Shown here: positions 1 to 39,448 of the stretch, piece after piece
How the letters are laid out: each line of letters starts with the position of its first letter
Numbering within the stretch: the first letter of the stretch is position 1
Assembly: GCA_947632285.1 (NCBI GenBank)
Contig: CANROT010000003.1
Span: 1-39,448, forward strand
Direction: 5' to 3'
Length of the DNA: 39,448 nucleotides
Origin: an uncultured Clostridia bacterium
Lineage (GTDB): Bacteria; Bacillota; Clostridia; Oscillospirales; CAG-272
Notes under the pieces: model-generated
What the model was told of the DNA's origin: nothing
Databases searched by the model: none
Seen by the model: only the letters and a program-made list of their open reading frames with translations
Position numbers and translations under genes: made by a program

Positions 1-755
1 CCGGAGTTGTCGGCGACGGCGGTCGCCTCAAGGACGAACGCCATGTGCGGGTCAATGGCGTATGCCGTCGTCTCCGCGCCCGATTTGCCGACCTCCTCGC
101 GCACGGTGAACGCGAGATACGTGTCGTGCTCGGGCAGCTGCGGCGCCTCTCGGAGTGCGCGCCCGAGCTCGATCAGGGCGGCACAGCCGAAGCGGTCGTC
201 GAGCGCCTTTCCCTTTATATATTTGCCTCCGCTGCCGAAGCGGACAAACTCGGAGTCAAATGTCGCGAACGCGCCGCGCTTGACGTAGCCCTCCGCCTCC
301 TCCTTGTCCTTCGCGCCGATGTCGATATAGAGCTCGGAGAGCTTGGGCACGGCCTCGCGCTCGTCGCCCTTCAGTAGGTGTATCGGCTTTGTGCCGATAA
401 CGCCGGGGACGCGGCAGTTCTCATCGCCGACGGTGACGCGGCGCGCGGGGAGCGCGGAGCCGACGATGCCGCCGAGGTTCATAAACGAGAGCGTTCCGTC
501 CGAATTGACATTCTTTATCATGAACCCGACCTCGTCCATGTGCGCCGAGAACATGACGCGGCGCTCGCGGTCTGTCCCGTGGTCGGTGCCGTATATGACC
601 GCCGTGAGATTGCCCATTTTGTCTCGCCTTATCTCGTCCGCGATGTCGCTTATCTGCGCCCGGACGAGGTCGGCGACGTTGTCCTCGCATCCGGTCGGCC
701 CGAATGTGAGCGAGAGCTCGCGCAAAAGCTCGATACCGGATAATTTGTTACTCAC
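1..755 (-). CDS. M42 family metallopeptidase (partial, C-terminus outside window)
   Basis: This is a co-catalytic zinc aminopeptidase of the M42 (glutamyl aminopeptidase/endoglucanase M) family, expected to trim peptides in the cytosol. It is absent from the ORF track because it runs off the window. I read 251 residues from a GTG start at 755-753, preceded by CTGGAGGTG. Visible motifs are [10 protein letters not shown] (metal-binding His and Asp), KALDDRFGC (bridging Asp), REEVGKSGA (catalytic Glu pair) and VLEATAVAD (further metal-site region). The GTG overlaps the last codons of the upstream M42 gene by 8 bp (GTGAGTAA), so the two are translationally coupled. The last metal-binding His would lie beyond the edge. 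The family assignment is secure; the substrate is unknown. Confidence 0.92.
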
Positions 756-1800
756 GGCACCACACCTCCAGTTCACGGTTTTTCATCACGGCGAGGACGA
801 GCTTTGAGAGCTCGAGCGCGTCCGCCTCGTCTATGACCTCGGCGGGAGTGTGCATCGAGCGGAGCGGGATCCCGAGCACGACGGTCGGGACGCCGCCCGC
901 GGCGAGCGTCACGTCGTCACCGTTCGTGCCGGTGCCGGAGGGCTCCGCCGAGACGGTGTATTTTATATTTTCGTCGTCGGCGATGTGCATGACGCGGCGC
1001 GTCAGCTTAACATTCGTGACGGCGGAGAAGGAGACGATGACGCCGGAGCCGAGCGCCGACGTCCCGTTTTCCTCCGGCGAGCCGGGGGCGGACGCAAAGC
1101 CGACGTCGAGGATGAGCGCGAGGTCGGGGGTGATCGCGAACGCCGCCTTCTCGGCGCCGGACATGCCCGTTTCCTCTTCGGCGGAGGCGACGACATAGAC
1201 GTCAAAGCGCCCGCGGTCGTCTCCCATCATTTTTACGGCGCATATCGCCGCGGCGAGGCACGCCTTGTCGTCAAAGGCGACACCGGCGGCTCTCTCGCCG
1301 AGCAGCTTTGTAAACGGCGCGCGGTAGCCGACCGTCGTACCGACGCGGACGCCGAGCGCCTCGAGCTCCGATTTCGAATATCCCGTGTCGATGCGCATTT
1401 CCTCTATCGGGGCGACCTTGTCGCGGTCGTCGCCGGAGATCAGGTGCGGCGGCGTCGAGGCGACGACGCCGAAGATCGGCTCGCGCGCGTATACGGTCAC
1501 CTCGGAGGCGGGGAGAATGCGGCGGTCAACGCCGCCGAGCCGCGTTACGAGGAGGCACCCCTCGTCCGTGATATCGGTGACGAGCAGGCCGACCGCGTCA
1601 TAGTGCGCGTCTATCATAAGGCGCGGCGCGTCCGGCTCCGATGCGCGGCGGTGGAAAATATGGTTCCCGACGCTGTCAACGCGCCAGTCGTCAAAGCACG
1701 GCGACAAAAGGTCGGTGAGCGCGCCGCTGTCGGCAGTCTCGTGACCGACGAGCGAGCGTGATGCAGACAGCCGGGAGAGCAATTCAAAAAATTCTGACAA
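748..1800 (-). CDS. M42 family metallopeptidase (second paralogue)
   Basis: A full-length 350-residue M42 peptidase. All metal-site positions can be seen: [10 protein letters not shown] (His, Asp), [10 protein letters not shown] (bridging Asp), [11 protein letters not shown] (catalytic base and metal Glu), LILDVGFAS (Asp) and RSMHTPAEV (final His). It should therefore be an active dinuclear zinc aminopeptidase. It is clearly diverged from its downstream neighbour (AHYDAVG against AHMDEVG), so this is an old paralogue pair and not a fresh duplication. The start is TTG at 1800-1798, set by AAAGGA seven bases upstream; no ATG lies nearby in frame. It is the first gene of a two-gene operon with the partial M42 gene. 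M42 enzymes form dodecameric tetrahedra, so a mixed complex of the two is possible but not shown. Confidence 0.92.
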
Positions 1801-1843
1801 ATTCTATATCCTTTCACAGCTTGATTTTTTATCCGCAGCTTAG

Positions 1844-1872
1844 ATGATACCACAAAAACAGAAGAACGCCAA
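1844..1872 (-). promoter_or_regulatory. Sigma-A-type promoter for the M42 pair
   Basis: On the minus strand TTGGCG and TATCAT are separated by exactly 17 bp, about 45 bp upstream of the TTG start. The -10 box matches well and the -35 is moderate. Confidence 0.5.
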
Positions 1873-1967
1873 TAGCTTTTTGCGGTATCTGAAAAATTTT
1901 TGCGCCACCGAGCGCACAGGGCCGGCAAAAAGGCGGATTTTTTACTGTATCTCGCGCGCTTTCCGTG

Positions 1968-1996
1968 TTGACAAACGGGGCTCCATCGGTTACAAT
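1968..1996 (+). promoter_or_regulatory. Sigma-A-type promoter for the GH51 gene
   Basis: A consensus TTGACA is followed after exactly 17 bp by TACAAT, 47 bp before the GH51 start codon. It is one of the best promoter matches in the window, which suggests strong expression. No operator-like repeat or cre-type site was seen beside it. Confidence 0.75.
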
Positions 1997-2042
1997 GTAC
2001 AGTGGCGCGGGGCGCACTTTTTTCGCTCAGGAAGGATTTTTT

Positions 2043-3521
2043 ATGAGCAAACTCGTTATAAACACATACGACAAAAGGAGCCGTATAGACAAAAATATTT
2101 ACGGTAATTTCTCCGAGCACCTCGGGAGATGCATATATAACGGCATTTATGTCGGCGAAAATTCGCCGATCCCGAACGTGGCGGGCATGAGGACCGATAT
2201 CGTGAAGGCGCTCCGCGACATGAAGCTGCCGGTGCTCCGCTGGCCGGGCGGCTGCTTTGCGGACGAATACCACTGGATGGACGGCATCGGCCCCAAGGAA
2301 AGCAGAAAGCTCATGGTCAACACGAACTGGGGCGACGTCACGGAGGACAACAGCTTCGGCACGCACGAGTTCTTCGAGCTCTGCCGCCAGATCGGCTGCG
2401 AGCCCTACATAAACGCGAACGTCGGCAGCGGCTCCGTTCAGGAGATGTCCGAGTGGGTCGAGTACATGAATTTTGACGGCAAGTCCCCGATGGCGGACCT
2501 GCGCGCGAAAAACGGGCACCCGGAACCGTTCGGCATACGCTATCTCGGCATCGGAAACGAGAGCTGGGGCTGCGGCGGCATGATGCGCCCCGAATACTAC
2601 GCGGACGAGTACCGCCGGTACGCGAACTTCTGCCGCAATTACGGCGAGGACCGCCTCTATAAGATCGCGTGCGGGCCGAACGCCGCCGACTACAACTGGA
2701 CAGAGGTGCTGATGAAGCAGGCGGGGCACCAGATGAACGGGCTGTCGCTGCACTATTACACGATCTGCCACGACTGGGACCACAAGGGCTCCGCGACCGC
2801 GTTTGACGAAAAAGAGTGGTACCTCACGATGAAGAAAACGCTCGAGATGGAGGAGATAATCACCGGACACGAGCACGTCATGGACCGCTATGACCCGCGC
2901 CGCCGCGTCGCGCTCATTGTCGACGAATGGGGCAACTGGTTCGACGTTGAGCCCGGCACGAATCCCGGCTTCCTCTACCAGCAGAACACGATCCGGGACG
3001 CTGTCGTCGCGGGCGTCAACCTCAATATTTTCAACAAGCACAGCGCGCGCGTCAGAATGGCGAACATCGCGCAGCTCGTAAACGTGCTCCAGTCCGTCAT
3101 TCTCACGGACGGCGAGAAAATGATACTGACGCCGACGTACCACGTTTTCAAAATGTACGCGCCGCATCAGAATGCAACACTCGTCGGCAGCTTTATCGAG
3201 AAGTCGAAGATAGGCGTCGAGGACAAGGTCCGCGCGGACGACCTCTCCGAGTCCGCATCGATCGACGCCGAGGGCAGCCTCAACATCACGGTCTGCAACC
3301 TCTCCTGCACGGACGCTCACGATATCGACGCGATCCTTGTCGGATATAAGCCCGCCTCGGTCGAGGGCGAGATCGTGACCGGCAAGATGGACGCGTTCAA
3401 CACGTTCGAGTCTCCGGAAAACGTGCGGGCGGAGCATTTTGACGGCATTAAGCTCACGGACGACGGCATCTCGTTCACGCTGCCCGAATGTTCTGTCGCG
3501 AGGATAACGGTCAAGCGGTAA
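2043..3521 (+). CDS. Alpha-L-arabinofuranosidase, GH51
   Basis: A retaining exo-acting arabinofuranosidase that would release terminal arabinofuranose from arabinan, arabinoxylan or their oligomers. The clan GH-A barrel is recognisable: [11 protein letters not shown] near the N-terminus, [14 protein letters not shown], the acid/base Glu in [12 protein letters not shown], and the nucleophile Glu in [13 protein letters not shown], followed by the C-terminal beta-domain. At 492 residues it has the normal length. The ORF track begins 26 codons too early (at 1965, upstream of the -10 box); the ATG at 2043 has AGGAAGG upstream. No signal peptide is visible, so it should act in the cytosol on imported oligosaccharides. 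No transporter for these lies nearby; the orphan MsmK/UgpC-type ATPase at 29879 is of the kind that serves such importers. Confidence 0.95.
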
Positions 3522-3790
3522 TGGACGGAGACTATTCGCAGCCCCGCTGCCGCCGGTGCCTCCTCTCGGAGATCGACCGCGACGGGGTGTATAAAACGGT
3601 GCTCGAATACCTCGCCTCGCTCGACGACTCGGTCAAGTGCGGGGCGGACGAGTACGCGTCCCGCCTCAGGATATGCCGCGCGTGCGACCGCCTTTCGGAC
3701 GGTATGTGCTCGCTCTGCGGCTGTTTTGTCGAGGTCCGCGCCGCCAAAAAGATACAGACGTGCCCCGACCTGCCGCACAGGTGGGAATAA
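3521..3790 (+). CDS. DUF6171 family cysteine-rich protein
   Basis: A protein of 89 residues with paired cysteine motifs (RCRRCLL, RICRACDRL, MCSLCGCFVEVRAAKK, TCPDLP), which fits a small zinc- or metal-binding domain. I recognise the C-terminal pattern as DUF6171, a family of unknown function in Clostridia. The ATG shares one base with the GH51 stop codon (TAATG), so I place the start there and not at the track start (3488), and I infer translational coupling. Why it accompanies an arabinofuranosidase is not evident; the pairing could be chance. It ends 18 bp before a strong bidirectional terminator. Confidence 0.8.
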   Translation: MDGDYSQPRCRRCLLSEIDRDGVYKTVLEYLASLDDSVKCGADEYASRLRICRACDRLSDGMCSLCGCFVEVRAAKKIQTCPDLPHRWE

Positions 3791-3808
3791 AATTCAAAAT
3801 AAAAGCTG

Positions 3809-3850
3809 CCGGGGGAGGGACCCGAAAAAAGGTCCCTCCCCCGGTATTTT
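3809..3850. terminator. Bidirectional intrinsic terminator
   Basis: A perfect 14-bp stem, CCGGGGGAGGGACC with its complement, encloses an 8-base loop and is followed on the plus strand by TATTTTT. On the minus strand the hairpin is followed by CAGCTTTTATTTTG. It separates the convergent DUF6171 (+) and sigma-factor (-) genes. Confidence 0.85.
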
Positions 3851-3869
3851 TGCCCGAAAGCCGGGTGCG

Positions 3870-6800
3870 TTATTCAGTGAGCTTTTTCGCTCTCTCGGTC
3901 AGCTCTTTGTATCTTTCGTCCTCCCTCGCGGAGTCGAACCACCCCCAGCTCTGCTGTGTCGACGTCATGGCGCGGTATATAATTCCGCTGTCGGAGAGCC
4001 GCCGGCCGTCGATGATGCCGTCCGCGTCGATCTCGCGCTTTGTGCCGTCCGGCAGCTCTATTATCGACTGCCCTTTTATATAGCGAATGCTTCCGAACGC
4101 CGCCTCGTCGCCGAAGGAGAGCGCCTCGCCGTCCGGTACCGCGTGCCACCGCTCGGCGAAGTCGAGCGCAAGCTCGAGATATTTGTACCCGTCCCCGCGC
4201 TCGCCGCCGCCGAAAAACGCGAGCGATGCCAAAAGGCATATCCATGACGCTTTCGCGCAGAACGCGGGCGGAACGCTGCCGTCTCCCGCCGCCTCGAGCA
4301 GCCGCAGGTAATAGGTAAATCTCCTCGCCCTTGTGAGCGGGTCGCCGTAGTGGTAGTCTCTCTTTGACGTCTGGTGCAGAAGAAGGAGTATCGCGTTGCA
4401 GCCGGACTCGAGGTTTGCCTCATCAAATTTTTCCGCGTTCGCGAGGCACGCCTCTTCAAGCTCGCCGACGGTCGAATTATAGCGGGTGATTTTTTTCGGC
4501 TTATGCCTGATCCCCGTCAAGTCCGAGAAGATCACGAGCTTGCCCTCGCAGTCGCGGGCGTATGTGTATTCCGCCGCGCCCTCGTAGCCGTCGGTAAGCC
4601 CGAGATCCTCGTATCTGCGCCTCATTCCGTCTGCTGCGGGCATGTAGCCTTCGCCCGTGCCTTCGTATGAGGTCAACTCATACGCGCTCACAGAACCGGC
4701 GTTCGTGTATATCTCCACTTTTACGAGCCCCACGCCGGGCGCGAAATAATATGTCCGCCTGCCGCCTCGGTAGATGTGTCCGCTGTCAAACCCGTCGCAG
4801 TATGTGTCGACAGAGAGACACCCGTCAAAGCTCCCGGCGCATACGGTGACCGTTCCCGCGTCCGCGCAGCTTATACGCGTCCTGAGGCTGCTGTTGCTGC
4901 CGTAATCCTTTGATTCTTCGGAACTGTACCCGGGCTGCCACCTCTCGTCAAAGAGGCAGCCTGTTACGTCGTGCAAAATCGAATAGATGTGATTTGAGAG
5001 CAGGCGATTGCAGAGCGAGGTGTCGTCCGTGTTCTTCCACTCAAAGTCAAATCTCCGGCTGCTCCTGACAAGGCAGAGCTTTCCGTCCGTGGACTCGACC
5101 GTATTGCGGTTGAAGAAATTCCACTGTCCCACCGCCTCGCATTCGGGGTCAAATTCCTCGTCCGTCTCGATTATCCTTTTGACGACCGAATATGCTGCCT
5201 CGGCGTGCGCCTTTTCAAACGGCGTCTTCGCGAGCTCCACGGCGCGCCGTGCATAAGGTCTTACGTCAACGATCCTCTCCGGCTCCTTCGTGAAGTAGTC
5301 GTCGCGGGTCTTCAGGATCATGTCGAGCCATGAGTTCTCGTCATACTTGCTCCGAATTATGCGCGTATTCTCCGTAACGATCGCCCTCTCGCCGTCGCAC
5401 CACTCGACACAGATCCGCGTCGGCGCGGAAAACGACTCGGGGTCGCAGTCCATCTCATATTCCCATAAGTTACCGGTGCAGAGCGGCAAAAGCCCTTCGC
5501 CGCCGGAGACGTTATAGGTTTTTAATGATTTTGCGTCGCTGACTCCCTCGCAGATCATCTCTTGCCTGACGAGGCCGACACCGCGCTTGAGCCAGCTTCT
5601 GACCGTGCCGACTTTTAAGCGCGACACCCAGACCTCGCAGCCGGAAAACGTCCCCGCCGGGACCGTGACCGTCTCGTCCCCCGATTCAAACGTGAGCGTC
5701 GAGCCGTCCGAGGCGGTGACGCTCTCGCCCGGCGCTATATCCGCCGTCATCTCCCCGTCGCATCTGAATAGATTTTCAAACAGCTGCGTGCACATATAGT
5801 TCAGCGCGTAGAGCCCGCCTATACTGTAGTATTCGTCCCGGGCTATTTTTAAGCCGCCCGACATGACAAATTCATAAGTCACCCCGACGCTTTTGCGGTT
5901 CTGAACGTCGCTTATGAATTCCTCTTCTGCCGACTCCACAAAGGCTTTTTTCATTTCAAGCGCGTGATGGTATAAAACGTCCGCCGGGGTCAGGAGCGCG
6001 AGCGCGCTGTCAAAGGCGTCCGTGCCGTCCTTTAAGTTTTCGGGCTTTGTCAAGTCGCCGACGGCGCACCATCTGTCCGCGAGCGTGAGCCGGAAATCGA
6101 CGGGGTCAAGGGACGGGATCTGCACGTTTTTGATGTGCTCCCGCTTTTCATCGCCCCAATATTTGGCCGCCTCGCGGACAAGCACATAGCTCATGACCTC
6201 GTTGTTTTTGCCGAGCGTTGCCGCCTCGCGTATGCGTTCGAACAGCCGATCGTTCTTCTCTCCCGGCAGCCACCAGTAACCGCGCATCAGAACGTCCGCC
6301 AGGGCGTGATATTTCTCGCGGCACTCGGGCATCGTGTCGATGTCCTTCAAAACGTCACGATAGACCTTGTCAAAGCCCTCCTTCGAATTCTTGTACTGCC
6401 AGCTTTTTATTTCGTCGATCTTTTTCCTGATCTTCAGAAGTAGCGTGTCATTTAATTTTTCGTCCATAGCACATAGCTCCTTTCGCATTTTCTTTCTGCC
6501 GTCGTGGAGCTGCGATTTGACCGTCCCCACCGATATGCCCATCAGCTTTGCGATGTCCTCCGCGCTCATGTCCTCATAATAGTGCAGATAGACGACCTGA
6601 CGGGCGCGCTCGGGGAGCCGACGCAGTCCGCGGCGCATGAGTTCTGCCTCCTCCTCCGTCATGAGCATCAGCTCCGGGTCCCCGTCGTCGGCGCGCATGT
6701 ACTCTATACCCTCGACGTCGTCAAGGCAGAGATAGTTCCTGAACCGCAGCGCCATGTTCCGGGCGCAGTTTTTGGCGATGCGGCAGACCCATATCCCAAA

Positions 6801-7013
6801 CTTTTCCGGTTCGCGGAGCCGGTCGAGCTTGAGCCACGCCGCCAAAAAGGCGTCCTGCGCCGCGTCCTCGGCGATGTGCGCGTTGCGTATAACGGAATAC
6901 GCCGCCGCGAGGACGCGCTTTTCATGGCGCAGGAACAGCTCGTCATATGCGGCGGAGTCACCAGCGAGCGTCAGGAGCACGAGCGTGCCGTCCGAATTTG
7001 AAGAATGAGGCAT
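3870..7013 (-). CDS. ECF-type sigma-70 factor with a giant duplicated C-terminal extension
   Basis: Residues 1-180 are a complete ECF sigma factor. Sigma2 covers about 20-90 (YDELFLRHEKRV, AEDAAQDAFLAAW) and sigma4 about 125-178 (RRLPERARQVVYLHYYEDM, GISVGTVKSQLHDGRKKMR helix-turn-helix). A normal ECF factor ends here; this one continues for some 860 residues. The extension is cytoplasmic as far as can be seen, with no membrane segment. It holds a helical part (about 185-400) and two copies of a beta-rich module. Copy 1 (about 401-555) has VPAGTFSGCEVWV and KRGVGLVRQEM; copy 2 (about 666-830) has VCAGSFDGCLSVD and YFAPGVGLVKVEI. Each is followed by a similar GEG..P tail. The GTF.GC..GVGLVK pattern is otherwise familiar from exported lipoproteins. 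No separate anti-sigma gene is adjacent, so the extension may control the sigma part in cis or sense a ligand; this is inference. AAAGGAA precedes the ATG. Confidence 0.85.
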   Translation of the reverse strand: MPHSSNSDGTLVLLTLAGDSAAYDELFLRHEKRVLAAAYSVIRNAHIAEDAAQDAFLAAWLKLDRLREPEKFGIWVCRIAKNCARNMALRFRNYLCLDDVEGIEYMRADDGDPELMLMTEEEAELMRRGLRRLPERARQVVYLHYYEDMSAEDIAKLMGISVGTVKSQLHDGRKKMRKELCAMDEKLNDTLLLKIRKKIDEIKSWQYKNSKEGFDKVYRDVLKDIDTMPECREKYHALADVLMRGYWWLPGEKNDRLFERIREAATLGKNNEVMSYVLVREAAKYWGDEKREHIKNVQIPSLDPVDFRLTLADRWCAVGDLTKPENLKDGTDAFDSALALLTPADVLYHHALEMKKAFVESAEEEFISDVQNRKSVGVTYEFVMSGGLKIARDEYYSIGGLYALNYMCTQLFENLFRCDGEMTADIAPGESVTASDGSTLTFESGDETVTVPAGTFSGCEVWVSRLKVGTVRSWLKRGVGLVRQEMICEGVSDAKSLKTYNVSGGEGLLPLCTGNLWEYEMDCDPESFSAPTRICVEWCDGERAIVTENTRIIRSKYDENSWLDMILKTRDDYFTKEPERIVDVRPYARRAVELAKTPFEKAHAEAAYSVVKRIIETDEEFDPECEAVGQWNFFNRNTVESTDGKLCLVRSSRRFDFEWKNTDDTSLCNRLLSNHIYSILHDVTGCLFDERWQPGYSSEESKDYGSNSSLRTRISCADAGTVTVCAGSFDGCLSVDTYCDGFDSGHIYRGGRRTYYFAPGVGLVKVEIYTNAGSVSAYELTSYEGTGEGYMPAADGMRRRYEDLGLTDGYEGAAEYTYARDCEGKLVIFSDLTGIRHKPKKITRYNSTVGELEEACLANAEKFDEANLESGCNAILLLLHQTSKRDYHYGDPLTRARRFTYYLRLLEAAGDGSVPPAFCAKASWICLLASLAFFGGGERGDGYKYLELALDFAERWHAVPDGEALSFGDEAAFGSIRYIKGQSIIELPDGTKREIDADGIIDGRRLSDSGIIYRAMTSTQQSWGWFDSAREDERYKELTERAKKLTE

Positions 7014-7048
7014 TTTTTATTCCTTTCGTTGAAAGCTTTCGTTATATA

Positions 7049-7074
7049 GACATCAAAAGCATCAAAAAGGTTGG
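7049..7074 (-). promoter_or_regulatory. Candidate ECF-type promoter of the sigma-factor gene
   Basis: On the minus strand CCAACC is followed by a T-rich spacer and then TGTCTATA, with 17 bases between AAC and TGTC. This resembles ECF promoters of the TGAAAC/CGTC type in Bacillota and lies about 35 bp upstream of the sigma-factor ATG, so it suggests autoregulation. No good sigma-A alternative was seen in this gap. Confidence 0.5.
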
Positions 7075-7188
7075 TATGAAAAAGAAAAATTTAAGGAGCC
7101 TTGTTTTGGTATGTGAGATACTGCAAAAAAAGTGTTCACTTGTCGCCGTAAGCCAAACCAAGCAATAAAAAGTTTTGAAGAGGGGGGA

Positions 7189-7226
7189 CCGGGGGGAGGA
7201 ACCTTTTCAAAGGTTCCTCCCCCCGG
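7189..7226 (-). terminator. Hairpin terminator after the PAP2 gene
   Basis: A perfect 18-bp stem (CCGGGGGGAGGAACCTTT and its complement) with a 2-base centre lies 19 bp past the PAP2 stop codon. On the minus strand it is followed not by an immediate U-run but by a C-rich stretch and then CTTCAAAACTTTTT. A near-identical tail accompanies the hairpin at 33421. Confidence 0.7.
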
Positions 7227-7244
7227 ATAAATTACCTGATATTA

Positions 7245-7796
7245 TTACTCCGCCGCGGGCGTTTTGTGCTTTTGTATGTATGCGTCGAGGCGGTCGACGA
7301 TGAGGACGCCGAGGATACCGAAGAGGACGCCAAGCACGAGACCGGCGAGGATATCGGTGGGGTAGTGGACGTAGAGGTACATTCGTGAGAACGCGATCAG
7401 CGCGGCGAGCACGCAGGCGGCGATCCCCCATTTGCGGTGGCGTATGAGGATCACGGTCGCACCCTCAAAGCTTGCCGTCGTGTGCCCGGACGGGAAGGAG
7501 AAGTCCTTCTGCACTTCGCACAGATACGGCATTATCCCCTTGACGTCATATGGTCGGACGCGCGCGACGAGCGGCTTTATCGTTATGTTGCAGACGAGAA
7601 GGCCGAGAATGAGGGCGACCGCCATCATCAGGCCCGTTTTGCGCGTTTTTTTCGGGATCAGGAGCGCTATCGCAAGGATTATCCAGAATATACCCGCGTC
7701 TCCGAGCAGCGTGATCTTCGGCATAAGAAAGTCGAGGAAGGGACAGCGCAGGTGCTCGGCGATGAAATCGAGTATTGCAAGTTCGCTTACATTCAT
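7245..7796 (-). CDS. PAP2 family membrane phosphatase
   Basis: A 183-residue polytopic phosphatase of the PAP2/undecaprenyl-pyrophosphate phosphatase superfamily. The three-part active site is intact: KPLVARVRPYD, PSGHT and SRMYLYVHYPTD. About five hydrophobic segments are visible. It should remove phosphate from a lipid phosphate such as undecaprenyl diphosphate or phosphatidic acid, with the active site facing outward. It is the last gene of the five-gene envelope operon, 13 bp after its neighbour, with AAAGGAGG before the ATG. Beside a GT2-GtrA gene, recycling of the polyprenyl carrier is a sensible role; this is inferred from context. The C-terminal tail is short, charged and cytoplasmic. 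Confidence 0.9.
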   Translation of the reverse strand: MNVSELAILDFIAEHLRCPFLDFLMPKITLLGDAGIFWIILAIALLIPKKTRKTGLMMAVALILGLLVCNITIKPLVARVRPYDVKGIMPYLCEVQKDFSFPSGHTTASFEGATVILIRHRKWGIAACVLAALIAFSRMYLYVHYPTDILAGLVLGVLFGILGVLIVDRLDAYIQKHKTPAAE

Positions 7797-7809
7797 ATGC
7801 GGACCTCCT

Positions 7810-8976
7810 TTACGCGTTGAACCAGTCGTAGATCAGGAATTTTCCGTCCACATTGTGCAGGAACACGTAATAATCCATGATCTCGCTGAAATTCTGCCCC
7901 TGCCGTTCGAGCAGCAGCTTGAACGAAATGTGGCAGGAAAAGACGTCGTCCGAGAATTTGTAGAATTCGCCGATCTCAATGTCGGTGAAGTCGTAGCTCG
8001 AGGGCGCCCATATCGTCCAAAGCGCGCCCGCCTGAGTGACGAGCTTTTCGTTCGCCGTGGAGTTCAGGTCAAAGTGACCGCTGTATTGCAGCCCCCAAAG
8101 GCTCTTGTCCTGCGCGCCCTGACCGAACGCGGCGAAATCCGTCATCGCGGCCGTCACAAATTCGGAATATTCGTCGGCGAGCGCCTGCGAATACGCAAGC
8201 CCCGCGGTGTACGTCATCGTTTCCTCGTTATATTTGACCTCGGCCTCGTTTCCGTCCGCGTCCGTGACGGTCACCTTTTCGGGCGGGGCCTCAAGCGTGT
8301 TCAGCATGTAGATCGAGAACTCGAGCCCTTCCGTGTTCCCCGATTCGGGCGGGAAATACATGATGATGTCCTTGTTCATGTGCTTCTGGGTGACGTTTTT
8401 CTCGGTGAGGGGGGTGCCGTCAACGGTGACGGTGTAGCTCGAGGGCACGTCGAAATAGAGCGTGACCGTTTTCGGGAGCTCCTCGGTCTCGGGAGGTTCC
8501 GGGTTGTCGCCTACCGTGTTGATAAACAGCTCGATATAGGAGAATTCATACTGAGTGTAGCCGTGCTTGGTCTTCTCGTCGGACGCCTTGAGGATAATGG
8601 AGGCGAGCTGCTTTGACCCGGCGCGGACGATGTATTTCATCTCGTCATCGCTTGCGGAGGAGGCGGAATACGTCACCTCGCTCTCGCCGATCTCGCTTAT
8701 GAGATACATCTTTAACGCTTCGCGCGTCCCGGCCTCGCGATCGTAGCGCGCATCGTCAAGGAGCGCGTCATAGTTGACGGAGGGCTCGAAATACCGCGAG
8801 AATATCTCGGAGGCGATATATTTCGGCTGCGCGTCCTCGTATTCGGCGAGCCGGTTCGAAACGACGCCGAGAGAGGCGATTATGATCAGTATCACCGACA
8901 CGGTCACGGCAAGATATATCGCGTAAAAGCGCGGGATATGAAAGCCGCGGCGCGCGTTGCTTTTTTTCATAGCCAA
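7810..8976 (-). CDS. Membrane-anchored extracytoplasmic protein of unknown function
   Basis: I do not recognise this 388-residue protein. A basic N-terminus is followed by one membrane segment (about residues 17-40, FYAIYLAVTVSVILIIIASLGV), leaving some 345 residues outside the membrane. That part begins with a mixed region rich in Asp and Glu, then a probable beta-sandwich stretch (TVTLYFDVPSSYTVTVDGTPL), and ends in an aromatic-rich segment (DFTDIEIGEFYKFSDDVFSCHISFKLL). No catalytic motif is obvious. The TTG at 8976 lies eight bases after AAAGGAGG, while the next in-frame ATG (8970) is 14 away; I prefer the TTG. It sits between the NAGPA glycosidase and PAP2 genes and is likely a partner of the envelope machinery they encode. 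Confidence 0.75.
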   Translation of the reverse strand: MAMKKSNARRGFHIPRFYAIYLAVTVSVILIIIASLGVVSNRLAEYEDAQPKYIASEIFSRYFEPSVNYDALLDDARYDREAGTREALKMYLISEIGESEVTYSASSASDDEMKYIVRAGSKQLASIILKASDEKTKHGYTQYEFSYIELFINTVGDNPEPPETEELPKTVTLYFDVPSSYTVTVDGTPLTEKNVTQKHMNKDIIMYFPPESGNTEGLEFSIYMLNTLEAPPEKVTVTDADGNEAEVKYNEETMTYTAGLAYSQALADEYSEFVTAAMTDFAAFGQGAQDKSLWGLQYSGHFDLNSTANEKLVTQAGALWTIWAPSSYDFTDIEIGEFYKFSDDVFSCHISFKLLLERQGQNFSEIMDYYVFLHNVDGKFLIYDWFNA

Positions 8977-8994
8977 GATGGTGTCCTCCTTTGC

Positions 8995-10680
8995 TTAGCT
9001 CTCGCGCCTGACGAGGAAGAACGTCGGCATCGTGCGCGGCAGGGTAAACGATTTGTATCTGTTTGTCAGCCCTTTGAGCTGGTATTCGTCAAGCCCCGCA
9101 GGGTCCATGTTGTATTTCGTATAGTAGTCCTCGTAATACATCATCGCGGAGGAACCGCCGTCAAGCATACCGGCGACGACGGCGCCCTCGGAGACGAGCA
9201 GGTCAATGACATCGTTGCGGTTCGCGCCGAGGCTCGAGGGAGAGCGCCCGTCCGTGACAAGGAGGATAACGGTCCCGTCCGCGCGCTGCGCGATCGCGGT
9301 GCGCTGCGAAAGCCCCGTGTTTCCCTCGGAGTAGTTGAGCGTCACCTGCTGCCCGTCGTTGCTGATGAGGACGTTGCCGTTCTGGAAGCAGACGCCGTCG
9401 CGTATGCCGAGCTCCTCCGCCTTTGCTTTGGTCAGGGGTTCAACGGCGTGCAGGACGTTGTTTTTGTCAAAGCCGATGAAGGTGCGCCACGAGCCGTCGT
9501 CCCAGACGCAGCTGCCGTTCGAATATGTTATGCCGAGCGGCTGGGCGCCCGAGCCGCCGCCGCCCGTGTCGAGATATTCGCCGGCGTTTATTCCGGCAAT
9601 GGCGTCGAAGCGGGCCACGGTGTCGAATATATTTTTGCCGACGGTCGCCGTCTGATAGTTATCGGACGAAGTGCCGACAAAGACGCGGGAGGGGTCCTTG
9701 ATAAGGAGCAGATACGCCTTGAAGGTCGGCCTCGTATACGTTTTGAAGATCATGCCGTCGATGGCGTTTGCCCATTCGTCGACGACGGGGGGCGGGTCAG
9801 TAACGTCGGTGCCGGGAGTGTCCGTATCCTCCCCCGTGGAGGGCGTGTTCGCGCCCGGGATCGTCCCCATCGGGACGGTGACGGGCTGCTGCTGTTCGCT
9901 GCGCTTGCAGATCTCATCGACGACCTCGTCGTCAAGGAACAGGCCGGGCAGCCATTTCGTTGCGCTCGCCTGCATCGCGGAGAGCACGAGCTTGTCGCGG
10001 ACGGTCTCGCTCGGGCCGTTCACGAGCGTGCTGCACAGCGCGAATGCCGCGAACAGCACCACGAGGATCGTCGTCAGGAAGACGAGCAGCACCCTGCCGA
10101 CAACGATGGACGGGCTCAGGCGTTTTTTCTTATTCGTGCGGCGCACGGGTGCGTCCGCGGACGTCATGCGCTGTACCTGCGATGAGCCGACGGGCGGGCG
10201 GCGTTCGCCGTCACCCGAAGGGGTACGTGCGGGACGCTGCGCGGCGTCTGTCGGCTGCGGCCTTACGGGACGCTGCACGGCATTCGTCGGCTGCGGTCTT
10301 ATGGGTCGCTGCGCGGCGTCCACGGGCTGCGGTCTTACGGGACGCTGCACAGCATCTGTCGGCTGCGGTCTTGCGGGTCGCTGCGCGGCGTCTGTCGGCT
10401 GCGGTCTTACGGGTCGCTGCACGGCGTCTGTCGTCTGCGGTCTCGTAGGACGCTGCGCGGCGTCCACGGGCTGCGGTCTTACTGGTCGCTGTGCGGCGTC
10501 GACCGGCTGCGGCCTTGCGGGACGCTGTGCGGCGTCGGTCGGCTGCGGCTCCGGTGTTTGTTGAATGTCGACCCTTCTTTTTGCGGAGCGCTGAGGCGTC
10601 CGCCTCACGGCGTCGGGGCGCGGCGTGCGCCGGGGCGCCTCCTCTTCCGGGATACGGTTTTCAGAGTTGTTTTCGTCCAT
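8995..10680 (-). CDS. Membrane-anchored phosphodiester glycosidase (NAGPA domain) with a repeat-rich cytoplasmic tail
   Basis: A 561-residue protein in three parts. Residues 1 to about 185 are cytoplasmic, disordered and very basic, and include nine imperfect 12-residue repeats of the type RPQPTDAAQRPV. One membrane segment follows at about 190-215 (VVGRVLLVFLTTILVVLFAAF), then a Thr/Pro-rich linker. The outer domain (about 310-561) has the features of the NAGPA/phosphodiester glycosidase family: AGINAGEYLDTGGGG, RTAIAQRADGTVILLVTDGR and GMLDGGSSAMMYY. Members hydrolyse sugar-1-phosphodiester bonds; in bacteria their targets are thought to be envelope or exopolysaccharide phosphodiesters. AGGAGG precedes the ATG. 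It lies in the envelope operon, 6 bp after the GT2-GtrA gene. The fusion of the repeat tail to this domain is unusual. Confidence 0.88.
   Translation of the reverse strand: MDENNSENRIPEEEAPRRTPRPDAVRRTPQRSAKRRVDIQQTPEPQPTDAAQRPARPQPVDAAQRPVRPQPVDAAQRPTRPQTTDAVQRPVRPQPTDAAQRPARPQPTDAVQRPVRPQPVDAAQRPIRPQPTNAVQRPVRPQPTDAAQRPARTPSGDGERRPPVGSSQVQRMTSADAPVRRTNKKKRLSPSIVVGRVLLVFLTTILVVLFAAFALCSTLVNGPSETVRDKLVLSAMQASATKWLPGLFLDDEVVDEICKRSEQQQPVTVPMGTIPGANTPSTGEDTDTPGTDVTDPPPVVDEWANAIDGMIFKTYTRPTFKAYLLLIKDPSRVFVGTSSDNYQTATVGKNIFDTVARFDAIAGINAGEYLDTGGGGSGAQPLGITYSNGSCVWDDGSWRTFIGFDKNNVLHAVEPLTKAKAEELGIRDGVCFQNGNVLISNDGQQVTLNYSEGNTGLSQRTAIAQRADGTVILLVTDGRSPSSLGANRNDVIDLLVSEGAVVAGMLDGGSSAMMYYEDYYTKYNMDPAGLDEYQLKGLTNRYKSFTLPRTMPTFFLVRRES
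10228..10551 (-). repeat. 36-bp minisatellite, nine units, inside the NAGPA gene
   Basis: Nine imperfect tandem copies of a 36-bp unit encode the 12-residue motif (R/E)PQPxDAxQRPx. The unit length keeps the frame, so gain or loss of copies changes only the length of the cytoplasmic tail. Variation between copies is mostly confined to a few codons (T/V, A/V, A/V/T/I). Confidence 0.95.
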
Positions 10681-10686
10681 TTGAAC

Positions 10687-11787
10687 TTACCTCCTGTCTG
10701 AGGATCTTTCTGCGAATACCCACTTGCGCTGCGCCCTGAAGCTGACAAGGAACAGAAGCGCGTCCACGGGTATCTTGACCGCCGTGCGGCCGATGTGTGC
10801 TATCGCGCCGACGCCGAAGACGAACGCGAGCAGCTCCGATATGAGATAAACGCTCAGCCATGACGCGAGCATTATCGGAACGGCGACGCATATGTAACGC
10901 GCCAGCGTTTTCCCCATGTTCGCGCGGCTGCGGAACACGAGCTTTTTGTTGGTGAGGAAATTTACTGTCGAGGAAACGACGCGCGCGCACGCCGTTGTAT
11001 AAAGGACGTCGAGCTTGCCGCCGCCGTTGAAGACGAATTGCCCGAGCAGGAAAAACATTAAGAGGTCGACGACGGTCGAGAAAACGGAGCTCGCCATATA
11101 TTTGAGTATCAGCCCGTAGACGCGGATCGAATCCCTGAACGGACGGAAGTGCGAGGCGCTGTTGTCGTCGAAATAGAGCGTTTTGATCGGGCGCTCGTGA
11201 TACGGGATATTGTTCTGCCCCATATAGAGAAGCATATTCGTCTCATATTCATACCGTGACCCGTTCACCTCGAGCATATCCGCGAGCAGATCTGCCGGTA
11301 TCGCGCGCAGACCTGTCTGCGTGTCCGAGATCTTCATTCCGCAGAAGACGCGGAAGACGAGGGAGGTCGTGCGGTTCCCGAAGCGGCTCTTCTTCGGGAC
11401 GTAGTCGAGCGAAAAGTCGCGGCAGCCGAGGACGATGCTGTCCGTCTTTTCCATGTCCTCGGCGCAGGCGATGATGTCCTCGGTCGCGTGTTGACCGTCT
11501 CCGTCCGCGGTGACGACGCCGGAGCGGCCTTTTTTGTTTTCGAGAAAATACGAAAACGCGGTCTTCAGCGCGGCGCCCTTGCCGAGATTTTTTTCGTGGC
11601 GCAAAAGCGTTATCTCCGGGTGCGCACGTTCGAGCTCGTCGAAGACGGCGCGGTGCTCGGCGCTGCTCCCGTCGTCAATGAGGATTATGTCGTCTATCCC
11701 CGCCTCGAGCGCGGAGCAGACGGTAGAAGTCAGCTTCCCGTCCGGATCGAGCGACGGGATCACAAGCGTGAAGTTATACTTTCCCAT
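10687..11787 (-). CDS. Fused GT2 glycosyltransferase and GtrA-like membrane domain
   Basis: A 366-residue fusion. Residues 1 to about 220 form a GT-A family 2 transferase related to polyprenyl-phosphate sugar synthases: VIPSLDPDGKL at the start, IDDGS, GKGAALKTAF, the metal-binding DGDGQH and SDTQTGLRAIP. Residues about 228-360 are a GtrA-like domain with four membrane segments and the typical VNFLTNKKLVF and FRAQRKWVF signatures. Known relatives make a polyprenyl-phosphate-linked sugar and help flip it for glycosylation of surface polymers. The gene starts 8 bp after the PIG-L gene, with AGGAAA before the ATG. The dedicated outer-face glycosyltransferase (GT-C type) that usually completes such a system is not in the window. 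Confidence 0.92.
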   Translation of the reverse strand: MGKYNFTLVIPSLDPDGKLTSTVCSALEAGIDDIILIDDGSSAEHRAVFDELERAHPEITLLRHEKNLGKGAALKTAFSYFLENKKGRSGVVTADGDGQHATEDIIACAEDMEKTDSIVLGCRDFSLDYVPKKSRFGNRTTSLVFRVFCGMKISDTQTGLRAIPADLLADMLEVNGSRYEYETNMLLYMGQNNIPYHERPIKTLYFDDNSASHFRPFRDSIRVYGLILKYMASSVFSTVVDLLMFFLLGQFVFNGGGKLDVLYTTACARVVSSTVNFLTNKKLVFRSRANMGKTLARYICVAVPIMLASWLSVYLISELLAFVFGVGAIAHIGRTAVKIPVDALLFLVSFRAQRKWVFAERSSDRR

Positions 11788-11795
11788 GATATTTC

Positions 11796-13436
11796 CTATT
11801 TATCGCGGCTGTGCCGCGTTTTTGACGTGAACTGAGGCAGAGCGCGCAGAACGCAGAGAACTGCGGCGATCACAAGGAGGGCGACGATGCACAGCGTTGG
11901 CACGATCCCGCCGAAGGCGTTATCTGTACCCGGGCTAAAGGCCGTGTCTGCTGCTTCGGGTTCGCGCGCATCAGCTTCAGACCGGGGCTCGGACTCAAGG
12001 CGGCTCTCCTCGGCGCTCACGCTCTCGGAGGCGAGGACGCTTTCCTCAAGGCTGATGCGCTCGGACTCGAGGCGGCTCTCCTCGGCGCTCGCGCTCTCGG
12101 AGGCGAGGACGCTTTCCTCAAGGCTGATGCGCTCGGATTCGGCGCGGCTCTCTTCAACGCGCTGCCGCTCCGCCTCCGCCTCCGCCGCAATCTCCGCGTA
12201 TGACATCGGAATGTTCTCGAACATGTCGCCGCCCTTAATGTCGGCGCCGACCGTCGAGCGGAAGAGCCCGTAGCGGCAGGGGGAATATGTCGTTATCTCG
12301 GAGGCTTTCGTTATTCTGCTTTCCGTGCCGTATATCCAGCCGTAGAACTTTGTCCAGTGCTGGGATCTGTGGCACATAAAGCCGTCCTGCGAGACCCCGA
12401 ACGCCGTTTTCCCGCCGAATTTTTCAAGCGGGATATCCCAGTTCATGACGATCTCGTTTTCCTCCCAGAGGTGGATATATGTCTTCGGCGTGTCCCACAC
12501 GCCGTATTTTTCGGCGGATTCGGGATCGTAGCTCGCGTCCGCCGCGAGCGGCAGCGCCTCCCGCAGCGTCTCGCTGTTTATGATGTGCTGGCCGTGGCCG
12601 TATTCGCCGTTCACGTCATGCCCGACGACGACGTGCGGGCGGAAGCGGCGGAGCGCCTCGACCTGTTTTTTTACGATATAGTCGCGCGAGAATCCGTATG
12701 CTGCCTGCCGGCTGTATGCGTCCGCGGCGTTCTCCGAATAGGAGTCGATTAGCTCGCCCTCGACCGGGTAGCTGCGCACGCCGACCGTCCAAAGGCCGTT
12801 CAGCTGTTCGTGCGGTCTGTCGTGATACGTGTACGGCGAGGTAAAATAAACGACCTCGACCCGATATCCGAGCTCTCCGGCGTAGTAGGGGAGAAGTCCG
12901 GCAAAGAAAAGCTGCTCGTCGTCGACATGAGTCGAGAATAGCACGAGGTCCGCCTCCTCACACGGCGGCTCCCAGACCTGGACCCATGAGGGGAGCGTGC
13001 CCTCGCCGAGCGCGTATATCTCGGAGATCGCCGCCGCGCCGCCCGAAAACGTCAGCGTCAGGGACTTCGGAGAATAGCCAAAAGCCTCCGTGACGTCGAC
13101 ATATTCGTGAAGGAATCCGTCCTTCCCGCAGCCGACGTTGACGGTCCCGTCCGAGAGGGACCACTCGCCGAAGACGCGGTCAAATTCGATATAGAGGGAG
13201 GATATCCCGCTCCCGGCAGAGACGGTGACGGCCCCGCCGTCCGGCAAGGACGCAAACGTCGTCTCGTTTCGGTCTGCTGCGGGCGCGGTCTGCGCGCCGG
13301 GGCAGGTCACGGATATCTCAAGGTTTTCCGCCTCGGTGGGGGTCGCCTCCTCCGCCGAGAGGCTCCCGGACAAAACGGTTACGGCGGCAAGCAGCGAAAA
13401 CAGCATCGCCGGGAATATATCTTTGAAGCGCTTCAA
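11796..13436 (-). CDS. Secreted, membrane-tethered PIG-L family deacetylase
   Basis: A 546-residue protein with a signal peptide (cleavage likely near SLSAEE), an N-terminal beta-rich region, a PIG-L/LmbE deacetylase domain (about 160-400), a charged Ser/Glu-rich coiled-coil stretch (about 420-490) and a C-terminal membrane segment (IVPTLCIVALLVIAAVLCVL) with a basic tail. The zinc motifs are STHVDDEQLF (usual form AHPDDE) and GHDVNGEYGHGQH. The family removes N-acetyl groups from GlcNAc-type sugars; located outside the membrane, this member would act on a surface glycan. The TTG start lies six bases after CGGAGGG. It is the first gene of the envelope operon, with its own promoter 37 bp upstream. 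An internal 72-bp duplication lengthens the coiled-coil stalk. Confidence 0.9.
   Translation of the reverse strand: MKRFKDIFPAMLFSLLAAVTVLSGSLSAEEATPTEAENLEISVTCPGAQTAPAADRNETTFASLPDGGAVTVSAGSGISSLYIEFDRVFGEWSLSDGTVNVGCGKDGFLHEYVDVTEAFGYSPKSLTLTFSGGAAAISEIYALGEGTLPSWVQVWEPPCEEADLVLFSTHVDDEQLFFAGLLPYYAGELGYRVEVVYFTSPYTYHDRPHEQLNGLWTVGVRSYPVEGELIDSYSENAADAYSRQAAYGFSRDYIVKKQVEALRRFRPHVVVGHDVNGEYGHGQHIINSETLREALPLAADASYDPESAEKYGVWDTPKTYIHLWEENEIVMNWDIPLEKFGGKTAFGVSQDGFMCHRSQHWTKFYGWIYGTESRITKASEITTYSPCRYGLFRSTVGADIKGGDMFENIPMSYAEIAAEAEAERQRVEESRAESERISLEESVLASESASAEESRLESERISLEESVLASESVSAEESRLESEPRSEADAREPEAADTAFSPGTDNAFGGIVPTLCIVALLVIAAVLCVLRALPQFTSKTRHSRDK
11988..12155 (-). repeat. 72-bp tandem repeat in the stalk of the PIG-L protein
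   Basis: Two nearly identical 72-bp units (11988-12059 and 12060-12131) plus a partial third encode ESERISLEESVLASESxSAEESRL. The near identity at the nucleotide level suggests a recent in-frame duplication or ongoing unequal crossing-over. Confidence 0.93.
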
Positions 13437-13472
13437 TGCGAGCCCTCCGATACTTCGACCGTAATCATATTT

Positions 13473-13501
13473 ATTTTACCATAAATCCTTTCGTTGTGCA
13501 A
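13473..13501 (-). promoter_or_regulatory. Promoter of the envelope operon
   Basis: On the minus strand TTGCAC and TAAAAT are spaced 17 bp apart, 37 bp upstream of the PIG-L TTG start. No other promoter was seen inside the tightly spaced five-gene operon, so this probably drives all of it. Confidence 0.6.
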
Positions 13502-13520
13502 GTATTAAAACAGGGAAAGC

Positions 13521-13671
13521 TAAAAAATTAAGGCATAAAATGTCGACGGTGCGTGGGAACCGGTTACAGCGACACCATATATTATTACATTATTGCGGCG
13601 ATATTATATATCGGTAAAATAAACGGCGGCGAAATTTATGCCGCTGATGCGGGAAATTTTTTCGGGAGGGC
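13521..13671. other. AT-rich intergenic stretch between divergent promoters
   Basis: About 150 bp lie between the PIG-L promoter (-) and the surface-protein promoter (+). The stretch has several ATATTATAT-like runs and a short GCGGCGAAATTTATGCCGC inverted repeat. I see no gene in it; upstream activating sites for either promoter could lie here. Confidence 0.4.
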
Positions 13672-13700
13672 TTGACATTTCGCCGGCTTTATAATAAAAT
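13672..13700 (+). promoter_or_regulatory. Sigma-A-type promoter of the SipW-type surface protein
   Basis: A consensus TTGACA is followed after exactly 17 bp by TAAAAT. The start codon of the large gene lies 345 bp downstream, so the transcript would carry an unusually long leader. Confidence 0.7.
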
Positions 13701-13709
13701 GAAAATGTA

Positions 13710-13830
13710 TAGTTGGGCTTTTCGCCGAATCTTCCTCGACAACGAGCAGTCGCGCGGAGAGGAGGCGGAGGTTCGGCTGTTCAACCAGGTCGTCGGGGCG
13801 CGGCTTCAAATGCCCCGGCGGAATTCCAGT
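13710..13830 (+). ncRNA. Structured 5' leader, possible unrecognised cis-regulatory RNA
   Basis: Two hairpins can be drawn by hand. In one, GCCGAA (about 13723) pairs with TTCGGC (about 13774) at the base of an irregular stem. The other is a 9-bp stem CGTCGGGGC with GCCCCGGCG around 13790-13822. I compared the sequence mentally with c-di-GMP, SAM, glycine and SRP RNA consensus features and found no convincing match. It precedes the short leader ORF. Confidence 0.35.
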
Positions 13831-13846
13831 AATCGGGAGGTTTTAT

Positions 13847-13930
13847 ATGAATAAGGTCAAATTATGCTTCCGAAATACGGGGGGGGGGGTATATCCTTTC
13901 AGGTTTGCTGCGCCAAACGGAAGGAACTGA
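13847..13930 (+). CDS. Possible 27-codon leader peptide with an 11-G tract
   Basis: This short ORF is missing from the track. Its ATG follows a strong site, GGGAGG, six bases upstream, and it encodes MNKVKLCFRNTGGGVYPF... The glycines come from a run of 11 G (13879-13889). The TGA lies at 13928-13930, inside the 5' arm of the terminator-like hairpin that follows. With 12 G the frame would instead run to 14001, and with 10 or 13 G to 13961. It reads in the same direction as the surface-protein gene. I take it to be a regulatory leader ORF; a non-coding role of the region is the alternative. Confidence 0.5.
   Translation: MNKVKLCFRNTGGGVYPFRFAAPNGRN
13879..13889 (+). repeat. Homopolymeric 11-G tract
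   Basis: Eleven consecutive G on the plus strand. Tracts of this length are prone to slipped-strand mispairing. It is the longest G run I noticed in the window. Confidence 0.9.
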
Positions 13931-13959
13931 TCCTCTCGCTGGAAACCGGTTCTTTTTTT
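13921..13959 (+). terminator. Terminator-like hairpin (attenuator candidate) in the leader
   Basis: GAACTG pairs with CGGTTC (one G-T pair), with an inner TCC/GGA extension and possible A-U lengthening at the base, followed at once by seven T (13953-13959). It lies upstream of the surface-protein start and within its transcript, so it would act as premature termination. The stem is interrupted by a small internal loop, so strength is uncertain. Confidence 0.5.
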
Positions 13960-14044
13960 GACACATACTCCACGGATTCTGCGGGGTTGCCGGGGGTATG
14001 AGATCCCCAAATCCCGACAGAAATCTGTTAAAGGAGAAACAAAG

Positions 14045-15949
14045 ATGGAAAAAACAAGGAAATTCAGGATTTCCAAAACACGGCGCGCGATGCTGATGAG
14101 CGTGCTTTCCATGCTGTTGTGCTGTTCCATGCTCGTAGGAACGACCTTTGCATGGTTTACCGACAGCGTAACGTCCGGCAAAAACAAGATCGTCGCCGGC
14201 AACCTCGACGTGGAGCTGTATCACACGAGCGCATCTGTCGAGGACGAGACGAAGATCGAAGGCAAAACGGATCTGTTCCTTGACGCCGACGGCAAACCGA
14301 TCCTCTGGGAGCCGGGCGTTATCGCTTACGAAAACTTCACCGTGAAGAACGTCGGCAGCCTGGCGCTCAAGTATAAGCTGGCGCTCGATGTTGCCGGGAA
14401 GAACACAGTTACGGTAGACGGCAAGACTCATTCGCTTGACGAGGTCATTCAGGTGGCGTTCATCGAAGGGAAGTTTGAAGGCGACCGCGAGGCTGCTCAA
14501 AAGCTTGATTACAAGCCGCTCGCAGACACGGCGAAGACCGGCGTGCTCCTTCCGAAGGACGAAACCACACCCGATAAGGACACCACATCATTTGCAGTCG
14601 TGCTTTACTGGAAGCCCACCGAAAACGACAACCTCTACAATGTCAACAACGGCAAAAAAACCGACGAGCCGGAGCCGTCCGACCGTCTCTGGATCGAGCT
14701 CGGCGTTGACCTGACAGCTACGCAGTATACATACGAGAACGACAGCTTCAACGACCAGTATGACAAGAACGCCGACGACAACCACGGCAATGTCATCGAG
14801 CTGACCTCCGTCGAAAAAGAAGTCAGCTCCACAGAGCTGACGAGCAGCCCGCTGACCTTCGTATTTGACAACACCGCGCCGCTGCCCGAAGGCGAGCACG
14901 AAAGCACGACGGTCGAATTAGAAGCAGGCGCTCTCGCCGCAGGATCTACGAGCGAAAAGCACACCGTCGATCTGACCATCGAGACCGAGTTTGAAAGTTA
15001 TACGGCTATGCCGGACGGCTTTTCCGGCGTTGCAAAAATCGCCCTTTCTCTCCTTGTTGACGGAGAAGAAGTCCACAATTTTGAAAGCGGAAAGAAAGCG
15101 ACGATCACTACCAAAATACCGGCAGGACTGGAAAATGTTGAAGTCAAATATAACGGCGAAGACGGCGAAGATCCCGACAAAACTGATGTAAAATATGATT
15201 CGGACACCGGTGTGCTCACCTTCAAAACCACGCATTTCAGCGAGTTTGAGGTGATTTGCAAATTCCCTGAGCCGACGTTTGCGCAGTTGAAGAGTGGAAA
15301 AGAACTTTTTAAGACCGGCACCGGAATTTTTAACCAATTGCTTAATTACAAGGAGGTAGACCTGAACATATCTTGGCGCGATGCTAATTATTCGGTAAAG
15401 AAAGTTGTCTTCTGCGATTTTGAGGACTTAGCTTCAAAATATGATTTTACACCCACTTGGAATAGTGGTAAAATTATAAGCGAAAATGTAGAAAACGGGA
15501 AGGAAGCAAGAGTTTTCGTCACTTCAAAGAAGGACGCGATGTATATTTGTGTAGAATCTTCGACCGACATCATCTATCTGAATGAGAATTGTAATGGAAT
15601 GTTCAGCAACTTAGGAGGCGTGACGGAAGTTGATTTCGGCGAAAAGGTTTCCTTTGAAAAAGTTAAGGATTTATACAATTTCTTCAACGCTTGTTCCTCT
15701 TTGACAACGGTTAAATTCGGCGACGTTGACGTTTCAAATGCAACCGATTTCGGGTGCATGTTTGGAGAATGCGAAAGCTTGACGGAGCTTGACCTTTCCG
15801 GCTGGAATACACCGGTAAATGCAAACATTACGAAAATGTTTACTTTGTGCTCTAAGCTCAAAACTGTCTATATCGGCGAAGGCTGGAAACTTTCCAAAAA
15901 CGCTTCTGATTTCGGCAGCCAATTCAATGCAACTTTCCAAACAAAATAA
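14045..15949 (+). CDS. SipW-type signal / TasA-like surface protein with BspA-like C-terminus
   Basis: The 634-residue protein begins with a basic N-terminus and a hydrophobic core ending in LVGTTFAWFTDSVTSGKNKI, the typical SipW-dependent signal and CalY/TasA start. A TasA-like beta-sandwich (to about residue 235; AGNLDVELYHT, YENFTVKNVGSLALKYKL) is followed by further beta-rich sequence (about 236-400). The C-terminus is BspA/DUF285-like (MFGECESLTELDLSGWNT, MFTLCSKLKTVYIGEGW). Known relatives form biofilm fibres or adhesins. The track start (TTG 13958) is wrong; ATG 14045 follows AAAGGAG. No sortase motif or membrane tail is visible and no sipW signal peptidase gene is in the window. GC falls sharply along the gene (35/60 in 14281-14340, 19/60 in 15421-15480), suggesting the C-terminal part has a different origin. 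Confidence 0.87.
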   Translation: MEKTRKFRISKTRRAMLMSVLSMLLCCSMLVGTTFAWFTDSVTSGKNKIVAGNLDVELYHTSASVEDETKIEGKTDLFLDADGKPILWEPGVIAYENFTVKNVGSLALKYKLALDVAGKNTVTVDGKTHSLDEVIQVAFIEGKFEGDREAAQKLDYKPLADTAKTGVLLPKDETTPDKDTTSFAVVLYWKPTENDNLYNVNNGKKTDEPEPSDRLWIELGVDLTATQYTYENDSFNDQYDKNADDNHGNVIELTSVEKEVSSTELTSSPLTFVFDNTAPLPEGEHESTTVELEAGALAAGSTSEKHTVDLTIETEFESYTAMPDGFSGVAKIALSLLVDGEEVHNFESGKKATITTKIPAGLENVEVKYNGEDGEDPDKTDVKYDSDTGVLTFKTTHFSEFEVICKFPEPTFAQLKSGKELFKTGTGIFNQLLNYKEVDLNISWRDANYSVKKVVFCDFEDLASKYDFTPTWNSGKIISENVENGKEARVFVTSKKDAMYICVESSTDIIYLNENCNGMFSNLGGVTEVDFGEKVSFEKVKDLYNFFNACSSLTTVKFGDVDVSNATDFGCMFGECESLTELDLSGWNTPVNANITKMFTLCSKLKTVYIGEGWKLSKNASDFGSQFNATFQTK

Positions 15950-16024
15950 CTCCGGTTTGTATGTGAACTGCATTAAGTCGTGACCTCGGAAAAAACATAA
16001 AGAGGCTCGCGTAATACGCGGCGT

Positions 16025-16064
16025 GACCGCCCTTCCCGGTTGGGAAGGGCGGTCCGTTTGTTTG
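16025..16064 (+). terminator. Intrinsic terminator after the surface-protein gene
   Basis: A perfect 13-bp stem, GACCGCCCTTCCC and its complement, with a GGTT loop, followed by CGTTTGTTTG. It lies 75 bp past the stop codon. Confidence 0.8.
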
Positions 16065-16096
16065 ACGGCGGGTGCTCTTTTGCGCAAAGAAGTGTA

Positions 16097-16125
16097 TTGT
16101 AATCCCGCGGAAAATATTATATAAT
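16097..16125 (+). promoter_or_regulatory. Promoter of dusB
   Basis: TTGTAA and a consensus TATAAT are spaced 17 bp apart, 45 bp upstream of the GTG start. It may also serve the downstream DUF6055-like gene, since no separate promoter was seen in the 62-bp gap. Confidence 0.65.
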
Positions 16126-16169
16126 AATAATGACAATAATATTTGCGGTATTTTTTGGGAGGGCGCTTT

Positions 16170-17153
16170 GTGAAGGATATTCGCCTCGGCAAAGCCGTGA
16201 TACCGAACGGCGTGATGCTCGCGCCGATGGCGGGCGCGTCCGACTATGCGATGCGGACCGTGTGCAGGGCACACGGCGCGGGATATGCCGTCACCGAGAT
16301 GGTGTCGGCAAAGGCGATGATGTACGGCGACAGAAAAACGGCGGCGCTCGCCGCCGTCCGCGACGGGGACGGGCCGCTCGCGGTACAGATCTTCGGCCAC
16401 GACCCCGAAACGATGGCGAGGGCGGCGGGCGAGCTTGCAGCGTCGGCGAACGCTCCTGCGGCGATAGACATAAATATGGGCTGCCCCGCGCCGAAAATAG
16501 TTAAAAACGGAGACGGTGCGGCGCTGATGAAGGATACGGCGCTCATCGGCAGGATCGTTTCGGCGTGCGTCCGCGCGGCGGAGCCGTGCGGCGTCCCCGT
16601 CACGGTGAAGCTGCGCGCCGGGTGGAACGAGTGCAGGAACGCGCCGGAGGCGGCGAGGGCGGCGGAGGCGGCGGGCGCCGCGCTCATCGTCATACACGGC
16701 AGGACGAGGGAGCAGATGTATGCCCCGCCGGTCGACCTGGCCGTGATAGCGGACGTAAAGCGCGCGGTCGGTGTCCCCGTCGTCGGTAACGGGGACATAG
16801 TCTCCGCCGCAGACGCCGCAAGAATGATCGACGCCACGGGGTGCGACGGGGTCGCGATAGGGCGCGGCGCGCTCGGAAATCCGTGGATATTCGAGGAGAT
16901 CGGTGCTTTTGCGCGCAATGAGGAGTACACGATGCCGACGGTGCGGGAGAGGTGCCTCACCGCCATATCGCACGCGCGGCTGCTCGTCGCGGACAAGGGC
17001 GAGCGCGTCGGCGTGTTTGAGGCGAGAAAGCACTTTGCGTGGTATATACACGGCATCGAGGGCGCGCCCGCGTGCCGCGACCGCATCATGCGCTCCGCGA
17101 CGCTCGCCGATATGGAGACGGCCGTCCTCGAGCTCGCGGAAAGGTACGAATGA
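16170..17153 (+). CDS. dusB: tRNA-dihydrouridine synthase, DusB type
   Basis: An FMN-dependent enzyme that reduces uridines to dihydrouridine in the D-loop of tRNA. The order of motifs is typical: APMAGASDYAMR (FMN site), DINMGCPAPKIVKNGDGAAL with the catalytic Cys, VKLRAGW, IHGRTREQMY, VVGNGDI and IGRGALGNPWIF, followed by a helical C-terminal domain. It has 327 residues from the GTG at 16170, which follows GGGAGG by seven bases; the track start (TTG 16143) lies before that site and is less likely. In many Bacillota dusB lies near lysS or greA; here it is beside a secreted protein, so the context adds nothing to its function. Confidence 0.95.
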   Translation: MKDIRLGKAVIPNGVMLAPMAGASDYAMRTVCRAHGAGYAVTEMVSAKAMMYGDRKTAALAAVRDGDGPLAVQIFGHDPETMARAAGELAASANAPAAIDINMGCPAPKIVKNGDGAALMKDTALIGRIVSACVRAAEPCGVPVTVKLRAGWNECRNAPEAARAAEAAGAALIVIHGRTREQMYAPPVDLAVIADVKRAVGVPVVGNGDIVSAADAARMIDATGCDGVAIGRGALGNPWIFEEIGAFARNEEYTMPTVRERCLTAISHARLLVADKGERVGVFEARKHFAWYIHGIEGAPACRDRIMRSATLADMETAVLELAERYE

Positions 17154-17215
17154 GCTGTGATTTAAAGCCGCAGACCGCGGCAAAAAATAAAAACAACAGG
17201 AAAGTGAGGCAAACA

Positions 17216-19876
17216 ATGAAACACGGACTGCCGAAGCTCTTATCGCTCGTATTGGCGCTCGTCTTTGTTTTCGCGGTTATGCCGCTGACCGTTTCGGCGG
17301 ACGACGAAAATGACGAGGACATCGTCTATCATGTCCGCCCGGTCGTGAACTCGGACGGGGTGACGGTCATCTCCGCGGAGAAGTACCACGCGGCGGAGAG
17401 CGAGCATTTTCAGCTCTTGTGGGGCGACCAGAACAACTCATATATCACCGACGACTGGATCGCGGCGATATTCGATATGTATGAGGCGTGCTGGAAGCTC
17501 TATATCGACGATCTCGGTATGCAGCCGCCGTCGCTCTGTACGTACAGGAACGGCGACCAGAAGACGCACTACAAGGTGAACATTGTCGTCTGGGGCACGG
17601 GGCTGCCCGGCTACCACAACGCCGCCGACCCGAACGAGTGGGCGGCATACGGCGGCATCGACTACGAGGGCTACGGCTACATGATGTGCAGCCGCAGCGC
17701 GATGGAGTCGAATTCATGGGCGCTGCCGCACGAATTCGGCCATGTGACGCACTTTGCGCAGGGGTACAACAGCTGGGCGTCCGGCAATTACCTCGGCCCG
17801 TGGTACGAGGCGATCGGCAACTGGTTCCGCGAGCAGTACCTTTACAGCGATTACTATACGGCGGGCGGCACCCGGACGGATTTTTCGTATCTCATCATGC
17901 GCGCCTCGAGCCTGACGGCGGCGAACGGACGCGCGTACTACGAGGCGTGGCCTATACTCCAGTACCTGACCGAAAACCCGGACGGGCTTGACGGGTACGG
18001 CCCCGATTTTGTCGCGAAGCTGTTGCAGAACGGCAGCTCGAGCGGCTACATATATACGATGATCGCCGAGCACGCCGACGCAAAACTCGAGGATATGCTC
18101 GGATATTTCGCCGCGCACATGGCGACGCTCGATTTTGAGCATCAGAAAAACTATATGGCGAATATGCAGAACGCGGTAAACGACCAGGACTTCTTCTGGC
18201 AGCAGTTCTACACGACGCTCGAGGCGACCCCCGGGTCGGAGCACACATACGCCGTCCCGACGGAGCGCGCGCCGCAGCAGGCTTCATACGTCGTCGCGCC
18301 GCTGAAGGCTGACGGCGACACGTTGTCTGTGACGCTGCGCGGAATGACGGACGCCCCCGGGGCTGCGTGGCGCGCCTGCGTCGTGGCGGTCAAAAAAAGC
18401 GGGACGGAGTATTCGGAGCTGTTCGGTGACGGGGACACGATAAAGGTAGACGTGTCCGGCGCGAAAGAGGTGTATCTGACCGTCGCGGCGACGCCGGCGA
18501 TCGACAAATACGTGAAATACGCCGCGTTCCAGTCGGAAAACGACGTTCCCTTCGGCACAAAGCCGCGATATCCGTTCTGCGTGGAGCTTGACGGTGCGGA
18601 GCCGAAGGTGCGCGAGATCGCGAACGGCGGCGCGGGCGCCCCGCACCCGAACGGCGGCGGATTCGTCGCCAAGACCGCAAAAGTCAGCGAGAGCGTGTAC
18701 GTCGGCCCGGACGCGAAGGTGCTCGGGAATGCGGTCGTTACCGGAAATGCAAGGATCGAGGATCACGCGGTCGTCATGGGCTCCGCGAGGGTGTCCGACA
18801 ACGCCGTCATAGACGGCTGCGCCGTCGTGGCGGGCAGCGCCGTCGTCGGCAAGGACGCCTATGTCGGGGACAGCGCCGTTGTGACCCGAAATGCGAGCGT
18901 TTACGGGCACGCACGGGTCATCGAATCGGCATATGTTGCCGGAAACTACAAGGTCTATGAAAACGCGACCGCGAAGGGGCTCGCGCTCTGCCTCGGCGGC
19001 GGGGCGCTCAAGGGCGACGCCGTCGCGGACGGGGATTTCTTCGAGGACGGCGGGCTGACGATCGGGTCCGGCACCGCGTTCGGCTATTTTCCGTCGCTCG
19101 GCGACAGCAGCGCGCAGAACGCGTACATAAACAAGCTCCGCAAGACAGACGGACTTATACTCGGCTATACGTTTGACAAAGGGGACAACGAATTTTTGAC
19201 AAACCCGCAGTACGGCTCGACATACGCGGCGGTCAACGGCGCGAGATGGGAGCGCGGCGGCGTCGAGACCGCGATGGGGTATTACAATTTCACCGCTGAG
19301 GACAGCATCACGCTCGACGGGCAGGCGCTGTCGTCAAACGAGCTGCAAATATTCCTTTCCGCGATGCTGAAAAAGAACGGCGGCAGCCTTCTGTCATTTG
19401 AAGGGAGAAACGGTTCGCTTTCGCTCACGTCTGACGAGGAGGGTAAGCTCACCTTCGAGCTGGAGGTCGAGGGCGAAAAAGTGACGCTCACAACGAAGTC
19501 CGCCGTCCCGGTCGATGAGTTCACAAACATTTACGTCACGTTCGCGGACGGAGCGGCGGCGCTGACCGTGGGCGATATTACGCACGACGTCGTGAAGACG
19601 GACATCTGCCCTCGCGACATCGGCGCGACATACGGTACGCTGGGCGGCGGATTCAAGGGGGCCGTCGACCTGGTGAGGTTCTACCGCAATAACGCGGAAA
19701 ACGTAGAGATGGAGGTCAACGTGCCGGCGGCGGAGCCCGAGGAAACGGAGCTGACGACGGAGACCGCCCCCGCCGAAGACGGCGGCGGATGCGGCTCCGC
19801 GGTAGGAGGCATCGGCATGTTGTACATCGCGGCAGCCCTCTCGGCCGCAGTATGGCTCGGAAAGAAGGAGCGGTAA
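17216..19876 (+). CDS. Secreted DUF6055-like zincin with hexapeptide beta-helix, LamG-like domain and membrane tail
   Basis: An 886-residue exported protein. A signal peptide (cleavage near VSADDE) is followed by a metallopeptidase-like domain (about 50-400) with LPHEFGHVTHFAQG at residues 170-183, an HExxH-type zinc site, and a downstream YEAIGNWFREQ helix that could supply the third ligand. This region resembles DUF6055. Next comes a series of hexapeptide repeats (about 480-600; VGPDAKVLGNAVV, ARVSDNAVIDGCAVV), predicting a left-handed beta-helix, then a LamG/concanavalin-like domain (about 655-830; LILGYTFDKGDN). The tail has GGGCGSAVGG, a membrane segment and KKER. Substrate unknown; mucin or plant glycoprotein is a guess. 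ATG 17216 was chosen because it gives a clean signal peptide; the track start lies inside dusB. The ribosome site is weak (AGTGAGGC). Confidence 0.82.
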   Translation: MKHGLPKLLSLVLALVFVFAVMPLTVSADDENDEDIVYHVRPVVNSDGVTVISAEKYHAAESEHFQLLWGDQNNSYITDDWIAAIFDMYEACWKLYIDDLGMQPPSLCTYRNGDQKTHYKVNIVVWGTGLPGYHNAADPNEWAAYGGIDYEGYGYMMCSRSAMESNSWALPHEFGHVTHFAQGYNSWASGNYLGPWYEAIGNWFREQYLYSDYYTAGGTRTDFSYLIMRASSLTAANGRAYYEAWPILQYLTENPDGLDGYGPDFVAKLLQNGSSSGYIYTMIAEHADAKLEDMLGYFAAHMATLDFEHQKNYMANMQNAVNDQDFFWQQFYTTLEATPGSEHTYAVPTERAPQQASYVVAPLKADGDTLSVTLRGMTDAPGAAWRACVVAVKKSGTEYSELFGDGDTIKVDVSGAKEVYLTVAATPAIDKYVKYAAFQSENDVPFGTKPRYPFCVELDGAEPKVREIANGGAGAPHPNGGGFVAKTAKVSESVYVGPDAKVLGNAVVTGNARIEDHAVVMGSARVSDNAVIDGCAVVAGSAVVGKDAYVGDSAVVTRNASVYGHARVIESAYVAGNYKVYENATAKGLALCLGGGALKGDAVADGDFFEDGGLTIGSGTAFGYFPSLGDSSAQNAYINKLRKTDGLILGYTFDKGDNEFLTNPQYGSTYAAVNGARWERGGVETAMGYYNFTAEDSITLDGQALSSNELQIFLSAMLKKNGGSLLSFEGRNGSLSLTSDEEGKLTFELEVEGEKVTLTTKSAVPVDEFTNIYVTFADGAAALTVGDITHDVVKTDICPRDIGATYGTLGGGFKGAVDLVRFYRNNAENVEMEVNVPAAEPEETELTTETAPAEDGGGCGSAVGGIGMLYIAAALSAAVWLGKKER

Positions 19877-19919
19877 TCGCGCGCAGCCGATCCCGATGCG
19901 GCGGCGAAGCAAAACTTTA

Positions 19920-19960
19920 CCCCCGGCAAGGTGCATGGGCACCTTGCCGGGGGTATTGTT
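19920..19960. terminator. Strong bidirectional terminator
   Basis: A perfect 15-bp stem, CCCCCGGCAAGGTGC and its complement, with an ATGG loop, followed by TATTGTTGTG. It stands between the convergent DUF6055-like (+) and DUF3784 (-) genes. Confidence 0.85.
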
Positions 19961-19963
19961 GTG

Positions 19964-19985
19964 CGCTCGGCCAACCGACCGAGCG
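19964..19985 (-). terminator. Second hairpin at the end of the DUF3784 operon
   Basis: CGCTCGG pairs with CCGAGCG 18 bp past the DUF3784 stop codon. There is no U-run, so it may act together with the stronger hairpin at 19920. Confidence 0.35.
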
Positions 19986-20003
19986 GGGGCGGAGTTATAT
20001 TTT

Positions 20004-20321
20004 TTACCGTTTTTTCACTCTGCCGCCCGTATTCATAAAGATGACCCCGCCGACGCACACGAGGACGATGAGTCCGACGCTGAGCCACAAAAGCATCATC
20101 TTATGAAACAGAAACGCAGCGACGGCGAAAAGAGAGCACGCCGCGCACAGAAACATAATTATGCTCATGTATTTAAAGAGCTTTTTTTCGTCATATTGTT
20201 TCTTTCGGTACAGCGGCGCGGTGTTATATCCGGCGATGAGAAAGCCGCCCTTTCCGGTGCGGAAAACGACGCCGAGTATAACGAACAGCACGGTGAAAAA
20301 AGCAAATATGGCAGCAGGCAT
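20004..20321 (-). CDS. DUF3784 family small membrane protein
   Basis: A 105-residue integral membrane protein with three hydrophobic segments. The FLIAGYNTAPLYRKKQYDEKKL motif between the first and second is diagnostic of DUF3784, a family of unknown function frequent in Clostridia. The track starts at a GTG (20333) that lies inside the GGGAGG ribosome site and overlaps the upstream stop; the ATG at 20321, eleven bases from GGAGG, is the better start. It is directly downstream of the tyrosine phosphatase gene, probably co-transcribed. Confidence 0.8.
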   Translation of the reverse strand: MPAAIFAFFTVLFVILGVVFRTGKGGFLIAGYNTAPLYRKKQYDEKKLFKYMSIIMFLCAACSLFAVAAFLFHKMMLLWLSVGLIVLVCVGGVIFMNTGGRVKKR

Positions 20322-20329
20322 ATCCGTCC

Positions 20330-20791
20330 TCACCTCCCGCAGATGCTGTCCAGAAGTCCGCGGCAGCCCTCGGATATATCGCGGTACGCGGTGTCAAAGT
20401 CGCCGGTGTACCACGGGTCGTCGATGTCCTCGCCCCGCCTCTCCGTAAAGTCGAGCAGCTTTTTAACTTTGCCGTCCGGGTCGCCGCCGGTTATGCGGAG
20501 GATGTTCGAAATATTGTACCTGTCCATGCCTATGATGAGGTCGAAGTCGTCGTAATCCCGCCGTGTGAGCTGCCGCGCCGCCCTGCGCTCAAACGGGATG
20601 CCCTCGCGGCGCAGCTTTGATTTTGTGCCGTAGTGGATGTCGTTCCCAATCTCCTCGGTGCTCGTCGCCGCGGATTCGATGTGAAATTCGCCGCCGCGCT
20701 TTTTCACCATGTCCTTGAGCACGAATTCCGCCATCGGAGAGCGGCATATATTCCCGTGGCAGACAAAAATTATCCGGTTTTCGGTTTTCAT
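20330..20791 (-). CDS. Low-molecular-weight protein-tyrosine phosphatase
   Basis: A 153-residue enzyme with the P-loop VCHGNICRSPMAE at the N-terminus (nucleophilic Cys and phosphate-binding Arg) and the general-acid Asp in DIDDPWYTGDF. Length and layout are normal for the family. Such enzymes dephosphorylate tyrosine kinases and their targets; in Bacillota they often touch capsule or stress control. No bacterial tyrosine kinase gene is in the window. The ATG at 20791 has only a weak ribosome site (ACGGACC). The gene follows the RHH gene after about 90 bp with a small hairpin between them. Confidence 0.93.
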   Translation of the reverse strand: MKTENRIIFVCHGNICRSPMAEFVLKDMVKKRGGEFHIESAATSTEEIGNDIHYGTKSKLRREGIPFERRAARQLTRRDYDDFDLIIGMDRYNISNILRITGGDPDGKVKKLLDFTERRGEDIDDPWYTGDFDTAYRDISEGCRGLLDSICGR

Positions 20792-20822
20792 AGCGTTAAG
20801 GTCCGTTTCAAAATGTCAAATT

Positions 20823-20838
20823 ACCCGCACGAGCGGGT
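20823..20838 (-). terminator. Small hairpin after the RHH gene
   Basis: ACCCGC ACGA GCGGGT, followed on the minus strand by AATTTGACATTTTG. A weak terminator for the SPFH-RHH pair is possible; the stem has only 6 bp. Confidence 0.35.
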
Positions 20839-20881
20839 CGGGGGAGGCCCCGGATGACGGAGTCTCCCTTCCCGCATACAG

Positions 20882-21085
20882 CTATTCGATGTCGAGCTCC
20901 GGCGGGACGTCGAGCTCGTCGGAGACGTATTTGCCGTTCTTCTTGCGCTGGCGGACGCACTCGGTCAAAAGGTATTCGATCTGCCCGTTGACGGAGCGGA
21001 AATCGTCCTCCGCCCACGCGGCGATAGCGGCATAGAGCTTCGGTGACAGACGCAGCGGGACCTGTTTTTTCTCGTTGTCCGCCAT
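20882..21085 (-). CDS. Ribbon-helix-helix (Arc-type) DNA-binding protein
   Basis: A 67-residue protein whose [36 protein letters not shown] segment matches the beta-strand, helix A and helix B of Arc/MetJ-type repressors (the strand PLRL would enter the major groove). The short acidic C-terminus has no known function. The ATG is one base after the SPFH stop (TGACATG) and lacks a clear ribosome site, so it is probably translated by coupling. Small RHH genes behind SPFH genes recur in Clostridia as I recall. A role as repressor of its own operon, through the palindrome at 22144, is an inference. Confidence 0.8.
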
Positions 21086-21086
21086 G

Positions 21087-22124
21087 TCAATACAGGCTGC
21101 CGGAATTCACGACGGGCTGTGCGTCGTGGTTCCCGCAGAGGACGACGAGCAGGTTCGAGACCATCGCGGCCTTGCGCTCCTCGTCGAGCGTCACGGTCCC
21201 CTTTTCGTCGAGGCGTTCGAGCGCCATTTCGACCATGCCGACGGCGCCGTCGACGATCATCTTGCGTGCGTCAATGATGGCGGACGCCTGCTGGCGCTGG
21301 AGCATAACGGCGGCGATCTCGGTCGCGTATGCGAGATATGTGATGCGCGCCTCGATTATCTCGATCCCCGCCTCGTCGACGCGCGCCTGTATCTCGTCGC
21401 GTATGCGGGAGGCGACGAGCTCGGAGGAGCCGCGCAGGCTGCCGTCGTCCGCGATGCCGTCGCCGGTCGTGTCCACGTTCGGCGCGACGTCATAGGGGTA
21501 GAGGCGGACGATGTTGCGCAGCGCGCTGTCGCACTGGAGGGAAAGGAATTCCTTGTAGTTGTCGACGTTGAAGACCGCCTTCGCGGTGTCAACGATGCGC
21601 CACGTCACGGCGATTCCGATCTCGATTGGGTTGCCGAGGCAGTCGTTGATCTTCTGGCGGCTGTTGTTCAGCGTCATGATCTTGAGCGACAGCTTTTTCG
21701 AGACGGGCTCCGCCTGCGTTGAGGAGGTGCCGTTCGTTGTTACGACGGTCGCGATGGACGAAACGTCGCCGGACTGGTTCAGCTTTGTCTTTGCCGCCGG
21801 GTTGACGGAGACGCAGAACGGATTGATGGCGTAAAAGCCGTTGCCCTTGAGCGTGCCGATATATTTGCCGAACAGCGTCAGCACGAGCGCCTCATTCGGG
21901 GCGAGAATGCGCAGCCCGCAGAGCGGGATCCATGCGAAAGAAAAAACGAGCAGCGAGACGACGAGAAGCGCGGTCGAGGCGGCGTCCGTAGTGCCGCTCT
22001 CCTCCGCCGCGTCAAGTCCGATGCCGCCGAAAATGACCCCGGCGATGGCGGCGAGCGTGATCACGATGCAGACGATGAGCGTTGCCATGCCGTGCTTTTT
22101 GTTTGAAAGAACGATCTCATTCAT
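21087..22124 (-). CDS. SPFH (band 7/stomatin-like) domain membrane protein
   Basis: A 345-residue protein with two N-terminal hydrophobic segments (about 13-38 and 50-70) followed by an SPFH domain: [32 protein letters not shown] at its start, [29 protein letters not shown], and [30 protein letters not shown] in the amphipathic helical part. Such proteins oligomerise into large membrane assemblies and organise microdomains. The ATG is preceded by GAGAGG. It is co-transcribed with the RHH gene. The ISLAND-like NSGSLY tail is short and has no zinc ribbon. Precise role unknown. Confidence 0.9.
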
Positions 22125-22143
22125 GATTATTACCTCTCATATT

Positions 22144-22170
22144 CTTGTGATATCATAATGATATCACAAG
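22144..22170. promoter_or_regulatory. 27-bp perfect inverted repeat (operator candidate)
   Basis: CTTGTGATATCA TAA TGATATCACAAG: two perfect 12-bp arms with a 3-base centre. Each arm contains the self-complementary octamer TGATATCA. It covers the -10 box of the SPFH promoter, so a bound protein would block transcription. Confidence 0.8.
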
Positions 22171-22186
22171 CGCGCCCGCTTGTCAA
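22158..22186 (-). promoter_or_regulatory. Promoter of the SPFH-RHH operon
   Basis: On the minus strand a consensus TTGACA is followed after exactly 17 bp by TATCAT. The -10 box lies inside the 27-bp inverted repeat. Confidence 0.75.
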
Positions 22187-22212
22187 TACTTGGCGAAGAA
22201 TTTTTTTGCGGC

Positions 22213-22248
22213 AAAAAAGCTCGCGGGGAGAAAAATCTCCCCGCGAGC
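22213..22248 (-). terminator. Intrinsic terminator after trkH
   Basis: A perfect 12-bp stem, GCTCGCGGGGAG and its complement, with a 6-base loop, followed on the minus strand by TTTTTTG. It lies 14 bp past the trkH stop codon. Confidence 0.9.
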
Positions 22249-22262
22249 ACGGCACCGTATTT

Positions 22263-23717
22263 TTATTTCCTTCCGTTCCACGTGGACGGGACGAAGAGCA
22301 GGAGCACCGGGAAGATGCCGAGCCTTCCGAGCAGCATATCGAACGCGAGCAGGAGCTTTCCGACGGGCGAATAGCACGTATACGCCATCGCCGGGCCGAC
22401 GAGGCCGAAGCCGGGCCCGACATTGTTTATGCACGCGAGCACGGCGCTCAGGTTCGTCTCTAAGTCGCAGCCCTCGATCGAGAGCAGCAGCGTCGAGAGC
22501 GAGACGAGGATCATGTAGACGAAGAAGAACACGCCGCAGCGCGCGAGCGTGCTGCGCTCGACGACCTCGCCGTCCATCTCGATAGTCGGGACCGCGTGCG
22601 GGTGCAGGAGCTTTTTGATCTCGTTGCGGAACGCCTTCCACATTATGACGAGGCGCGTGACCTTGACGCCGCCGCCGGTCGAGCCGGCGCAGGCGCCGAC
22701 GACCATCAGAATGAGCAGCACCACGTGCGAAAATTCGGGCCACGGCTCGTAATCGAGCGTTGTGCCGCCGGTCGTTGTGATTATCGAGACGACCTGGAAG
22801 AATGCGTGATGAAACGCGACCTTTGCGGAGTCAAAAAATTTCAGCACGTTGACGGTCACGGCGGCGACGGAGACGCCGACTATCGCGAGATACGCGCGCA
22901 GCTCGCTGTTTTTGAAGACGCGGCGGAACTCGCCTATGAGAATGAGGAAATATATGTTGAAGTTGACGCCGAACAGCAGCATGAAGACGGCGAGCGTCGT
23001 CTGGCAGAACGGGCTATAAGAGGCGAAGCTGTCGTTTTTGATGGAAAATCCGCCCGTTCCCGCCGTGCTGAACGACGCGGTCACCGCGTCAAAGACGGGC
23101 ATTCCGCCGCAGATAAGGATAATGATCTGCAAAACCGTCAGCCCGAGGTAGATCGAATAAAGTATGCGCGCGGTCAGGTGGAGCTTGGGCGCGAGCTTCC
23201 CCGCCGTCGGCGTCGGGCTCTCGGCGCGCATTATCTGGAACGACATGCCGTTCCCGCGCCCGTCCGGTCCGAGCGCGAGCAGGAAGATGAGCACGCCCAT
23301 GCCGCCGAGCCAGTGAGTGAACGAGCGCCAGTATAAGACGCTCATCGGCAGCGACTCGATGTCGGTGAGTATCGTCGCGCCCGTCGTCGTAAAGCCGGAA
23401 ACCGTTTCGAACACCGCGTCTATGAACGACGGTATCGCGCCCGACAGCGTCATCGGGAGCGCGCCGAAAAGCGAGATCGCGACCCACGAGAGCGCAACGA
23501 TGACGCAGCCCTCGCGCGAGAAAATGTTCCGGTTCTTCGGCTTAAAGCAGAATATCAGCAAGAGCCCGGCGCCTGCCGCCACGGCGATCGAGACGGCGAA
23601 CGCGACGGCGGACGTCAGCCCGTCCGCGAATATCGCCATTATGAGCGACGGCAGCATCGTCGCCGATTCGAGCAGCAGGATCCGCCCAAGATAGTTTGAG
23701 ACGATCTTGTAATTCAA
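22263..23717 (-). CDS. trkH: TrkH/KtrB family potassium channel subunit
   Basis: A 484-residue membrane protein with the four-fold M1-P-M2 layout of TrkH. The four selectivity-filter loops can be found: SGFTTTGATIL, STAGTGGFS, ITTTGGTTLD and NNVGPGFG, each with the central Gly. It forms the potassium-conducting dimer in the membrane, gated by the cytosolic TrkA ring encoded just upstream. The start is TTG (23717) six bases after GGGGGG; no ATG is available nearby. It follows trkA by 12 bp and ends in a strong terminator, so trkA-trkH is a complete two-gene operon. Confidence 0.95.
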   Translation of the reverse strand: MNYKIVSNYLGRILLLESATMLPSLIMAIFADGLTSAVAFAVSIAVAAGAGLLLIFCFKPKNRNIFSREGCVIVALSWVAISLFGALPMTLSGAIPSFIDAVFETVSGFTTTGATILTDIESLPMSVLYWRSFTHWLGGMGVLIFLLALGPDGRGNGMSFQIMRAESPTPTAGKLAPKLHLTARILYSIYLGLTVLQIIILICGGMPVFDAVTASFSTAGTGGFSIKNDSFASYSPFCQTTLAVFMLLFGVNFNIYFLILIGEFRRVFKNSELRAYLAIVGVSVAAVTVNVLKFFDSAKVAFHHAFFQVVSIITTTGGTTLDYEPWPEFSHVVLLILMVVGACAGSTGGGVKVTRLVIMWKAFRNEIKKLLHPHAVPTIEMDGEVVERSTLARCGVFFFVYMILVSLSTLLLSIEGCDLETNLSAVLACINNVGPGFGLVGPAMAYTCYSPVGKLLLAFDMLLGRLGIFPVLLLFVPSTWNGRK

Positions 23718-23729
23718 GGCACGCCCCCC

Positions 23730-25106
23730 TTAGTTCCTGACGGCGTCGCGTTCAAAGATGTCGCGCAGGTCCCCGACGGTGCGGTCCGCCGTCGTGACGA
23801 CGATGACGGTGTCGCCCGGGTGGAGCGTGTCGTTGCCGTTCGGAATTATGACCTGATTCGACCGCGTGATGCAGGCGATGAGAACATTTTGCTTGAAGCG
23901 GAGCCTGGAGAGCGGAATGTCGATGTGCGGCGTCGCGTCCGTGACGAGGAATTCGAGCGCCTCCGCCTTTCCGTCGACGAGGCGGTGGAGCGCGCGGATC
24001 GAGTCCTCGCCGCTGTTCGATATCGCGCGGATATAGCGAATGATCTCGTTCGCCGTCAGTTCCTTCGGGCAGACGACGGAGCCGACGTCCCGATCGGAGA
24101 ACAGGCGCAGATACTCGTTGCGGTCGATCTTCGTGACCGTTTTCTTTATGCCCATGTGGCTGCAATACATTGAAATGATGAGGTTTTCCTCGTCAACGCC
24201 CGTCAGCGTTATGACCGCGTCAAAGTTATCGACGCCCTCGGATTCGAGAAAGCCGCGCTGGGAGGCGTTTCCGTTTATGACGAGTGCTCTCGGGAATCGG
24301 AGCTGGAATTCTTCCGCGCGCGCGCGATCCTTTTCTATCACCTTGACGCTGACGCCGGAGCGCAGAAGCTCATCTGTCAGATATTCCGCGATTCTGCCGC
24401 AGCCGATGATGAGGACGCCGCGTATCTTCTGCCGCATAAGGCCGAGAGATTTTACAAGGACGGCGAGGTCGATGCGCGCCGCGGTCACCGTTATCCTGTC
24501 TCCGGCGCGCAGCGTGAAGCTGCCGTTCGGGATAGTGACCGTGTCGTCGCGCTCGACGGCGCAGATAAGGACGCGCAGGCCGAGGATCCCGGACGCCTCG
24601 TAGAGCTTTTTGCCGTCGAGCGGGCTGCCCTCGGCTATCTTCATTTCGACAAGCTCGACGCGCCCCTTGTCAAACGAGTCGCGCTTTAAAAACGACGGTA
24701 ACTGTATTATCCTGTAGATCTCGTTTGCCGCCATGTGCTCGGGGTTGACGGCCATCGCGAGCCCGAGATCGTCGCGCAGAAACTGAATGTGGCGCGAATA
24801 CTGCGGGTCGCGGACGCGCGCCATCGTGTGGCGGCAGCCGAGCTTTTTCGCGGAGAGGCAGCAGAGCAGGTTTTTCTCGTCCGCGTCGGTCATGGCGATC
24901 AGGACGTCGCCCTTTCCGGCGTCCGCGCGGCGCAGCGTGTCAATGGCAGCGCCGTTGCCCTCGATGGTGAGGACGTCGAGCGTTTCCTGCGCCTCGGTGA
25001 GCACGTCGGTGTCCGTGTCGATGAGCGTTATATTGTGGTCCTCGTATGAGAGGCGCTCGGCGATAGAAATGCCGACCTTTCCTCCGCCTACGATGATGAT
25101 GTTCAT
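23730..25106 (-). CDS. trkA: TrkA potassium uptake regulatory subunit
   Basis: A 458-residue protein made of two RCK_N-RCK_C repeats. The first Rossmann fold begins MNIIIVGGGKVGISIAERL with IDTD at the end of strand two; the second begins at about residue 230 (GVLIIGCGRIAEYL, VIEKD). Both keep the nucleotide-binding glycine pattern. It binds NAD(H)/ATP-type nucleotides and gates TrkH. ATG 25106 follows AGGGAG. It is the first gene of the trkA-trkH operon, with a promoter about 45 bp upstream. No c-di-AMP riboswitch fits in the short leader. Confidence 0.95.
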   Translation of the reverse strand: MNIIIVGGGKVGISIAERLSYEDHNITLIDTDTDVLTEAQETLDVLTIEGNGAAIDTLRRADAGKGDVLIAMTDADEKNLLCCLSAKKLGCRHTMARVRDPQYSRHIQFLRDDLGLAMAVNPEHMAANEIYRIIQLPSFLKRDSFDKGRVELVEMKIAEGSPLDGKKLYEASGILGLRVLICAVERDDTVTIPNGSFTLRAGDRITVTAARIDLAVLVKSLGLMRQKIRGVLIIGCGRIAEYLTDELLRSGVSVKVIEKDRARAEEFQLRFPRALVINGNASQRGFLESEGVDNFDAVITLTGVDEENLIISMYCSHMGIKKTVTKIDRNEYLRLFSDRDVGSVVCPKELTANEIIRYIRAISNSGEDSIRALHRLVDGKAEALEFLVTDATPHIDIPLSRLRFKQNVLIACITRSNQVIIPNGNDTLHPGDTVIVVTTADRTVGDLRDIFERDAVRN

Positions 25107-25149
25107 ATATTTTCTCCCTCTCGGGTCGACTCCATATTTTTACGGCTAC

Positions 25150-25178
25150 ATAATAGCACAAGCGAGTGACTTTTTCAA
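25150..25178 (-). promoter_or_regulatory. Promoter of trkA-trkH
   Basis: On the minus strand TTGAAA and TATTAT are spaced 17 bp apart. The leader to the trkA ATG is about 40 bases. Confidence 0.65.
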
Positions 25179-25267
25179 GGGCAGTTTTGCGACTATAAAA
25201 AGATTTCCCGCGCCCGGGAATGCGGCGGGAAAGGCATAAAATATTTTTAACACGGCTTAAAAATAAT

Positions 25268-25289
25268 GGGCGGTGCCGCAGCACCGCCC
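25268..25289 (-). terminator. Terminator after the histidine kinase gene
   Basis: GGGCGGTGC pairs with GCACCGCCC around a CGCA loop; on the minus strand ATTATTTTTA follows. It is 17 bp past the kinase stop codon. Confidence 0.75.
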
Positions 25290-25306
25290 GCCAGATCAAA
25301 TATGAG

Positions 25307-26671
25307 TCAGCACTGAATTTTTATAATGACCTGTGCGCCCCCGGTCGCATCGGAATTTTTCAATATGAGCTGTCCTTTGTGCTGTTTAATAATGCTGTCC
25401 GCAATATACAGCCCCATGCCGAAGTGCATATCGGAGGTTCGGCTTTTATTTCCCATAAAGAATTGTTCCCGCGCACGGTGCAGCTCTTCCTGCGTAAAAC
25501 CTCGCCCCTCGTCTGTTACGGAGATCAAAAGAAAGTCGTCCCGCCTTTGCACGTCCATATAAACCGTTCCTTTTTTGGGGGAATGATCCGACGCATTGTC
25601 TACGGCGTTCATAATTGCTCGCCCCAGCAATAGTTTATCCGCTTTGAATGTGCCGAGATCAGCTCCTTTCTCCATGCGCAGATATATTTCTCTTGTAAGA
25701 CAAAGGGAACTTGCCTGCGTCTCGATCTGCTCCATATAATCGGCAACGTCGACCTCCTCCAAATCGATCCGGTACCCGGCCGCTGTTCCTGATATATCGA
25801 TCAGCGCCTTGATATATGTGCCGATCTGCTCGGCGCTTTCCGTAATATATCCCGCATATAGCCGCTGTTCACCGTCAAGCACCGTTTCGCTTAAGAGGTC
25901 GATATTTCCCCGGACGACGGTCAAGGGCGTTTTCAAATCGTGCGCAAGCGCCGCGATCTGCTCCCTTTGCATTTGCTCAGCGCTCCATTGTTTTTCCAAA
26001 GAAGTTTTTAAACTGTCTTTCATAGAAGAGAAAGAGCGCAGCACATCTTCAAACTCTCTGATCTTTGAGTGCCCCACTTCAAAATCAAGATTTTCCCCCG
26101 CGATCTGTTCCGTTGCATCAAAAAGCGGGGATAGCTGTGCCCGCATGTTTTTTGCAAATTTTGCCGTCAATAAAGTGCAGACCGTGATACAGTTTATCCC
26201 CATAAGGATATAGAGCAAAATTTCCGGAGAGGGAAAATGATCATAAAGCCACTCGTTTATGAACTGTGAGCCGATGTAATATTGCAGCACAACGTATTCA
26301 TTTTCACGAGTAACAAGCAAATACTGCCGGTTGAGGTTCCGGTTTATCCTTCCGGTCGCGGCATATTCCATGGCCCGGTCCAAATCGCCACCCTCAAGCG
26401 TCGTGTCGATCACATGATAACTCTTATCCAAAAGTAAATATTTGCATCCCATAGGCAGCTGCACGTCCCCAAGCTCCGGCGCCGCGGCAATGACAGGAAC
26501 AAGACTTTTTGTGCTCTGCTCCGAGTAATCGGCATAAGTAATAAATCCCGCACCCGTTCCGACTATAACAAGACCGAAAGGAATGACGACCGAACATGTC
26601 AATCCGATCAACAGCATACACAAAAATTTCCAAAACAGCGCTTTCAGAGATGCCGGTTTATTTACTCCCAT
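25307..26671 (-). CDS. Sensor histidine kinase of a lantibiotic-type two-component system
   Basis: A 454-residue HisKA kinase with two membrane segments (about 10-40 and 158-180), an extracytoplasmic sensor region of about 115 residues, a HAMP-like linker, the phosphoacceptor box ALAHDLKTPLTVVRGN, the N-box AVDNASDHSP, then DEGRGF and FGMGLYIADSIIKQH. The short outer loop and arrangement recall NisK/SpaK-type kinases, which fits the NisI-like lipoprotein two genes upstream. The track start (TTG 26689) is six codons early; ATG 26671 overlaps the regulator stop by 10 bp and has AGGG just upstream. The gene is less GC-rich than its surroundings (24/60 in 26161-26220), supporting recent acquisition of the cassette. 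Confidence 0.9.
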   Translation of the reverse strand: MGVNKPASLKALFWKFLCMLLIGLTCSVVIPFGLVIVGTGAGFITYADYSEQSTKSLVPVIAAAPELGDVQLPMGCKYLLLDKSYHVIDTTLEGGDLDRAMEYAATGRINRNLNRQYLLVTRENEYVVLQYYIGSQFINEWLYDHFPSPEILLYILMGINCITVCTLLTAKFAKNMRAQLSPLFDATEQIAGENLDFEVGHSKIREFEDVLRSFSSMKDSLKTSLEKQWSAEQMQREQIAALAHDLKTPLTVVRGNIDLLSETVLDGEQRLYAGYITESAEQIGTYIKALIDISGTAAGYRIDLEEVDVADYMEQIETQASSLCLTREIYLRMEKGADLGTFKADKLLLGRAIMNAVDNASDHSPKKGTVYMDVQRRDDFLLISVTDEGRGFTQEELHRAREQFFMGNKSRTSDMHFGMGLYIADSIIKQHKGQLILKNSDATGGAQVIIKIQC

Positions 26672-27321
26672 TTGTACCCTATCCCCCAAACTGTAGATAT
26701 CGGCTGAATATCCGAGCCGCTCAGTTTAGCCCGAATGTTTTTGACATGGGTGGAGATCGTGGAATCATCGCCCCTGCCGTCAAGGCTGAAGACCGCCTCA
26801 TAGATCTGTTCCTTTGAAAACACCTGCCCCTTGTTCCTTGCAAGAAATTCACAGATCAAATATTCGCTTTTTGTAAGCGGAACAGGCGTATTATCTACGT
26901 ACAGTTCTCTTGCGGACAGATCGATTTTTATTCGGTCAAAGGTAAGGGCGGCGTGCCGTTCACGACGCTCGCGGCGCAGGTGCGCGCCGACCCTTGCCCG
27001 CAGCTCTGCAATTCGGAACGGCTTCGTCAGATAATCGTCCGCGCCCGAGCCAAGCCCGAATGTGATATCGTTTTCCGCTGTTTTAGCTGTCAGAAACAGA
27101 ATGGGGCAGTCAGTGAGTGAACGAATCTTGCTGCAATAAGAAAATCCGTCGATGTCCGGCATCATTATATCAAGTATGATCAGGTCAAATCGGTTCAGCA
27201 TATCTATCGGGACATTTGCCGCAGACGTATACGCAGTAACGGTGTGCCCGTCTTTTTGCAATCCGTTTTTCACAAGCTCTAAAATAGACCGTTCGTCATC
27301 GACCACAAGGATATCAGCCAT
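26662..27321 (-). CDS. OmpR-family response regulator of the lantibiotic-type system
   Basis: A 219-residue regulator. The receiver domain (1 to about 118) has VVDDE, the phosphoacceptor Asp in LIILDIMMPDIDG, and LTAK with the conserved Lys in YLTKPF. The winged-helix domain (about 128-219) ends STHVKNIRAKL and TVWGIGYKWE. Both are complete. It resembles NisR/SpaR-type regulators. GGAGG precedes the ATG by seven bases. It is coupled to the kinase by overlap. Expected targets are the promoter of the lipoprotein gene upstream and perhaps an immunity transporter elsewhere. Confidence 0.93.
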   Translation of the reverse strand: MADILVVDDERSILELVKNGLQKDGHTVTAYTSAANVPIDMLNRFDLIILDIMMPDIDGFSYCSKIRSLTDCPILFLTAKTAENDITFGLGSGADDYLTKPFRIAELRARVGAHLRRERRERHAALTFDRIKIDLSARELYVDNTPVPLTKSEYLICEFLARNKGQVFSKEQIYEAVFSLDGRGDDSTISTHVKNIRAKLSGSDIQPISTVWGIGYKWE

Positions 27322-27348
27322 AATATCGCCTCCATTTGCCGTTTCTTT

Positions 27349-27377
27349 ATTATAGCATGATCCGAGCGCGCGGGAAA
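27349..27377 (-). promoter_or_regulatory. Possible internal promoter of the two-component genes
   Basis: On the minus strand a consensus TATAAT lies 17 bp after TTTCCC, a poor -35. A good -10 alone could reflect activator-dependent initiation. Confidence 0.35.
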
Positions 27378-27381
27378 GCTG

Positions 27382-28194
27382 TCATTGCCGCTTTGCGATA
27401 TAGCAGCAGTTATTTATTTTTACCGCGACCGCCTCCTTTTTATCTGTGCCGTAAATTTCATAAACAGCCGTGTAAAACCACATCTCGCGTCCCTGCCCGG
27501 CGGCCTCCCCTGTCAGGTCGAGTTTATTCAGATCGATTTTAGAGAGGGGGCGTTTCGTTTCCGTGTCAAATGTAACGCTTTTTGCGATGATATCGATATA
27601 ACTTCCCAATTTATCGGCCGGTACGGGCTCTGACGTTACCTGATAAACCGCCCCGCCGCAGATAAGCCGTGTTGCGTTTTCGGGATCGATTTCAAATTTT
27701 CCGATCATAGACGGCGCGCTCTTAAAGTCAAAGACGGGATCGGTGTCTTTAACTTTTTCGCTCCTGACGGCTTTGTGATATCCTCCGTTTACATCTACGA
27801 TCAGATAATCGTCCGTGTTGGGCGCGGCATACACGTTTAAGAACGGTATGATATATGCGGCCTTTTGGGCGCACCCCGCAAGATCTGTCGGGGGCTGAAA
27901 TGCAGCGGTTTCCATACTGTCCTGAAACAGTATTTTCCCTGTTTCGTCTACTGCCGCAAGTCGGCGAATATATCCGACCCATTCTCCAAGCCCGCCGTTA
28001 GAGACGGTGTCATCTAAAATAGTATAGGCGGCTCCCATATAGGAAAATTGTGTTACATTTTCCGTGTTCAGATAACACTGTTCTTTATTAGCGGAGTATT
28101 CCTCGATCATGCGCTGTAAAGAGCAGCCCGTAAACGAAAAAACTACAATAATGTCTGCCAGAAGCGATGCCGTTATTTTTTTGATCAGGTCCAT
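27382..28194 (-). CDS. NisI/SpaI-like lantibiotic immunity lipoprotein
   Basis: A 270-residue protein with a lipoprotein signal (FSFTGC, Cys at residue 24). The mature part has two similar halves. I recognise the family by NKEQCYLNTENVTQF, YTILDDTVSNGGLGEWVGYIRRLA, YIIPFLNVYAAPNTDDYLIVDVNGGYHKAV and the C-terminal YTAVYEIYGTDKKEAVAVKI, which match the NisI/SpaI family from Firmicutes lantibiotic immunity loci. Known members bind the lantibiotic at the outer membrane surface. It starts after GAGGAC and lies 60 bp upstream of the regulator gene in the same orientation. No LanFEG transporter, LanB/C/M enzyme or precursor peptide is in the window, so it looks like a stand-alone immunity cassette. 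Confidence 0.85.
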   Translation of the reverse strand: MDLIKKITASLLADIIVVFSFTGCSLQRMIEEYSANKEQCYLNTENVTQFSYMGAAYTILDDTVSNGGLGEWVGYIRRLAAVDETGKILFQDSMETAAFQPPTDLAGCAQKAAYIIPFLNVYAAPNTDDYLIVDVNGGYHKAVRSEKVKDTDPVFDFKSAPSMIGKFEIDPENATRLICGGAVYQVTSEPVPADKLGSYIDIIAKSVTFDTETKRPLSKIDLNKLDLTGEAAGQGREMWFYTAVYEIYGTDKKEAVAVKINNCCYIAKRQ

Positions 28195-28495
28195 ATTTTT
28201 CAGTCCTCATTTTTCTTCCTTTCTTATAATGAGAAAATGATAGCAGTTCTTTTTGAAGATTTTATAAAGAAATCTGTTTTTTTCGAGCACTTTTCAAAAA
28301 ACGGCGGCTGTCCTCACAAGTCACAGCACATTTTTGACCTTTCTCATTTAAAATAATATCCCGGATAAGTCTGCGGGGGCGAGAGTGATTCCCCGCTTTT
28401 ACAAAGCCGAAAAACGGCACAGCCCGAAAGCTGTGCCGTTTTTCAAAAGACGGTCTATACTGTTTTACGAGTCCCGCTCTCATCCGGATAAATAT
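28195..28495. other. AT-rich regulatory gap upstream of the immunity lipoprotein
   Basis: It contains the terminator hairpin at 28409 and, nearer the lipoprotein start, minus-strand sequence with TATCAT and TTATAA but no good -35, as expected for an activator-dependent promoter. I see no gene in it; the plus-strand ORF listed there is a shadow. Confidence 0.4.
28409..28444. terminator. Intrinsic terminator after the zinc-ribbon gene
   Basis: A perfect 14-bp stem, GAAAAACGGCACAG and its complement, around CCCGAAAG. The A/T ends give a U-run in both directions. It is about 50 bp past the stop of the zinc-ribbon protein and marks the edge of the low-GC cassette. Confidence 0.8.
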
Positions 28496-29791
28496 TTACC
28501 GGTACATGTTTTTCGGCATGCCGCAGCGGGGGCAGGCCGGGAGGCTTGCCGGATACTGCGCGCCGCAACGGGGGCAGACGGTGAGCGGCGGCTGACCGTA
28601 TGCGGCGGCGGGCGCTGCGGCTGCCACGGACTTCATTCGGCTGCGGTAGCTGACGAGGGCGACGCCGAACATGATGATCGCCGTACCGGAACAGATGTCC
28701 GCCAAAGCGCCGATCAAGCTCACGGCATTCCCGGCTATCGCGTTTGCAATAAGGGAAAACGAGCCGAACACCGTGAAGGCGCCAATAATGAAATCGAGGA
28801 CGGCGACGTACATGACGGAGCCTCTGACCTCCGGTACGCCCGTGCGCGCCGTCTTCTTAACGGCGCCGACGGCGCGCACCAGGCATATGTAATACGAGAG
28901 AACAACGCCGACGATAAGCGCGAGAACGATAAAGATGATCGCCATTCCCACGGCCAAATACTCGACGTCACCGGCGGCCGAGAGCGATACCGCCGCGGCG
29001 CCGAACACAATAAGGATCAGGAACACGATAAAGCAGATCGCGCCGAGGGTTATGCCGTTGATGACGTTTATGAGCGTCAGCCCGCCGGTGCCGAGAGTGG
29101 GGCTCGTTCTGCTCTTTGCCGAGGCAAAGACGACGAATACCCCGATCACGATGATTATATTCGGTATCGCGGAAAAAATCGCGGACGCAGCCGACACGGA
29201 GGGGTCTGCGGAGAACATAAGCCCAAGGTCGTTGAAATCGTCGATGAAATCTTCAAATTCATCAAAATCACCGAAGTTATCGAGGCCGCCGAAGCCGCCG
29301 TATATATCCCCGAGCGCATTATTTATGTTGACAGAACGCGCGACCTGACTGACGATGCCGAGCAGGACGGCGGCAGCCAGTAATATCGCGGCGATGAGCA
29401 CGACGGGCGAGGCGCCGACCTCCTTGAGCGCGCGGTGTACGGCGCTCCCGGCATTGGGCGCTGCATATGCTCCGGAGCTGTAAGGTGCGTACCCGGCCTG
29501 CGGGGCCTGTCCGTATGGATACGCGGGCTGCCCGTACATCGGCGCATACGGCTGCTGCGGATTTACATATTGCTGCCGGGACTGCGGATCCGGATATTGC
29601 TGCCGTGGCTGCTGCGGATCGGAATATTGCGGCTGAGGCGGGGCGTTTTCGGTAATGAGCTCCGTGCGGTCCGGGTCTTCTGCGGGAGTGGGTTCGACGG
29701 CGTCTTCGGGTTCGTTTTTCAGCTCCGTGCCGCAGTTCGGGCAGAATACCATACCGTCTTTGCAGTCAAAACCGCATTTTTTGCAGATCAA
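28496..29791 (-). CDS. Polytopic membrane protein with zinc ribbons at both ends
   Basis: A 431-residue protein. An N-terminal zinc ribbon (CKKCGFDCKDGMVFCPNCG) is followed by a long Pro/Gln/Tyr-rich linker (about 30-115), about five membrane segments, and a second, C-terminal zinc ribbon (CPRCGAQYPASLPACPRCG). The linker repeats QQ(P/Y)..DPQ-like units. Between the first and second membrane segments is an Asp/Phe/Gly-rich loop (GGFGGLDNFGDFDEFEDFIDDFNDLG). No function can be assigned. The start is TTG (29791), nine bases after AGGAGG, because it gives the complete first ribbon. It follows the ABC ATPase gene after a terminator. Confidence 0.8.
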   Translation of the reverse strand: MICKKCGFDCKDGMVFCPNCGTELKNEPEDAVEPTPAEDPDRTELITENAPPQPQYSDPQQPRQQYPDPQSRQQYVNPQQPYAPMYGQPAYPYGQAPQAGYAPYSSGAYAAPNAGSAVHRALKEVGASPVVLIAAILLAAAVLLGIVSQVARSVNINNALGDIYGGFGGLDNFGDFDEFEDFIDDFNDLGLMFSADPSVSAASAIFSAIPNIIIVIGVFVVFASAKSRTSPTLGTGGLTLINVINGITLGAICFIVFLILIVFGAAAVSLSAAGDVEYLAVGMAIIFIVLALIVGVVLSYYICLVRAVGAVKKTARTGVPEVRGSVMYVAVLDFIIGAFTVFGSFSLIANAIAGNAVSLIGALADICSGTAIIMFGVALVSYRSRMKSVAAAAPAAAYGQPPLTVCPRCGAQYPASLPACPRCGMPKNMYR

Positions 29792-29831
29792 GTCAGTGAT
29801 CCTCCTAAATTACAAAAAGTCTCAAAACCGA

Positions 29832-29861
29832 TTCGGGGGACTTCATGCGAAGTCCCCCGAA
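29832..29861 (-). terminator. Terminator after the ABC ATPase gene
   Basis: A perfect 13-bp stem, TTCGGGGGACTTC and its complement, with an ATGC loop, 17 bp past the stop codon. On the minus strand it is followed by a mixed sequence with GGTTTTGAGACTTTTTG. Confidence 0.7.
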
Positions 29862-29878
29862 AATCAGCGAGTGTATTA

Positions 29879-31003
29879 TCAGTGAACGATGCAGCGCTCG
29901 GTGTCCTTATCGAAGATGTGGATCCTCGTAGGATCGATGGCGACCTTGATGTTGTCGCCGGCGCGTGCCGTGGACGTCGGAGCGACGCGGGCGATGAGGT
30001 TCTGCTCCTCGGAAACGATGTAGAGGTAGATCTCGGCGCCCATAAGCTCCGTGACCTCAACGTCACAGTTGATGACGCAGTCCGGGAATTGTGTGAGGTA
30101 TGCGGGATCGTCGTGAATAGCCTCGGGACGGATACCGGCGATGACTTCTTCGCCGATGTAGTCCTTGAGCTCGGGAGCGTTGCCCTTTTCGGCGGGCAGC
30201 TTGATCTTGCTCTTGGTCTCGCCCTCGCCGTATACGAGATATGTATCCTCGCCCTGGCGCTTGAGCGTGCAGTTGACGAAGTTCATCTGAGGCGTGCCTA
30301 TGAAGCCCGCGACAAAGAGGTTGCACGGTTTGTCGTAGAGGTTCTGAGGAGTGTCGACCTGCTGGATAAGACCGTCCTTCATAACGACGATGCGCGTAGC
30401 CATCGTCATAGCCTCTGTCTGGTCGTGCGTGACGTAAATGAACGTCGTGCCGACTCTCTGATGTATCTTTGTAAGCTCGGTTCTCATCGTCGCGCGCAGC
30501 TTAGCGTCGAGGTTTGAGAGCGGCTCGTCAAGAAGGAAGACGCGCGGGTTACGGACGATAGCACGGCCGAGAGCGACACGCTGCTTCTGACCGCCGGACA
30601 GAGCCTTCGGCTTTCTGTCGAGCAGGTGCGTGATGTCGAGAATGCGGGCAGCCTCTTCGACGCGGCGCTTGATCTCTTCCTTCGGTGTCTTGCGGAGCTT
30701 AAGACCGAATGCCATGTTGTCGAACACGGACATGTGCGGGTACAGAGCGTAGTTCTGGAACACCATCGCGATGTCGCGGTCCTTCGGAGCCACGTCGTTG
30801 ACGAGCTTATCGCCGATGAAGAGCTCGCCTTCGGAGATCTCCTCAAGACCTGCGATCATACGCAGAGTCGTCGACTTTCCGCATCCGGAAGGGCCGACGA
30901 GGACGAGGAACTCCTTGTCTTTGATCTCAAGGCAGAAGTCGGACACAGCCGTGACGCCGCCGGGATACTTCTTATAAATATGTTTCAGGGATAAGCTTGC
31001 CAT
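29879..31003 (-). CDS. Carbohydrate ABC importer ATPase, MsmK/UgpC type
   Basis: A 374-residue ATPase. Walker A is GPSGCGKST, the Q-loop is FQNYALYPH, the signature is LSGGQKQR, and Walker B is VFLLDEPLSNLD with the H-loop His in YVTHDQ. The C-terminal OB-fold domain (about 235-374; GFIGTPQMNF, GIRPEAI) is that of the MalK/UgpC/MsmK class. These ATPases often serve several sugar importers encoded elsewhere, which fits the absence of permease or binding-protein genes here. The track start is 13 codons early; ATG 31003 follows AAGGAGG. It could energise uptake of substrates for the GH51 or GH63-like enzymes; this is inferred. Confidence 0.95.
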   Translation of the reverse strand: MASLSLKHIYKKYPGGVTAVSDFCLEIKDKEFLVLVGPSGCGKSTTLRMIAGLEEISEGELFIGDKLVNDVAPKDRDIAMVFQNYALYPHMSVFDNMAFGLKLRKTPKEEIKRRVEEAARILDITHLLDRKPKALSGGQKQRVALGRAIVRNPRVFLLDEPLSNLDAKLRATMRTELTKIHQRVGTTFIYVTHDQTEAMTMATRIVVMKDGLIQQVDTPQNLYDKPCNLFVAGFIGTPQMNFVNCTLKRQGEDTYLVYGEGETKSKIKLPAEKGNAPELKDYIGEEVIAGIRPEAIHDDPAYLTQFPDCVINCDVEVTELMGAEIYLYIVSEEQNLIARVAPTSTARAGDNIKVAIDPTRIHIFDKDTERCIVH

Positions 31004-31081
31004 TCTTGAATGGTTCCTCCTTAGATTCGGATATGACGGCAAAACGCGAGCCGATACATACCCATACTTTTGTTTTTATAT

Positions 31082-31110
31082 ATTTTATCAAAAACCTGCG
31101 CCTGTGAAAA
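31082..31110 (-). promoter_or_regulatory. Promoter candidate for the ABC ATPase
   Basis: On the minus strand TTTTCA and TAAAAT lie 17 bp apart within an AT-rich 227-bp gap. The -35 is weak. Confidence 0.4.
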
Positions 31111-31230
31111 GAGCTTTTTTCTCCAAAAATCACAATTGGCATTTGTATATGTTGCATAACTCGGGAAAAACAATCGCGGATTTTCGGACAGAAGCTTCCA
31201 TTTCGTTTTAATAGATTAAAAACGTCCGCG

Positions 31231-33411
<2,181 letters not shown>

Positions 33412-33420
33412 TGGTTACAG

Positions 33421-33452
33421 GCGGGGGTGACTTTTGAAAAAGTCACCCCCGC
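33421..33452. repeat. Long GC hairpin in the tex 5' region with a shared tail
   Basis: GCGGGGGTGACTTTT and its perfect 15-bp complement, followed on the plus strand by GCCCCCTTCAAAACTTTT. The same tail follows the hairpin at 7189-7226 on the other strand. Here the element lies between the tex promoter and the tex start codon, so it is not a normal terminator for a gene in the window. Confidence 0.75.
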
Positions 33453-33488
33453 GCCCCCTTCAAAACTTTTCGGTATGGTATGATTTAA

Positions 33489-33517
33489 CAGATACATTGT
33501 ACCACAAAATCGGCGCG
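33489..33517 (-). promoter_or_regulatory. Promoter candidate for tex
   Basis: On the minus strand TTTACG and TACAAT are spaced 17 bp apart about 80 bp upstream of the tex ATG. The leader would contain the hairpin at 33421. Confidence 0.55.
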
Positions 33518-33559
33518 GCGTAAAGAGGGGTCTTTACGGTGTTTGTATAGCGAAGAATT

Positions 33560-34087
33560 TTACGGCACCTCTATAAGTGTCGTTATGAGGGCGACGTTTT
33601 CGGGAACGGGTCTTGTCCCGTCAACGCGCAGTACGGGGCAGCCGAGCGACATTGCATATTTCCCGGCGGCGGACTCGTCTTTTGATTCGATATGCCGGAA
33701 GAACGCTTCCTCCCTCTCGTATAAGTCCCCGCCCGGCATCATTCTCTCGCCGAATTTGGCGTGCGACCGGCTCCTCACACGCCGAAAGCGTATTTCCTTC
33801 GGGACTTCGATCAGGACCGCGTAACGGAAATAATGGCATATCTCCGGCCAGTGCTCGCAGCTCCCGGCGGCGAGGACAAAATTTCGGCGCCGGTTTACCT
33901 CACGAAAAAGCAGCTCGCCGACCTCAACTTCTGTGCGTGGGTCGGCGTAGAGATAGTTGGGGTTCTTCTTCGGAAAATACAAGTCTTCGATATCTATAAA
34001 ATAAAACCCGAGCTTCTCCGCGAGCATTTTACCGAGCGTGCTTTTTCCGGCGCCGTTAAGCCCGCAGACTATGATCCCGACGTCCAT
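33560..34087 (-). CDS. Small P-loop kinase (shikimate/adenylate kinase-like)
   Basis: A 175-residue NMP-kinase-like protein with Walker A GLNGAGKST, an acidic IDIEDLYFP motif after the first helix region (position of the substrate-binding Asp in shikimate and gluconate kinases) and a lid-like basic segment RFRRVRSRSHAKFG. I cannot name the substrate. CGGAGGG precedes the ATG. It is the last gene of the GH63-like operon, 29 bp after the APH-like gene. A sugar or nucleoside kinase is as likely as a shikimate kinase; the full aro-type signature is not visible. Confidence 0.8.
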   Translation of the reverse strand: MDVGIIVCGLNGAGKSTLGKMLAEKLGFYFIDIEDLYFPKKNPNYLYADPRTEVEVGELLFREVNRRRNFVLAAGSCEHWPEICHYFRYAVLIEVPKEIRFRRVRSRSHAKFGERMMPGGDLYEREEAFFRHIESKDESAAGKYAMSLGCPVLRVDGTRPVPENVALITTLIEVP

Positions 34088-34116
34088 GTTTCCCTCCGAT
34101 AAGTTTTTTTCGACCG

Positions 34117-35091
34117 TCAGCGTCCCGCCGCGCGCAGGATCGCATAGCGGTTCTCGCTGTAAAACCGGATCCTTTCGACTGTCGCCATGCTCTCGCGCAG
34201 ACCGAGCGCCGCCTCCTCCGGGTCCGACATTTCGCCGCAGGCGCGGCGGACATTGTATTCAAGCCATTCGAGCCACGAGAAACCGAGGCCGAAACACGAT
34301 TCCGCGTCCGGGTGAAGGCCGCACGCGCGCTCATATGCGTCGAGAAACGCGCGAAAGCGCTCGCCGTCAAACTCACACACGTCTCCGCCCGCCCATGAGA
34401 GCGCGAGCACCCATGCGTCGTAAAACGGGCTGCCGTACCTGAGGCATTCGAGGTCGATGATGACGGGGCCGGACGGCGTCCACATCACGTTTTTCGCGTC
34501 CATATCGCCGTCGGTTATCGTCAGGACGCGCGGCAGGCGGCGGACCGAGGCGTTATATTCGCCCTCCGCGGAATAGAGCAACTCTGCGTTTTGCGCTATC
34601 GCCTCCGCGAGCTTTGGCGTGCATGCTCTGGCACGCGCCGCGAGCATGTCCCAATTGACGCTCACGCAGTTAACGGCAGGTACGCCGCCCCGGCGCTCAA
34701 TACCGTGTATGCGGCCGAGAAGGCTGCCCGCGGCAGAGGCGTGGCTCGCGGTCAGCGCGTCCCACCCGACCGCCATACCGTCTATCCAGTCAAATATGTA
34801 GAAAAACTGCCCTCCGGCGTCGAGCCGTTTGCGCCCGTCAAAGGTAAGCGCGCATGACACCGGGACCCCGGCGTCGGCGAGCGCGACCTCGAGCGATTCC
34901 GCGCGGTCAAAGTTTGATGCTGCGTCCGGGCGAGACATCACCTCGGGCGAAAGCAGCTTGAGCGCGAAGGTCCCGCGCGTCGTTTCGAGCCGATACATTT
35001 TGTGCATGAGCCCGCCCGTCACGCGCGACGCAGACAGCGGCTCACCGAGCGGGAGGCGCTCGGAAATATAGCGGAGGACGGCGTCAAGCAT
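34117..35091 (-). CDS. APH-family phosphotransferase with altered catalytic loop
   Basis: A 324-residue kinase-fold protein of the aminoglycoside phosphotransferase/choline kinase group: GGLMHKMYRLET (nucleotide-binding loop), FALKLLSP (Lys), FIFDWIDGMAVG hinge region, the catalytic loop TDGDMDAKNVMW and VIIDLECL (metal-binding Asp). In the usual HxDxxxxN loop the His is replaced by Asp here, while the catalytic Asp and Asn remain. The ATG overlaps the stop of the pseudouridine synthase gene by 8 bp and follows CGGAGG. It probably phosphorylates a small metabolite; antibiotic resistance should not be assumed. Confidence 0.87.
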   Translation of the reverse strand: MLDAVLRYISERLPLGEPLSASRVTGGLMHKMYRLETTRGTFALKLLSPEVMSRPDAASNFDRAESLEVALADAGVPVSCALTFDGRKRLDAGGQFFYIFDWIDGMAVGWDALTASHASAAGSLLGRIHGIERRGGVPAVNCVSVNWDMLAARARACTPKLAEAIAQNAELLYSAEGEYNASVRRLPRVLTITDGDMDAKNVMWTPSGPVIIDLECLRYGSPFYDAWVLALSWAGGDVCEFDGERFRAFLDAYERACGLHPDAESCFGLGFSWLEWLEYNVRRACGEMSDPEEAALGLRESMATVERIRFYSENRYAILRAAGR

Positions 35092-35797
35092 TGCCGCCTC
35101 CGGTGAAGAGGTTTATTTCCTCGGGCGTGAGGTAACGCCACTCGCCCGGGGCGAGCGTCGTGTCAAGCTCGATACCTGCGAAGCGGACGCGGCATAGTGA
35201 TGTTATTTCGCTGCCGACCGCGTGAAACATTCGCTTGATCTGATGGAATTTTCCCTCCGTGATCGTGATCGTGTCCCCGTCGATCACCGCCGGAGCCGTG
35301 AGGACGGCCTCGCCTTTTCCGTCCCGCTCGCCGATGTCGACGCCCACCGCAAGCGCGCCCCTCATCTCCTCCGTCAGCGGGGGCGTGCACGTGAAACGGT
35401 ACGTCTTTTCAACGTGATGTTTTGGCGAGATGGCGCGGTGCGCGGACGCGCCGTCGTCGGTGAAGAGCAAAAGCCCCGTCGTGTCACGGTCGAGGCGGCC
35501 GACGGGGAAGACGCGGCGCGCCGTCTCCGGCGGCAAAAGCTCGGAGACGACGCGCTCGCCGGGGCGCGCGTCCTCGGTCGCGGTGATATATCCCGAGGGC
35601 TTGTTCATCATCAAATAAATGTACCGCGAAAACGTGAGCGTTACTCCGTCGAGGGCGACCTCTGCGTCTTCCGCGACCTTGAGCGCGCCGTCCCGGACGG
35701 TGTCCCCGCCGACGGTGACGCGTCCCTTCGCGATGGCGCGTGCGGCGTCCCGCCGGGTGAGGTTCGCGGAGGACGAAACAAATTTGTCAAGCCTCAT
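35084..35797 (-). CDS. RsuA/RluB family rRNA pseudouridine synthase
   Basis: A 237-residue enzyme with an N-terminal S4 domain (MRLDKFVSSSANLTRRDAARAI) and a catalytic domain with the Asp in GRLDRDTTGLLLFTDDG, plus KTYRF and the EGKFHQIKRMF motif. Length and layout suggest RsuA (16S U516), but RluB/RluE-type activity cannot be excluded by eye. Its ATG overlaps the stop of the GH63-like gene (ATGA) with GGGAGG five bases upstream, so translation is coupled. Confidence 0.93.
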   Translation of the reverse strand: MRLDKFVSSSANLTRRDAARAIAKGRVTVGGDTVRDGALKVAEDAEVALDGVTLTFSRYIYLMMNKPSGYITATEDARPGERVVSELLPPETARRVFPVGRLDRDTTGLLLFTDDGASAHRAISPKHHVEKTYRFTCTPPLTEEMRGALAVGVDIGERDGKGEAVLTAPAVIDGDTITITEGKFHQIKRMFHAVGSEITSLCRVRFAGIELDTTLAPGEWRYLTPEEINLFTGGGNA

Positions 35798-38487
35798 TTT
35801 TTGCCTCCCGAAACGGTGACTCGGCCGTTTTTCACTCCGGCGGGAACGGTAAATTCGACCGCGCCGTCCGTGCGGACCGTGAGCGGGACGGGGGCACCGT
35901 CAAGCTCTGCCGAGGCTCCGGCGGGGGAGGCGAGCGACACGACGACGGCGCCGGGGCGGCCGCCGTGATTTGTGACGGTCAGCGTGACCGAATCCGACTG
36001 CGCGTCATAATTCTGCGAGCCGAGCCACAGGTCGAACCCGCACGAGACGGTCCCGGGCGTGTAATATGCGCACGCCCAGATGAGAACGGGGGAGGACAGC
36101 CCGCCGAAATGGTGGAACCAGCCGCCGCGCCCCGTTTTGATATTGAGCATTTCGAACGTATAGTATGAGTGGTCGACCTCGCGGGCCCACGCGTCCAGCG
36201 CGCACGATGCTATTCTGTACGCGAGGTCGCCGCGGCCGAGGTCGAGCATCGTTTTCCACAAAAACCACTGGTGCGAGAACCAGACGTTGCCGTTCCAGTA
36301 GCCGTCGTCGCGGTAATACGACGCCGACATGTCGACGGCGCTGATCCCGACCGGGGAGAACATTTCGCGCTCGGAGAAAATGTGGCGGAGCAGGATATCC
36401 TCGCGCCGCTCGTCGCAGACCCCGGCGACGAGCGGATAGACGCCGTCCATGCCGCGGGAAAGGTTTTCGCCGTCCGCGGTCTTATATACGCCGACGGGGG
36501 CTTTGCGCTCGCCGTGGACGACATAGCCGAAGTAGCCGCTCTCCTCGTCCCACGCATAGCGGAGGAGCGCCTCGGAGCGGCGCGCGATGTCGGCGCCGTA
36601 TTCGGCGGCGTCGTCGGTAAACCCCGCCTCCTCGGCGATCATGCGCAGAATTTTCGCCATGCGGATAAGGTGCGAGGTCGTGAGCGCCGGGGCGCAGTCA
36701 AATTCCTTGCCGGAGGTGTGCATCTCGACCTGCGGCGGCAGGTCGTCCATGCCGCTGCAATTGTAAAAATACGAAAACGTCGTCGTAAGCCCGCTCAAAA
36801 ACGGGTCGGTGACCGAGCCCTCGTCCTTTCCGGCGAGATATCTGTAATACCGCCTGAGGCGCGGGTAATATGCATATAGTGCCGATTTGTCGCCTGAGCG
36901 CTGCAAAAGCTCGAGGTAGAGGTATGCCTGTACCGGGACGGGCGAGCCGTGCAGCAGGAAGGCGAAGTCGTCGTTCCCGTCCTCGGAGAGGTAGAGGGAG
37001 AGAACGTATTCGGAAAGGCGCGGCTCGACCTCGAGCAGGCCGAGGCCGATGAAACCCGAATCCCACGTATAAAAGCTGTCCCAGCGCTTTCCTGGCGTGT
37101 GGTGCTTTACGTATTCGCCGCGGCGGTACACGGGATAGACGATGTTCGTGAGCAGCGCGGCCCTCAGTATGCGGCAGCCGAGCGTGTACCGCTCACCGCC
37201 GCCGACAAGGCGGAGGGCGGGGACTTCGCGCTTTTTCGATACGTATATTCTCTCTGCCTCGCTTTTCGGGATCGGGCGGACCTCGCCGTCGGAGATGACG
37301 GCGTATTCGATGTGGCGCGAGGCGGGCGGGATAAAGATCGAGTGAACGATGAAATTCTTATAAAATCCGTCGTCCGACCTCTTGTCCGAAAACGAGCGCG
37401 TGAACGAGCGGAGCACGCGGTCAAAGGAGGGGTCCGCCTGCGAGAGCCGGGAGGGGAGCGCATCTTCAAGCGCGCCCGTCGGTATGTCGCGGACGCGGTA
37501 CAGCTCCGTGAGCGGATAAAATCCGAATGCGCGCGGCGCGCCCTTATATTTAAGCATAAAGCCGCCGTCCTTTTCCGTGAGCTCCGGGAAATATTCGGGC
37601 GTGCGTACAGAGACGGACACGGGCGCGCACGAGAGCGCGGCGAAGTCGAGCTCGGAGCCGCCTCCGCCCAAAGACGTGAGCGTCAGCGAGACTTTCCCCT
37701 CGGCGCGCGCGACGGGGACGGCGACTGTTGCGAGTCCCGCGGACGCGAGGAGTAAAAGCTCCGATTCGGCGCCGTTATAGATGAGCTGAAAGCGCGCGTC
37801 GCGGTCCGAGGTCGTCCTGTACCGCAGCGTGAGCGTGTCGAATGATGCCTTTGCGTCGAGCGTCAGCGTGACGGTGTCGCCCGCCTCCTCACCGAAGCGC
37901 GTGCGCGGGACATATTCGGGCATGTGCGCCCGCTCGCCGAAGCCGCGCCCGTCCGTGAAGGCGTCGTCAAAAAATTCGCCCCTGTGCAGTCCGTCCGGCA
38001 TGAGGTGCTCCCACGGGCGCGGGGTGTAATACGCCATCGAGTCATATTCAGTGAATTTTTTTATGGAAAACTCGCCGTCTCCGCGCGCCTCCACGATGCG
38101 GCGGCGCGGATATTCGAGCGAAAGATAGTAGTTCAGAACGCAGTTGCGCGCGAGGTCCGTGGAGTTCACAAATTCGGTGCGGACAAGGGTCGAGGCGCCG
38201 TCCAGTCTGATAAATGAAACGTCCGCAAAGAGGCGGTCGCGCCATTCAAGCTCGACGCGGTATGAGAAAAAGGAGAGGTCGGGGGCGGCGTCCCACATGT
38301 GCCATGACGACGGGTATGTCACGTTCGGCACGGGCTGGTTCATGTTTGCCTCGGCGGGGTGGACGACGAGGTCAAAGCGGACGCCGGGCACCTCCGCGTC
38401 CGGCACCGGACGGGAGACGCCCATATATTTTTTCGAATACGGCCCCCAATCGGGCAGCAATTCCTTCGGTTCCGTAAATCCGTTCAT
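35794..38487 (-). CDS. GH63/MGH1-like glycoside hydrolase
   Basis: An 897-residue protein. The N-terminal half is beta-rich (sugar-binding or supersandwich domains). The second half is an (alpha/alpha)6 barrel of the GH63/GH37/GH15-like clan: RWDSFYTWDSGFIGLGLLEVEP, SPVPVQAYLYLELL, SRGMDGVYPLVAGV, YYRDDGYWNGNVWFSHQWFLW and GGWFHHFGGLSSPVLIW, followed by a small C-terminal beta-domain. Relatives invert alpha-glucosidic bonds in oligosaccharides such as mannosylglycerate or glucosyl-mannose units. No signal peptide is seen, so the site is cytosolic. The track start is 25 codons early; ATG 38487 follows AAAAAGGTG. It heads an operon with rsuA, APH-like and kinase genes. The substrate is unknown. 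Confidence 0.85.
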   Translation of the reverse strand: MNGFTEPKELLPDWGPYSKKYMGVSRPVPDAEVPGVRFDLVVHPAEANMNQPVPNVTYPSSWHMWDAAPDLSFFSYRVELEWRDRLFADVSFIRLDGASTLVRTEFVNSTDLARNCVLNYYLSLEYPRRRIVEARGDGEFSIKKFTEYDSMAYYTPRPWEHLMPDGLHRGEFFDDAFTDGRGFGERAHMPEYVPRTRFGEEAGDTVTLTLDAKASFDTLTLRYRTTSDRDARFQLIYNGAESELLLLASAGLATVAVPVARAEGKVSLTLTSLGGGGSELDFAALSCAPVSVSVRTPEYFPELTEKDGGFMLKYKGAPRAFGFYPLTELYRVRDIPTGALEDALPSRLSQADPSFDRVLRSFTRSFSDKRSDDGFYKNFIVHSIFIPPASRHIEYAVISDGEVRPIPKSEAERIYVSKKREVPALRLVGGGERYTLGCRILRAALLTNIVYPVYRRGEYVKHHTPGKRWDSFYTWDSGFIGLGLLEVEPRLSEYVLSLYLSEDGNDDFAFLLHGSPVPVQAYLYLELLQRSGDKSALYAYYPRLRRYYRYLAGKDEGSVTDPFLSGLTTTFSYFYNCSGMDDLPPQVEMHTSGKEFDCAPALTTSHLIRMAKILRMIAEEAGFTDDAAEYGADIARRSEALLRYAWDEESGYFGYVVHGERKAPVGVYKTADGENLSRGMDGVYPLVAGVCDERREDILLRHIFSEREMFSPVGISAVDMSASYYRDDGYWNGNVWFSHQWFLWKTMLDLGRGDLAYRIASCALDAWAREVDHSYYTFEMLNIKTGRGGWFHHFGGLSSPVLIWACAYYTPGTVSCGFDLWLGSQNYDAQSDSVTLTVTNHGGRPGAVVVSLASPAGASAELDGAPVPLTVRTDGAVEFTVPAGVKNGRVTVSGGKK

Positions 38488-38538
38488 AAAATAAGCACCT
38501 TTTTCGGTATTGTGAAATAATGAAAGAGAAGAATGCCC

Positions 38539-38556
38539 GCCCGGCTTGCTCCGGGC
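38539..38556 (-). terminator. Weak terminator after the toxin gene
   Basis: GCCCGG CTTGCT CCGGGC, followed on the minus strand by GGGCATTCTTCTCTTT, just past the toxin stop codon. Confidence 0.4.
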
Positions 38557-38562
38557 AGACAT

Positions 38563-38829
38563 TCAGCATTCGTATACTTCGCGTCGGTGGCCGACTTCGA
38601 GCGCGACGATAACGAGCCTCCCGTCGTCGATGAGGCAGATCAGCCTGTAGTCTCCGATCCTGTATCTCCATTGGCCGTGCCTGTCGCCGGTGAGGCTTTT
38701 GCCGTGCACCCTCGGGTCGTCACAGTTTACAAGATTTTTTTGGATCCATGACTGTATCATTTTCATCGTGTATCTGTCGAGCTTTTTGAATTCCCGATCA
38801 AATCTCGCGGTCGTTTCAACTCTGTACAT
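38563..38829 (-). CDS. RelE/ParE-type toxin
   Basis: An 88-residue toxin of the RelE/StbE superfamily: YRVETTARFDREFKKLDRYT at the start, HGKSLTGDRHGQWRYRIGDYRLICLIDDGRLVIVALEVGHRREVY in the core and C-terminus. The basic Arg and aromatic residues of the GQWRYRIGDYR strand are those of mRNA-cleaving RelE-type toxins. ATG 38829 shares one base with the antitoxin stop (TGATG); the track start is seven codons early. It ends 76 bp before the GH63-like gene. Expected action is ribosome-dependent mRNA cleavage, neutralised by the upstream antitoxin. Confidence 0.93.
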   Translation of the reverse strand: MYRVETTARFDREFKKLDRYTMKMIQSWIQKNLVNCDDPRVHGKSLTGDRHGQWRYRIGDYRLICLIDDGRLVIVALEVGHRREVYEC

Positions 38830-39050
38830 CACAGCCCCGTTTCGCGCCAAAGCTCTTCGATGGGCCTGCTCTTTTTGCCGCTTTTTTCGTATTCGTCATA
38901 CGCCTCATCTGCCGCGACAAGGTCAAATTCGTCTTCGATGCGTTCAAATAGCGCTTTCTTGAACGCCTCGCCGAGCGATATCGAATGTATCTTTGCATAG
39001 CTCTCGGCAAGCCTTCTTTCTTCATCTGTCAGTCTGATAGAAAAACTCAT
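38829..39050 (-). CDS. RelB-type ribbon-helix-helix antitoxin
   Basis: A 73-residue protein. The N-terminal MSFSIRLTDEERRLAESYAKIHSISLGEAFKKALFERI is an RHH DNA-binding domain; the C-terminal DEYEKSGKKSRPIEELWRETGL is the acidic/basic toxin-binding segment of the DUF6290/RelB-like family. It should neutralise the RelE-type toxin and repress its own operon. AAAGGCAGG precedes the ATG. A consensus promoter lies just upstream, with the short palindrome TGTAGTACA overlapping the -10 box as a possible operator half. Confidence 0.9.
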   Translation of the reverse strand: MSFSIRLTDEERRLAESYAKIHSISLGEAFKKALFERIEDEFDLVAADEAYDEYEKSGKKSRPIEELWRETGL

Positions 39051-39076
39051 AACACAAACCTGCCTTTCTGTCTTTC

Positions 39077-39105
39077 ATTGTACTACACATTCGCCGCTTT
39101 GTCAA
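39077..39105 (-). promoter_or_regulatory. Promoter of the toxin-antitoxin operon
   Basis: On the minus strand a consensus TTGACA is followed after exactly 17 bp by TACAAT, 27 bp upstream of the antitoxin ATG. Confidence 0.8.
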
Positions 39106-39134
39106 ACATTTTTTCGTATGCGTCCGGATCGTTG

Positions 39135-39168
39135 AAAAAGGGGAGGGGACGATGACAGTCCCCTCCCC
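39135..39168 (-). terminator. Intrinsic terminator after the alcohol dehydrogenase gene
   Basis: A perfect 11-bp stem, GGGGAGGGGAC and its complement, with a 7-base loop, followed on the minus strand by TTTTTC. It lies 20 bp past the stop codon. Confidence 0.9.
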
Positions 39169-39188
39169 GATGCGGTATGCTTTTAGTC

Positions 39189-39448
39189 TTACATAAGCGA
39201 GCGGTAGAGCTCGGCGATCTCGGCCTCGCTCGTTTCGCGCGGGTTGCCGGGGCGGCAGGCGTCCGCATATGCGTCGCGCGCGAGCGCGGGGATATCCGCA
39301 GGGTCGACGACGCCCTTGAGCGAGCAGACTATGCCGACGTCCTCGGACAGCTTTTTGACCGCGTCGACGGCGGCGCGGCGGTATTCGTCCTGCGTCATGG
39401 AATCAACGCCGGGAACGCCCATCGCGCGGGCGATCTCGCGATACTTCT
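39189..39448 (-). CDS. Iron-containing alcohol dehydrogenase (C-terminal fragment)
   Basis: Only the last 86 residues lie in the window; the track start (Met at 39422) is internal. The frame is open to the edge (KYREIARAMGVPGVDS), and the sequence AVDAVKKLSEDVGIV...DIPALARDAYADACRPGNPRETSEAEIAELYRSLM is the typical C-terminus of group III Fe-dependent alcohol dehydrogenases (butanol, 1,2-propanediol or lactaldehyde type). The iron-binding His residues lie in the missing part, so the substrate cannot be judged. A strong terminator follows. Confidence 0.92.
   Translation of the reverse strand, partial: KYREIARAMGVPGVDSMTQDEYRRAAVDAVKKLSEDVGIVCSLKGVVDPADIPALARDAYADACRPGNPRETSEAEIAELYRSLM

Follow-up and report, generated by a model that had tools for sequence, protein, structure and literature searches.

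A probable phase-variable translational attenuator, built on a poly-G leader ORF, precedes SipW/TasA-like surface genes in uncultured gut Clostridia

Introduction

Classical poly-G phase variation, as in Neisseria, Campylobacter and Helicobacter, places the tract within a surface gene or in its promoter. Leader peptides of the erm type are regulatory in another way, and respond to drug-stalled ribosomes. Such translational attenuators (ermC, ermB) combine a leader ORF bearing its own Shine-Dalgarno (SD) site with mutually exclusive stems, and a ribosome on the leader opens the fold that hides the downstream SD (see also PMC5118997). The end point of a leader peptide can also be moved genetically: in Streptococcus gallolyticus, the transcription terminator before pil1 and pil3 is governed by GCAGA repeats in a leader-peptide gene, which move the stop of that gene (Danne et al. 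2014, PMC3894217), with low expression when the stop lies 49 bp before the structure and high expression when it lies 4 bp before the structure or inside it. In Helicobacter pylori, the small RNA RepG binds a G-repeat in the tlpB mRNA leader, and variation of the repeat controls expression (PMC8295292).

Here we analyse a 39,448-nt stretch of DNA (the window) from an uncultured Clostridia bacterium, represented by a 2.2-Mb metagenome assembly of 213 contigs that is 94.55% complete. A first-pass annotation had proposed an attenuator, switched by a G tract, ahead of a surface gene in the window, and had considered phase variation through a leader peptide unusual; rightly so, though pil1/pil3 provide a precedent (PMC3894217). 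We put the probability at roughly three in four that the system is a phase-variable translational attenuator for SipW/TasA-like surface genes. As in pil1/pil3, repeat slippage in a leader ORF would move its stop upstream of surface genes (a surface appendage in pil1/pil3), but the repeat is poly-G in place of GCAGA, the structure hides the SD of the gene in place of forming an intrinsic terminator, and, in several genera, the unit recurs ahead of a large family of paralogues. It shares the design of the erm-type leaders outlined above, whereas the ribosome's end point is set by a genetic change of frame, with no inducer implied. Its G-repeat in an mRNA leader would be of the variable type found at tlpB, where the repeat is the pairing target of the small RNA; here, in contrast, the tract lies in a translated leader ORF with a conserved frame. 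Classical poly-G systems likewise have a homopolymeric G tract at a surface gene, but not in a separate leader ORF ~150 nt upstream. The general idea is already known from S. gallolyticus pil1, acting via a terminator; of the poly-G, SD-sequestering, multigene form we found no description in the open-licence literature searched, nor in Rfam.

Results and discussion

Anatomy of the window leader

All features described here lie on the forward (+) strand. A consensus scan found a candidate promoter, TTGACA-17-TAAAAT (13672–13700; 11 of 12 matches), from which a putative leader mRNA would start near 13707. The leader ORF has the SD GGGAGG at 13835–13840, a GGAG-type site such as precedes nearly every homologous leader ORF, and begins with ATG at 13847; as assembled, with 11 G, it encodes MNKVKLCFRNTGGGVYPFRFAAPNGRN and ends at an early stop (13847–13930), the predicted OFF frame. 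Neither strand of the window has any run of eight or more G besides the 11-G tract itself, our proposed slippage site (13879–13889), which has G7–11 tracts as counterparts at the equivalent place in homologous leaders. Further downstream lie a seven-T run (13953–13959) and the base stop, TGA (13959–13961), which has a counterpart in all leaders, mostly TAG. Frame computation places the leader stop at 13930 with 11 G, at 13961 with 10 or 13 G (the predicted ON frame) and at 14001 with 12 G. The first-pass annotation had described this layout (GGGAGG, leader ORF, 11 G, seven T and stop at 13930) and these stop shifts, and both were reproduced.

The downstream gene (14045–15949, +) has its own SD, GGAG, at 14033–14036 and encodes a 634-aa SipW/TasA (camelysin)-type secreted protein, with PF12389 (E = 1.5e-5) at the N-terminus of the product and PF03382 (E = 8.2e-9) matching its DUF285 repeats.

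Homologous leaders and their distribution

The N-terminal part of the window gene occurs in 18 copies in its own genome, two of them truncated by contig ends. A tract of 8–11 G stands before 13 of these paralogues, so that the genome holds at least 13 leaders; one further leader lies at the end of contig C182, and three paralogues (L040, L041 and L051) have a different leader that is free of the tract. The genome contains 14 distinct G tracts of at least nine, and 11 of these fall within leaders of the family, ~150 nt upstream of the paralogue start codons; it is this association across the family that goes beyond chance.

The leader ORF, whose conservation the first-pass annotation had taken as a test of its proposal, is indeed conserved: homologous leaders precede SipW/TasA-like surface genes in the window's own genome and in seven others, belonging to at least two families of one order. 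These are the rabbit-gut MAG CANQGK01 (13 leaders), JAAWQR01 (= G033), CASTST01/G264, G394, G109, G387, where the gene behind the leader differs in its signal region (TLAYLTD type), and G433, from another family of the same order. A structure search of 391 genomes at class level matched no genome besides the window's own, and no match came from ten further species of the genus; the distribution is patchy. Throughout, the plan is the same: SD, start codon, ~7–13 codons, G7–11, ~60 nt, base stop, RNA structure, SD and SipW/TasA-like gene.

Several relatives depart from this plan. Tract-less relatives (L040, L041, L051, L028, L031 at 10790 and L032 at 8559) carry another conserved leader, with GATTACATATTGTCATTG near the SD, which had no Rfam match at L041, L051 or L031. 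One SipW/TasA-like gene (L084, G107:C132) has a similar RNA structure with neither G tract nor leader ORF. In many leaders (e.g. L044, L031 and L091) a long inverted repeat, such as GGCTATCCGACGGC...GCCGCCGGATAGCC, lies directly 5' of the leader SD, constant in position and different in sequence from leader to leader.

Reading frame and tract length

A slippage-prone repeat lies within an SD-bearing leader ORF in 38 leaders (G7–11, a few tracts interrupted), and every one retains an SD and a start codon whose frame runs into the tract. Past the tract, all 38 have one frame that reaches the base stop and another that closes early. Compared with dinucleotide-shuffled spacers, which are open in a mean of 31% of cases, the base-stop frame is open in 37 of 37 leaders, while the +1 frame closes before the base stop in 36/38 and the +2 frame in 25/38, counts that are inflated by the relatedness of the leader sequences. 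The base stop abuts the RNA structure and the early stops lie, nearly all, at least 16 nt upstream of it; frames computed for all leaders show that tract length decides whether the stop falls next to the structure or well short of it. Selection at the peptide level was not detected in the leader, with pN/pS at 0.94 (bootstrap 0.87–1.02) and values near 1 in all frames, with saturation.

By assembled tract length, 34 leaders divide into 18 base-stop, 15 early-stop and one read-through, to which four leaders read by hand add three early-stop and one base-stop. In the window's genome the early-stop frame is found in 10 of 13 leaders, that of the window gene included; of the 13 in the rabbit MAG, one reads through and the other 12 are in the base-stop frame. 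Phase-variable families often show few members ON, a pattern from which the rabbit MAG departs. Closely related leaders can differ in state: L053 (9 G) and L077 (10 G) have the same 45 nt upstream of the tract and are 88% identical downstream of it, yet lie in opposite frames, as do the neighbouring paralogues L105 (10 G) and L106 (9 G) and, for the same gene in related species, L081/L032 (G9) and L083 (A+G7). These differences, between paralogues and in one cross-species pair, and with tract lengths read from metagenome assembly, are indirect signs of slippage. Viral contigs, when searched, yielded no length variant of the window leader. In two leaders (L022 at 776 and L025 at about 5826) the tract is broken by a single T (GGGTGGGGGG-type), and both are fixed in the base-stop frame, as if locked.

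A covarying structure around the gene's Shine-Dalgarno

Immediately 3' of the base stop, most leaders carry an arm, GCACTCC or GCGCTCC, complementary to the gene SD GGAGTGT, and the arm–SD pairing closes a long stem around the hairpin CGGCATTT...AAATGCCG with its inner G-rich/C-rich helix. In the window the arm comprises the T run and CATACTCC (13951–13971); in ensemble folding it pairs with the SD at a probability of 0.99, CTCC (13968–13971) with the gene SD and the T run with the start-codon region. Arm and SD are brought side by side in the predicted fold by hairpin II (13972–14028), in which CGGGGTT (13982–13988) pairs with AATCCCG (14010–14016) and GGGG with CCCC, a fold supported by compensatory changes: the homologous helix is CGGCATT/AATGCCG elsewhere. 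The window gene has its own compensated version throughout, with CGGGGTT/AATCCCG, CTCC/GGAG and the T run/start region.

Across 25 pairs and 34 distinct leaders, 83.7% of cells pair, compared with 36–49% when the partner is slid, although derivation of the scored structure from one of the compared sequences favours it over the slid controls. Changes on both sides occur at 13 of the 25 pairs, and the covariation score is 0.198 against 0.135 when shuffled (0/500), values inflated by kinship among the leaders. Within the arm–SD helix, four of seven pairs show double changes, one of them appearing as A-U, G-U, G-C, C-G and U-A, and permuting the SDs among loci reached the observed arm complementarity in 0 of 5000 trials. 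RNAalifold on the full alignment recovered four pairs, those of the central helix alone, since the alignment was off at the SD ends; the long fold was recovered from subsets after realignment. Rfam had no match to the window leader at E up to 5, and nothing reached the gathering score at six other loci.

A second fold also covaries. Stem I, in which CATACTCC (13964–13971) pairs with GGGGTATG (13993–14000), has a covarying counterpart in the homologues (13964–14000 in the window) and is compatible with a pseudoknot through the CGGCATTT helix; because it covaries alongside the arm–SD fold, the element looks bistable. An H-type pseudoknot as the sole structure was rejected, as ensemble folding paired the arm with the gene SD, and was kept as an alternative fold. 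Comparison of the sequences shows the anatomy and frame design of the leader, together with its base stop and a covarying RNA structure.

Folding further predicts what a ribosome at the base stop would do. A free arm leaves the SD with a mean predicted accessibility of 0.10, and an arm masked by a ribosome at the base stop raises this mean to 0.44, against 0.31 for controls in which the spacers are shuffled and 0.58 for 14 relatives that lack the tract; for the window gene, masking raises the accessibility of the SD from 0.31 to 0.94 and that of the whole ribosome-binding site (RBS) from 0.26 to 0.92. The SD is of AGGAGG type in the tract-less genes and mostly AGGAGTG, matching the arm, in those with a tract. 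Folding and covariation together thus indicate an erm-like arrangement, in which RNA of the leader region sequesters the downstream SD unless the leader is occupied.

Proposed mechanism and competing readings

The model that we infer adds to this slippage of the tract in cells, action on translation and the identity of the ON state. The leader ORF would be translated from its own strong SD, and the G tract would slip within it, setting the reading frame that follows. In one frame, the ribosome would stop next to the anti-SD arm and mask it, leaving the RBS of the surface gene free (ON). In the others, the leader would end ~16–55 nt earlier and the arm would stay free to pair with the gene SD around the conserved hairpin, blocking translation (OFF). 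For the window gene this predicts OFF with 11 G and ON with 10 or 13. Since it is the gene's SD that the conserved structure hides, translation is the most likely level of control. If true, phase variation via a moved leader-peptide stop is more than a streptococcal oddity: it would form a reusable cassette in uncultured gut Clostridia, placed ahead of a multigene family of surface proteins and acting on translation and not on transcription termination, and the predicted ON/OFF state of each surface gene could be read from metagenomic reads by counting G.

A more elaborate version, which we regard as speculative, is a conserved bistable RNA switch that has been copied along with the paralogous genes: its two covarying folds would compete, and a one-base change of leader frame would decide which of them forms, giving each of more than 12 surface genes an independent, heritable translational setting; the leader may also hold a ribosome at its stop and so sense a cellular signal.

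One alternative concerns which of the two states is ON. Stem I would leave the SD free, and if folding kinetics favour it the polarity could reverse: trapped during transcription when no ribosome occupies the leader, stem I would keep the gene open, and a ribosome at the base stop would instead allow hairpin II to form and the released arm to hide the SD, making the base-stop frame OFF. Stem I is transcribed first, is stable alone (mean −17.7 kcal/mol) and covaries with the central helix as a pseudoknot, and nearly all leaders of one MAG are in the base-stop frame. The hidden-SD fold is nevertheless favoured over the best SD-free nested fold by a mean of 8.5 kcal/mol (by more than 3 in 35 of 36), energies that compare nested folds with the pseudoknot left out, and repeated translation of the leader would keep the arm masked. 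We consider reversed polarity improbable, and we infer rather than read off the polarity because nested folding leaves out the pseudoknot.

Equally doubtful is a phase-variable transcription attenuator of the S. gallolyticus pil1 type, in which the leader ribosome would prevent a terminator hairpin from forming before the gene. The leader logic is the same (PMC3894217), and the window has both a hairpin and seven T, which the first-pass annotation had read as a terminator. The small hairpin before the T run, however, has five pairs (13938–13950) and is at chance level, with one terminator-like site found in the window against 0.9 expected in shuffles, and it lacks a counterpart elsewhere: the other leaders have no U tract 3' of a hairpin, and a conserved U run after a stem is absent from the leaders. 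In the predicted fold, the T run of the window is taken up by pairing with the start region of the gene, and it is the SD that the covarying arm matches. Of the proposed attenuator, the leader stop moved by the tract and, with strong comparative evidence, a probable attenuation before the surface gene therefore stand, whereas the terminator does not. Rho-dependent termination in the untranslated spacer may also contribute an explanation of this transcriptional kind.

It is very unlikely that a small RNA acting in trans (RepG/tlpB type) recognises the G tract according to its length and that the reading frame is incidental. The target of RepG in tlpB is likewise a G-repeat in the leader of an mRNA, but the base-stop frame is open in every leader tested with the +1 frame closed in all but two of 38, and an in-frame start codon with an SD is retained before each tract. 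Because the structure lies ~45–70 nt from the tract in nearly all leaders, farther than is known for stimulatory elements, we rejected programmed ribosomal frameshifting at the tract stimulated by a pseudoknot.

Other G tracts in the genome

Three further tracts in the window's genome lie outside the leaders described above. A Ser/Thr-kinase-like gene (L057, G000:C13:19695-19703, −; by eye, VIHRDIKAENI ... YLIDFGIAR) is, as assembled, split between two frames at a 9-G tract; another tract length would join the halves, making it a possible phase-variable kinase. At L065 (G000:C82:6496-6505, −), ten G directly before a TATAAT box, upstream of a gene that by eye is DUF285-like, look like a poly-G promoter-spacer switch, a second route in this genome. 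At L071 (G000:C107:3645-3653), a tract of nine C/G lies within a long ORF that stays in frame and whose product looks, by eye, like a subtilisin-like protease.
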